DNA of 42,654 nucleotides from an uncultured bacterium (GTDB lineage: Bacteria > Cyanobacteriota > Vampirovibrionia > Gastranaerophilales > Gastranaerophilaceae), in assembly GCA_947073645.1 (NCBI GenBank), contig CAMTMK010000016.1, positions 1 to 42,654 on the forward strand. The letters run 5' to 3'. The translations under genes were made by a program, and so were the position numbers. Below the pieces are notes generated by a model. That model saw nothing but the letters and a program-made list of their open reading frames with translations, was not told the DNA's origin and ran no database searches. Shown piece by piece: positions 1 through 42,654 of this stretch; position 1 is the first letter of the stretch, and the number at the start of each line of letters is the position of its first letter.

Positions 1-953
1 TGAGCGTGACCTGCTGTACCTAATACGTCTCTCATTTTGTGCATAACCATTTCTTTAACGGCTGTTCTACCTGGTCCCATATATTCACGTGGGTCAAATT
101 TTTCAGGATGTTCAACAAAGAATTCTCTGATTGTTGAAGTCATTGCTAATCTCAAGTCTGTATCGATATTGATTTTTGCAACACCGTGTTTTGAAGCAAA
201 GTTCAACATATCTTCTGGAACACCTTGTGCGTTAGGCAATTGACCGCCGTATTGATTACATTTAGCAACAAATTCAGCAGGTACTGAAGATGAACCGTGC
301 AATACTAATGGGAAGTCATATCCTACAGCTTCGTTAACTGCTTTTTTAATTTCAGCAAGTCTGTCGAAGTCTAATTTAGCTTCGCCTGCAAATTTGTAAG
401 CACCGTGAGATGTTCCAATAGCAACAGCCAAAGAATCACAGCCTGTTTCTTTAACAAATCTTGCAGCTTCTTGAGGATCTGTGTAAGTTGAATCAGCAGA
501 TGAAACTTTAACATCATCTTCAACACCTGCCAATTTACCCAATTCAGCTTCAACTGAAACTCCGCGTGGGTGAGCGTAGTCTACAACTTGTTTAGTTAAT
601 TTGATGTTTTCTTCTAACGGGAATCTAGAACCGTCAATCATAACTGATGAAAAACCGCCGTCGATACAAGCTTTACAAATTTCGAAATCAGCACCGTGGT
701 CTAGGTGAAGTGCGATAGGAACTGTAGTTGTAGCCAAAGCAGCTTCAACAAGTTTGATTAAGTAAGTTTGGTTAGCATATTTTCTTGCACCCGCAGAAAC
801 TTGCAAAATAATAGGTGATTGAGTTTCTTCAGCAGCTTCTGCAATACCTTGTAAAATTTCCATGTTGTTAACATTGTAAGCACCAATAGCGTATCCGCCA
901 GCTAATGCTTTTTTGAACATTTCGTTTGTTCCAACTAATTTTCTTTCACTCAT
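1..953 (-). CDS. fba: class II fructose-bisphosphate aldolase (3' end cut by window edge)
   Basis: Zinc-dependent aldolase that interconverts fructose-1,6-bisphosphate with DHAP and glyceraldehyde-3-phosphate in cytosolic glycolysis/gluconeogenesis. The reverse-strand reading from the ATG at 953 opens with MSERKLVGTNEMF and runs 317 codons to the window edge without a stop. Visible class II landmarks are HLDHGADFE (catalytic Asp85, Zn ligand His86), VEAELG (about residue 137), GTSHGAYKF (His183) and VLHGSSSVP (His219), all in the expected order. The start is supported by an SD (AAGGAG) a few bases upstream. The family usually has about 285-310 residues, and the C-terminal pattern (RTAVKEMVMHKM) fits the last part, so only a little is missing. 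Transcribed divergently from the unknown gene at 1175. Confidence 0.97.
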   Translation of the reverse strand, partial: MSERKLVGTNEMFKKALAGGYAIGAYNVNNMEILQGIAEAAEETQSPIILQVSAGARKYANQTYLIKLVEAALATTTVPIALHLDHGADFEICKACIDGGFSSVMIDGSRFPLEENIKLTKQVVDYAHPRGVSVEAELGKLAGVEDDVKVSSADSTYTDPQEAARFVKETGCDSLAVAIGTSHGAYKFAGEAKLDFDRLAEIKKAVNEAVGYDFPLVLHGSSSVPAEFVAKCNQYGGQLPNAQGVPEDMLNFASKHGVAKINIDTDLRLAMTSTIREFFVEHPEKFDPREYMGPGRTAVKEMVMHKMRDVLGTAGHA

Positions 954-1052
954 TTGAGTTCTCCTTCTTAATGTAACATTAGTACATGATTAAGCTACTA
1001 CAAACAAGAAATCGACGCAAGTGTAAAGAATTATTAATATCGTATATACTAT

Positions 1053-1082
1053 TTTACAAAGTTGCGTTTGAGCTGATATAAT
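1053..1082 (+). promoter_or_regulatory. sigma70-type promoter of the 1175 gene
   Basis: TTTACA (1053-1058), an 18-bp spacer and a perfect TATAAT (1077-1082) lie about 90 bp before the ATG at 1175. No separate strong promoter was picked out for the divergent aldolase gene. Confidence 0.55.
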
Positions 1083-1174
1083 CTGTAAAAAGGGTTAATG
1101 AATATCAAATATGACGGCAAAAAATATTTTGTCCGGTTTTGATATAAAAAAGTAAAAAATAGGGGTAAAAAATT

Positions 1175-1852
1175 ATGGCAATCGTACCGGTAAGTAATGT
1201 ATCTTTTAGAAATAATTATAGTCAAGTAAATTTTGAAGGAAAAAAGAAAGATAAATCAAGCGTATTACAAGTATCAAACTCTATAAAGGCAATCCCGTTA
1301 GCAACCTTGATTGCATTAAGTCCGCTTAATGGTGTTCAGGCACAGACAAATAATGCTGGTTCAAATGAGAAAGTTTTGACAGTTCAAACATATAAGAACC
1401 CTGCTTTAGACGGATGTAATATTCTATATATAAGCAATGATGGGAATGATGCGGATGTAGAAGCAATTGCACTTCAATATGGACAGACTACAACATATAA
1501 TGCTGATGTTGACGGACAAAGAACGAGATTGATTAAAACTGTTAATACTAAACAATATCTTGATACTTTGAAACAGGTGAATGTTGTATATAAATATGAT
1601 GATGGTAAACCTGAGAGAAAATATACTAAATATGTTGCTGCCGGTTCAAGTACATACAATACCTATATAGATAGAGCGGATACTAAAAAACAGATTCGTC
1701 ATTCGTCAGGCAGGATGAAACATGATGAATATGAAATAGATAAAGAGCTTTTTGAATATTTGAAGCAATTTATGGAAGATGGTGAAATAAAAATTGAAAA
1801 TAAAGTAGTAAATGTTAGTAGTGAGGAAGATCCTTTTGATTTGCTATTTTAA
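1175..1852 (+). CDS. unknown protein, possibly exported
   Basis: 225 residues; not recognised. The N-terminus (NVSF...QVNFEGKKK) is basic and followed by a hydrophobic stretch at about residues 38-56 that ends in VQA-Q, resembling a signal-peptidase site. A roughly 37-residue extension precedes this signal-like segment, so export is possible but not certain. The rest is polar, rich in Tyr/Lys/Asp, with an acidic C-terminus. The F-x-G pattern near the N-terminus recurs in other small unknown proteins of this window (18417, 37923). ATG start. Own promoter at 1053-1082. The next gene on the same strand begins 90 bp later without an obvious terminator between. Confidence 0.8.
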   Translation: MAIVPVSNVSFRNNYSQVNFEGKKKDKSSVLQVSNSIKAIPLATLIALSPLNGVQAQTNNAGSNEKVLTVQTYKNPALDGCNILYISNDGNDADVEAIALQYGQTTTYNADVDGQRTRLIKTVNTKQYLDTLKQVNVVYKYDDGKPERKYTKYVAAGSSTYNTYIDRADTKKQIRHSSGRMKHDEYEIDKELFEYLKQFMEDGEIKIENKVVNVSSEEDPFDLLF

Positions 1853-1942
1853 TTGTAAATATTTGTAAAGTATTTAAGCTGTGTTGAAATGTCAATCTTT
1901 GTGATGTTTTTATATTAGTAGTGATAAAATTAGAGAGAGTAT

Positions 1943-4438
1943 ATGGTTAAGTTCACTCCAGAAATTACAGCAGTACCTTCCGTTCAAGGTTTTAAGCAAC
2001 AGTCGTCATCATCAACACAACAGGTGGTAAATGTTGATATGACTTCTAATAACGCTAAGCAAGAATTGTTGAAGCGTTTGGGTATAACTGAAGCTCAACT
2101 AGGTGCAATTTGTGAAAAGTATGTAGACTTTTATAGTAAATCACCTGAAGAACAAAGTATTATTGTTAATAATTTTGATTATTCACAAAATGATAATTCT
2201 ACTTTACCTGAAACAAGTCAAGATACTTCTGACACGGAAACATCAACTTTTAATTATGTTGAATTCGCGAGTTTGTCAAATGAGAAAAAAGTAGATGTTT
2301 ATGCAGAAGAATTAGCAAGGAACAGATTTTTATTTAGTAATACTGACAGCGGAAGAACTCAGAGTGATTGGGAACAATTATCAGATGCTCAAAGACAAGA
2401 ATTAATAAGTGCTGCAAAAAGCGATATTGTAAAAAACGGTTCTGAGGGTAAGTTTAACGATAAAGAAATAAGCAAAATTTTACAATATGGTTTGACGAAA
2501 GTTCAGGCTGCTAATAAAAAAGGTATAAGTGTTGATGCTTTAAAAGCTATGGGAGATGATGAAGCTAAACAAGTTATACATGAGTATGTTGCTGATCTCG
2601 ATAAAGAAAATTTATCAAAAGGACAACAACACTATTTACAACATCAAAAAGATTTAACACAAGCAATCGTTGAATATGCAAAAAATAAAGGTATTAATTT
2701 AGGTGAACTTCCAGATGTACTTTCTCCGGCTGAAGTTAAGCAATATTGCAAGCAGCTTGGTGTAACTGACATTGATGTTCAAAAAGCTTATCTTTTAAAT
2801 TTAAAAGAGAATGGCAATAACCTACATCCTGAACAGGAAAAAAGACTTTTACGCTTAACTAAACAAAGTGAATTTATGGAAGCTGTCGAAAATATTCCTG
2901 CTAAGGATTATGGAAGAATGACCGATTTATTTGAATCTGATTTCGGTGATTTGTTTAATTCTGCACAGGGCACTGATGAGAAATTAGCTGTCGTTATGAA
3001 GTATGCTAAAGGTAAATTTGAAGGTTTAGCTCCTGAGCAAAAACGACAAGCTTATTTAGAATTGATATCAGAACTTGTACATAGTGATCCTGATATAGGT
3101 ACTATGTTCCATGAGAAATATGTAGCAGATTCATCTCATGATGAGCAATTAAGAATTATTAAGTCTGCTGATGAAACTATGCGTGTTACAAACGCATATA
3201 ATAACAATGTTTTTAGTGAAGATGCAACCAGACTAATGTCTCAAGATATTGTAGCAGGAATGCAGGGAGAGAATTCTGATTCCGATGCTGCAATTGCAAA
3301 AATTGCTATTAATAATGCTGATGCAAGACATTCAACATATATGTCACCGGCTTTTGCAGCATGTGGTATGGAAGAAGTTGAACAGTGTATGGCTGATAAA
3401 GGTCTATCTTTAAGTGATGACCCTGAATGTCAAAATATTGTTTTGACAGATGTTGCCAATGGAGCTTGTCAAAATGTTCGTATGAATACTGCTATAAAAC
3501 TAGATCAAGCAAATGAAGATAATCAACTTGATTTACAAGAAAAATTTGCTAAAGATAAGGCTGTTAACGATGCAATGATTGAGGATGGGACATTTACTCG
3601 TTTCGCTGATAAAAATCAAGTTCAGGCATTGAAAAATCATAAAGTTCGTTGTGAACAAGACGATTATAAAGATGAAGATGCAATAAAAAGCTTAAATAAA
3701 TTATCAGATTGGATACATAAATGTGAAAATCCTGATAATCAACTTGCAATGCACAATGAAATGATGAATTCTAAGTATTCAGAAGTTCAAGAACATGTTG
3801 CAGGTAACATCAAAGATTATGATCCGTCAATTCAGCTAGATGCAATGGATTCTGTTTATCGTTCAGGTAATCCAAAAGCTATTGAAACTGCTGTTTTAAA
3901 TATATCGGAATTTAAATCTCCAGATGTTCAACAGTTAGCGTTAGCTCAAAATAATGATATTATAAATGGTGTTTTGACTAAGTTTGCTAATCTATCAGAT
4001 ATAGATATAAAAAATTTAGCACCTGCTGAACGTCAAAAATTTTATGTCAAACTTTTTGAAAATGCTTCACCTGCAGATAAAATTAAGTTCTTAAAAAGTA
4101 TGAAAACAGGACAGGCTAAACAAACAGTGTATAATTTGATCGGTACATATTACAAAAACTTATTTGTTCAAATGGTTCAAGATGATGTTCAAACAGCTGA
4201 AGCAATGTTTAATATGGGCTTGAAAACAAATCTTCATAGTATTATTGAAGAATGTATTATAAATAAAGCCGAAACTGACCCGAGTTTTAAATTCTTGAGA
4301 GATAGATTAAAGCTTACCGGAGAGGAAGAATATCCTCAAACTGCAAAAACAGTTAATTATTCATCTGTTCCCGGAGGATTTGCTAACGATAAATTTAATC
4401 TGTTTGGTAAAGACAAGTATGGTAACTTGTTAGCTTAA
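1943..4438 (+). CDS. large unknown helical protein (831 aa)
   Basis: Not recognised. 831 residues, hydrophilic, predicted by eye to be almost wholly alpha-helical, rich in Gln, Asn, Asp, Glu, Lys and Ala. It has no signal peptide and no membrane segment. The first 60 residues are Ser/Gln/Thr-rich and probably disordered. The middle has repeated short helical units ending in Asp/Asn-rich turns (for example around residues 600-700), which would suit a HEAT-like or other alpha-solenoid fold, but no repeat consensus could be fixed. The Cys residues at about 475-520 show no metal-binding spacing. A weak purine-rich SD (AGAGAGAG) precedes the ATG. Ends 84 bp before ispH. Confidence 0.85.
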   Translation: MVKFTPEITAVPSVQGFKQQSSSSTQQVVNVDMTSNNAKQELLKRLGITEAQLGAICEKYVDFYSKSPEEQSIIVNNFDYSQNDNSTLPETSQDTSDTETSTFNYVEFASLSNEKKVDVYAEELARNRFLFSNTDSGRTQSDWEQLSDAQRQELISAAKSDIVKNGSEGKFNDKEISKILQYGLTKVQAANKKGISVDALKAMGDDEAKQVIHEYVADLDKENLSKGQQHYLQHQKDLTQAIVEYAKNKGINLGELPDVLSPAEVKQYCKQLGVTDIDVQKAYLLNLKENGNNLHPEQEKRLLRLTKQSEFMEAVENIPAKDYGRMTDLFESDFGDLFNSAQGTDEKLAVVMKYAKGKFEGLAPEQKRQAYLELISELVHSDPDIGTMFHEKYVADSSHDEQLRIIKSADETMRVTNAYNNNVFSEDATRLMSQDIVAGMQGENSDSDAAIAKIAINNADARHSTYMSPAFAACGMEEVEQCMADKGLSLSDDPECQNIVLTDVANGACQNVRMNTAIKLDQANEDNQLDLQEKFAKDKAVNDAMIEDGTFTRFADKNQVQALKNHKVRCEQDDYKDEDAIKSLNKLSDWIHKCENPDNQLAMHNEMMNSKYSEVQEHVAGNIKDYDPSIQLDAMDSVYRSGNPKAIETAVLNISEFKSPDVQQLALAQNNDIINGVLTKFANLSDIDIKNLAPAERQKFYVKLFENASPADKIKFLKSMKTGQAKQTVYNLIGTYYKNLFVQMVQDDVQTAEAMFNMGLKTNLHSIIEECIINKAETDPSFKFLRDRLKLTGEEEYPQTAKTVNYSSVPGGFANDKFNLFGKDKYGNLLA

Positions 4439-4477
4439 CTTGATTTTATAGTTTGTTTGTTGTTCAATAAAACTACA

Positions 4478-4493
4478 GCGAAAATTTTTTCGC
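4478..4493 (+). other. small inverted repeat before ispH
   Basis: Arms GCGAAAA and TTTTCGC with a 2-nt loop, in the 84-bp gap between the 831-residue gene and ispH. There is no T-run after the stem, so it is a poor intrinsic terminator. It sits 30 bp before the TTG start of ispH and could affect its leader. Confidence 0.35.
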
Positions 4494-4522
4494 GAGTTCT
4501 TTAGAAAGCAGACAATTTTAAA

Positions 4523-5395
4523 TTGCCAAAAAATATTAAACTAGCCAAATTTGCAGGATTTTGTTACGGTGTGAAAAGAGCCGTTGAAACTGCCAAAAAA
4601 TTAAAGTCAGAAAACCCCAATAAGCCGGTATTTGTTCTCGGAGAACTTATTCATAATTCTGATGTTATTAATGAGCTTGAAAGTTTAGGGATTAAGACTT
4701 TAACAGAAATTCCAGAAAAAGGTGAAGGGATTTGTGTTATCAGAAGTCATGGCGAAAGCCCGCAGGTGATTGAGAAAATTAAACAAGCCGGGTTTGAACC
4801 TGTTGACTTGACTTGTCTTGATGTTAAAAAAGTTCAGCAAAAGGCAATTGAGCTTGCTAAAGACGGATATTTTGTTGTAATTGTCGGCAAATCTGAACAC
4901 CCGGAAGTCGTTGCAATCAGAGCAAATGCAGAGCTTTGGAGTGATAATGTTGTTGTTGCGGTTTCTCCGGAACAATTAAAAGAATTTGAAAAAGAGATTA
5001 AAGCGCATAAGCGTGTCGGGGTTGTTGTTCAGACTACTCAAAGACTTTCAACACTAAATTCTGTTGTTGAATATTTAACCTCAATTGCTAAAGAAATTCA
5101 TGTCGCAAACACAATTTGCCAAAGTACTGCAATGCGCCAGTCTGAAGCAAAAGAACTTGCAAAAGAAAGTGATTTGGTGATAGTAGTCGGCTCTAAAAAA
5201 AGTGCTAACACTACTCATCTTGCTGAAATTTTGAAAGATATTACGCATACTATTCATATTGAAAATGACAGCGAATTATCTGATTACAAAGATTTGATTG
5301 AAAGTTCTCAGAACATTTCAATCACAGCTGGTGCTTCAACTCCGCAAAATATTATAGAAAAAGTCATAAACAAATTAAACGAAGGAGATATTTAA
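4523..5395 (+). CDS. ispH: 4-hydroxy-3-methylbut-2-enyl diphosphate reductase
   Basis: Last enzyme of the MEP (non-mevalonate) isoprenoid pathway: an iron-sulfur protein that reduces HMBPP to IPP and DMAPP in the cytosol. 290 residues, close to the usual bacterial length. The three cluster cysteines are visible: Cys14 (GFCYGVKRA), Cys98 (DLTCLDVKK) and Cys199 (NTICQSTAMR). Substrate-site residues are also present: His44 (ELIHNSDVI), His76 (RSHGES), His126/Glu128 (SEHPEVV), Thr171-172 (VVQTTQR), SKKSANT and TAGASTPQNII. The Pro that often follows the second Cys is Leu here. The start must be TTG at 4523: an in-frame stop lies 21 bp upstream, the motif begins at once, and no clear SD is seen. 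One base separates its stop from the S1 gene start, so the two are co-transcribed. Confidence 0.96.
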   Translation: MPKNIKLAKFAGFCYGVKRAVETAKKLKSENPNKPVFVLGELIHNSDVINELESLGIKTLTEIPEKGEGICVIRSHGESPQVIEKIKQAGFEPVDLTCLDVKKVQQKAIELAKDGYFVVIVGKSEHPEVVAIRANAELWSDNVVVAVSPEQLKEFEKEIKAHKRVGVVVQTTQRLSTLNSVVEYLTSIAKEIHVANTICQSTAMRQSEAKELAKESDLVIVVGSKKSANTTHLAEILKDITHTIHIENDSELSDYKDLIESSQNISITAGASTPQNIIEKVINKLNEGDI

Positions 5396-5396
5396 A

Positions 5397-6461
5397 ATGA
5401 CACAAACATTAGACAAAATGGATGAATTTGAAAGATTATTAGAAGAATCTTTCTCAAAATCTTTTTCAGTAGCTGATATCGTTGAAGGTACAGTTATGAA
5501 AAAAGAAAACGATGGCTACCTTGTAAGTGTAAAAGGTGCTAAAACAGAAGCTTTCTTGCCTAACAAAGAAATTTCATCAACAGATGAATCTTTGGAAATG
5601 GGTGATGAAAGAGAATTTTATGTATTAAAAGAAGAAAATGACGAAGACGGTATGCTTCTTTCTCTTAAAAGACTTGCATTTGCTCAAGCTTGGGCTCAAC
5701 TTAATGATGCTAAAATCCAAGGCGATACTATCTTGGCAAAAGTTGTTTCTATCGTTAAAGGCGGTGTATTAGTTGACGTTGCTGATTTGAAAGGTTTCAT
5801 TCCTTCATCTCAATTAAGAACAGGCACTCCGTTTGACGGCTTGGTTGATACAAAAATCGAAGTTAAAGTTTTGGAAGCTGATCCTAAGAAAAATAAACTT
5901 ATCTTATCTCAAAGACAGGCTGTTGCTGAACAACGCGATCAAGTTGTTGATAATATTTTGTCAGAACTTGAAGAAGATATGGTTGTAAAAGGTGAAGTTG
6001 TAAGAATTGCAGATTTCGGTGCTTTCGTTGATATCAATGGTATTGACGGTTTATTGCCGATTTCTGAAATTTCTTGGTCAAGAATTAAACACCCGTCAGA
6101 TGTAATTTCTTTAGGTGAAACTATTGAAGTTAAAATCATTAAAATTGATAACGAATTGAAAAGAATTTCATTGTCATTAAAAAGAATGGGCGAAGATCCA
6201 TGGCAGCAAATTGAAGGTCAATTTGAAGAAGGTCAGGTAATCAAAGGAACAGTTAATAAAGTAACAGGTTTTGGCGCATTTATTAACATTTTCCCTGGTG
6301 TTGAAGCTTTATTGCCTGTATCTGAAATGAGCGATGAAAATATCAACCCGTTCAATACATTCAAAGTTGGCGACAGTGTGGAAGTTCTTATTAAGAAATT
6401 CACTCCGCAAGAACACAGAATTGCGTTGAGCGTAAAAGACATCAATAAAGATGCTGAATAA
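5397..6461 (+). CDS. rpsA: S1 RNA-binding protein (ribosomal protein S1 type, four S1 domains)
   Basis: 354 residues with four S1/OB-fold domains at roughly 26-90, 107-173, 193-262 and 278-347. The last two are the most canonical (GEVVRIADFGAFVDI, GTVNKVTGFGAFINI). Four domains rather than the six of E. coli S1 is usual for Firmicutes and cyanobacterial-type S1 homologues, which bind mRNA on or near the 30S subunit. A strong SD (AAGGAGAT) precedes the ATG. It follows ispH with one base between; the ispH-rpsA pairing is also familiar from clostridia, where the two can be fused. Ends at a bidirectional terminator. Whether it is the true ribosomal S1 or a paralogue cannot be decided from this window. 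Confidence 0.9.
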   Translation: MTQTLDKMDEFERLLEESFSKSFSVADIVEGTVMKKENDGYLVSVKGAKTEAFLPNKEISSTDESLEMGDEREFYVLKEENDEDGMLLSLKRLAFAQAWAQLNDAKIQGDTILAKVVSIVKGGVLVDVADLKGFIPSSQLRTGTPFDGLVDTKIEVKVLEADPKKNKLILSQRQAVAEQRDQVVDNILSELEEDMVVKGEVVRIADFGAFVDINGIDGLLPISEISWSRIKHPSDVISLGETIEVKIIKIDNELKRISLSLKRMGEDPWQQIEGQFEEGQVIKGTVNKVTGFGAFINIFPGVEALLPVSEMSDENINPFNTFKVGDSVEVLIKKFTPQEHRIALSVKDINKDAE

Positions 6462-6476
6462 GTAAAAATAAAAATA

Positions 6477-6512
6477 AAATGAGGGTTCAGGTTTCTGAGC
6501 CCTCATTTATTA
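6477..6512. terminator. bidirectional terminator between rpsA and the sigma factor gene
   Basis: Stem ATGAGGGTTCAG (6479-6490) with CTGAGCCCTCAT (6495-6506), one G-T wobble, loop GTTT. AT-rich, T-tract-like sequence lies on both sides, so it can serve both convergent genes. Confidence 0.85.
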
Positions 6513-6528
6513 TATAACTGTTACGTTT

Positions 6529-7524
6529 TTATTCACCGAAATAGTTTTTCAAACCTACTGAAAGTTTTTTGTTTTTGCATAGCTTTTTAAGTTTTGCGAT
6601 TGCACGGTTTTCGATTTGGCGGATACGTTCTCTGGATACACCATATTGAGAACCGATTTCATCAAGTGTCTTTTTTGCCCCGTTATTGTCAAGTCCGTAG
6701 CGCAGAATAAGTACATCGCGTTCTTTCGGGCTTAACTGATTAAGCATTTTTCTTATATCTTCAAAGAGGTTTTCCTGTGAAACTCTGTTTTCGGGTGCAA
6801 TTGAATCCTCATCAACAATGAAATCAGCAATTTTTGAAGAATCTTCTGATGAATTTGCTGGTGTTTCCATACTGATTGTTGATTGTGCAGATTTTACAAT
6901 TGCAGTAAGTTTGCTTACGGGAACGCCCAAACGATATGCAATTTCTTGTTTTGTAGGTGCGTGTCCGAGTTCTGTTGTCAAATCGATTGTTGCACGGCGA
7001 ATTTTTCCCAATGATTCAATCATATGGATTGGGAGTCTGATAATTCTTGCTTTATCAGCGATTGCACGCGTAATTGATTGTTGAATCCACCAGGTTGCAT
7101 ATGTTGAGAATTTGTAGCCTTTAGTGTAGTCAAATCTTCCTGCAGCTTTCATTAAACCCATATTTCCCTCTTGGATAAGGTCTAAGAATGAAAGTCCGCG
7201 TCCGATGTATTTTTTTGCGATACTTACAACAAGTCTCAGGTTTGCGTTTACAAGAAGATTTTTAGAAAATTCGTCTTTTTCTTCATATATCTTTTTAGCT
7301 AAATCATATTCTTGTTCAGAAGACAGAAGCGGAATTTTACCGATTTGTTGTAAATAAATTCTTACGCTGTCATCAGAGTTTACAGAGGTTAAATTTTCCT
7401 GAACTTTCGGGTCTTCAACGGATTCTAAAACATCTTCATCGTCAGAATCAAGTTCATGGAAGTCAATATTTTCATCAGAAATGTCTTCAGATATTAATCC
7501 GTATTTTTCAAGTTCTTTTTTCAT
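6529..7524 (-). CDS. rpoD: RNA polymerase sigma factor, RpoD/SigA family
   Basis: 331 residues; group 1 or group 2 sigma70 that directs RNA polymerase to -35/-10 promoters. Region 1.2 ([17 protein letters not shown], about residue 52) is followed by region 2 with [25 protein letters not shown] and [14 protein letters not shown], then region 3, then region 4 with [15 protein letters not shown] and the [14 protein letters not shown] near the C-terminus. Region 1.1 is absent, and the N-terminus is a short acidic stretch ([13 protein letters not shown]). ATG with a good SD (AGGAGAG). It lies 24 bp downstream of rlmB, last in the nadA-rlmB-sigma unit. No other sigma gene is in the window, so primary or alternative status is open; the many TTGACA/TATAAT promoters here fit either. 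Confidence 0.93.
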
Positions 7525-7548
7525 TTCTCTCTCCTGATATAATTATAA

Positions 7549-8283
7549 TCAATTTTTTAATTTTTGTCTAACTGTTTCAAATATTATTGCACTCAAAGCG
7601 TTTGAAACGTTAAGTGAGTTAAAATCTTTTAACATAGGGATTTTTACAATAAAATCTGATAGTTTTAACAGTGATTTTGAAACCCCTGCATGTTCTGCTC
7701 CCATTATGAGAGCAAAATTCATGTCGTTATATTTAACATCATAATAATTATCTTTTGCACTTGCATCAGTTGCAACTACCCACCAGTCGGAATTTTTCAA
7801 CTTTTGGACTGCATTCACAAGGCTGTTGACTTTTATGATTGGAATATGGTTTATCGCTCCTGCGCTGGTTTTTTCAACAACAGCATTAACCTGAACGTTT
7901 CGTCTTGAGGGGATTATAATTCCTGAAACGCCTGCACATACACAAGTTCTGATAATTGCGCCGAGGTTATGTGAATCTTCAATACCGTCAAGGATTACAA
8001 TAGAATCATTCTCGTGTTTTTCTTCTAAAAAGTCATCCAAGTCTTTATATTGTATTGGTGAAATTTGTGCAATTACGCCCTGGTGATTGAATTCGGCATA
8101 TGGTTGAAATTTTTCTTTTGCAACGAATTGAAAAATGACGCCGTTTTCTTTTGCGAGTTCTTTTATTTTGTTTAGTTTTGCGTCAGAGTGAATATTTTTT
8201 GAGATGAGAATTTTGTTGATTTCTCTATCACCTGCTATAAGAGCTTCTGTTACAGCGTTTTTTCCAAAAATTATATCATCCAT
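7549..8283 (-). CDS. rlmB: 23S rRNA 2'-O-methyltransferase, RlmB/TrmH (SpoU) family
   Basis: 244 residues. SpoU-class SAM-dependent RNA methyltransferase; the RlmB branch methylates the ribose of G2251 in 23S rRNA. The N-terminal substrate-binding domain begins IFGKNAVTEALIAG, as is typical of RlmB/TrmH group 3. The knotted catalytic part shows motif 1 (DSHNLGAIIRTC, about residue 105), motif 2 (ALIMGAEHAGVS) and motif 3 (SLNVSNALSAIIFE). Its ATG overlaps the nadA stop by one base (TAATG), which points to translational coupling. Exact specificity (23S rRNA versus tRNA) is inferred from family architecture only. Confidence 0.93.
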   Translation of the reverse strand: MDDIIFGKNAVTEALIAGDREINKILISKNIHSDAKLNKIKELAKENGVIFQFVAKEKFQPYAEFNHQGVIAQISPIQYKDLDDFLEEKHENDSIVILDGIEDSHNLGAIIRTCVCAGVSGIIIPSRRNVQVNAVVEKTSAGAINHIPIIKVNSLVNAVQKLKNSDWWVVATDASAKDNYYDVKYNDMNFALIMGAEHAGVSKSLLKLSDFIVKIPMLKDFNSLNVSNALSAIIFETVRQKLKN

Positions 8284-9191
8284 TATTTTGATACCTCAAG
8301 CATTCTATCAATACAGTTGAGAGCTTTTGATGCAATCTCTTTGTCTACATTGATTTCGTGTTCTTCTTTATCAAGTGCGTTATAAATATCAGTAAGTGTA
8401 TGCCATTTCATATTAGGGCATACAATGCTTTCTTTTATAAGAATAAATTCTTTTTCTGGGTAATCTCTTTTTAACCTGTCAACGACACCTTTTTCGGTTG
8501 CAATAATAAATTGTTTTTTATCGCTTTCAATTGCATATTTCATAATGCCTGTAGTTGAACCAACATAATCAGCAAGTTTTGTAACTGCCTGATGGCATTC
8601 AGGGTGTGCAAGAACAGGTGCATTAGGATATTCGGCTCTTGCATTTTCAATATCTTCCGGTCGGATTTGAAGGTGTGTCGGGCAGAATCCGGGGTATGTT
8701 ATAACCTCAAGATTGCCTAGTTGAGCTTCTACCCATTTACCTAAGTATGTGTCAGGCAGGAATAAAATTTTCTCTGCATTCATACTTTTTACGACTTTAA
8801 CCGCGTTTGAGCTTGTACAGCACATGTCGCATTCAGATTTTACTTCTGCTGTAGAGTTAATATAGCATACTGTCGGAATATCAGGGTATTTGCTTTTAAA
8901 TTCTCTCAATTGATTTAAAGAAATCATGTCCGCCATTCTGCATCCTGATTCCAATCTAGGTAAAAGCACTTTTTTATCGGGACTTAAAATTTTTGCCGTT
9001 TGAGCCATGAAATAAACCCCTGCAAAAAGTATAATATCAGCATTTGTTTTTGCTGCCATCTGGCTTAAATACAAAGAATCTCCGACGTAATCGGCAACTA
9101 AATCAATTTCTTCATTCTGGTAACAGTGTGCCAATATAACTGCATTTTTTTCTTTTTTTAGTTTATTAATCTTTTCTATCAGCTCATTCAT
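8283..9191 (-). CDS. nadA: quinolinate synthase
   Basis: 302 residues. [4Fe-4S] enzyme that condenses iminoaspartate with dihydroxyacetone phosphate to quinolinate in de novo NAD synthesis. Opens with AHCYQNEEIDLVADYVGDS. The three cluster cysteines are at 84 (ESGCRMAD), 170 (YPGFCPTH) and 258 (SIVCPNMKWHT), the spacing known for this family; CCTSSNA is also present. ATG preceded by a good SD (TAGGAGA). First gene of a minus-strand unit with rlmB and the sigma factor. Its upstream region holds a 21-bp palindrome that may be a regulator site. nadB and nadC are not in the window. Confidence 0.97.
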   Translation of the reverse strand: MNELIEKINKLKKEKNAVILAHCYQNEEIDLVADYVGDSLYLSQMAAKTNADIILFAGVYFMAQTAKILSPDKKVLLPRLESGCRMADMISLNQLREFKSKYPDIPTVCYINSTAEVKSECDMCCTSSNAVKVVKSMNAEKILFLPDTYLGKWVEAQLGNLEVITYPGFCPTHLQIRPEDIENARAEYPNAPVLAHPECHQAVTKLADYVGSTTGIMKYAIESDKKQFIIATEKGVVDRLKRDYPEKEFILIKESIVCPNMKWHTLTDIYNALDKEEHEINVDKEIASKALNCIDRMLEVSK

Positions 9192-9214
9192 CGGGTAAAT
9201 CTCCTACGTTTAGT

Positions 9215-9235
9215 GTAAATTTATGTTAAATTTAC
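9215..9235. promoter_or_regulatory. 21-bp palindrome between nadA and the pilus operon (possible operator)
   Basis: Perfect 9-bp arms GTAAATTTA (9215-9223) and TAAATTTAC (9227-9235) around TGT. Within it, GTTAAATTTAC (9225-9235) has the GT-N7-AC form reported as the core of NrtR sites. It lies 24-44 bp upstream of the nadA ATG and overlaps the -35 box of the divergent pilus promoter. An NrtR-like protein is encoded at 39219-39911. The link is inference. Confidence 0.45.
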
Positions 9236-9261
9236 AAACTTTATGGAAATTATTGTATAAT
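9231..9261 (+). promoter_or_regulatory. promoter of the pilM/N-pilO operon
   Basis: TATAAT at 9256-9261 with TTTACA at 9231-9236 (19-bp spacer; a TTACAA reading gives 18). It lies about 40 bp before the ATG at 9301. Confidence 0.5.
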
Positions 9262-9300
9262 AAAAAAGGATTATAGTAAATAATTATAAGAAAAGTTGTT

Positions 9301-10998
9301 ATGGATTTTAGTAATATTTTTAGTACAGGAAAGAAAAATACAGTTTATTTGTCAATCACTCCAACTGTAGGGTTGGAACTTATTGAGGTTGATACACATG
9401 CTAAAGTTGTTAAAAACTACGCGTACAGACCGCTTCAATATAATGAATCTCTTAGAGAAATCGGCAGTATGGAGTCTTTTAAAAACGCAGTAACTGAACT
9501 TTTTGATGAATTGAAAATTAATATCAAAAGTAACGTTGTGGTGAATTTGCCTCTTGTTCTGCTGGGAAAAATGGATTTGTCTATTTTATTGGCGGATGAT
9601 GCTGTTACGGAAGCTTTGATATCTGAAGCAGAACAGTCTTATATATTTAAACGTTATGAACCGTTAGTCAGCTGGATAGATGCAGGCGGACAACAAACAG
9701 GTGATACCCGAAAATTATTTTATTCGGCAATTCAAAAAAATGTTGTTGAAGATATAAAAAATGCTTTGACTGAATTAGGTGCAACACTTACAGGAATAGA
9801 GATTTCATTAACATCTATTTTAAAAGCACTTTCATTTTCAGGTTTGACTGAAGAACAGATGAAAGACGGGATATCATGGAATTTGATGATTGTATCTTCA
9901 AACGGATATTCAATTTGTTCTATGCTTGGCAAAAATTTAATTGATTATTATGAAGAACCTCTTGCGATTAAGTCGTTTGAAGGTGATGAAATATATAACG
10001 CAATTAATGCATCAGCTCAAATTACTCTGATGAGTTACCCTGCAAATTACTTGTATGTTATATCTGAAACAGATTTGGTAAGTGCAGAACTTCTTACAAG
10101 CAGAATGTCTGTTGACGGTGTTGTAAATTTCTTGGAAAACAATACTTTTAAAAAACAGGATGTAATCCCGACAAGTTTGGAGGTTTTGGAAGATACTGCT
10201 CAAAAAATATCTTTGGAAGCAATCGGTGTTGGGGTCGGAACAGCTGTAAGCACTCCTGTCAAATTTAACTTTACAGGAGGTCAGGCAGGCGGCGGGTCTA
10301 CTGTTCTTGAAAATCCTGATGACCCTGTTCATGTAGTGTTGGGTTCAACAGAATTTGATATTTCACCGAACAATGCTCGTAATATTGCATTAATATTTGC
10401 ATTGGTAATTCTTATTCCGGCGATTTTATTATTCTTGATTGTACCTATGATTGCAAATAAAAAACAAGCTCAGCTTGATGAAGTTAATTCAAACCTTCAG
10501 AGTGTACAGGCAGAAGTAAAAAGACTCGAAGACGAACAGAATAAATCAGGTAATTTTGATGTAAATGCCGAAATTAAAAAAGTTTTGGGCACAAACAGGT
10601 CTAAACTTATGTCATACACCGCTATAGGTGAAGCTGTTCCTAAAAAATTATGGTTAACATATTTTGTTGCCAAAGATGATGGAAAACTAGATATTAAAGG
10701 TGATGCATCAAATGTAGAAGATGTTTATACATTCTATAGAAATATGAAAGATTCTTTAATTGATACAAAATTAAGACTTCATAAATTGGAAATGAAATCA
10801 AAATCAGTAGACGATGCTGTAACTATTGATCCTAATGCACCGTCAGATTATGAGTTCGAAATTACAAATATGACAGCATCAGAATTAAATCCTCAACAGG
10901 CGGCAGAAACACAGCCTGCACAACAGCAGCCTGCGCAGGAAGAAAATAAAGGCGGAATCTTGAATAAACCGTTGCTAAACTTTGGAAAGGATAAATAG
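9301..10998 (+). CDS. type IV pilus assembly protein, PilM-like plus PilN-like fusion
   Basis: 565 residues in two halves. Residues 1 to about 345 resemble a cytoplasmic actin-fold PilM-type protein (YLSITPTVGLELIEVD near the start, VVVNLPL, SWIDAGG). One transmembrane helix follows at about 360-385 (IALIFALVILIPAILLFLIV). After it come a coiled coil (about 390-420) and a periplasmic domain ending in a Gln/Pro/Ala-rich tail, as in PilN. In proteobacteria and cyanobacteria PilM and PilN are separate proteins that join PilO in the alignment complex linking the inner-membrane motor with the secretin. The next gene is PilO-like, which supports the reading. Sequence identity to PilM is weak by eye, so the assignment rests on architecture and context. 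It may serve the prepilins elsewhere in this window. Confidence 0.7.
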   Translation: MDFSNIFSTGKKNTVYLSITPTVGLELIEVDTHAKVVKNYAYRPLQYNESLREIGSMESFKNAVTELFDELKINIKSNVVVNLPLVLLGKMDLSILLADDAVTEALISEAEQSYIFKRYEPLVSWIDAGGQQTGDTRKLFYSAIQKNVVEDIKNALTELGATLTGIEISLTSILKALSFSGLTEEQMKDGISWNLMIVSSNGYSICSMLGKNLIDYYEEPLAIKSFEGDEIYNAINASAQITLMSYPANYLYVISETDLVSAELLTSRMSVDGVVNFLENNTFKKQDVIPTSLEVLEDTAQKISLEAIGVGVGTAVSTPVKFNFTGGQAGGGSTVLENPDDPVHVVLGSTEFDISPNNARNIALIFALVILIPAILLFLIVPMIANKKQAQLDEVNSNLQSVQAEVKRLEDEQNKSGNFDVNAEIKKVLGTNRSKLMSYTAIGEAVPKKLWLTYFVAKDDGKLDIKGDASNVEDVYTFYRNMKDSLIDTKLRLHKLEMKSKSVDDAVTIDPNAPSDYEFEITNMTASELNPQQAAETQPAQQQPAQEENKGGILNKPLLNFGKDK

Positions 10999-11009
10999 GG
11001 AGAGTTACA

Positions 11010-11705
11010 GTGGCTGAAGATTACAAAGAATATTTGAAGAAATTTAAAATAGCAGTTTCAATTTTTGTGGGTTCGGTTGCAGTTTTCGGATTCCTTATTT
11101 CTAAGGTTGTACCGGAAATTCAACGAATTTTTGATATTCAAGAACAATATAAAAGCCAGACAGCTACTCTTGCTGATACCGAGAGAAAACTGCAGGGGCT
11201 TAAAGATAATATGGAAGCCAAAAGAATTGAAAATGAAAATATGATAAAAGCCTTTTATAAACCGATTAATGGCGGAAATGACACTGAAAGTGTTATTTCT
11301 GATGAATTTGGCGAAATTTTACAAATTGTTCGTGAAAATAAAATTAAAACACGTTCTATAAAATATGATTATGACCCTCAGGATGATAATTTCGTAAAAA
11401 ATGTCGGTAATAAATATCATGTTTGCAGAATTACTGCAGAAATGGTCGGTAATTATTCGAATTTTGAGAATTTTTTACGCGAACTTTATAAGCATGAACA
11501 TTTCTTGGAAATTTCTAAAGTTGAAATCGTTCCATACGAAAAGAATAAAAGAATTCTGCTTGTAAATTTACAGATTAAGTTATATGCGCAAAGAGACCCG
11601 TCAAGTGTTGTTGAGACTCCTGCAGCGGCTCAAACGCAAGCTCCTGACCAAGGTCAGCAGCCTGCAAATCAGCCTCAAAATATTATGCCTGCAATGCCTC
11701 AATAA
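11010..11705 (+). CDS. PilO-like type IV pilus assembly protein
   Basis: 231 residues. Short cytoplasmic N-terminus, one transmembrane helix at about residues 13-32 (IAVSIFVGSVAVFGFLIS), a coiled coil at about 40-80, and a compact alpha/beta domain at about 100-195 (GNYSNFENFLRELYKHEHFLEISKVEI region), the layout of PilO. The C-terminal 35 residues are Gln/Pro/Ala-rich low complexity, like the tail of the upstream protein. GTG start with an SD (AGGGAGAG); an 11-bp gap follows the PilM/N-like gene, so they are one operon. A secretin gene does not follow: the next gene is convergent. Confidence 0.75.
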   Translation: MAEDYKEYLKKFKIAVSIFVGSVAVFGFLISKVVPEIQRIFDIQEQYKSQTATLADTERKLQGLKDNMEAKRIENENMIKAFYKPINGGNDTESVISDEFGEILQIVRENKIKTRSIKYDYDPQDDNFVKNVGNKYHVCRITAEMVGNYSNFENFLRELYKHEHFLEISKVEIVPYEKNKRILLVNLQIKLYAQRDPSSVVETPAAAQTQAPDQGQQPANQPQNIMPAMPQ

Positions 11706-11706
11706 A

Positions 11707-12561
11707 TTATTTAAAGAGGTTGTAGTTTATTGAAAACATTTTGTCGTGATTTCTCATGCATACGGTGCAGAATGAAGTTTCGAGGGTGTTATGTTTGGAA
11801 TAGTCTGAGAAATCCGAACCGCATCTTCCACGGTGGTCGTTTGCAAGAAGCGGACAGCTGTATATTCCTTTTGCTGTAAGAATTCTTCCGTTTTCGCAGT
11901 CGAGGGTGTGCCAGCTTGACAGTTCAGGTTCTTGATGAGAATTTTTGTCAATAAATTCGTTTATTGTAAAATTATTGTCTTGTGCCTCAAATCCTGCATT
12001 TTGACATACTTTTTTGAATTCATTAATTAGTACTGATTTATCTTCATTATAGTAGTTTGTAATGCATAAAATCGGGTTAAATCCATATTTTGCAAGACTT
12101 TTTACTGCGTGAATTACTGTTCTGTATGAACCTCTTGCCCGAATTTCATCATTTTTTATTTCATCATAGTGGTCGATGCTGAGTTTGAATATTATTTCAT
12201 TTGTTCCTTCGTCTTCTACTCTTTTAAGAAAACGTACTTTTTTCTCATTTATAAAAGAGCCGTTTGTGAATATACATACATTAGAACGTTTCAGGCAAGC
12301 TCTTAAAATATGATTAAAATCAGGATGTGTCATTGGTTCTGCACCTGTAAGGTAAATACATTCAAGCGGTTCTGACTTTGTATCTGAGACTGCTTTTTTT
12401 ACTGCTTCAAGGCTGATAAAATCTTTTACGTTTTTACTCAGCGGAAAATCTATATAGCAGTTTTTACAGCGCATATTGCAGTTTTTTGCGGTAAGTTCTA
12501 TGAAAAGATTGTTTAATTCTTTCATTTTGCATAACGGGGTTTGAAATGTTACATTGTTCAT
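11707..12561 (-). CDS. radical SAM enzyme with C-terminal extra Cys cluster (SPASM-like)
   Basis: 284 residues. The radical SAM motif CxxxCxxC is at Cys28, Cys32 and Cys35 (NCNMRCKNCYID), followed by ECIYLTGAEPMTHPDF (the GGEP-like motif, here GAEP). The C-terminus holds further cysteines (LDCENGRILT, IYSCPLL, RGRCGSD, SFCTVCMRN) that could ligate an auxiliary cluster as in SPASM/twitch proteins. Such enzymes modify peptides or mature other enzymes; no substrate peptide was recognised nearby. ATG with SD AGGAG. Last in a minus-strand run with HK, comF and a small unknown gene; a 68-bp gap separates it from the latter. Confidence 0.85.
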   Translation of the reverse strand: MNNVTFQTPLCKMKELNNLFIELTAKNCNMRCKNCYIDFPLSKNVKDFISLEAVKKAVSDTKSEPLECIYLTGAEPMTHPDFNHILRACLKRSNVCIFTNGSFINEKKVRFLKRVEDEGTNEIIFKLSIDHYDEIKNDEIRARGSYRTVIHAVKSLAKYGFNPILCITNYYNEDKSVLINEFKKVCQNAGFEAQDNNFTINEFIDKNSHQEPELSSWHTLDCENGRILTAKGIYSCPLLANDHRGRCGSDFSDYSKHNTLETSFCTVCMRNHDKMFSINYNLFK

Positions 12562-12629
12562 AAATAGCTCCTATTTTCAAAGCTATTTTATTACTACAAA
12601 ATATAAATGAAATTCCCCGCCATGGCAGT

Positions 12630-12944
12630 TTACTTGTTAAAATCTTCGGGATTTTTATCAATAAGCCATTTGCTCATAATATAATGTTCATAGCTTAATG
12701 CAAAGTTATAGAGTGCGTTTACGAGAACTCTTCCGCTTTCGGATTTGCCGACAATAAAAAAATCTCCGCTTTTGTTTTGCGCAAGCATTATTTCTTTATG
12801 GACAATTTTATCAACGTGTTTTTTTGGGTTTTTGTTGATGACAAATTTTATCCACTCGCAAAGAAGCTTTGTTGTAGTGGTTTTGTTTGAGATTATGTCC
12901 TGATTTCTTTCCTGCAGGTATTGTGAAAATTCATGCAATATCAT
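12630..12944 (-). CDS. small unknown protein
   Basis: 104 residues; not recognised. The ATG at 12944 was chosen because a clear SD (GGAG) lies 6 bases upstream and the comF stop is just before it; an upstream in-frame start at 12971 would overlap comF. Predicted mixed helix/strand; the middle reads MLAQNKSGDFFIVGKSESGRVLV, resembling a small ligand or protein-binding module. No signal peptide or membrane helix. Its close coupling to comF is the only functional hint. Confidence 0.75.
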   Translation of the reverse strand: MILHEFSQYLQERNQDIISNKTTTTKLLCEWIKFVINKNPKKHVDKIVHKEIMLAQNKSGDFFIVGKSESGRVLVNALYNFALSYEHYIMSKWLIDKNPEDFNK

Positions 12945-12945
12945 A

Positions 12946-13581
12946 TTAATCTCCAAACGGTGTTGTTGCACTAAGACATATTATATCCGTAATACCGTTC
13001 TTTTGCAATTCTTTTATCATTTCCTCAAAGGTTGAGCCTGTTGTGCAGATATCATCAATTATAAGAATAGTTTTGCCCGAGTAGTTTTCTTTGTTCACTT
13101 CAAATGCGTTTGAAAGATTTTCTATTCTTTCGGGGCGTTTAAGTTTATATTGCGGTTTGGTGTCTTTTATTCTTTTTATCAGATTTTTATTCAGAGTTGT
13201 TGAAGTCAACCTGCAAAATTCTGCGCCGGTAAGATTCATGTGATTATACTTTCTTTTCATTTCTCGTTTTGGAAAAATTGGTACTGGCACAACATCAAAA
13301 TCTTTGCTATCAGTAATTTTTTCAAAATATTCAGCCATAAATTTTGCGAGGTAGAAGGCTAAATCTTTTTGGTTGTGGTATTTTAGACCGCGGATGAGTT
13401 TTTGAATATTTTTGTTATAAATTCCTGCGCAATAAACTTTTTTGCCTTCAACAATACGGTTTACTTTTACCGGAAGGTAATCCATTTGTTCATAGCATTT
13501 AGAGCACATTTTAACAGCTTCTTTTGAAGAACGGCAAAAATAGCATTTTTTCTTATAAATCCAATCCAATAATTCTAGCAT
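12946..13581 (-). CDS. comF: ComF family phosphoribosyltransferase-like protein
   Basis: 211 residues from the ATG at 13581. That start has a good SD (AGGTGG) and the typical N-terminus MLELLDWIYKKKC; an upstream start at 13623 would overlap the kinase gene. A four-cysteine zinc ribbon (CYFCRSS...MCSKC) is followed by a phosphoribosyltransferase domain with the PRPP loop ILIIDDICTTGSTFEE near residue 180. ComF proteins support DNA uptake in naturally competent bacteria; in this phylum they can also occur without proven competence. YifB/ComM at 34510 and the pilus genes are other potential competence parts in the window. Nearly abuts the downstream unknown gene. Confidence 0.92.
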   Translation of the reverse strand: MLELLDWIYKKKCYFCRSSKEAVKMCSKCYEQMDYLPVKVNRIVEGKKVYCAGIYNKNIQKLIRGLKYHNQKDLAFYLAKFMAEYFEKITDSKDFDVVPVPIFPKREMKRKYNHMNLTGAEFCRLTSTTLNKNLIKRIKDTKPQYKLKRPERIENLSNAFEVNKENYSGKTILIIDDICTTGSTFEEMIKELQKNGITDIICLSATTPFGD

Positions 13582-13601
13582 TAACCACCTATATCTGAAA
13601 C

Positions 13602-14873
13602 TTATGTTGGAATTTTTATACAAAATTCTGTTCTAACATTTTCTTCGCTTTCAACAGAGATTTCTCCACCATGTGATTTGATAATCTGCTGTGACAGGTA
13701 TAAACCTAAGCCCGTGCCGATTTTGCGGAATTTTTTAGCTGCAGAGTAATATTTATTGAAAATTAATTTAATTTCTTTTGGTGGAATTCCCTGTCCGTAG
13801 TCGATAACGGAAATTGTTATAAATCCCGGGATTTCTCCGGTTTTAATATCAATTTTTTCTTTTGTGTTGCTGTGAGAAATAGCATTTGAAATAAGGTTTT
13901 TTACAACTCTTTCCAACTGCATTGCATCTGCAGTAACTTTTATGTCGCGTGCCGGTGTGAAATTAATTGTTATATCTGAATTTTTGGCAATAGGCTGAGT
14001 TTCTGCCACGACATCTGTTATAAACTTATTCAACATAATGTTTTCTTTTAAGAGTTTAATCCCTGTTTCTTTGATTTTGTATGTATCAAGGATGATTTGA
14101 ACAAGTTCGACAAGCTCTTGGTTAGAATTTTTCATATTCAAAAGAGCATATTCCTGCTTGTCATTTATTTCACCGAATTTACCGTCTAATAAGAAATTAA
14201 TAATATTAGATTCTGCAACAATCGGAACTTTCAAATCATGAGTTAAAGTTGCGACAAAATCTTCTTTAAGTGTTTCTATTTCTCTTTCGGTTGTGACGTC
14301 TTTTATAAGAATTACGTAGCGTTTTTTGTCGTCATCAAGAGGCAGTTTAATTGTGGTCATCACAAAGTTGTTTGTCGGGGTGTGTTTTATAAAGACATCT
14401 TTGTTTTTTAATTTTTCAACCGGTGTGTCGTCGCTTATTTGAATAAAATCATATATATTTTTGCCAATAAGCTCATGACCTTTTATGTCAAACCATTCGC
14501 TAACCTGAGGGGTTACGCGTAATATGTTGTGTTTGTCGTTAATAATAAGAATACCGTCGGACAGTGAGTTGATTACGGATTCCAAAAGCTTGTTTTGGCG
14601 CATAAGTTCTGTCTGGTATTCAATAATCATTTTTTCTCTGTCATTAAGAGTTTCTACCATTCGGTTTATACTGTCTGTAACATTCTGGTAAGTAGGATGG
14701 TTTATTTCTTCGATTTTTGTAGAAAGATTTCCGTAACGCACCGAATTTACAGTGTTTGTGACCATGCCAAGATAGTCATTAATTTTTGACCAGCGTTTGT
14801 TTGTTTGTCTTGTTATCAAAAACAAAATAATAAATACTGCAATAATGCTTAAATTTAATAAATACCACAACAT
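13602..14873 (-). CDS. membrane-anchored PAS sensor histidine kinase
   Basis: 423 residues. One N-terminal transmembrane helix (about residues 2-21), a HAMP-like/linker segment (about 25-80), a PAS domain (about 95-195; DGILIINDKHNILRV), then HisKA with the phospho-acceptor His212 (LTHDLKVPI). The HATPase domain has an N box (VVKNLISNAISHS), a G1 box (DYGQGIPP) and a G2 box (GTGLGLYLSQQII). It lacks a periplasmic sensor loop, so the PAS domain is probably cytoplasmic. There is no response regulator in the window, so this is an orphan kinase. ATG with a weak SD (AAAGG). First gene of the run HK-comF-unknown-radical SAM; divergent from the KdsC-like gene with only about 50 bp between. Confidence 0.92.
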   Translation of the reverse strand: MLWYLLNLSIIAVFIILFLITRQTNKRWSKINDYLGMVTNTVNSVRYGNLSTKIEEINHPTYQNVTDSINRMVETLNDREKMIIEYQTELMRQNKLLESVINSLSDGILIINDKHNILRVTPQVSEWFDIKGHELIGKNIYDFIQISDDTPVEKLKNKDVFIKHTPTNNFVMTTIKLPLDDDKKRYVILIKDVTTEREIETLKEDFVATLTHDLKVPIVAESNIINFLLDGKFGEINDKQEYALLNMKNSNQELVELVQIILDTYKIKETGIKLLKENIMLNKFITDVVAETQPIAKNSDITINFTPARDIKVTADAMQLERVVKNLISNAISHSNTKEKIDIKTGEIPGFITISVIDYGQGIPPKEIKLIFNKYYSAAKKFRKIGTGLGLYLSQQIIKSHGGEISVESEENVRTEFCIKIPT

Positions 14874-14923
14874 ATTTTTAACCTTTTATAGTATAATTAT
14901 ATCAGATAAGGGATATTTTGTAT

Positions 14924-15400
14924 ATGTTAAATTTGCCAAAAACAATAAAAATGGTTATAACCGATTTTGACGGAGTGGTTACGGACAATTGTGTTTATAT
15001 TAACGAAGACTTTACAATGAGCAGAAAGCTTAATTTTAAAGATGTTATGGCTTTTTCAATTCTAAAGAAAAACGGGTTTAAACTGGGGATTATTTCAGGC
15101 GAGAAAAATTCTGCAATAGAAATTCTTGCAAAAAAGTTTGAAATAGAAGAAGTCCATCAAAATATTAGAATAAAAATTGATGTCTTAAAAGATATAATAG
15201 AAAGACATGAACTTTCAAAAGAAGAATTTGTTTATATAGGTGATGATATTAACGATGTTGAATGTCTGGAATTTGCAAAATATAAGATTACTGTTCCGCA
15301 TTCAGTTGCAAAAGTAAAGGCTGTTGAAGGTATTCAAATTACGGAAAGTTCTGCAGGTGACGGAGCTTTTAGAGAGGTGGCAGATTGTTTGACTGTATAA
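14924..15400 (+). CDS. kdsC: KdsC-like HAD phosphatase (Kdo-8-phosphate phosphatase family)
   Basis: 158 residues, the usual length of KdsC, which dephosphorylates 3-deoxy-manno-octulosonate-8-phosphate on the way to Kdo for LPS. HAD motif I TDFDGVVTD (nucleophile Asp), motif II IISGEKN and motif III YIGDDINDVE are all present, with no cap domain. Closely related HADs act on other nonulosonate phosphates, so the substrate is inferred. The ATG at 14924 was chosen; a TTG at 14918 is closer to the SD (AAGGGA) and could be used instead. The TPR gene starts inside its end, which suggests coupling. The GT9 gene at 36085 is another possible LPS-related gene. Confidence 0.82.
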   Translation: MLNLPKTIKMVITDFDGVVTDNCVYINEDFTMSRKLNFKDVMAFSILKKNGFKLGIISGEKNSAIEILAKKFEIEEVHQNIRIKIDVLKDIIERHELSKEEFVYIGDDINDVECLEFAKYKITVPHSVAKVKAVEGIQITESSAGDGAFREVADCLTV

Positions 15401-16860
15401 TCAAAACAATAAAGAATTTAAACAATTCGGTTGAAAAATATAAAAAAGATACGATTATTCAGTCGCTTCCGACTTTAACGTATGTAAACAGGGCAAAAAA
15501 AATGCTTGAGCAAAATGATTATGAAAGTGCCGAAAAAGTTTTGCTCGAAGCTCTTGAACTTCCGCAAAAAGATGCTCTTGTATATAAATATCTCGGTGCT
15601 GTTTATGAAAGAACCGGAAGAAACGACCTTGCTGTTGAAAATTATCAGACTTCTGCTGATATAAACCCGCATGATAAAAATATCTGGCAAAGATTAGGTT
15701 TTTGTCTTGTAACTGCCGGAAAATTTGAGCAGGCAGAAAAGTCTTTTGAAAATTCTAATAAAGTTCATGGCGGTGTGTCAGAAACTTATGCCGGCTGGGG
15801 TATGGCTTTGATGAAACAGAGAAAATATTCAGAAGCAAGAGAAAAGTTTTCTCAGGCTGTTAAAGTTAATAAATATAATTTATCAGCAGTGTTTTTGTGC
15901 GCAGTGACTGAAATCAAACTTGAAATGTATGATAAAGCAGAAGCTAAATTGGCGTTTCTGTCTAATGTTTCTCCAAATGAAGGCAACACTTATGAATATG
16001 CAAGGCTGAAAGCTATAAAAGATGACTATGACAGTGCAATTCATTATGCGAAGAGAACTTTGGAATACAATTCGAGTATGCTTCCTGCTTATGTTTTGCT
16101 GGGGCAGGTGTATTCGGCAATTTCCGATAAGGAAAATTGTCTGAAAGCTTTTGAAACTGCATTTCAAAAAGATCTTACATCTCCTGCATTTTTTCTTGAG
16201 TGGGGAAAGGCTCTTCAAAAATTTGACAGATATGATGAAGCCTTGGAAAAATTGCAAAAAGCGTATGAACTTGATTGCGAAAAGCTCGATATCTTAGCAA
16301 CTTTGGGCTTTTGCTATGTTATTAAAAAAGAATTTAACAGTGCGGAGCCTTTATTACAAAAAGTTTTAGAACAAGAACCTGAAAATAAAAAGGTTAAACA
16401 GGCACTTGGGATTATTGCATATGAAAACGGAGAAACAGATAAGGCTGTTTCAATTTTGAAAACTGATGATGAAGATGATGTAAATTGTTTTTATCTTGCA
16501 AAATGTTTTGAACGTCAGGGAAATGACATAAGAACAGTAGATTACTATGAGGCATGCTTAAGGGCTAATCCTAAATATACAACTGCTTATATTGATTATG
16601 TAAAATATCTTATTTCCAAATGTGATTTTGCCGATGCTCAGCGAAAACTCCGTAAGGCATTGAAAAATGATGAAGATAATATAGTTTTGTTAAATTTGAT
16701 GTTTAATGTAAGTTACATACTTGTCAAAGATAAGGTTTGTGAATATAATGTAAAAGAAGTGCTTGCGGTTGCAGAAAAAATCGAAAGCATAAACCCGGAC
16801 TTGTTTGAATACCCCGGGCAAAAACAAGAGTTAATAAACCTTTTGCCTGAAAGAGATTAG
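15385..16860 (+). CDS. tetratricopeptide repeat protein
   Basis: 491 residues made almost wholly of TPR units from about residue 28 onward (for example KYLGAVYERTGRNDLAVENY, RLGFCLVTAGKFEQAEKSF, GWGMALMKQRKYSEAREKF), about a dozen helical pairs. No signal peptide or membrane helix, so a cytosolic scaffold is likely. The start is TTG at 15385, 16 bp inside the kdsC-like gene, with a fitting SD (GAGGTGG) at 15374-15380: translational coupling to kdsC. Four bases separate its stop from aspartate kinase. The binding partner is unknown. Confidence 0.88.
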   Translation: MFDCIIKTIKNLNNSVEKYKKDTIIQSLPTLTYVNRAKKMLEQNDYESAEKVLLEALELPQKDALVYKYLGAVYERTGRNDLAVENYQTSADINPHDKNIWQRLGFCLVTAGKFEQAEKSFENSNKVHGGVSETYAGWGMALMKQRKYSEAREKFSQAVKVNKYNLSAVFLCAVTEIKLEMYDKAEAKLAFLSNVSPNEGNTYEYARLKAIKDDYDSAIHYAKRTLEYNSSMLPAYVLLGQVYSAISDKENCLKAFETAFQKDLTSPAFFLEWGKALQKFDRYDEALEKLQKAYELDCEKLDILATLGFCYVIKKEFNSAEPLLQKVLEQEPENKKVKQALGIIAYENGETDKAVSILKTDDEDDVNCFYLAKCFERQGNDIRTVDYYEACLRANPKYTTAYIDYVKYLISKCDFADAQRKLRKALKNDEDNIVLLNLMFNVSYILVKDKVCEYNVKEVLAVAEKIESINPDLFEYPGQKQELINLLPERD

Positions 16861-16864
16861 AAAA

Positions 16865-18133
16865 TTGAAAAAGATAATAGTTCAAAAATTCGGCGGAACG
16901 TCAGTTGCCGACACAGATAAAATTAAAAATGTAGCAAAAACCGTAATCAAAGAAAAAGAGAATGGTAATGATGTCGTAGTCGTTGTTTCAGCTATGGGAC
17001 ACACTACAGACTATCTTGTAAAAATGGCAAAAGATTTAAGCCCGAATCCGTCAGGCAGAGAAATGGACATGCTTTTATCAACAGGTGAAGGGGTTTCTAT
17101 TGCCCTTCTTGCAATGGCTATTCAGGCACAAGGTTATGATGCGGTAAGCTTTAATGCTATGCAAATCGGTATTATGACCGAAAATGTTCACTCAAAAGCA
17201 AGAATTGTTGATATTAAAACAGATAAATTGCGCAAAAATCTTTCAGAAGGCAAAATTATTGTAGTCGCAGGATTTCAGGGCGTTACAGAAGATGGTGAAA
17301 TTACAACACTTGGCAGAGGCGGTTCTGATACTTCTGCAGTTGCTTTAGCAGCGGCTTTGAATGCTGAAAGATGCGATATCTATACTGATGTTGAGGGTGT
17401 TTATACAACAGACCCGAGAGTTGTTCCGACAGCTTCAAGATTAGATGAAATTTCTTATGAAGAAATGCTTGAACTTGCGCATGCAGGTGCTAATGTTCTT
17501 CATCCGCGCAGTGTTGAAACTGCAAAACAGTTTAATGTTCCGATGAGGGTTAGAAGCAGTTTTAAACTGGATAATTTAGGTACTTTAATATTAGGAGTTA
17601 ATAAAATGGAAATTTATAAACCCGTCGCAGGTGTTGCGGCTGATTTATCACAGGCAAGAATTGTAGTTTGTGATGTGCCTGATAAACCTGGTGTTGCGGC
17701 AAAATTATTTACAAAACTTGCTAAAGAAAATATTTCGGTAGATATGATTATTCAATCTTATGCAAGAAAAGTTTCTAACACAAACGACATTGCATTCACC
17801 GTTGATATGGCGGATTTGGCAAAAACAGAAACTACATTGAATGCATTGAAAGAAGAAATAGGACTGACAGGTGATATTCAGGTAAATAATAATATTGCAA
17901 AAGTTTCAATTGTCGGCGCAGGTATGATTGACCGCCCGGGTGTTGCTTCCACAATGTTTGAAACATTGGCTCAGCAAGGTATTAATATCAGAATGATTTC
18001 TACAAGTGAAATTAAAATCAGTTGTCTTGTTGATAAAGATGATGCTCAAAAAGCAGTAAAAGCATTGCACGAAGTGTTTGAGCTAGATTGCGATGTTGTT
18101 GCAGAAGTTAAAGGCGATCTGCCGAACGTATAG
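16865..18133 (+). CDS. lysC: aspartate kinase
   Basis: 422 residues. Phosphorylates aspartate, the first step toward lysine/DAP, threonine and methionine. The N-terminal kinase domain begins KKIIVQKFGGTSV and contains VSAMGHTTD, TLGRGGSDTSAVALA and YTDVEGVYTTDPR. Two ACT domains follow (about 265-340 and 345-415), as in feedback-inhibited monofunctional enzymes. TTG start at 16865, with only a weak purine stretch upstream; a second ATG near residue 247 could give the separate beta subunit known from Bacillus/Corynebacterium LysC, and a good SD-like TTAGGAG precedes it (17592). Ends at a strong terminator. Confidence 0.96.
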   Translation: MKKIIVQKFGGTSVADTDKIKNVAKTVIKEKENGNDVVVVVSAMGHTTDYLVKMAKDLSPNPSGREMDMLLSTGEGVSIALLAMAIQAQGYDAVSFNAMQIGIMTENVHSKARIVDIKTDKLRKNLSEGKIIVVAGFQGVTEDGEITTLGRGGSDTSAVALAAALNAERCDIYTDVEGVYTTDPRVVPTASRLDEISYEEMLELAHAGANVLHPRSVETAKQFNVPMRVRSSFKLDNLGTLILGVNKMEIYKPVAGVAADLSQARIVVCDVPDKPGVAAKLFTKLAKENISVDMIIQSYARKVSNTNDIAFTVDMADLAKTETTLNALKEEIGLTGDIQVNNNIAKVSIVGAGMIDRPGVASTMFETLAQQGINIRMISTSEIKISCLVDKDDAQKAVKALHEVFELDCDVVAEVKGDLPNV

Positions 18134-18151
18134 ATTAAGTGTAAAATATAC

Positions 18152-18197
18152 AATAGAAGCATGGGTATTTTGTTTATTATCCATGCTTCTATTTTTG
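18152..18197 (+). terminator. intrinsic terminator of the kdsC-TPR-lysC operon
   Basis: Stem ATAGAAGCATGG (18153-18164) pairs with CCATGCTTCTAT (18181-18192), a 16-nt loop, then a TTTTT run. Confidence 0.85.
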
Positions 18198-18210
18198 TAG
18201 TATTTAAGCG

Positions 18211-18284
18211 GAAAATATAGCTGAAAGGCGAATAAGTGTAATAATGGCACTTTATGCCTAATTGCGCATAAAATCTATATTTTC
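18211..18284. other. long nested inverted repeat, possible structured RNA element
   Basis: Outer arms GAAAATATAG (18211-18220) and CTATATTTTC (18275-18284) pair perfectly. Inside, AGGC (18226-18229) pairs with GCCT (18256-18259), and ATAAGTG (18232-18238) pairs with CACTTTAT (18248-18255) with one bulged T. It lies between the lysC terminator and the next promoter, in a 283-bp stretch without a gene. No known RNA family was recognised. Confidence 0.45.
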
Positions 18285-18313
18285 ACCCTCTTAACAAAAC
18301 TTTATAGCAGGGG

Positions 18314-18342
18314 TTGACAAATTAAAAATAATGGTTTATAGT
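18314..18342 (+). promoter_or_regulatory. strong sigma70 promoter of the 18417 gene
   Basis: TTGACA (18314-18319), a 17-bp spacer, TATAGT (18337-18342). A leader of about 68 nt would end in an AAAGGAGG SD. Confidence 0.8.
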
Positions 18343-18416
18343 AAAAATGTTAGATGAAGTGTTAAATGAACACTTAATGACAACCAAATATCACTCAGGT
18401 GGTAAAGGAGGACAAA

Positions 18417-18704
18417 ATGATTACAGTAAATCCGGTAAAATTTAATAATATAAAAACTATAACTTTTGGTGAAGGCAACTTAAATAATATTACCCCAAAC
18501 TCAGCAATTTTATCATTGCAAAATCCAAATGCGAAAATCAATTTTGAGAATGACTTAAATCGTACAAGAAAGGCTGATGTAGTTCAATCTCATAATATGT
18601 TTGGTGCTTTAGGCGCTAAACTTCGCAAGACTTATAATATACTATTTTCACCTAACTATGACAAAAAAGCCCTTACACCCGGACAAATAATGTACATGGC
18701 TTAA
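18417..18704 (+). CDS. small unknown protein behind strong signals
   Basis: 95 residues; not recognised. The ATG at 18417 is set by a near-perfect SD (AAAGGAGG) five bases upstream; the in-frame GTG at 18399 lies before that SD and is unlikely. Basic and polar, with no signal peptide or membrane helix. The N-terminus (VNPVKFNNIKTITFGEG) shows the F-x-G pattern also seen in the unknown proteins at 1175 and 37923. A consensus promoter and SD suggest high expression. A hairpin at 18755-18778 follows and may terminate it. Confidence 0.75.
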   Translation: MITVNPVKFNNIKTITFGEGNLNNITPNSAILSLQNPNAKINFENDLNRTRKADVVQSHNMFGALGAKLRKTYNILFSPNYDKKALTPGQIMYMA

Positions 18705-18754
18705 TTGTCAGTAAATATAACCAAGTTGCCGAATTATTTATTTAATAAAATAAG

Positions 18755-18784
18755 ATATCCTTTCATTAGAAAGGATATTTTATT
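18755..18784 (+). terminator. hairpin overlapping the rhodanese SD (terminator and/or translational control)
   Basis: Perfect 10-bp stem ATATCCTTTC (18755-18764) with GAAAGGATAT (18769-18778), loop ATTA, followed by TTTTATT. The right arm contains the only SD-like sequence (AAAGGA) before the rhodanese ATG at 18785. Confidence 0.65.
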
Positions 18785-19165
18785 ATGCACGAAAAAATTA
18801 AAGAAATCAGATTTAACTCTGAAAAAGCACAATGTTTCTTTTCAAAGCTTTTAGCTTTTACTTTAGGACCTGTTGAATTGAAAGACCTTATGGACGAAGG
18901 AAAGGTTCGTGTTGTTGATGTAAGACGTTCAGAAGATTATGAGATTTCTCATATTCCATCAGCAATTTCTATCCCTTGTGATGAAGTGGACAAACACCTT
19001 GATAAACTATCAAAAGAAGAAGTAACTGTAGTATATTGCTATAATACGGAATGTCATTTGGGTGCAAAAGCTGCTTTGACTTTGGCTGATTATGGTTATC
19101 CTGTAATGCTTTTGGAAGGTGGTTTTAAAACTTGGACTGAGGATTTCAGATTTGCGACAGTGTAA
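18785..19165 (+). CDS. rhodanese-like domain protein
   Basis: 126 residues, a single rhodanese domain. RVVDVRRSEDYEISHIPSAISIP is the typical first half; the active-site loop starts at Cys85 (VVYCYNTEC), and LLEGGFKTWTED is the typical end. Such proteins carry persulfide sulfur or act as thiosulfate sulfurtransferases. A second Cys (Cys90) sits in the loop and the usual Arg of CxxxxR is absent, so activity may differ. Residues 1-28 form a short leader without membrane helix. Its SD lies inside the hairpin at 18755-18778. It faces the next gene and shares a terminator with it. Confidence 0.92.
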   Translation: MHEKIKEIRFNSEKAQCFFSKLLAFTLGPVELKDLMDEGKVRVVDVRRSEDYEISHIPSAISIPCDEVDKHLDKLSKEEVTVVYCYNTECHLGAKAALTLADYGYPVMLLEGGFKTWTEDFRFATV

Positions 19166-19170
19166 ATTTT

Positions 19171-19191
19171 CGGGGCTAAATATTAGCCCCG
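19171..19191. terminator. bidirectional terminator
   Basis: Stem CGGGGCTAA (19171-19179) with TTAGCCCCG (19183-19191), 3-nt loop, T-rich flanks on both strands. The stop codon of the minus-strand gene lies inside the stem. Confidence 0.85.
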
Positions 19192-19874
19192 TCATTTTGC
19201 ATTTTTTCTAAAACTTTTTTTGAACCTTCACGTAGCTTTGCAAGTTGTAGTGCAAAATCTGTAGCTTCTTGATCGCGGTTAATTGCTTCTTTTAATCCTG
19301 TCATTTCATCTAGATTAAGGTTTGAAAGCAGTGCACCGTCAGAATTGAGGTAAATTTTAAATATTTTCTGCGACATAAAGTCAAATCCGGGAAGATTCAT
19401 TTGCAGTGCATACCATTTATAAAACTGGTGTGCCATATAATAAGGGTCGATTTCGCCATTGCGCATTACAAACATAGGTTTTGATTTTAGTGAAAATCCT
19501 GAACCTGTAATTATATTTATATATATTGCTTCCAAACCTTCAAGTGAAGTAATTAGTCCTTCTTCTTCTTTGATTACGTTTAAGATTTTGTCAGCATTAT
19601 CAATTTTGCAGACTTTTGTCCCTTTGCTTTTGGCAAATTCAAGAAGCTTTTCCGGGTTATTTGCGCAAGATTTCACGATATCAGCAACATTTTTTCTGAC
19701 AAGTTCTTTATTTTTTTCGGTTTCAGCTGTTAGTGTCATAGTAACTGAGCTTGAAAGAACTGTTTTTGATGTTGAATTTGTACTTGATGCCTTAAAATGT
19801 TTACTAAGTTTTTTGGTTAAAGCTTTTTCCTGCATTTCCAAAAAGAAATAAATAATTTTTTGTAATATATTCAT
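19176..19874 (-). CDS. unknown protein (232 aa)
   Basis: Not recognised. The start was set at the ATG at 19874 (MNILQKIIYFFLEMQEK); an in-frame TTG at 19916 lies upstream of the apparent promoter. The N-terminal 15 residues are hydrophobic/aromatic but short. Residues 20-60 are Ser/Thr/Lys-rich, and the rest is mixed helical, ending in a Lys-rich helix. A conserved-looking middle (GLEAIYINIITGSGFSLKS, then MRNGEIDPYYMAHQFYKWY) suggests a globular domain. No SD; -10-like TATACT and TATAAT boxes sit 6 and 13 bp before the ATG, so translation may be leaderless or nearly so. Confidence 0.7.
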   Translation of the reverse strand: MNILQKIIYFFLEMQEKALTKKLSKHFKASSTNSTSKTVLSSSVTMTLTAETEKNKELVRKNVADIVKSCANNPEKLLEFAKSKGTKVCKIDNADKILNVIKEEEGLITSLEGLEAIYINIITGSGFSLKSKPMFVMRNGEIDPYYMAHQFYKWYALQMNLPGFDFMSQKIFKIYLNSDGALLSNLNLDEMTGLKEAINRDQEATDFALQLAKLREGSKKVLEKMQNDGANI

Positions 19875-19960
19875 ACGTACAGTATATATTATATTAGAGC
19901 AGTAGATTTCATCCAAATATATGAATTATTAAAAATGTATAAAGATTGTAGAAATTACAC

Positions 19961-19989
19961 TTGCTTTTGATTTTTCTTTATTTTATAAT
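19961..19989 (+). promoter_or_regulatory. adhE promoter
   Basis: TTGCTT (19961-19966), a 17-bp spacer, TATAAT (19984-19989). The transcript start is expected near 19996, giving a leader of about 60 nt. Confidence 0.7.
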
Positions 19990-19993
19990 GTAA

Positions 19994-20012
19994 TCGTGAT
20001 TTATTTCACAAA
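19994..20012. promoter_or_regulatory. Rex-like operator at the adhE transcription start
   Basis: The palindrome GTGA-N6-TCAC (19996-20009) with a right half TTCACAA matches the redox-repressor Rex operator form (TTGTGAA-N4-TTCACAA) with two mismatches in the left half. It is placed just after the -10 box, where a repressor would block initiation. Rex control of adhE by the NADH/NAD ratio is established in Firmicutes; here it is inferred. A CRP/FNR-type site (TGTGA-N6-TCACA) is a second reading. No rex gene is in the window. Confidence 0.6.
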
Positions 20013-20055
20013 TACTTTAAAAGTACATTTACTACTTTATAGGAGAAAATCAAAT

Positions 20056-22731
20056 ATGACAACAAAAAGCAAAAAGACTGTTGAAAACCTTGAAAAGAGT
20101 TTGAACAAATCAACTCTGGTTGACAACGCTGAACAATTGGAATTGCTTATCGAAAGAGCTAAAAAAGCTCAAAAGATTTTTGCAACATTTACACAAGAAC
20201 AAGTTGATGCAATTTTTAAAGCTGCAGCTACAGCAGCTGACAAAGCACGTATTCCTTTAGCTCGTATGGCTCATGATGAAACAGGAATGGGTGTTTTGGA
20301 AGATAAAATTATCAAAAACCACTTTGCATCAGAATATATTTACAACAAACATAAAAATGCTAAAACTTGCGGAATTATCAAAGAAGATAAAGCAAACGGT
20401 ATTAAAGTTGTTGCAGAACCTCTTGGCATTATTGCAGGTGTTGTACCTACAACTAACCCGACTTCAACTGCAATTTTCAAATCTTTAATCGCTTTGAAAA
20501 CAAGAAACGCAATTATCTTCTCACCACACCCGAGAGCAACAAAATGTACAATTGAAGCTGCAAGAATTGTTCTTGAAGCAGCAGTTAAAGCAGGTGCTCC
20601 TGAAGATATTATCGGTTGGATTGATGTTCCGTCTATCGAATTGTCTAACCAATTGATGAAACACCCTAACATTGCTTGTATCTTAGCAACAGGCGGTCCG
20701 GGAATGGTTAAAGCAGCTTATTCATCAGGTAACCCTGCATTAGGTGTAGGCCCTGGTAACGCAGCTGCAGTTATTGATGAAACTGCTGATATCAAAATGG
20801 CTGTTTCTTCAATCCTTATGTCAAAAACTTTCGACAACGGAATGATTTGTGCTTCTGAACAATCAGTTGTTGTTGTTGATAAAGTTTATGAAGAAGTTAA
20901 AAAAGAATTTATCTACAGAGGTGCTTATCTATTAAACAAATCTGAAGAAAAGAAAATGATTGATCTTCCGTTCATCGATCCAAAACGTGGCACAGCTCAC
21001 CCTGACATCGTTGGTCAATCTGCTCACAGAATTGCTGAATTATCAGGTTTTGAAGTTCCTGAAACAGCAAAAATCTTGTTAGCTGAAAGACCATCAGTAG
21101 ATTGGGAAGATCCGTTCTCAAGAGAAAAATTATCTCCAATCTTAACTATGTACAGAGCAAAAGATTTTGAAGAAGCAACTGAAATGACTTACGAACTTGT
21201 TTCTAAAGGCGGTGCAGGTCACTCTGCAGACCTTTATACAGATACAAGAAGCCAAGTAAGAGTTGACAAGTTTGCTGAAAAAATGCCTGCTTGCCGTGTA
21301 CTAATTAACTCACCATCAGCACAAGGCGGTATCGGTGATTTGTACAACTTCAAACTTGAACCGTCACTTTCATTAGGATGCGGTTCTTGGGGTAAAAACG
21401 CTGTATCTGGTAACATCGGCGTTGAAAACTTATTGAACTATAAAACAGTTGCCGAAAGGAGAGAAAATATGCTATGGTTTAAAGTTCCACCAAAAGTTTA
21501 CTTCAAAAGAGGCGCTGTTGATTTAGCTCTTCGTGAACTTCAAGGTAAAAAACGTGCATTCATTGTTACTGACAGATTCTTATTCAACTCAGGCGCTGTT
21601 GATAGTATCGTAAAAGTATTGGATGAAATCGGTATTGATCACCAAATTTTCTTTGATGTTAAACCTGACCCAACTTTGTGTACAATTAATCAGGCTATGG
21701 AAATCATCAGACCTTATGAACCTGACGTAATCATTTCATTAGGCGGCGGTTCTCCAATGGATGCTGCTAAGATTATGTGGTTATTATACGAACAACCTGA
21801 TACAAACTTTGAAGATATTGCAATGAGATTTATGGATATCAGAAAAAGAATTTGTTCAATTCCTGAATTGGGTAAAAAAGCTACTATGGTTGCTATACCA
21901 ACTACATCAGGTACAGGTTCTGAAGTAACTCCGTTCGCTATCATCACTGATGACGAAACTCACGTAAAATATGCAATCGCTGATTACGCTTTAACACCAA
22001 ATATGGCAATTGTTGACCCTAACTTTGTTGACGGTATGCCAAAAGGCTTGACTGCTGCATCAGGTATCGACGCATTAGTTCACGCTGTTGAAGCTTATGT
22101 TTCAGCTTTGGGTACAAACTTCACAAACTCAAATGCTTTGGAAGCTACAAAACTTGTATTCAGATATTTGGAAAGATCTTGGACAGAAGGCGCTAATGAT
22201 CCTCTTGCAAGAGAAAAAATGCACTATGCAGCAACAATTGCGGGTATGGCATTTGCTAACTCATTCCTAGGTTTGTGCCACTCTATGGCTCACAAATTGG
22301 GTGCAATGTTCAATGTACCTCACGGTGTTGCGAACGCATTGTTAATCAGACAGGTAATCAAATACAATGCAGTTGATTGTCCTGCTAAACAATGTATTTT
22401 CCCACAATACAAATTCCCTAATGCAAAAGCTAAATACGGTCAAATTGCTGACGAACTTGGCTTAGGCGGTAAAAATGATGATGAAAAGGTTCAATTGTTA
22501 ATCGATGCGATTGATAAATTGATGAAAGCTGTAAACTTGCCAAATTCAATTAAAGACTTTGGTGTAAGTGAAGCTGACTTCAATGCAAAATTAGATGAAA
22601 TGGTAGAACTTGCATTCGACGACCAATGTACAGGTGCTAACCCTGCATATCCGTTGATGAAAGATATCAAAGCAATCTATGAAGATGCATACAAAGGTAT
22701 CGTAAGAGATTACTATCCTACAACTAAGTAG
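20056..22731 (+). CDS. adhE: bifunctional acetaldehyde-CoA/alcohol dehydrogenase
   Basis: 891 residues. Converts acetyl-CoA through acetaldehyde to ethanol and regenerates two NAD+; a main fermentation enzyme that forms filaments (spirosomes) in other bacteria. The N-terminal aldehyde dehydrogenase half has catalytic Cys265 (FDNGMICASEQ). A linker near residues 440-455 leads to the C-terminal iron-dependent alcohol dehydrogenase with SLGGGSPMDAAK, PTTSGTGSEVTPF and metal histidines in GLCHSMAHKLG and NVPHGVANA. The ATG at 20056 has the SD AGGAG; the longer reading frame from 19996 starts upstream of that SD at the predicted RNA start and is rejected. Strong codon usage and a Rex-like operator fit a highly expressed, redox-controlled gene. 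Confidence 0.97.
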   Translation: MTTKSKKTVENLEKSLNKSTLVDNAEQLELLIERAKKAQKIFATFTQEQVDAIFKAAATAADKARIPLARMAHDETGMGVLEDKIIKNHFASEYIYNKHKNAKTCGIIKEDKANGIKVVAEPLGIIAGVVPTTNPTSTAIFKSLIALKTRNAIIFSPHPRATKCTIEAARIVLEAAVKAGAPEDIIGWIDVPSIELSNQLMKHPNIACILATGGPGMVKAAYSSGNPALGVGPGNAAAVIDETADIKMAVSSILMSKTFDNGMICASEQSVVVVDKVYEEVKKEFIYRGAYLLNKSEEKKMIDLPFIDPKRGTAHPDIVGQSAHRIAELSGFEVPETAKILLAERPSVDWEDPFSREKLSPILTMYRAKDFEEATEMTYELVSKGGAGHSADLYTDTRSQVRVDKFAEKMPACRVLINSPSAQGGIGDLYNFKLEPSLSLGCGSWGKNAVSGNIGVENLLNYKTVAERRENMLWFKVPPKVYFKRGAVDLALRELQGKKRAFIVTDRFLFNSGAVDSIVKVLDEIGIDHQIFFDVKPDPTLCTINQAMEIIRPYEPDVIISLGGGSPMDAAKIMWLLYEQPDTNFEDIAMRFMDIRKRICSIPELGKKATMVAIPTTSGTGSEVTPFAIITDDETHVKYAIADYALTPNMAIVDPNFVDGMPKGLTAASGIDALVHAVEAYVSALGTNFTNSNALEATKLVFRYLERSWTEGANDPLAREKMHYAATIAGMAFANSFLGLCHSMAHKLGAMFNVPHGVANALLIRQVIKYNAVDCPAKQCIFPQYKFPNAKAKYGQIADELGLGGKNDDEKVQLLIDAIDKLMKAVNLPNSIKDFGVSEADFNAKLDEMVELAFDDQCTGANPAYPLMKDIKAIYEDAYKGIVRDYYPTTK

Positions 22732-22748
22732 TATACGGGTATAAATAA

Positions 22749-22777
22749 AAAAGAGAGTCGAAAGACTCTCTTTTTTG
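22749..22777. terminator. bidirectional terminator between adhE and prepilin A
   Basis: Stem AGAGAGTC (22752-22759) with GACTCTCT (22764-22771), loop GAAA, A-run before and T-run after, so it works on both strands. Confidence 0.9.
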
Positions 22778-23587
22778 TTAGAATTTTAAAGGATAATCTT
22801 TAGGTATTTTCCAACCATTTGCTTGAATAAGTGCTGTACAATAAGCTCGTTCATTTTTGTTGTTTATGTTACAGCCATATTCTGTATCAGTAATTAATTT
22901 ATTCAAATCACCGTTCCAACTCCATTTATATGGTTCAAAGCCTTTGTCGTAATGATATTCAGATGCCCACTGCCATGCATTGTCAATGCCAATGGCAGAT
23001 GGTGTGAATGCAAAAGTAAACCATTTTATGCCGCTGTCTTTTACTTCTTTTGTACCTTTGAAATCTTTTGCATTGGGATAAAATTGTATTCCCTGTCCTA
23101 TGAGTCGCATACAGCTTCCATCAGGAAAATATACAATTGTAGCAGTTTTTTTAATGTCTGATGTTACTTTTAATGTTTTAATGTAAGGAGACAAATATTT
23201 GTTAAACCATATTATAGACTTTGCACTTTTTTCTCCGTTAATTGTTGTTGAGCCTGCATTAGGTATTGGCTCCCATGATTCTTTCGCACCGTTTATGTTT
23301 TCAGATATAATTACTGCCTGATTTATTGAGGAATAAAATTTAGCAAGTCTTGTTTCAATAACTTGTTTTTTATAATTTGCTACCAGATTAGGAATAGTTA
23401 TTGCACAAATAACACCAATAATACCTAAAGTAATTAAGACCTCAGCTAACGTGAAACCAACTTCGCCTCGCGTTATACGGCACCGCTCGCAAGCAAACCG
23501 AAAAGCGCGGTTTTCGCTTATGTTTGTTCGTCTCTTACTTCGTTCGTGCCTATGTTCGGGGGGGGGGGCGATTCTAAGAGTTGTCAT
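22778..23587 (-). CDS. prepilin-like protein A (poly-C tract in frame, ON)
   Basis: 269 residues from the ATG at 23587, chosen because a GGAGG SD lies upstream and the promoter TTGACA-17-AATAAT starts RNA near 23606 (an upstream ATG at 23611 is before that point). After MTTLRIA comes a run of 11 C (APPP), then an Arg-rich leader of about 35 residues, then the type IV prepilin signature GFTLAEVLITLGIIG with the helix continuing VICAITIPNLV. Prepilin peptidase would cut after the Gly and methylate the Phe. The globular part has paired cysteines (EYGCNINN, RAYCTALIQ) typical of minor pilin/pseudopilin-like proteins in this group. The leader is unusually long and much richer in G+C than the rest. 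Changing the tract by one base would abolish the protein. Confidence 0.88.
   Translation of the reverse strand: MTTLRIAPPPEHRHERSKRRTNISENRAFRFACERCRITRGEVGFTLAEVLITLGIIGVICAITIPNLVANYKKQVIETRLAKFYSSINQAVIISENINGAKESWEPIPNAGSTTINGEKSAKSIIWFNKYLSPYIKTLKVTSDIKKTATIVYFPDGSCMRLIGQGIQFYPNAKDFKGTKEVKDSGIKWFTFAFTPSAIGIDNAWQWASEYHYDKGFEPYKWSWNGDLNKLITDTEYGCNINNKNERAYCTALIQANGWKIPKDYPLKF
23558..23568. repeat. G11 homopolymer (C11 in the coding strand) in prepilin A
   Basis: Eleven G on the plus strand, preceded by TTC and followed by C. It lies seven codons after the ATG of prepilin A, in frame with GFTLAEV at this length. Confidence 0.97.
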
Positions 23588-23613
23588 TGTAAATACCTCC
23601 AAATTCTTCAATT

Positions 23614-23642
23614 ATTATTGATTATTTTTAGCCATTTGTCAA
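23614..23642 (-). promoter_or_regulatory. promoter of prepilin A
   Basis: Reverse strand TTGACA (23642-23637), 17-bp spacer, AATAAT (23619-23614). The sequence AATTTGGAGGTAT just before the gene is shared with prepilin C. Confidence 0.75.
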
Positions 23643-23682
23643 GTATTGACTTTTTATCATGTCTTTTTTATTATAAGAATAC

Positions 23683-23754
23683 GGCGACATGGCCAAGTGG
23701 TAAGGCAGAAGCCTGCAAAGCTTTTATCCCCCAGTTCGAATCTGGGTGTCGCCT
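23683..23754 (+). tRNA. tRNA-Cys (anticodon GCA)
   Basis: Acceptor stem GGCGACA/TGTCGCC, D-arm with GGCCAAGTGGTAAGGC, anticodon loop CTGCAAA giving GCA, T-arm with CCCAGTTCGAATCTGGG. No encoded CCA. Followed by a T-run that can terminate the transcript. Confidence 0.96.
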
Positions 23755-23761
23755 TTTTTTA

Positions 23762-23790
23762 TTGACATTATTATATAAATATTATATAAT
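23762..23790 (+). promoter_or_regulatory. perfect consensus promoter, leaderless start of the TPM gene
   Basis: TTGACA (23762-23767), a 17-bp spacer, TATAAT (23785-23790). The ATG at 23797 begins six bases after the -10 box, so RNA should start at or next to the A of ATG. No SD can fit. Confidence 0.85.
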
Positions 23791-23796
23791 TTCTGT

Positions 23797-24474
23797 ATGA
23801 AAAAGTGGTTGGTTATATGTTTATTGTTATTTGCTGTTTTACCTGCAAATGCATTGCAACAGTTAAATTTTAAAGGTTTTATTGCAGATGAAGCTAATAT
23901 TTTATCTGAGCAGGTTAAAAATGATTTGAACATGACTTTATGGGATTTGCAAAAAAAATCAGGTGCGGATATTGCAGTTGTTACTTTGCAATCTTTGGAC
24001 GGTAAAAGTGTTGAACAAACTGCTTTGGAGATTGGCAGAACTTATAAAATTGGTTCAAAAGAGAAAAATAATGGTGTTGTATTTTTGACAGCATTGGCTG
24101 AGAGAAAAATGAGAATTGAACTTGGTTATGGACTTGAAAACAAGATAAGTATGAGTTCATTAGAGGATATTAGAGATAATGATATTTTGCCATATTATAA
24201 ACAATTAAATTATCAGAGCGGAATTGCAAGAGGTACTTATCAACTTGCAAATATTGTTGCGCAGGCTGAGGGTGTAAGTATTAAAACTCAGGGGGTATGT
24301 CCGCCGCAAAATTACTCAAGTGCATCGGATGAGCGTCATCCATGGTGGATTTGGCCTTTTGCGATAATTATGAGTATATTTTGTCCTCGCAGACGCAGGT
24401 TTGACTATGGTGGCTTCGGCGGGTTCGGCGGTGGCGGCGGATTTGGCGGAAGCGGTTGTTCAGGAAGTTGGTAA
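23797..24474 (+). CDS. TPM domain protein, YgcG family
   Basis: 225 residues. Signal peptide at residues 1-19 (KKWLVICLLLFAVLPANA), then a TPM domain at about 25-155 (GFIADEANILSEQVKNDL, GADIAVVTLQSLDG, GVVFLTALAERKMRIELGYGLE), a hydrophobic segment at about 180-192 (WWIWPFAIIMSIF), a basic stop (RRRR), and a Gly/Phe-rich tail ending GCSGSW, the standard YgcG end. The protein is probably exported with a membrane anchor. TPM domains are linked with membrane-protein maintenance (photosystem II repair in plants, TPM phosphatase); the bacterial role is poorly known. Its promoter-ATG spacing implies a leaderless mRNA. The next gene follows after 12 bp, in an operon. Confidence 0.9.
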   Translation: MKKWLVICLLLFAVLPANALQQLNFKGFIADEANILSEQVKNDLNMTLWDLQKKSGADIAVVTLQSLDGKSVEQTALEIGRTYKIGSKEKNNGVVFLTALAERKMRIELGYGLENKISMSSLEDIRDNDILPYYKQLNYQSGIARGTYQLANIVAQAEGVSIKTQGVCPPQNYSSASDERHPWWIWPFAIIMSIFCPRRRRFDYGGFGGFGGGGGFGGSGCSGSW

Positions 24475-24486
24475 GAAAGGATTTAT

Positions 24487-25191
24487 ATGACAAAGAGTTT
24501 AAATAAATTTGTAGAAGAATTAAAAGAAAATTTAGGTGATAATCTTAATTCGGTTATTGCTTTCGGGTCGCAGGCAAATGTGGAAGATGCAAAAAATAAT
24601 CTTAACTTGATGATTGTGTTAAAACATCTAGATGCAGAAAATTTGTATTCAATTTCAAAACCTGTTCAAAAATGGGTTAAAGCTAAAAATCCATTGCCTG
24701 TAATTATGAATATTGATGAGTGGTATTCATCATTTGATGTTTATGCGATTGAATACGCTGATATTAGAAGTAATTACAGAATGATTTATGGTGAAGATTT
24801 GGCGCAGAATATTTCTGTAAATAAATATTTCTTGCGTTTGCAATGTGAATCTGAATTGAAAGCTTTATTACTAAGATATAAAAATGCATTTTTAATGAAT
24901 ATTAAATCTGATAAAGATATGAAAATGCTTTTGTCAAACGTAATTAAAAGTTTGTTGGTAATTTTTAGGTCAGTTTTGCGTTTGCATGATAGTGAAGTTC
25001 CATATAGAGCTGTTGATATTATTGAATTTGTATCAAGATATTTATCTTTCAATAAAATTGTTATGACCAAGCTTGCAAAAGTTAAATATGAAAATGATGA
25101 TTATACAAAACAGGAGCTTATTTTTATTGAAGCGGAACTGTTGAAAGATATTCAGGCTATATTAAAACAGGTTGATGCTATGAAATTTTAA
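24487..25191 (+). CDS. nucleotidyltransferase-like protein with degenerate active site
   Basis: 234 residues. The N-terminal part (about 1-60) looks like a minimal nucleotidyltransferase fold: SVIAFGSQANVEDAKNNLNLMIVL resembles the GS-x(10)-DxD core. The metal-binding DxD is replaced by NLNLM, so catalysis is unlikely. The rest (about 110-234) is helical, like the HEPN-type helical domain often joined to such folds. Position 12 bp after the YgcG gene and a clear SD (AAAGGA) show co-transcription. Function unknown; a protein-binding pseudo-enzyme is one possibility. Confidence 0.75.
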   Translation: MTKSLNKFVEELKENLGDNLNSVIAFGSQANVEDAKNNLNLMIVLKHLDAENLYSISKPVQKWVKAKNPLPVIMNIDEWYSSFDVYAIEYADIRSNYRMIYGEDLAQNISVNKYFLRLQCESELKALLLRYKNAFLMNIKSDKDMKMLLSNVIKSLLVIFRSVLRLHDSEVPYRAVDIIEFVSRYLSFNKIVMTKLAKVKYENDDYTKQELIFIEAELLKDIQAILKQVDAMKF

Positions 25192-25219
25192 AAAAGAGGT
25201 CGTTAGACCTCTTTTTTTA
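25191..25219 (+). terminator. intrinsic terminator of the TPM operon
   Basis: Stem AAGAGGTC (25194-25201) with GACCTCTT (25206-25213), loop GTTA, followed by a T-run. It directly abuts the end of tRNA-Val on the other strand. Confidence 0.9.
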
Positions 25220-25295
25220 TGGTGGGCGATACGTGACTCGAACACGTGACCCCCACAATGTCGATGTGATGCGCTACCAACTGCGCTAATCGCCC
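25220..25295 (-). tRNA. tRNA-Val (anticodon GAC)
   Basis: Reverse strand: acceptor GGGCGAT/ATCGCCC, discriminator A, encoded CCA, D-arm GCGC-AGTTGGTA-GCGC, anticodon stem TCACA/TGTGG with loop TCGACAT giving GAC, T-arm CACGTGTTCGAGTCACGT. Unlike tRNA-Cys in this window, CCA is encoded. Confidence 0.95.
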
Positions 25296-25309
25296 ACGCA
25301 TAATTAATT

Positions 25310-26548
25310 TTATAAAGAATTTACGTACAAGTCAATATCTTCTTCAGAATTCATTTCAGTTGTGCTGACAAGGATTTTGTTATCAGAAAGTTTCAAACCG
25401 CCTATAATTCCCTTGTCTTTCAGGTTTTTAAGGAATTTATCTGCATTCTCAACTTCTATTACAAATTCGTTATAGAAATTGGTATTAAGTGTTTTAATTC
25501 CTTTTTGTGTGAGTTTTTCTGATAATTTGTGAGCGCGTTTTGTTGATAAATAACCTGCTTGGCGGAAACCTTTTTCTCCCATAACAGTAATGTATAATGT
25601 TGCACAAAGCCCCATTAATGCCTGGTTTGAGCAAATGTTACTTGTTGCTTTCTCACGTTTAATGTGTTGTTCACGGGTTTGGATTGTTAGACAATATGCT
25701 GGATTCCCGTCTGCATCAACAGTCCTGCCGGCAAGACGTCCTGGAATTTGACGCATATATTTTTCACGGGATGCAATGAATCCCGCATGAGGTCCGCCAA
25801 AATTCATAGGAATACCCAGAGGTTGAATATCGCCGACAACGATATCAGCATCTCTTGGTGGTTCCAGAATTGATAATGATGAAATATCAACGCAAACTGC
25901 TAACAATGTATCAGGATGTTTATATTCTCTGATTTCACCATAAAAATCAGGGTTTTGTACTAATACGCATGCAAAATTTGTTGTTTCGTTTGGAATCTTA
26001 TCAAACATAACAAGTTCGATATCGTTTGACCAACAGTATGTTTTGATTACATCAATGTATTCAGGGTTAAGTTTGTCAGATACAAGAACTTTGTTTTTCT
26101 TGGAAATTCTGACTGCCATTAGAATTGCTTCAGCGCAGGCAGATGCACCATCATACATTGTTGCGTTTGAAATATCCATTCCTGTCAAACGGCAAATCAT
26201 TGTTTGGAATTCGTACATAACCTGAAGTGTACCTTGAGAGATTTCAGGCTGATAAGGCGTGTAAGCTGTTAAAAATTCAAATCTGTTTGCAACCTGTGAA
26301 ATGCAAGCAGGGATGAATTTGTTATAAGTTCCTGCGCCCAAAAAGCTTACAAAATCAGTGTTGTTCTTTTTAGCCAAAGCTTTAACTCTTTTTTGAGTTT
26401 CCATTTCGCTTATTGCATCTTCAAGTTGAAGTTCGCCCATGCGAGCTTTGTGAGGGATTTGTTTGAATAAATCCTCGATTGAATTAACACCGATACTTTC
26501 CAGCATTTCTTTTTTTACTTCGTCAGTATGTACTAAAAAATTTTTCAT
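25310..26548 (-). CDS. gcvPA: glycine dehydrogenase (decarboxylating) subunit 1
   Basis: 412 residues. The non-catalytic-lysine half of split P-protein; with GcvPB it decarboxylates glycine and passes the aminomethyl group to lipoyl-GcvH. Typical stretches are FLGAGTYNKFIPACI, TAYTPYQPEISQGTLQ, MYDGASACAEA, GDIQPLGIPMNFGGPHAGF and RIPGRLAGRT-like PGRLAGRTVDADG. It is somewhat shorter than the common 440-450 residues, with a short but orderly C-terminus. Third in gcvT-gcvH-gcvPA with 3 bp after gcvH. The gcvPB gene that commonly follows is missing; tRNA-Val comes next. Confidence 0.95.
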   Translation of the reverse strand: MKNFLVHTDEVKKEMLESIGVNSIEDLFKQIPHKARMGELQLEDAISEMETQKRVKALAKKNNTDFVSFLGAGTYNKFIPACISQVANRFEFLTAYTPYQPEISQGTLQVMYEFQTMICRLTGMDISNATMYDGASACAEAILMAVRISKKNKVLVSDKLNPEYIDVIKTYCWSNDIELVMFDKIPNETTNFACVLVQNPDFYGEIREYKHPDTLLAVCVDISSLSILEPPRDADIVVGDIQPLGIPMNFGGPHAGFIASREKYMRQIPGRLAGRTVDADGNPAYCLTIQTREQHIKREKATSNICSNQALMGLCATLYITVMGEKGFRQAGYLSTKRAHKLSEKLTQKGIKTLNTNFYNEFVIEVENADKFLKNLKDKGIIGGLKLSDNKILVSTTEMNSEEDIDLYVNSL

Positions 26549-26551
26549 TTA

Positions 26552-26929
26552 CTATTCCAATTCTTCTTTGTAATCTTCGTATTCGAGCAAGTCATTTTGT
26601 TCTTCAGCATCGCCTGTAAGTTCAATTTTAACCAGCCATTCAAAAGCATTTTCGTTTAAAGTTTCAGGTGCATCAACTGCAGTTTCATTAATTTCAAGAA
26701 TTTTACCGCTTACAGGCATATAAATTTCTGATGCTGCCTTAACTGATTCTACAGTTGCAAAAGTTTCGCCTTTTTTAAATTCTGCGCTGACTTCAGGCAA
26801 TTCCAAAAATACAATATCGCCTAATTGTTCAACTGCGTAATCAGTTAAACCTATTGTGTGTGTTCCGTCTCCGTTATCCAATAAGAATTCGTGAGATTTT
26901 GAACATAGAATTTTTTCTGTAATACTCAT
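26552..26929 (-). CDS. gcvH: glycine cleavage system H protein
   Basis: 125 residues. Lipoyl carrier of the glycine cleavage system. The lipoylation lysine is Lys64 in TVESVKAASEIYMPVSG; HTIGLTDYAVEQLGDIVFLELP is the standard start of the lipoyl fold. ATG with SD (AGGAGAT). It lies 11 bp after gcvT and 3 bp before gcvPA. Confidence 0.97.
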   Translation of the reverse strand: MSITEKILCSKSHEFLLDNGDGTHTIGLTDYAVEQLGDIVFLELPEVSAEFKKGETFATVESVKAASEIYMPVSGKILEINETAVDAPETLNENAFEWLVKIELTGDAEEQNDLLEYEDYKEELE

Positions 26930-26940
26930 TTTATATCTCC

Positions 26941-28044
26941 TTATATTGTGACTTTATTTCTTTTTTCGATAAACGGTCTCTTTACAACTTCTGCATCGTG
27001 AAGTTTTTCTCTAATCATAACTTGAACAACCGTTCCTGTGCAAATTTCTTTATCATTTTTTACATAAGCAAGTGCGATATTTGCCCCCAATATTGGCGAA
27101 GGTGCTCCACTTGTGATGTGACCGACTTTTTCGCCATTGAAATAAACTTCATATTCGTGGCGTGCAATTGATTTATCGAGCATTTTTAGACCGATTAATT
27201 TTTTAGAAGTTCCGTTTTTGATTTGTTCCATTATAACTTCTTTTCCGTTGTAATCTTCTACTTTGTCTTTTGGAACAGACCAGCTTAAGCCTGCTTCGAT
27301 AGGAGTTGTGTTTTCATCCAAATCGTTTCCGTAAAGGTGTAATGAAGCTTCAAGACGTAATGTATCTCTGGCTCCAAGTCCGATCGGTTTAATGCCGAAT
27401 TCTTCGCCTTGTTTTAGGATTTCATCCCATAAAAATTCTGAATGAAGATTTTCGACTAAAACTTCGTAACCGTCTTCGCCCGTATAGCCTGTACGAGAAG
27501 CTAAGACTTTAATCCCTGCGATTTTTGCGGGTTTAATTGTAAAAGAGTCCTGATGTGTGTTAAGTCCCATTTTTCGCATTAAAGTATCTGCTTTCGGGCC
27601 TTGGACAGCAAGAAGTGAATATTCATGAGAAAGGTTTTCGATTTTAACATCAAATCCTCTGCTGTTTCTGACCATCCAGTTTAAATCTTCGTCAATTCTT
27701 GAAGCATTGCATATTACCAAGTACTCTAAAATACCGAGTTTGTAAATGATTAAGTCATCAATAAGTCCTCCGTTTTGGTTCGGAAGCTGGCAGTAAACTG
27801 CTTTTTCATAATTTAGTTTTGAAATATCTTGAGGGACAATTTTGTTTAAAAATTCTAAAGCATCTTTTCCTGATACGAAAACTTCGCCCATATGAGAAAC
27901 ATCAAAAAGTCCGACATTTTCTCTTACTGTTTTGTGTTCTTCAATAATGGAAGTGTACTGTACAGGCATATGCCAGCCTGCAAAATCCACCATTTTTGCT
28001 CCTAATTGAACATGTTTATCGTGTAAAAAAGTTTCTTTAGTCAT
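26941..28044 (-). CDS. gcvT: aminomethyltransferase (glycine cleavage T protein)
   Basis: 367 residues. Moves the methylene group from aminomethyl-lipoyl-GcvH to tetrahydrofolate and releases ammonia. Landmarks are MVDFAGWHMPVQY, GLFDVSHMGEV, LLAVQGPKA, SRTGYTGEDGYEV, GARDTLRLEASLHLYG and HITSGAPSPILG. The ATG at 28044 fits the AGGGGGA SD best; the adjacent ATG at 28047 is possible and the TTG at 28059 less so. First gene of the gcv unit, under a TTGACA-17-GACAAT promoter with a leader of only about 13 nt, so there is no room for a glycine riboswitch. Confidence 0.97.
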   Translation of the reverse strand: MTKETFLHDKHVQLGAKMVDFAGWHMPVQYTSIIEEHKTVRENVGLFDVSHMGEVFVSGKDALEFLNKIVPQDISKLNYEKAVYCQLPNQNGGLIDDLIIYKLGILEYLVICNASRIDEDLNWMVRNSRGFDVKIENLSHEYSLLAVQGPKADTLMRKMGLNTHQDSFTIKPAKIAGIKVLASRTGYTGEDGYEVLVENLHSEFLWDEILKQGEEFGIKPIGLGARDTLRLEASLHLYGNDLDENTTPIEAGLSWSVPKDKVEDYNGKEVIMEQIKNGTSKKLIGLKMLDKSIARHEYEVYFNGEKVGHITSGAPSPILGANIALAYVKNDKEICTGTVVQVMIREKLHDAEVVKRPFIEKRNKVTI

Positions 28045-28063
28045 CATATCCCCCTTCAATAAA

Positions 28064-28092
28064 ATTGTCTATTTAAAGAGAGATATTGTCAA
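28064..28092 (-). promoter_or_regulatory. gcv operon promoter
   Basis: Reverse strand TTGACA (28092-28087), 17-bp spacer, GACAAT (28069-28064). Confidence 0.7.
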
Positions 28093-28117
28093 TGGTTTGT
28101 TGAGAATATTGAAGTCC

Positions 28118-28146
28118 TTGAAAATTTTGGAATTGTTGTATATAAT
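28118..28146 (+). promoter_or_regulatory. promoter of prepilin B
   Basis: TTGAAA (28118-28123), a 17-bp spacer, TATAAT (28141-28146). RNA should start near 28153, which puts the ATG at 28170 first in the message and excludes any upstream start. Confidence 0.8.
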
Positions 28147-28169
28147 GAATATTCAGAAAGGAGTTTGGA

Positions 28170-28951
28170 ATGAAAAGATTTACTCAACTTTTCGGGGGGG
28201 GGGCACTCTAGGCAAACATAGCGGTTTGACCCGTCACATTAGGTCTTGGAAGAATTTTAGCAGTGGTTTTACATTGGCTGAGGTACTAATTACTTTAGGA
28301 ATTATCGGAGTCGTTGCGGCTTTAACTATTCCTAGTATTGTTAATAATGGAAACGAAAGAAAAAATATTGTTAAATTAAAAAAAGTTTATTCTCAGCTTT
28401 CTACGGTTTTTGAGCAGGCAGTTGATGAAAAAGGGGTTATTAAGGATTATCTGGCGCCTTATCCGGGGATGTATGATACAGATTCGCATAAAGCGTTTAG
28501 GGATTATTTTACATCTTATTTTAATGCCATTCGTATTGGGGAATACACTGCAAATTGGAGTGACGGGATAAAAAGTGATGGCAATAGTTTTTCGACATTT
28601 GTCGGAAGTGACGGAACTGCGTATGTTTTCAGGCTTCTACCCAATAATTGTGAAAGTTCTTTTGGGAGTTATTCTGATAAAATTCCTGTATGCGGGGAGA
28701 TATTTGTTGATTTATATTCAGGACAAAGTGAAAGTTGGAGTAGTAACGCCAAGAATAGGGTTGTCGGGAAAAATGTTTTTATGTTCCATGTGACAAAAGA
28801 TAAAATAATTCCTGCAGGAATCCCTGCTGATGATACTTTAGAATGTTACACAAATAAATATGCCTGTACTCAATGGGTATTATTAAACGAAAATATGGAT
28901 TATCTTCATTGCAGTGATTTGAGTTGGAATGGTAAACGGAAATGTAAATAA
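28170..28951 (+). CDS. prepilin-like protein B, frame broken at a G10 tract (OFF state)
   Basis: The only start with an SD (AAAGGAG) downstream of the promoter is the ATG at 28170: MKRFTQLF followed by ten G. With ten G this frame ends at TAG after GGGAL, 14 codons in all including the stop. Adding one G joins it to the open frame LGKHSGLTRHIRSWKNFSSG, then GFTLAEVLITLGIIG with VVAALTIPSIV and a globular domain of about 200 residues to the stop at 28951. That domain ends with Cys-rich EYCTNKYACTQWVLLNENMDY-like sequence (CYTNKYACTQW), CSDLSWNGKRKC, close to prepilin C. The rest of the frame is intact with no other lesion, so it is a switched-off rather than a decayed gene. An assembly error in the tract is the alternative. 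Confidence 0.85.
28194..28203. repeat. G10 homopolymer in prepilin B
   Basis: Ten G, preceded by TTC and followed by C on the plus strand, as in the other two tracts. Here the coding strand is the G strand (Gly codons), while in A and C it is the C strand (Pro codons). Confidence 0.97.
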
Positions 28952-28962
28952 TTACATTTCCG
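28937..28962. terminator. hairpin shared by the ends of prepilin B and dnaJ-like
   Basis: Perfect 11-bp stem CGGAAATGTAA (28937-28947) with TTACATTTCCG (28952-28962), loop ATAA. Both convergent stop codons lie in it and the genes abut with no gap. T-tracts are weak. Confidence 0.6.
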
Positions 28963-29965
28963 CAATTTTCTTATAAAGCTCGATTTGTTTGTCTGAAATG
29001 TCTTTTGGGATTACGATTTTAATCTTTGCGTTCAAGTTTCCGTAACCGCCTTTTTTCGGCAACCCGAGTTCTTTAAGTCTTAAAGATTGACCTGATGAAG
29101 TTTTTGGCGGAATTTTTATTGTAATTTTTCCGTGAAGTGTTTCAATTTCTTTTTTTGCCCCCAAAACTGCTTCAGGTGGTGTGATTTCGATTTCTTTTGT
29201 CAAATCATAACCGTCAATTTCATATTCGTTATCTTTGAAATGAATTACAAGATACAAGTCTCCTTTTCTGCCGTAAGCATCGGTTTGCCCTTCGCCTTTT
29301 ATACGAATTTTTTTACCTTCTTTAATTTCAGGCGGTAGTTTTACTTTAATTGATTTTTGTTCTGTTTTTATTCCTGTTCCACCGCAATTTGAGCAGTATC
29401 CGCCGCCTTGGCATTGGGTGCAGCGTTCCATATTATTATATTTTACAGAAATTGGCTCCTTTGAGAATATATCTTTTGCGGTAATATTAAGAGTTTTTGT
29501 TACGTCCAAATCCTCTGATGGTGGTTCTTGACGTCTTTGGCGACCTGTTTGTTGCGCTCCGCCGAAATCAAATCCGCCGAAATTCATACCTTGTGCACCT
29601 CCGCCCATCATATCGCCGAACAGAGAGCTGAAAAAGTCTGAAAAACCTCCCATATTTTGACCGTTGAAGTTAAAGCTCTGATATCCCTGTCCACCGCCAA
29701 AACCGAAGTTTTCAAATCCGGGGGGTGGAGTGTAGCTTTGTCCGCCCTGCCAGTTTGCACCAAGGCTGTCATATCTTTGACGTTTTTGCTTGTCGCCGAG
29801 AACTTCATAAGCTTCGTTTATATCTTTAAATTTCCCTTCTGCTTCTTTTGTTTTGTTAACGTCAGGGTGAAATTTGCGCGCAAGTTTTCTGTATGCTGAT
29901 TTAATTTCCGCATCTGTTGCATCGCGTTTTACGCCTAATATTTCATAATAATCTTTATATTCCAT
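28952..29965 (-). CDS. DnaJ-type co-chaperone with shortened zinc region
   Basis: 337 residues. J domain at residues 4-70 with HPD at 33-35, which stimulates DnaK ATPase. A Gly/Phe/Gln-rich linker spans about 75-145, and C-terminal substrate-binding domains run from about 150 to the end ([45 protein letters not shown]). Between them, where DnaJ has four CxxCxGxG repeats, only two CxxC units remain ([17 protein letters not shown]), enough for one zinc ion. This is intermediate between DnaJ and CbpA. ATG with SD GGAGAT. No dnaK or grpE is adjacent, so it may be a secondary J protein. Confidence 0.9.
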
Positions 29966-30040
29966 TTTAATATCTCCTATATTAATAATAATATAAAAAA
30001 CGGTTATTTAGCTGATAATTAATAATTTTTTAATGAATAC

Positions 30041-30069
30041 TTGACAAATTTCAGAAAATCGTAAATAAT
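30041..30069 (+). promoter_or_regulatory. promoter of a short plus-strand RNA
   Basis: TTGACA (30041-30046), a 17-bp spacer, AATAAT (30064-30069). No plausible coding sequence follows on this strand; a terminator-like hairpin lies at 30145-30183. Confidence 0.7.
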
Positions 30070-30075
30070 GAAAAA

Positions 30076-30194
30076 GTAGGGCGAGCCCTTAACAACTTAA
30101 GCGTAACTGTTAAGAGCTTCTTTGCACCCTATAGTTTAACTTTTAATGCTATTACTGCTATTGCAAATGACAGTAATAGCATTGTTATTTTGTT
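30076..30194 (+). ncRNA. candidate small antisense RNA
   Basis: Bounded by the 30041 promoter and the hairpin with stem AATGCTATTACTG (30145-30157)/CAGTAATAGCATT (30171-30183) and U-rich tail. About 120 nt. A second stem, CTTAACA with TGTTAAG, can form near its 5' part. It is complementary to nearly the whole 23-codon minus-strand frame at 30129-30200. This and the peptide fill the 301-bp gap between the dnaJ-like gene and the HTH gene. Confidence 0.5.
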
Positions 30195-30200
30195 AACCAT
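30129..30200 (-). CDS. candidate 23-residue hydrophobic peptide (type I toxin-like)
   Basis: Reverse-strand ATG at 30200, 23 codons, TAG. The peptide starts MVNKITMLLLSFAIAV and ends with Lys residues, so it is a single short transmembrane helix flanked by charge, the form of type I toxins such as Ibs, Ldr or TxpA. An AAAGGAGG SD (30218-30211) lies 10 bases upstream, one of the best in the window. It follows the XRE gene on the same strand after a 66-bp gap. A promoter-driven RNA on the opposite strand covers it. Too short to be found by length; evidence is the SD, composition and antisense arrangement. No homologue is claimed. Confidence 0.5.
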   Translation of the reverse strand: MVNKITMLLLSFAIAVIALKVKL

Positions 30201-30266
30201 AGTTTTCAACCCTCCTTTCGTCCAATTTCTTTGTAATTGCGTGTGACGAGGGATGTTGAGTGTGCC

Positions 30267-30596
30267 CTACTCTTTTAAAAATTCTTTTAAATCTTTTATG
30301 GATTTTAGGATGTGTTTAAGAGTTTTAGTGTCAAGATTTTCGGTTTCTTTTAGAATAAGTGCCTGTAAGGCATTTGGAGTGTTGGCATCGTCTGCCTTGA
30401 ATAATTCAAAGTATTGTATGTCCAGAGCTTCGGCAATTTTTTGCAAAGTCTTGAATGACGGAGCACGTTTGCCTGTTTCTAACATACCGACAAAAGCTGG
30501 TTCTACGCCAACTATTTCTGAAAGTTTTTCTTGCGTTATATTTCTTTCTGCCCTAAGTTTTTTTAATCTTTTGCTAAATGCTAAATATATATCCAT
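30267..30596 (-). CDS. XRE-family HTH regulator
   Basis: 109 residues. HTH_3 domain at about residues 8-65 (LKKLRAERNITQEKLSEIVGVEPAFVGMLETGKRAPSF...), then a helical C-terminus of about 40 residues that may dimerise. No clear SD; the ATG at 30596 follows TATACT closely. The intergenic region toward the next, divergent gene carries nested palindromes that may be its operators. The candidate toxin-like peptide gene is downstream on the same strand. Its sequence resembles the second XRE protein at 30970 only at the fold level. Confidence 0.9.
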   Translation of the reverse strand: MDIYLAFSKRLKKLRAERNITQEKLSEIVGVEPAFVGMLETGKRAPSFKTLQKIAEALDIQYFELFKADDANTPNALQALILKETENLDTKTLKHILKSIKDLKEFLKE

Positions 30597-30605
30597 GAGT
30601 ATAAA

Positions 30606-30665
30606 TTACAACTCATTGTATATATAATCTATTAACGACATGTTTATGATAAACAATTAGTTGTA
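30606..30665. promoter_or_regulatory. nested palindromes in the divergent HTH intergenic region
   Basis: Inner palindrome TGTTTATGATAAACA at 30641-30655 (7-bp arms, one-base centre). Outer arms TTACAACT (30606-30613) and AGTTGTAA (30658-30665). They lie between the XRE gene (-) and the GerE-type gene (+); a regulator binding here could control both. A -10-like TATAAT occurs at 30622-30627. Confidence 0.55.
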
Positions 30666-30743
30666 AAATTTGGAAATATTATTAACAAATTCAAAATTAA
30701 AAGAGTTATACTTATAGATAGATACTAACTATAAGGAGATAAA

Positions 30744-30986
30744 ATGATTACTGATATTTACTCCAAATATTACGATTTAGCTGACACGGATATGTTGTTC
30801 TATCTATTTTCAGGCAAGACTTATGCGCAGATTGCGCAGGAATATTACCTTTTTGATTTAAACAAGGTTTTGTATAAGGTAAGAAAACTCCGCGAAAAAT
30901 TATGTTTAAGAAACCGCCGTCAGCTTGTCTATTTTGCGCTTGTGAACGGTTTGGTGGATGCGGATATGATTAGTTGTAATCTTTGA
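30744..30986 (+). CDS. solo LuxR/GerE-type HTH protein
   Basis: 80 residues. From about residue 20 it reads as a GerE helix-turn-helix: FSGKTYAQIAQEYYL, then KVLYKVRKLREKLCLRNRRQLVYFALVNGLV, the last helices of LuxR-type DNA-binding domains. No receiver or ligand domain is attached. SD AAGGAG six bases before the ATG. Its last 17 bases overlap the end of the convergent XRE gene. Confidence 0.78.
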   Translation: MITDIYSKYYDLADTDMLFYLFSGKTYAQIAQEYYLFDLNKVLYKVRKLREKLCLRNRRQLVYFALVNGLVDADMISCNL

Positions 30987-31290
30987 TATAAGTATCAAGT
31001 ATTGCATTGACAAAATCTAATGTTTTATCATCAACTTTTTTAAGTTTCATAGAAATATTGTCAAGTTTATCACTTGTTTTATTTCCAAAAGTAAATAAAT
31101 CCTTAAATTCAACATTTAAGGCAGTTTTTATGCATTCAAGGTTTTCAGGTTTTGGATATGATTCCCCTGTTTCTATCTCACTTAGAGAATTTCTGGACAT
31201 ACCAATTTTTTCAGCAAATAATTCTTGGGAGAATTTATTTAATTTTCTTAATTGTTGTATTCTTTTGCCTAGTTTTTTTCTTAAATCCAT
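30970..31290 (-). CDS. XRE-family HTH regulator
   Basis: 106 residues. HTH at about residues 8-62 (IQQLRKLNKFSQELFAEKIGMSRNSLSEIETGESYP), followed by a helical, Lys/Asp-rich C-terminus. No SD before the ATG at 31290, only an A-run. It ends overlapping the upstream convergent GerE-type gene by 17 bases and is divergent from the next GerE-type gene. Together these form two XRE/GerE gene pairs on alternating strands. Confidence 0.9.
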   Translation of the reverse strand: MDLRKKLGKRIQQLRKLNKFSQELFAEKIGMSRNSLSEIETGESYPKPENLECIKTALNVEFKDLFTFGNKTSDKLDNISMKLKKVDDKTLDFVNAILDTYIKDYN

Positions 31291-31354
31291 TTTTTAATGA
31301 TATTTTATTTTTACATTTTCAACTACCATATAGTGGCTATTATTACGCAAGGTA

Positions 31355-31594
31355 ATGTATTGCAAAAATATGTTTTTATTGTATTCTTTACCTATGGATG
31401 AACTTACTCCGTTGGAATTAAGAGTTATGCGTCTGCTCGCAGAGGGGCTGGACGCTTTTTCTATTATGGATTGGCTCGGTATCGACTATTCTGAGTACGT
31501 CAAATGCAAAAATTCTATCCTCAAAAAACTCAAAATCAAAAGAATTGCTCAAATACTGCCGACTGCTGTCACTCTTGGTCTGATTGACTTTTAA
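31355..31594 (+). CDS. solo LuxR/GerE-type HTH protein
   Basis: 79 residues from the ATG at 31355, or 66 from the ATG at 31394 (MDELTPLELRVMRLL, the more typical GerE start); neither has a clear SD. The GerE-like pattern is LTPLELRVMRLLAEGLDAFSIMDWLGI, then KCKNSILKKLKIKRIAQILPTAVTLGLI. Basic recognition-helix residues are present. It ends 40 bp before atpD, so it could influence or be co-transcribed with the ATP synthase genes, though this is not shown. Confidence 0.72.
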   Translation: MYCKNMFLLYSLPMDELTPLELRVMRLLAEGLDAFSIMDWLGIDYSEYVKCKNSILKKLKIKRIAQILPTAVTLGLIDF

Positions 31595-31622
31595 TATGCT
31601 TGATTATATAATTAAGGCATAA

Positions 31623-33044
<1,422 letters not shown>

Positions 33045-33047
33045 GTT

Positions 33048-33440
33048 ATGCACCTTAAAATAATTACACACGAAAGAGTTGTATTTGACGAAGATGTTGA
33101 CGAAATCTATACAAAAGCAATCGACGGTGAAATTGGTATTTTGAAAAATCATGTTCCCCTGATGACTGCTTTGGATATAGGTGTTACAAAGACCGTAAAA
33201 GACGGTAATGTCAAGTTTTTCACAACTATGGGCGGTGTTTTTCAGTTTAAAGATGATGAGGCTTTAATCCTTACAACTACTGCCGAAAGCGGTGATGAAA
33301 TTGATGTTACGCGCGCAAAAGAAGCACTGACGCGTGCTCAGTCAAAACTTGCCGAAGCAGAAGCCGAAGCGGATGCAAAACGCGCTGAAGCTGCAATGGC
33401 ACGTGCTATGGCGAGATTAAAAGCTACATTGAATAATTAG
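33048..33440 (+). CDS. atpC: F-type ATP synthase subunit epsilon
   Basis: 130 residues. N-terminal beta sandwich (MHLKIITHERVVFDEDVDEIYTKAIDGEIGILKNHVPLMTAL region) and a C-terminal two-helix part rich in Ala/Glu/Arg (KEALTRAQSKLAEAEAEADA). It inhibits ATP hydrolysis and is part of the rotor. Starts 3 bp after atpD and ends 1 bp before the first chromate-transporter gene, so transcription probably continues into that pair. Confidence 0.97.
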   Translation: MHLKIITHERVVFDEDVDEIYTKAIDGEIGILKNHVPLMTALDIGVTKTVKDGNVKFFTTMGGVFQFKDDEALILTTTAESGDEIDVTRAKEALTRAQSKLAEAEAEADAKRAEAAMARAMARLKATLNN

Positions 33441-33441
33441 T

Positions 33442-33999
33442 ATGGAAAAGACTTTATATCAAATTTTCAAAACTTTTTTCAAGGTTGGAACTCTGCTTTT
33501 AGGCGGTGGTTATGTAATTCTGCCCTTATTGCAGTCTGAACTTGTTGATAAGAAAAAATGGATTGATGATGATGAATTGTGTGAGTTTTATGCACTTGGG
33601 CAAAGCGTTCCGGGGATTATTGCTGCGAATGTTTCTATCTTTGTCGGGTATAAACTGCGCAGGACGGCTGGTGCAATATCAGCGGTACTCGGAATTGTAA
33701 CGCCGGCATTTCTTTCAATTGTTGTTCTTGCCAAAGTATTAGAAGAAATTGTTCATTTGAAATTTGTTCAGAGCATCTTTTGGGGTGTCGGAATAGGTGT
33801 TTTAATACTTATTTTTCTTGCTGTTAAAGAAATTTGGAAAAAAAGTGTTGTTGATAAATTTTCCTGTTGGATATTTTTTATAACGTTTATTTTATCGGCA
33901 TGTTTTAAAGCTCCGCCTGCATCTTTAATTATTTTAGCAATACTTATCGGACTTTGGCTTCAATTTGCAAAAAAAATTGAGCGGGGAGAAAAAGAATGA
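33442..33999 (+). CDS. chromate transporter family protein (half-size, first of a pair)
   Basis: 185 residues. CHR-domain membrane protein with about five to six transmembrane segments. N-terminal signature FKVGTLLLGGGYVILPLL and ALGQSVPGIIAANVSIFVGY (the PGP-like motif, here PGI). Two half-size CHR proteins commonly work together in place of one full-length ChrA; chromate efflux is known for some, but sulfate or other anions may be the natural substrate. The start overlaps nothing and follows atpC by one base. The stop overlaps the next gene's ATG (ATGA). Confidence 0.9.
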   Translation: MEKTLYQIFKTFFKVGTLLLGGGYVILPLLQSELVDKKKWIDDDELCEFYALGQSVPGIIAANVSIFVGYKLRRTAGAISAVLGIVTPAFLSIVVLAKVLEEIVHLKFVQSIFWGVGIGVLILIFLAVKEIWKKSVVDKFSCWIFFITFILSACFKAPPASLIILAILIGLWLQFAKKIERGEKE

Positions 34000-34526
34000 T
34001 ATATATAAAATTATTTTTAGAATTTTTCCATATCGGACTTTTTTCTTTTGGCGGAGGATATGCAACTTTACCGTTTTTGTATCATATAGCTGATGTTCAA
34101 AAATGGTACACAGCAAAGCAATTGTCGGATATGATTGCGGTATCATCAATCACTCCGGGTCCTGTCGGGGTCAATGTAGCAACCTTTGCAGGGTTTACTA
34201 CATCGGGAATTTTGGGTGCGTTTGTTGCTACTGCATCTGTAATTTTGCCGTCGTTGATTATTGTTATAGTTATTTCAAAACTTTTGGAACAGTTTAAACA
34301 TAACAAATATGTTCAATCGGTTATTTACACATTAAAACCTGCAGGGTGCGGTCTTCTTGCAGCTGTTGGGGTTGATATGTTTGTGAATAATATAAATTTG
34401 TTTGGAATGATTTTGCTTGCAGGATTGTTTTTTGCAAGTTTAATGGAAAAGCGCGACCCGTTATTTTATCTTGCGGTTTCAGCGGTTGTCGGGTTAGTTG
34501 CAGGATTTTTTAATTTGACTTCTTAG
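33996..34526 (+). CDS. chromate transporter family protein (half-size, second of a pair)
   Basis: 176 residues, CHR domain. FHIGLFSFGGGYATLPFLYH and SSITPGPVGVNVATFAGF are the two conserved motifs (with PGP intact), followed by several hydrophobic segments. Overlaps the first half by four bases, which implies coupled translation in equal amounts. Its last 17 bases overlap the end of the convergent yifB gene. Confidence 0.92.
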   Translation: MIYIKLFLEFFHIGLFSFGGGYATLPFLYHIADVQKWYTAKQLSDMIAVSSITPGPVGVNVATFAGFTTSGILGAFVATASVILPSLIIVIVISKLLEQFKHNKYVQSVIYTLKPAGCGLLAAVGVDMFVNNINLFGMILLAGLFFASLMEKRDPLFYLAVSAVVGLVAGFFNLTS

Positions 34527-36042
34527 TTATTCTGTATTGTAAAGCCTGCATTAAGTGGGTTTGTTTGATATCTTTTGAACCTTCCAAATCCGCAATTGTT
34601 CGTGCAAGTTTTAAAATCCTGTCGTAACGTCTGCCTGACAGATGATATTTTACAGATGCTGTTTTTAAAATTTCTGCACTTGTTTTGTCGAGTTGGCAGT
34701 ATTTTTTTATAAGTTTTGCTGTTAATTCTGAATTTGTGAGAATACCGTCAGCTTTATAGCGTTCTGCTTGAATTTTTCTGGCTTTAATAACTCGTTTTCT
34801 AATATCAGCTGAGCATTCGGAACTTTGTTGTGTGTTTAAAAGTTCTTCTGCCGTAAGTCTTGGGACATCTACCTGCAAATCAATCCTATCCAGTAACGGT
34901 CCTGAAAGTTTAGATTGATAGCGGTTTATTTGAAATTCAGAGCAGATGCATTGTTTTTCTTTGTCTCCCAAATATCCGCAGGGACAAGGGTTCATTGCAC
35001 CTAGAAGTATAAATTTTGCAGGATATTTAACGGAATGTTTGGTTCGTGAAATTGTGATTTCTCCATCCTCTAATGGTTGGCGCAGAACTTCCAATACACT
35101 TCTCGGGAATTCTACCATTTCGTCAAGGAAAAGCACTCCTCTATTTGCGAGTGTAATCTCTCCGGGTTTAGGGTTTGAGCCTCCACCGATTATGCCGTTT
35201 GCAGATGCTGTGTGGTGAACTGCGCGGAATGGGCGTTTTGTCATCAATGGTTCATCAGGTGCTAAAAGCCCCGAGATACTGTAAATTTTGGTTAATTCTA
35301 AAGCTTCCGAAAGTTCGAGCGGTGGTAAAATTGACGAGAAGCATTTTGCCATTAAGGTTTTGCCTGACCCCGGAGAGCCTGTCATAAGCATATTATGACC
35401 ACCTGCAGCAGAAATTTCCAATGCTCGTTTAGCTTTTTGCTGTCCTTTTACGTCTTTAAAATCATAGATATAATCTTGTGCAGCGCTTTTTGTTAAATAG
35501 TCATTAATATCTACATCAATGGGTTTTAGTGGAGTTTCGCCAAAATGGTTAACCACATCTGCAAGGCATTCTGCGCCAAAAATATTTACATCACCTGCTA
35601 AACCTGCTTCATCAGCATTGATTTTGGGGACAAAAAAGTTTTTTATTCCGATATCTTTTAACCCTAAAATCAGAGGTAAAACACCCGTAATGCCCCTTAA
35701 ACTACCGTCAAGTGAAAGTTCGCCCAAAAATGCGTAGTCTTTTATTTTGTCTTCTGTGAGAACTTCTTCTTCTGTCAAAAGTCCGATGGCTATCGGCAGG
35801 TCAAAGTTTGAACCTTCTTTTTTTAGGTCAGCAGGTGCAAGGTTTATAACAACTTTTCGTGACGGGAATGTAAATCCAGAATTTTTTATAGCCGAGCGAA
35901 CCCTGTCACGAGCTTCATTAATCGCAGCGTCGGGCAGTCCAACAATTGAAAATGCAGGCAGAGAATTTAAAACATCGGTTTCTACCGTTACTTTGTAAGC
36001 ATTTAAGCCGATTACTGCCCCTGTTGTTACTTTATTTACCAT
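34510..36042 (-). CDS. YifB/ComM family Mg-chelatase-like AAA+ ATPase
   Basis: 510 residues, full length. N-terminal Lon-like domain (residues 1 to about 170; ETDVLNSLPAFSIVGLPD, LGELSLDGSLRGITG), an AAA+ module with Walker A GSPGSGKT at 222-229, Walker B GVLFLDEMVEF, and the C-terminal Mg-chelatase part (YHLSGRRYDRILKLARTIADL). The Vibrio/Haemophilus member ComM is a helicase that promotes branch migration in natural transformation. With ComF and pilus genes in the same window a competence role is possible. Cysteines in PCPCGYLGDKEKQCIC may bind zinc. ATG at 36042 with no clear SD. Confidence 0.95.
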   Translation of the reverse strand: MVNKVTTGAVIGLNAYKVTVETDVLNSLPAFSIVGLPDAAINEARDRVRSAIKNSGFTFPSRKVVINLAPADLKKEGSNFDLPIAIGLLTEEEVLTEDKIKDYAFLGELSLDGSLRGITGVLPLILGLKDIGIKNFFVPKINADEAGLAGDVNIFGAECLADVVNHFGETPLKPIDVDINDYLTKSAAQDYIYDFKDVKGQQKAKRALEISAAGGHNMLMTGSPGSGKTLMAKCFSSILPPLELSEALELTKIYSISGLLAPDEPLMTKRPFRAVHHTASANGIIGGGSNPKPGEITLANRGVLFLDEMVEFPRSVLEVLRQPLEDGEITISRTKHSVKYPAKFILLGAMNPCPCGYLGDKEKQCICSEFQINRYQSKLSGPLLDRIDLQVDVPRLTAEELLNTQQSSECSADIRKRVIKARKIQAERYKADGILTNSELTAKLIKKYCQLDKTSAEILKTASVKYHLSGRRYDRILKLARTIADLEGSKDIKQTHLMQALQYRITKKSN

Positions 36043-36072
36043 AAATTTATGATACTACAAATATTTTTATTG

Positions 36073-36078
36073 TATAAT
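36073..36078 (+). promoter_or_regulatory. -10 box giving a probably leaderless GT9 message
   Basis: TATAAT at 36073-36078, six bases before the ATG at 36085. No convincing -35 box at 16-18 bp. Confidence 0.5.
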
Positions 36079-36084
36079 CGGGGT

Positions 36085-37056
36085 ATGAACATATTGGCAA
36101 TAAATTTTGGCGGAATAGGCGATGAAATATTTTTTCTCCCCGCACTTATATCATTAAAAAAGGAATATCCTGAATCAAAAATTACTCTCGCGCTTGAACC
36201 AAGAAGCAAGAGTGTCAAAGATTTGACAAGTATAATTGATGATTTATTTTTGATTGATGTTAAAGGCAAAAATAAATATGCAGAACTTTTAAAACTTGTT
36301 TGGCTTGCGCGTAAAGGCAAGTTTGATATGGTAATTTCATCAGGCGGAAATAAGCTTATAAGTGTACTTTTGTTTATGATGGGAATTAAAAAACGCTATG
36401 GTTATTACACAGGAAGTTTAAGCGAAAAACTATTGACAAAAACTGTTCCGTTGAATAAAAAACAGTATGCTTGTGCGATGTATCACGATTTGGTTACGCC
36501 GATAACAAATCATAAAACTTATCTCCCTGAAATTGATGTTGAACCTCAAGAAAAAATCACTAATTCGGTTTTAATCCACCCTGGTGTGAGTAAAATGAGT
36601 GTTCAAAAAGGGATGATAAAGACGGTTTCTGCCGAAATTTGGGCTGAAACTATTGATTTACTTGTCAAAAAAGGTAAGCATGTAATCCTTGCTGGCGGTC
36701 CTGATGATGCGGAAGTTATTGAGACAATCCGCAATAATACCAAAGGTTTTGAGGATTTTTACGGCAAAACAAAAAGCTTGAAAGATTTAGCTGTTTTAAT
36801 CGGAAAAGCCGAACAATTTATCTGTTCTGATTCTGCACCTTTGCATGCGGGTGTGGCAATGAAAACTAAAACATATGTAATATTTGGACCTACTGATGAT
36901 AAAAAATTAATCCCGCAATCAGATTTGGTTACACCAATTAAAGCAGATGATAAATGTCCCATAAAACCTTGTTTATGGGAATATCGTCAAACAACTTGCG
37001 GAAATTTGGATTGTTTAAGGATTACTGCAGAAGATATTGTAAAATATATAAATTAA
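36085..37056 (+). CDS. glycosyltransferase family 9 (heptosyltransferase-like)
   Basis: 323 residues. GT9/GT-B fold like the LPS heptosyltransferases WaaC/WaaF. The N-terminus MNILAINFGGIGDEIFFLPAL is the usual GxGD start; VLIHPGVSKMSVQKG, VILAGGPDD and ICSDSAPLHAGVAMKTKTYVIFGPTD form the C-terminal nucleotide-sugar site. The ATG at 36085 was chosen over 36049 because the motif begins there and the TATAAT box lies between the two. The acceptor is unknown; the KdsC-like gene at 14924 fits a Kdo-containing surface glycan. Its stop overlaps prepilin C by four bases. Confidence 0.9.
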   Translation: MNILAINFGGIGDEIFFLPALISLKKEYPESKITLALEPRSKSVKDLTSIIDDLFLIDVKGKNKYAELLKLVWLARKGKFDMVISSGGNKLISVLLFMMGIKKRYGYYTGSLSEKLLTKTVPLNKKQYACAMYHDLVTPITNHKTYLPEIDVEPQEKITNSVLIHPGVSKMSVQKGMIKTVSAEIWAETIDLLVKKGKHVILAGGPDDAEVIETIRNNTKGFEDFYGKTKSLKDLAVLIGKAEQFICSDSAPLHAGVAMKTKTYVIFGPTDDKKLIPQSDLVTPIKADDKCPIKPCLWEYRQTTCGNLDCLRITAEDIVKYIN

Positions 37057-37779
37057 TTACATTTTTTCTTTCCGCTCCAAGATAAATCATTACATTTGGT
37101 ATATTCCATATTTTCATTAAATATTGCCCAGGCAGTACAGTTATTTCCAAGGGTTGAACAGGTTGTCATATCAGCATTTTTACCGGATGGCGCTAATACG
37201 CTGTGTTCAAATCTGAATACAAATATGTTTTTCCCGAAAATTTGTTTTTTTTGATTATCAGTTTTTACGAATATATCTGCACAGGAAAAATAATCATCGT
37301 TTCTTGAACATCCTGTATCATAATAAGTTCCTGCAGAAAATGAAACCATTGTACCATCGTTAAGTATAAAAGTTTTTTGATTGCCGTTATGTATATGATT
37401 TATACTTTTGCTGCCGTTTAAATAATAAAAATAATCATTAACATCCCAACATGCAAATCTGTTATCATAGTTGCATTCTTTTGTTATGTTTAGATATGGT
37501 TTTAATCTGTTCCAAAAATCGCCTGTTCTATCAGAACTTGTATTTACATCATCCCAGGTATCAGGTGTTCCGTATTTGTTAATTGTTAACATATAAGCAT
37601 TAGAAAAAGTACTATAAACTTTTTTTAATTTTGTTATAGTTTGTTTTTCCTTATGATTTGCAACAAGAGACGGAAGGGTTAATGACGCTACAACACCAAT
37701 AATTCCTAAAGTAATAAGGACTTCCGCTAGAGTAAAACCTTCGGGGGGGGGGGCTCATAGCTTTTTTGTTATTCAACAT
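37053..37779 (-). CDS. prepilin-like protein C, frame broken at a C11 tract (OFF state)
   Basis: Reverse strand: a GGAGG SD, ATG at 37779, MLNNKKAMS, then 11 C. With 11 C the frame runs on through about 30 residues to a TAA. With 10 C (or 13) it reads PPPEGFTLAEV directly into LITLGIIGVVASLTLPSLV and on without a stop to 37053. The in-frame part downstream of the tract includes the sequence starting MLTINKYGTPDTW, which is not a separate gene. The C-terminus (CSTLGNNCTAWAIFNENMEY, CNDLSWSGKKKC) resembles prepilin B closely, so the two are paralogues. Promoter TTGACA-17-GATAAT. No other lesion is present, so the gene looks switched off rather than dead. Confidence 0.85.
37743..37753. repeat. 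G11 homopolymer (C11 in the coding strand) in prepilin C
   Basis: Eleven G on the plus strand, preceded by TTC and followed by C. It sits directly before the prepilin cleavage motif: the codon after the Pro run is Glu, then the Gly of the GFTLAEV site. Confidence 0.97.
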
Positions 37780-37805
37780 TTAATCTATACCTCCAAATTA
37801 TTTTA

Positions 37806-37834
37806 ATTATCTATGCTTGAATGTTTTTTGTCAA
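37806..37834 (-). promoter_or_regulatory. promoter of prepilin C
   Basis: Reverse strand TTGACA (37834-37829), 17-bp spacer, GATAAT (37811-37806). RNA would start near 37799, just before the SD. Confidence 0.78.
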
Positions 37835-37922
37835 TATGTTTTACATTGCTTATTATTATGTTGTAAAATATTTATCTTAGTGTAAAATTTTTTTTGTACC
37901 CCGATTTATAAGGATTTAATTT

Positions 37923-38300
37923 ATGAAAACTCAAAATATTTCTGCCTCAACTTTTCAAGGCGGTGTAAAAATTCATCAAACAGTTTCACCTGAACTTACA
38001 AAAGCAATTAAAACTTCACCTGCTATGAAAAAATTTGGAATGTTCTATAGTGCAGAAGTGTCATCAATAAGGATTGGTTCTCATGATATGAAACAATCTT
38101 ATTCAGGACTTTGTATTGATAACGTAAAACCAAGAAATATATTTGTTTCGATTTATGATTTTGTTACAGGGCGTAAAGATAAGATGTTTAGAGGCATTAA
38201 TTTCAACTCTCATAGAGAAACTGATGCAGGGTTAATTCAATTGCTCGGCACTATGAAAAAAAATGAGTTTGTAAAAATGATTATAAGTAAAAATTTTTAA
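37923..38300 (+). CDS. small unknown protein
   Basis: 125 residues; not recognised. N-terminus MKTQNISASTFQGGVKIHQ with the F-x-G pattern shared with the unknown proteins at 1175 and 18417. Basic, with no signal peptide or membrane helix; MFYSAEVSSIRIGSHD and NIFVSIYDFVTGRKDKMFRG suggest beta strands. A promoter-like TTGTAA-16-TAAAAT (37861-37888) and an SD (AAGGA) precede the ATG. The end overlaps the convergent SDR gene by four bases. Confidence 0.75.
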   Translation: MKTQNISASTFQGGVKIHQTVSPELTKAIKTSPAMKKFGMFYSAEVSSIRIGSHDMKQSYSGLCIDNVKPRNIFVSIYDFVTGRKDKMFRGINFNSHRETDAGLIQLLGTMKKNEFVKMIISKNF

Positions 38301-38998
38301 ATACCTACACTTAAACCAGCACAAATATTAATTGATTGCCCGGTAATTCCTTTTGCATCTGCGGAAATTAAGTATTTGCACAATTTTGCGATTTCTTCAG
38401 GTTGGACGAATCTCTTTTGAGGAATACATTGAATTATTTCATCTTTAGAAAATTCGCTTTCCTCAATTGAATTGTTGCCAAGTTCTGTTTCTACCCATCC
38501 GGGATTGATTGTGTTGACCGTAATTTCATATTCTGCAAGTTCTAAAGCTAATGCTTTGGTCAAGCCGATAAGACCTGCTTTTGATGATGAATATATACTT
38601 GCATATGCTTCACCCATAACTCCTGAAATAGAGCCAATATTGATAATTCTTCCCCATCTTTGATTTTTCATATGAGGAATGGCTTTAGCTGTAAGATATG
38701 CAGGTGCAACAAGATTTGTTTGATAAAGTTTTTGGATATCTGCGGTTTCTAATGTTTCTAACCCGCCGTATATATATTCCCCCGCATTATTAATCAAAAC
38801 ATCAATATTATTATCTGTGATGAATTTACCTAAAGTATTTATCTCTTTTGACAGGTCGCATACACAGAAACCTTTTGCATTACAAGCAACAAGAGCCTGT
38901 TCGTTTCTGCCTGTAACAAACACTTCGCCGATGTTTTGTAATTCTTTTGCAATGGCATTTCCAATGCCTTTAGATGCACCTGTAACAAGTATATTCAT
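38297..38998 (-). CDS. short-chain dehydrogenase/reductase (FabG-like)
   Basis: 233 residues, classical SDR. NAD(P)-binding TGASKGIG at residues 6-13, NNAG at 70-73, catalytic Ser (IGSISG), Tyr136 and Lys140 (YSSSK), then NTINPGWVETELG. It resembles 3-oxoacyl-ACP reductase, but it is separate from fatty-acid synthesis genes and the substrate is open. Its start overlaps the secG stop by one base, so secG and SDR are coupled. Confidence 0.93.
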   Translation of the reverse strand: MNILVTGASKGIGNAIAKELQNIGEVFVTGRNEQALVACNAKGFCVCDLSKEINTLGKFITDNNIDVLINNAGEYIYGGLETLETADIQKLYQTNLVAPAYLTAKAIPHMKNQRWGRIINIGSISGVMGEAYASIYSSSKAGLIGLTKALALELAEYEITVNTINPGWVETELGNNSIEESEFSKDEIIQCIPQKRFVQPEEIAKLCKYLISADAKGITGQSINICAGLSVGI

Positions 38999-39225
38999 TA
39001 TTTAATGATACCGAAGCCTAAAAGAAATGTGCAAACTAAAAATACTGCAGATACAATACCAGTAAGTTTGTTTAATCCTTTTTCTGCGCTTTTTTGAGAC
39101 GCAAATACATGTGATGCTCCGCCAATCCCCGCAATTCCATCACCTTTTGGTGAATGTAACAGGATTAAAATAATTAAAAGTAATGCTGAAATAATTTGTA
39201 CAGCCCAAACAAAATTTATTAACAT
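38998..39225 (-). CDS. secG: preprotein translocase subunit SecG
   Basis: 75 residues. Two transmembrane helices (about 4-24 and 53-73) around the conserved loop LLHSPKGDGIAGIGGASHVF, the standard SecG form. Auxiliary subunit of the SecYEG channel. SD AAGGAG lies within the end of the NrtR-like gene, and the ATG overlaps that gene by seven bases. Confidence 0.95.
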   Translation of the reverse strand: MLINFVWAVQIISALLLIILILLHSPKGDGIAGIGGASHVFASQKSAEKGLNKLTGIVSAVFLVCTFLLGFGIIK

Positions 39226-39911
39226 TTAGTTTTCTCCTTTTTCTTAGAAATGAAATGGGCTCTTTTTGAGTTCAATTTTATATTTTCGAAAGTGTATAAT
39301 CTTGCAGGTCTTTTTGAAGATGATTTTGTATATTCATCAAGTTCAATAAGTCCGTCAGTACAAAGAGCTTTTTTTCTGAAATTTCTTTTATCAAGTTTTT
39401 TGCGCATAATCAACTCATATGCTCTCTGCATTTCTGTCAGAGTAAATTTTTCGTTTAAAAGCTGGTATGCAACAGGGCAAAGTTCCAATCTTTCTCTGGT
39501 TCTTTTCATGGAATATTCAATGATTTCTTTGTGGTCGAATGCAAGAGGCGGTAAATCCGAAATTTTATGCCATCCGAGTTCTGGTGTCGTTACGATTTGA
39601 ATATCTTCCGCTCTTACCAGTGCGAAGTATGCACAGGTAATAACTCTTGAATTCGGGTGACGAAGCGGGTCTCCGAAAGTGTACAATTGTTCAAGATAAA
39701 TATTATCTACATTTGTACGTTCCTTTAATACTCTTAACGCCGCTTGATCAAGGTTTTCGGATAGTCTTACATATCCGCCGGGGATTGCCCACTTGTCTTT
39801 GAACGGTTCATTTGTACGTTTAACAAGCAATACTTGTAATGCATCGTTTTTAAGTGTAACAATTACAACGTCGACCGTAATTTCGTGAGTTTTAGTTTCG
39901 TTAAAAATCAT
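39219..39911 (-). CDS. NrtR-like Nudix-domain transcriptional regulator
   Basis: 230 residues. N-terminal Nudix-like domain (about 8-150) with VDVVIVTLKNDALQVLLVKRTNEPFKDKWAIPGGYVRLSE; the Nudix box is degenerate (LRVLKERTNV instead of REUxEExGU), so hydrolase activity is unlikely. C-terminal winged-helix part (about 155-215; FTLTEMQRAYELIMRKKLDKRNFRKKAL), the NrtR layout. NrtR proteins repress NAD biosynthesis genes and respond to ADP-ribose; relatives in Bacteroides control sugar use instead. nadA at 8283 has a palindrome with a GT-N7-AC core. SD AGGA before the ATG. The secG gene overlaps its end. Confidence 0.88.
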   Translation of the reverse strand: MIFNETKTHEITVDVVIVTLKNDALQVLLVKRTNEPFKDKWAIPGGYVRLSENLDQAALRVLKERTNVDNIYLEQLYTFGDPLRHPNSRVITCAYFALVRAEDIQIVTTPELGWHKISDLPPLAFDHKEIIEYSMKRTRERLELCPVAYQLLNEKFTLTEMQRAYELIMRKKLDKRNFRKKALCTDGLIELDEYTKSSSKRPARLYTFENIKLNSKRAHFISKKKEKTKC

Positions 39912-39977
39912 AATATCCTGCCCTTACAACTATAATATAATAAAAATATTATTTTACATTAGTTAAAAGAGGGTAAT

Positions 39978-39995
39978 TGTTAATATTTTTTAACA
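39978..39995. promoter_or_regulatory. palindrome between the NrtR-like and transglycosylase genes
   Basis: Arms TGTTAA (39978-39983) and TTAACA (39990-39995) with a 6-bp spacer. It lies in the divergent intergenic region and could be an operator, for example for autoregulation by the NrtR-like protein; no direct support. Confidence 0.35.
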
Positions 39996-40069
39996 TATTT
40001 GCAAATTTATATCAATTATTGCTGACATAAATATTTTATATATATACGGGGAACTCTAAGGGGATATTA

Positions 40070-40828
40070 ATGTTTGGTTGCGGAAACAGCTTTTATAGAT
40101 ATATGAATAATCCGTTTATGGGCGGATGTCATTGCAATCATAATGCTTTTGGCAGCTTTTTTATGTTTAACATGTTGTCCAATATGATGAATAACATGTT
40201 TGCGATGCCACAACAACAAATGTTTATGCCTCAAATGTCTCAATTTGTTATGCCTCAAGCATATCCTATGCAGTCTGTATTCAGCTATGCGCAGCCTTAC
40301 AGAATGCCTGCAATGCCATCTGTTTTTAGTTTTCAACAACCTGCTTATAATAATTATAATATATTTAATACAACAATAAACAAAACAAAAGTTCCTAGAG
40401 CAAAATTACCAGCATCTACAGGTAAGGTTTTGTCAAAGACAGAATATGTTAAACTTGCTTGTGATACAGCTAAAAAATATGGTGTTGATGAAAAACTTGT
40501 TCTTGCAGTTATTGATCAAGAATCAAAATTTAAAAATAATCTGACTTCTCCGGCAGGTGCACAGGGTTTGATGCAGTTAATGCCGGATACGGCAAAAGGG
40601 TTAGGGGTTACTAATCCTATGGGTCCTGCTCAGAATATTGACGGAGGTGTAAGATTATTAAAACAATTACTTGATAAATATAACGGCAATGTAACTAATG
40701 CGCTTGCCGCATATAATTGGGGACCAGGAAATGTTGATAAATATTTGGCAGGTAAAAAGAATATGCCTGCTGAAACCAGAAACTATATTAAAATAGCCGA
40801 TAACTATAAAAATTATTCTGTTGCTTAA
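40070..40828 (+). CDS. lytic transglycosylase (SLT domain) with Met/Gln-rich N-terminus
   Basis: 252 residues. The C-terminal half (about 122-252) is a Slt-type lysozyme-like domain that cleaves peptidoglycan: catalytic Glu151 in AVIDQESKF, then SPAGAQGLMQLMP and ALAAYNWGPGNVDKYL. The N-terminal 100 residues are rich in Met, Gln, Phe, Pro and Asn, with several Cys/His (CGN, GGCHCNHN), and do not form a signal peptide. How it reaches the cell wall is therefore unclear. The SD AAGGGGA precedes the ATG. Upstream of minC-minD, so a link to division is conceivable. Confidence 0.9.
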   Translation: MFGCGNSFYRYMNNPFMGGCHCNHNAFGSFFMFNMLSNMMNNMFAMPQQQMFMPQMSQFVMPQAYPMQSVFSYAQPYRMPAMPSVFSFQQPAYNNYNIFNTTINKTKVPRAKLPASTGKVLSKTEYVKLACDTAKKYGVDEKLVLAVIDQESKFKNNLTSPAGAQGLMQLMPDTAKGLGVTNPMGPAQNIDGGVRLLKQLLDKYNGNVTNALAAYNWGPGNVDKYLAGKKNMPAETRNYIKIADNYKNYSVA

Positions 40829-40908
40829 CTAAACTAAATATTTCATTGATGTTCTGAAATGTTCATGTATTCATGTATCTATAGTAACTATTGTTGGAAG
40901 GGACAAGT

Positions 40909-41862
40909 ATGGATAAGGGATACATTGAAAATGGTTTTATTGTTGATGTAAGCAATGCCGGAAAAACATCAGAAATTATTTATGAGTTATCAAGAATTTT
41001 AGATTTACCTGATGCACAGTGCAAAAGAGTTTGTTTGAAATTAGGGGCTGTAGATTTGACTACAACTGAATTGACAAGTATTAAGGCGCTTGTAGAATCT
41101 ATGAATTCTGAAATTGAATTTGTAAGCACAAGTTCAGATGTGACAGTACAATCTGCAAAAGAAATGGATATTGAAGTTTCTGTTCTTGAAAATAAAGTCC
41201 CGACTCCGGAGTTTGATGCAAATCAAGAAGAAGTTAATAAAGAATTAGAAAAAGCTTTGGATAAAATTTTCGGCGATGAAGGTACTGAAATCAAAACTTT
41301 CGGGCATGTTGAAAACACATCAGAAATGGTTCAAGATGTTGAAGATAATGTTGCCGAAACTATTGAAGCACCAGTACAAGAGCCTGTTGAACAAAGTGAT
41401 TTTACTGATTTTAACGATACACTTGAAAACGCAAACAAAATCGAAGGCGATGAAATTGAAGAAATCGATTTTGACCTTGATGATGTAAGAAAAGCTTTAA
41501 GAGAAACAGAAAAGCTTCCGACTTTATATATTCAAAGAACTTTACGTTCAGGTCAGAGTATATCTTCTGACGGTAACATTGTAATTATTGGTGATGCTAA
41601 TCCTGGTTCTGAAATTATTGCCAAAGGTGATATTACAGTTTGGGGAATTTTAGGAGGCATTGCTCATGCAGGTAGTGCAGGTAACAATTTTGCAAGAATT
41701 AGAGCACTAAAAATGAACGCAATTCAATTAAGAATTGCTGATGTCTTTGCAAGACGTCCGGATAGCGCAAATATTCCATATATTCAAAAAACGGATACAT
41801 TTGTGCCGGAAGAAGCTTGCATAAGAAAAAAACAGATTTTTATACACAAAATACACGAATAA
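40909..41862 (+). CDS. minC: septum site-determining protein MinC
   Basis: 317 residues from the ATG at 40909, which follows a GGAAGGGA SD. The C-terminal beta-helix domain (about 210-300; LYIQRTLRSGQSISSDGNIVIIGDANPGSEI) is the FtsZ-ring-inhibiting, MinD-binding part; RSGQ is the conserved MinD contact. The N-terminal domain is weakly conserved and joined by a long acidic linker (about 80-190) rich in Glu/Asp. With MinD it blocks division away from midcell. minD follows after 12 bp. Confidence 0.92.
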   Translation: MDKGYIENGFIVDVSNAGKTSEIIYELSRILDLPDAQCKRVCLKLGAVDLTTTELTSIKALVESMNSEIEFVSTSSDVTVQSAKEMDIEVSVLENKVPTPEFDANQEEVNKELEKALDKIFGDEGTEIKTFGHVENTSEMVQDVEDNVAETIEAPVQEPVEQSDFTDFNDTLENANKIEGDEIEEIDFDLDDVRKALRETEKLPTLYIQRTLRSGQSISSDGNIVIIGDANPGSEIIAKGDITVWGILGGIAHAGSAGNNFARIRALKMNAIQLRIADVFARRPDSANIPYIQKTDTFVPEEACIRKKQIFIHKIHE

Positions 41863-41874
41863 AAAGGAGAAATA

Positions 41875-42654
41875 ATGAGCGGACGAGTTATTGTAATAAC
41901 ATCCGGAAAAGGTGGTGTAGGTAAAACTACTACCAATGCTAACATAGGAACAGCTCTTGCTAAAACAGGCAAGAAAGTTGTTATGATTGATACCGATTTG
42001 GGATTAAGAAATTTAGACCTTTTACTTGGTTTGGAAAACAGAATTGTTTATACAATTGTAGACGTTGTTGAAGAAAGATGCAAACTTAAACAAGCTCTTG
42101 TAAAAGATAAAAAGAACCCTAATTTATGTCTTTTGGCAGCTGCGCAGACAAGAGATAAAACAGCAGTAACTGAAGAGCAATTAAAAGATATTTGCGAAAA
42201 ATTGAAAAAAGATTTTGATTTTATCTTAGTAGACTGTCCTGCGGGTATTGAGCAAGGTTTCCAAAATGCTGTAGCAGGCGCATCAGAAGCAATTGTCGTA
42301 ACAACTCCCGAAATGTCAGCAGTTCGTGACGCAGACAGAATTATCGGACTTTTGGAGGCTAAAGAAGAAATCAAATCTTATAAATTATTGCTTAACCGAG
42401 TTCGTCCAAGCCTTATCCAATCAAATGATATGATGAGCGTAGACGATGTTGTAGAAATACTTTCAGCAGAATTAATCGGTATAATTCCTGAAGATACAGG
42501 CATTATCACTTCAACAAACAAAGGTGAACCGATTGTAAATGATGATAAATCTCTCGCGGGACGTGCTTATAAAAATGTTGCGCAAAGAATTATCGGTAAT
42601 GACGTTCCATTCCTTGACCTGGAAGCTGAAACAAGCGTCGTTGCTAAGTTTAAA
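41875..42654 (+). CDS. minD: septum site-determining protein MinD (cut by window edge)
   Basis: 260 codons without a stop to the window end; the family is about 265-270 residues, so nearly complete. Deviant Walker A KGGVGKTT at residues 12-19, switch region DTDLGLRNLDLLLGLENR, ILVDCPAGIEQGF and TTPEMSAVRDADRIIGLL. Membrane-bound ATPase that recruits MinC; the C-terminal amphipathic helix is at or beyond the edge. SD AAAAGGAG before the ATG. minE would be expected next but is outside. Confidence 0.97.
   Translation, partial: MSGRVIVITSGKGGVGKTTTNANIGTALAKTGKKVVMIDTDLGLRNLDLLLGLENRIVYTIVDVVEERCKLKQALVKDKKNPNLCLLAAAQTRDKTAVTEEQLKDICEKLKKDFDFILVDCPAGIEQGFQNAVAGASEAIVVTTPEMSAVRDADRIIGLLEAKEEIKSYKLLLNRVRPSLIQSNDMMSVDDVVEILSAELIGIIPEDTGIITSTNKGEPIVNDDKSLAGRAYKNVAQRIIGNDVPFLDLEAETSVVAKFK

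Follow-up and report, generated by a model that had tools for sequence, protein, structure and literature searches.

Does a short hydrophobic frame lying opposite a promoter-driven RNA represent a type I toxin-antitoxin module? The question was raised by the first-pass annotation of the window, which here means the whole stretch of 42,654 nucleotides that was analyzed. The peptide frame, its Shine-Dalgarno (SD) sequence, the plus-strand promoter, and the terminator-like stem were all located where that annotation had placed them (Table 1). Of the two arms described as bracketing the unit, GCCCTACT (30264 to 30271) begins as given, and AGTAGGGC (30075 to 30082) begins one base ahead of the position reported for it, 30076. 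The plus-strand promoter is the best promoter-like site of the region, and 6 nt beyond it lies GTAGGGC (30076 to 30082). The expected plus-strand RNA of about 120 nt is matched by a predicted transcript of approximately 116 nt, which would be complementary to the mRNA 3' untranslated region (3'UTR) and would reach into the peptide frame as far as approximately codon 4. Recurrence in many genomes, conservation of the antisense promoter, and a fold of the 195-nt window mRNA that lies 7.4 standard deviations below dinucleotide shuffles set the unit beyond chance.

TABLE 1 Positions of the features of the window copy
Feature	Position	Strand	Remarks
Antisense (antitoxin) promoter TTGACA-17-AATAAT	30041..30069	+	TTGACA 30041-30046, AATAAT 30064-30069, 17-nt spacer
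Predicted antisense RNA (antitoxin), ~116 nt	about 30076..30191	+	Ends inferred from promoter spacing and terminator-like hairpin
Terminator-like hairpin of antisense RNA, made by peptide codons	30145..30183, arms 30145-30162 / 30166-30183	+	
U-rich tail 3' of hairpin, GTTATTTTGTT	30184..30194	+	Spelled by opposite-strand peptide codons
23-codon frame MVNKITMLLLSFAIAVIALKVKL, candidate toxin	30129..30200; ATG at 30200, TAG 30131-30129	-	One hydrophobic helix, GRAVY 1.76
Shine-Dalgarno AAAGGAGG	30211..30218	-	GGAGG in nearly all aligned copies
Start-codon element CUAUG, partner of stop-codon element	30198..30202	-	Pairing, covariation, predicted folds
Stop-codon element CUAUAGGG	30127..30134	-	Stop UAG pairs with CUA overlapping start codon
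Predicted mRNA 5' end GUAGGGC, pairs with 3' end	30264..30270	-	Promoter spacing, predicted folds
mRNA 3' end GCCCUAC	30076..30082	-	5'-3' pairing predicted in 95/96 copies
mRNA 3'UTR hairpin AGCUCUUAACA...UGUUAAGGGCU	30084..30118	-	Sense-side wobble
5'UTR with SD-pairing stretch, CCCUCGUC against GACGAAAGGAGGG	30211..30252	-	Predicted fold

A DNA search of relatives revealed that the segment from 30040 to 30252 recurs at unrelated places, both in the window genome and in others. A covariance model was built from 19 copies and applied to genus, class-wide, and phylum-wide genome samples. It returned nine matches in the window genome, making the unit (30041 to 30270, approximately 230 bases) one of at least nine copies. 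Matches were obtained in 25 of 33 genomes of the genus and in 95 of 289 genomes of the class-wide sample, 94 of which belong to one family, the remaining one being a marginal hit outside it (E value of 0.007). In the phylum-wide sample, all among the matches listed fell within the same single family. The named records of near relatives are "Candidatus Gastranaerophilales" and "Candidatus Melainabacteria" metagenome-assembled genomes (MAGs). Subsequent comparisons used a set of 135 distinct copies. Tandem arrangements exist, with three copies each in G299:C22 and G267:C18. Copies within one genome are mutually diverged, with a mean identity of 0.62 to the nearest, as would be anticipated for antisense RNAs that each act on a cognate mRNA. 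The single locus originally proposed is thus a multicopy family, and its interpretation as a candidate type I unit is supported by the comparison of these copies. In Rfam, nothing matched the unit above the gathering score; only tRNAs were detected in the window, along with subthreshold chance hits. Eight family peptides had no significant match in Pfam, NCBIfam, or PHROGs.

The antisense promoter is strikingly uniform. Among 122 copies, 116 retain 11 or 12 of its 12 consensus bases, 109 have a 17-nt spacer, and in 117 it stands 6 nt before a GTAGGG start. The sense promoter is less strong and differs more between copies (mean score of 9.0, compared to 7.3 in shuffles); in many copies, a TATAAT is found about 6 nt ahead of a GTAGGG-like start. 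Since both promoters sit approximately 6 nt before GTAGGG, both transcripts are predicted to start with the same GUAGGG. In the alignment, the conserved unit spans promoter to promoter and ends there on both sides. The idea of a mobile repeat that ends at the GTAGGGC/GCCCTAC arms was accordingly discarded, as conservation extends past the arms to both promoters. At five loci (L022, L027, L031, L033, and L036), neighbor genes on the plus strand terminate only a few bases from the antisense -35 element, and their TGA stop codon may come from its TTGACA.

In the window copy, the sense promoter is unrecognizable, with 7 of 12 consensus bases at best. This copy may therefore be silent, weakly expressed, or read through from the XRE gene (30596 to 30267, minus strand). 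The latter had been reported just upstream of the peptide and is indeed present. It is directly adjacent to the unit and shares its strand, with the TAG stop codon (30269 to 30267) lying inside the second arm and overlapping the mRNA 5' element, and a near-identical relative (L024) also carries an XRE-type gene at this site. A two-gene operon with read-through from the XRE gene, possibly under its control, is hence a tentative option for the window copy, and a variant of the type I-like reading and not an alternative to it. However, a dedicated sense promoter is present in most copies, and many lack an XRE neighbor. As a component of the unit the gene was rejected, because, among the copies for which long flanks were examined, roughly half have no such gene beside them and the gene varies among the others. 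Furthermore, it belongs to a stretch of approximately 1.6 kb (30267 to 31600 noted) that holds two XRE-type and two other small HTH-like open reading frames (ORFs), the XRE gene included. The window copy is located at the left edge of this stretch, which lies between dnaJ and an ATP-synthase-beta-like gene and is absent from the relative G010, where only about 45 bases are present.

An SD sequence followed by a short hydrophobic frame was detected in 128 of the 135 distinct copies, opposite the conserved promoter. Conservation of the frame relative to the antisense strand, on which the first-pass annotation had made its proposal depend, was therefore borne out. The encoded peptides have a mean GRAVY of 1.8, and a small, mostly hydrophobic peptide with its own SD is a type I trait. 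Frames are mostly 24 residues long, nearly all within 21 to 30. The peptides are nearly all hydrophobic with few basic residues, mostly with a net charge of +1 to +3, and form 32 clusters at 80% DNA identity, ranging from MVDKIIMLLLAFSIAVIALNLKP-like to MTKEIIKTIITVIITVLKIIIIWL-like. A pN/pS of 0.57 over 522 pairs indicates moderate purifying selection; this value is expected for a dual-coded 23-mer, yet it is no proof of a working peptide. Of the 7 copies without a called frame, most are damaged in the SD, the start codon, or the frame, and 6 retain the antisense -35 element.

Conservation of frame and RNA would look the same if the product were a nontoxic small membrane protein, such as a regulator of a membrane complex, held low by a cis-antisense RNA. 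The wide variation of peptide types, in which hydrophobicity is kept rather than sequence, could also be accommodated by such a protein. We nevertheless regard this explanation as unlikely, since tolerance of hydrophobic helices to sequence change is itself a type I trait, and since the multicopy and tandem occurrence, the toxin-side lesions with a retained antisense promoter, and the presence of a copy on phage DNA all resemble type I loci. A dispersed noncoding element (a regulatory RNA or miniature mobile repeat) with an incidental frame, compatible with the multicopy occurrence in varied neighborhoods, the presence or absence at the same site, and the strong structure of the unit, is highly improbable given that the frame with its SD is kept so consistently, that the distance from start codon to UAGG is in frame in 107 of 124 copies at several lengths, that hydrophobicity persists across peptide types, and that the unit is bounded by two facing promoters with no terminal repeats.

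To assign the hairpins to a strand, we made use of the fact that a G-U pair tolerated in the strand using a stem is a C-A mismatch on the other strand. Stems were located with a score that treats both wobble types alike, and wobbles were then counted per strand. The hairpin within the codons displayed 115 antisense-type and 15 sense-type wobbles, compared to an antisense/sense ratio of 0.82 after synonymous-codon randomization. As the copies are related and wobble counts are not independent, counts by cluster are safer; these were 26 antisense and 1 sense. For 98 of 128 copies, the hairpin, which is formed by the peptide's own codons as had been claimed, exceeded the synonymous-codon null at P < 0.05. 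Of 162 isoleucine codons that precede the hairpin, 136 are ATA, compared to 128 of 622 in window genes, a bias that places U in the antisense tail. The antisense U content was above the synonymous null in 107 of 116 copies. Owing to the antisense-side wobble, the excess over the synonymous null, and the U-tract spelled by ATA codons, the codon hairpin looks like a terminator selected on the antisense RNA. A MAFFT alignment places the codon hairpins of different peptide types out of register, and RNAalifold consequently recovered only six pairs from it; per-copy pairing tests were used instead.

The opposite asymmetry was observed for the 3'UTR hairpin, with 184 sense and 8 antisense wobbles (31 and 0 by cluster). 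At the ends of the frame, 97 of 124 copies use the UAG of a UAGG motif as their stop codon, and the start element CUAUG pairs with the stop element YRUAG. Pairing beyond these fixed letters reached 0.651, compared to 0.483 with shuffled partners, a value attained by none of 2,000 shuffles when one copy per cluster was used. The existence of the helix is better supported by this shuffling of the outer columns than by the wobble asymmetry between start and stop, which is partly forced by the fixed AUG. Base-pair evidence thus suggests that the 3'UTR hairpin and the start/stop helix operate in the mRNA and not in the antisense RNA. The notion that both strands fold consequently holds in a modified form: according to the wobble asymmetry, each strand uses its own structures, and selection on the codon hairpin acts through the antisense RNA. 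For the SD-pairing stem of the 5'UTR, wobbles gave no clear strand.

The GTAGGGC/GCCCTAC arms are predicted to be the two mutually pairing ends of the mRNA. Both the 5' GUAGGG and the UAGGG of the stop element are able to pair with the 3' CCCUAC, and compensatory changes were found for each. Among predicted folds of the full-length mRNA from 96 copies, 95 contained the 5'-3' pairing and 79 the start-stop helix, and both the SD and the AUG were closed (median unpaired values of 0.08 and 0.01, respectively). When the 3' end was removed from the predicted folds, the SD stayed closed, so the known AapA activation route was not reproduced. Removal of the stop element freed the AUG only.

Sequence comparison of the copies establishes a family with its promoter, frame, and pairings, together with the strand on which each hairpin matters; from these we infer a course of transcription, termination, duplex formation, mRNA opening, and toxicity as follows. 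The minus strand would yield an mRNA of about 195 nt for the membrane peptide, 23 residues long in the window copy, which is probably harmful if made freely. Full-length mRNA would be shut in three ways, by pairing of its ends (GUAGGGC with GCCCUAC), of the start codon with the stop-codon region, and of the SD with the 5'UTR. The strong, highly conserved plus-strand promoter would produce the antisense RNA against the 3'UTR and most of the frame. Because the hairpin and U-tract resembling an intrinsic terminator lie inside the toxin codons, this RNA is predicted to halt before the SD. It probably pairs with the mRNA, leading to mRNA destruction or a translation block, and toxin would be made once the antisense supply fails. 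On this sequence evidence, we consider the family likely to be a type I-like toxin-antitoxin module.

Set beside known systems by description, the family appears to work most like AapA/IsoA of Helicobacter (PMC6733600). According to the part of that source consulted, AapA/IsoA likewise has several chromosomal copies with module-specific antitoxins, an mRNA of about 200 nt for a peptide of about 30 amino acids opposite an antisense RNA of about 80 nt, long-distance 5'-3' pairing, and sequestration of the SD. In contrast, IsoA is transcribed from a promoter within the AapA ORF and occludes the SD, whereas the antisense promoter of the new family lies downstream of the ORF and its RNA is predicted to stop inside it, near 30191 in the window copy, short of the SD. 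A helix between start and stop codons is not among the features described there. Ibs/Sib of Escherichia coli (PMC4147584) resembles the family in being a multicopy repeat of about 140 nt, with a very short hydrophobic peptide and an opposite-strand antisense RNA across the ORF. Sib, however, spans the whole ORF and the SD, a full cover that is not predicted for the RNA ending at the hairpin in the toxin codons. TxpA/RatA, BsrG/SR4, and par (Fst) share the convergent transcripts with 3' overlap (PMC4147584). TxpA is longer, at 59 amino acids, and in par the two transcripts overlap only beyond the coding region and have a common terminator, whereas the terminator-like hairpin of the new family is inside the coding region and antisense specific. 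MsoT1/MsoA1 of Microcystis (PMC12390103) is likewise a type I candidate, from within the wider cyanobacterial lineage, and is set apart, by description only, by its putative toxins of 39 to 81 amino acids and its photosynthetic host. In the limited open-access literature searched, no account was found of a toxin gene whose codons contain the terminator of its antitoxin. The best reading is thus a new family of type I-like modules that matches no known family searched and is unusual in this placement of the terminator.

The unit occurs in differing gene neighborhoods and is present or absent at the same site between genomes. Four sites with the same neighbors, named by ORF reading as gatA-like, acyltransferase-like, M48-peptidase-like, and polyprenyl-synthase-like, carry different peptide types in different genomes (L029/L030/L032 versus L034, L033 versus L040, L035 versus L023, and L021 versus L025). 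At the gatA-like site, the transcribed part is 69 to 71% identical between types and 95 to 98% identical within a type, and the flanks are mostly 73 to 92% identical. This pattern suggests exchange of the transcribed cassette; repeated insertion at the shared sites is another conceivable origin. With somewhat less confidence than the module assignment itself, we favor the view that the toxin gene is doubly coded. Its codons would give both a membrane-active peptide and the terminator hairpin and U-tract of its own antitoxin, and its start and stop codons would lock the message, so that neither toxin nor antitoxin could change alone; exchange at fixed chromosomal sites appears to involve the transcribed cassette as a whole.

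Before the Microcystis candidate of 2025 (PMC12390103), type I systems had been described as known from no groups other than Proteobacteria, Firmicutes, and Tenericutes. If our reading is true, a nonphotosynthetic gut relative of cyanobacteria harbors a large family, undescribed in the literature searched; a single genome carries as many as nine diverged copies, and one copy resides on a phage contig. The arrangement of the family provides a natural test of the extent to which two genes can share sequence, as peptide, antisense terminator, and mRNA lock occupy the same approximately 70 bases. Strand-specific wobble asymmetry inside tiny frames is a suggested route to search for such modules elsewhere.

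Two records with other taxonomic names also matched. A "Fusobacterium" MAG (L048, JAMPIJ010000002.1) was rejected as a sign of a wider host range, as its contig equals in length (248502) that of G230:C22, which is placed in the family of the window genome; the record is probably a mislabeled MAG. A "Muribaculaceae" MAG with a similar isolate name was matched as well (L044). Phage and plasmid collections contained no DNA match to the window copy, and IMG/VR held one copy with the window peptide type and none with a second peptide type. The phage-contig copy (L060:4977-5141, IMGVR_UViG_3300010163_000078) lies between ORFs read as tape-measure-like and baseplate-like, a setting that resembles the structural operon of a contractile-tail phage.

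Follow-up and report, generated by a model that had tools for sequence, protein, structure and literature searches.

Runs of C or G ahead of prepilin signatures suggest a large, mostly silent set of individually switched pilin genes in a gut-dwelling Gastranaerophilales genome

Long runs of C or G in the genome of a gut-dwelling, non-photosynthetic relative of the cyanobacteria lie for the most part just ahead of prepilin signatures, where the length of each run sets the reading frame of the pilin behind it. We consider it likely that these genes make up a large repertoire of prepilins, most of them silent, whose members would be switched individually by slipped-strand mispairing, in the manner of contingency loci. 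The genome (1.71 Mb in 37 contigs) comes from a family of Candidatus Gastranaerophilales, and the focal gene lies at 37053-37834 on the minus strand of contig C16, within the 42,654-nucleotide stretch of DNA that was analysed as a whole and is called the window below (Table 1).

The focal gene has the complete order of elements that recurs elsewhere in the genome. Its leader consists of nine codons, the last of which is completed by the first C of the tract, and behind the eleven Cs the minus strand reads GAA GGT TTT ACT CTA GCG GAA, the codons of EGFTLAEVLITLGIIGVVASLTLPSL, with a predicted cleavage between G (37739-37737) and F. The frame of the ATG, MLNNKKAMSPPPRRFYSSGS..., ends after 42 codons, failing behind the tract, whereas the prepilin frame, EGFTLAEVLITLGIIGVVA..., opens directly behind C11 and continues for 229 codons with no stop. 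A preliminary description of this DNA had proposed that the frame starting from the Shine-Dalgarno sequence and ATG at 37779 is broken at C11, that a run of ten would restore it, and that the tract sits beside the peptidase cleavage site, and each of these statements is borne out: the ATG frame meets the prepilin frame at run lengths of 1 modulo 3, and a single GAA codon separates the tract from the G of the cleavage site. Its warning that automatic annotation would start the protein at the internal MLTINKYGT, and thus lose the pilin signature, was also well founded, in that no ATG, GTG or TTG precedes this codon (37592) in the prepilin frame and the resulting headless ORF is 179 aa long.

Table 1. 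Features of the three tract-bearing prepilin genes in the window.
Feature	Position	Strand	Basis
Promoter-like element of focal prepilin, TTGACA-17-GATAAT	37806..37834	-	11/12 consensus; consensus match only
Shine-Dalgarno GGAGG of focal prepilin	37790..37794	-	sequence
ATG (37779-37777) of focal prepilin and leader codons MLNNKKAM(S) before the tract	37754..37779	-	sequence, frames
C11 tract, proposed switch; codes Pro-Pro-Pro; +1 out of prepilin frame as assembled	37743..37753	-	sequence, frames
Focal prepilin body EGFTLAEVLITLGIIGVVASLTLPSL..., 229 codons	37056..37742	-	stop at 37053-37055
Second tract-bearing prepilin, L066, frame ON	22781..23587	-	frame survey
C11 tract of L066, 99 nt before the signature	23558..23568	-	run search
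ATG and leader of third tract-bearing prepilin, L067	28170..28193	+	frame survey
G10 tract of L067, frame OFF (+2)	28194..28203	+	run search
L067 body from signature SSGFTLAEVLITLGIIGVVAALTIPSIV..., 230 codons	28259..28948	+	PF07963, frame survey

By its motif and its N-terminal profile, the focal body is a predicted type IV prepilin. It contains GFTLAEVLITLGIIGVVASL, with a G/A-F-T-L-x-E motif followed by a hydrophobic segment, as in a class III signal peptide. The match to TIGR02532 scores 20.1 bits, above the cut-off of 16.3; PF07963 gives 17.7 bits on the body alone, below the cut-off of 21.2, and 21.4 bits with its in-frame neighbours. The N-terminus matches PDB pilins in a profile comparison (best E 6e-5). 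The predicted structure (pLDDT 87) consists of a 53-residue helix (residues 5-57) followed by the strands of a C-terminal beta domain. A Foldseek search of this model against PDB returned no match at E 0.001, VIA-align gave type IV pilins Z values of 2.7-4.3 in a list whose unrelated rows reached 4.6, and the C-terminal domain matched no Pfam family. Machinery for pili is present in the same genome: one prepilin peptidase (PF01478 over cut-off; the same protein has no NCBIfam match), a secretin, and four PF00437 ATPases over cut-off, one of which is over the cut-off of the PilT family and another of which finds its best match in PilB, below the PilB cut-off. For a termite member of the Gastranaerophilales, one published paper names pilA, pilB, pilC, pilT and pilD (PMC5877343).

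The association of tracts with prepilins was measured over the whole genome. A search for runs of ten C produced 68 overlapping matches, which merge into 54 runs of C or G of at least ten, against 0.08 expected from base composition. Prepilin signatures number 75 (PF07963, E 1 or better), and 41 of the 54 runs are found no more than 139 nt upstream of such a signature; a further run, at L090, precedes a pilin with a slightly different motif that was found by eye. The total of 42 of 54, where 0.36 would be expected (p about 1e-80), rules out chance co-location. When runs of at least eight within 175 nt are counted, 52 of the 75 signatures have one and the other 23 have none that long. The set is a divergent one, with a median identity of 41% between each of the 75 pilins and its best paralogue. 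Twelve further runs of at least ten (L084-L089 and L091-L096) lie in or near non-pilin genes, some of whose ORFs resemble, in names given by eye, a glycosyltransferase or a hexapeptide acetyltransferase, types of gene that are usual for contingency loci. Two long, tract-free proteins with YTLAEVIIVMLII signatures, L037 and L073 (C7:1241 and C23:4611; open frames of 518 and 424 aa), are a different pilin-like type.

The units share one order: Shine-Dalgarno sequence, ATG, a leader of roughly 6-20 codons, the run of C or G, a linker and the prepilin signature. Eight C-type units resemble the focal gene in having no linker beyond GAA, so that a single codon stands between the end of the run and the G or A of the cleavage site. 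G-type linkers, for example CACTCTAGGCTTTACT or CACTCATAGCTTAACTCCT, hold stops in the OFF frames, so that an OFF peptide would be over within a few codons. A dispersed repeat roughly 35 nt long (AAGCGTAGCCGCTTGACCCGCCACATTGGGTTTTG, allowing up to 8 mismatches) is part of some of the longer linkers. Several units have it between their tract and their prepilin motif, and there are copies outside the units as well; it was found at L015, L020, L022, L023, L035, L049 and L067 (28214-28248 of the window), and also at L025 and L061. Possibly it is a linker that is mobile or recombines.

Tract length sets the frame throughout. Among the 52 tract prepilins with runs of at least eight, 10 are ON and 42 OFF as assembled (the window holds one ON and two OFF), and the run lengths are 8 (2 genes), 9 (9), 10 (30), 11 (10) and 12 (1); 31 of the OFF genes need one base more and 11 need one base less. 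The prepilin frame is nonetheless intact in 40 of the 42 OFF genes, the exceptions being the truncated L020 and L062. Where both copies of a pair are OFF, dN/dS is 0.10 (L168/L170) and 0.11 (L160/L161), and it is 0.13 between L040 and L189, orthologues in two species that are both OFF at G10. The OFF genes are thus not decaying; they are kept under purifying selection. An alternative start with a Shine-Dalgarno sequence in the pilin frame was found in just 2 of 233 OFF units.

Under the reading we favour, the focal locus would be one of roughly fifty prepilin genes, each with its own Shine-Dalgarno sequence and ATG and often a promoter-like region, and a run of 8-12 C or G would put the leader in or out of frame with the mature pilin. 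Mispairing of slipped strands during replication would add or remove one base and toggle the gene between ON, which would yield a full prepilin, and OFF, which would yield a short peptide stopping just behind the tract. With most loci OFF, few of the many divergent pilins would be exported to the type IV pilus machinery at once. Slippage at useful rates, an effect of the ON or OFF state on expression, surface display, and a benefit through immune, phage or adhesion variation would all belong to this mechanism.

The arrangement recurs across the order. A run of at least nine G placed 3-33 nt before the motif occurs in 61 of 286 genomes of the order, and a C run 0-30 nt before it in 35 of 286, with reversed-pattern controls of 0 in both scans. 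Among 386 genomes drawn from the phylum the G pattern occurs in 48, all of them in the window's family (f1); the order-level G scan also found one genome of another family (G031). In the named collection, the matches listed comprise at least 80 loci with at least 30 accession prefixes, and the titles among them are Gastranaerophilales, Melainabacteria, Scatousia, Cyanobacteria, Fusobacterium sp. CAG:439 and uncultured bacterium.

Tract length varies among paralogues and among lineages, and is nearly fixed at an OFF value within some lineages. In genome G150, L157 (C11) and both L158 and L161 (C12) have identical sequence over 75 nt upstream and a near-identical linker and motif, and L156 (C13) is 89.8% identical to L157 (C11) over 659 nt. 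L195 (G11, ON, in G016) and L199 (G10, OFF, in G007) have a common linker. In G004, which like G001 belongs to the window's genus, and G059, 37 of 40 runs are exactly 10 and all 38 assessable units are OFF; all five of their orthologous pairs at 89-97% identity have n = 10 on both sides, and two more distant pairs (80-83%) are C9 vs C10. Nine other genomes have 5 ON in 92 units, far below one third. In this multi-genome survey the window's own genome counts 9 ON of 51, with the contig-end unit L025 left out (10 of 52 with it), and L156 is scored OFF through an upstream start; when its frame is read by hand from the ATG of its paralogues it is ON at C13.

The excess of OFF genes has to be read with care. 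The 10 ON genes of the window's genome compare with a permutation mean of 15.7 (p 0.023), and in the named assemblies, among the matches listed, 12 of 82 units are ON, against 33.3, but against 12.0 when the shuffling is done within assemblies (13 of 95 units, which had no clear Shine-Dalgarno start, were dropped, and two of the assemblies are G004 and G059 again). Since the within-assembly value is the same as that seen, the excess in the named assemblies is a difference between a few lineages and not independent evidence, and we rejected selection for OFF beyond base rates. The excess and the narrow range of lengths fit a silent default, the majority consensus of mixed populations, or a fixed tract with another use. 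The nearly all-OFF consensus that is observed would be expected if any given pilin were ON in only a small fraction of the cells. We put forward only tentatively, as a possibility we would sooner doubt than assert, the more specific proposal of a default-OFF repertoire, in which the usual run length of each lineage (9, 10, or 11-12) would be OFF and one base from ON, and each cell would show a single pilin, or a few, out of dozens of divergent ones.

A link to loss of mismatch repair was considered and rejected: MutL is over cut-off in 245 of the 286 genomes, many tract-bearing ones included. G150 has no MutL match near the cut-off, and its runs of 11-13 are longer than those of MutL-bearing relatives of the window's genus; a link between the two is suggestive only. 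MutL matches are absent or very weak in genera g30, g31 and g35 as well as in G150. Several contigs end on or near tracts, at L164, L166, L169 and L171 in G150 and in contigs of G233, G077 and G065, and the assemblies of these four genomes therefore probably lose or misplace some prepilin genes.

The chief rival to switching, and a live one, is that the tract is a fixed slippery site at which RNA polymerase slippage or ribosomal frameshifting yields a minority of full-length prepilin from a gene that looks OFF, so that many minor pilins would be expressed at graded low levels with no switching in the DNA. The OFF excess and the narrow lengths speak for it (none of 38 ON in G004 and G059, 5 of 92 in the nine other relatives), as do the orthologues with a common n of 10 and the fact that a single base, to be gained or to be lost, always separates an OFF run from ON. 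Yet ON alleles exist (10 of 52 in the window's genome), near-identical paralogues differ in length, and the direction of repair is mixed, not only as 31 and 11 in the own genome but also as 45 and 25 in the named assemblies, among the matches listed; the single fixed offset and direction of a programmed frameshift are thus not what is found. That both directions occur disfavours ribosomal frameshifting and affects transcriptional slippage less, so it is the latter, at a fixed tract, that survives in weakened form, and we regard a fixed slippery site overall as unlikely. A still smaller chance attaches to errors in homopolymer length: the assemblies are drafts and in G150 several contigs stop at a tract (L164, L166, L169, L171), but dozens of independent assemblies have tracts at the same position while the pattern control is 0, and the sole thing that assembly error could affect is the exact length of single tracts. 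We think it very improbable that such errors account for the pattern.

Hardly more probable is the idea that the OFF copies are pseudogenes, either decaying or serving as silent recombination donors in the way of Neisseria pilS. It could draw on the 42 of 52 genes that are out of frame and on the truncated L020 and L062; however, it was rejected on the intact bodies of 40 of the 42 and on a dN/dS of about 0.1 in pairs with both members OFF, and the start and Shine-Dalgarno sequence, often with promoter-like sequence, are retained, unlike in the pilS genes, which are truncated silent cassettes. The preliminary description had likewise preferred a tract-dependent OFF prepilin to a pseudogene, and this is supported as the best reading of the focal gene at C11. 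That description had covered one case among about fifty; the focal locus alone would stay uncertain, and the interpretation is carried by the pattern over the whole genome.

The nearest orthologue of the focal gene, L098 in G012, is 68% identical and lies behind the same upstream SDR gene; the search for related loci found no named orthologue. The preliminary description had turned to orthologues for further lesions and for tracts of C10 or C13. As to the former, the body of L098 is intact, with dN/dS 0.18 against the focal prepilin; as to the latter, its C run is interrupted, and ATA aligns with the ATG start codon of the paralogues. L098 has thus not kept the switch, nor is it plainly a standard ON allele, and as evidence for the focal locus it is neutral to slightly adverse. 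L032 in the window's own genome and L098 have interrupted runs (CCCCTCCCC and CCCTACCCC) with the prepilin frame open, and look like switches frozen by point mutation.

The closest known systems are those of Neisseria, Campylobacter and Helicobacter. In Neisseria pilC the run sits in the signal-peptide region; most opa members can be OFF, and Opa is an outer-membrane beta-barrel; and the tracts of Campylobacter and Helicobacter occur in genes of several kinds, for glycans, capsule, restriction and the outer membrane. One source describes an in-frame homopolymer of about 9-20 that switches the type IV pilus component of Neisseria pilC1/pilC2, the multigene opa family with CTTCT repeats, and homopolymers in some pilS alleles as well (PMC5953494), and another gives 29 coding regions with homopolymeric tracts for H. 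canadensis (PMC2823697). As in pilC1/pilC2, a G or C run in the reading frame would here switch a type IV pilus component; PilC, however, is a retraction/adhesion factor in one or two copies, whereas here it is the prepilins themselves, about fifty of them, with the run beside the prepilin peptidase site. The opa family resembles the present set in its many paralogous surface proteins, each with an independent repeat switch, and differs in its pentamer repeat, its outer-membrane beta-barrel and its about a dozen loci. The poly-G loci of Campylobacter and Helicobacter also belong to small A/T-rich genomes with tens of G/C runs, but here 42 of the 54 runs of at least ten serve one protein family. 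Neisseria pilE/pilS likewise has a large repertoire of pilin variants per genome; there one expression locus is rewritten by recombination, while in the present set every gene comes with a start and a switch of its own. A literature search that left most subscription papers and all bioRxiv preprints outside found nothing in print on phase variation or a prepilin switch repertoire in Gastranaerophilales. The kind of mechanism is known, and one switch per gene over about fifty prepilins of a gut lineage appears to be new in the literature searched.

Annotation is likely to reduce tract prepilins to short headless ORFs. In gene catalogues the pilins of these bacteria, most of which are uncultured, are therefore probably counted too low and can even seem to be missing. 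It is mainly in pathogens such as Neisseria, Haemophilus, Campylobacter and Helicobacter that contingency loci have been described. A default-OFF repertoire, if true, would amount to a counterpart of antigenic variation made up entirely of independent switches in single genes, here in non-photosynthetic gut Cyanobacteriota, and a commensal gut lineage with most of its long C/G runs in one prepilin family would indicate strong diversifying pressure on pili.
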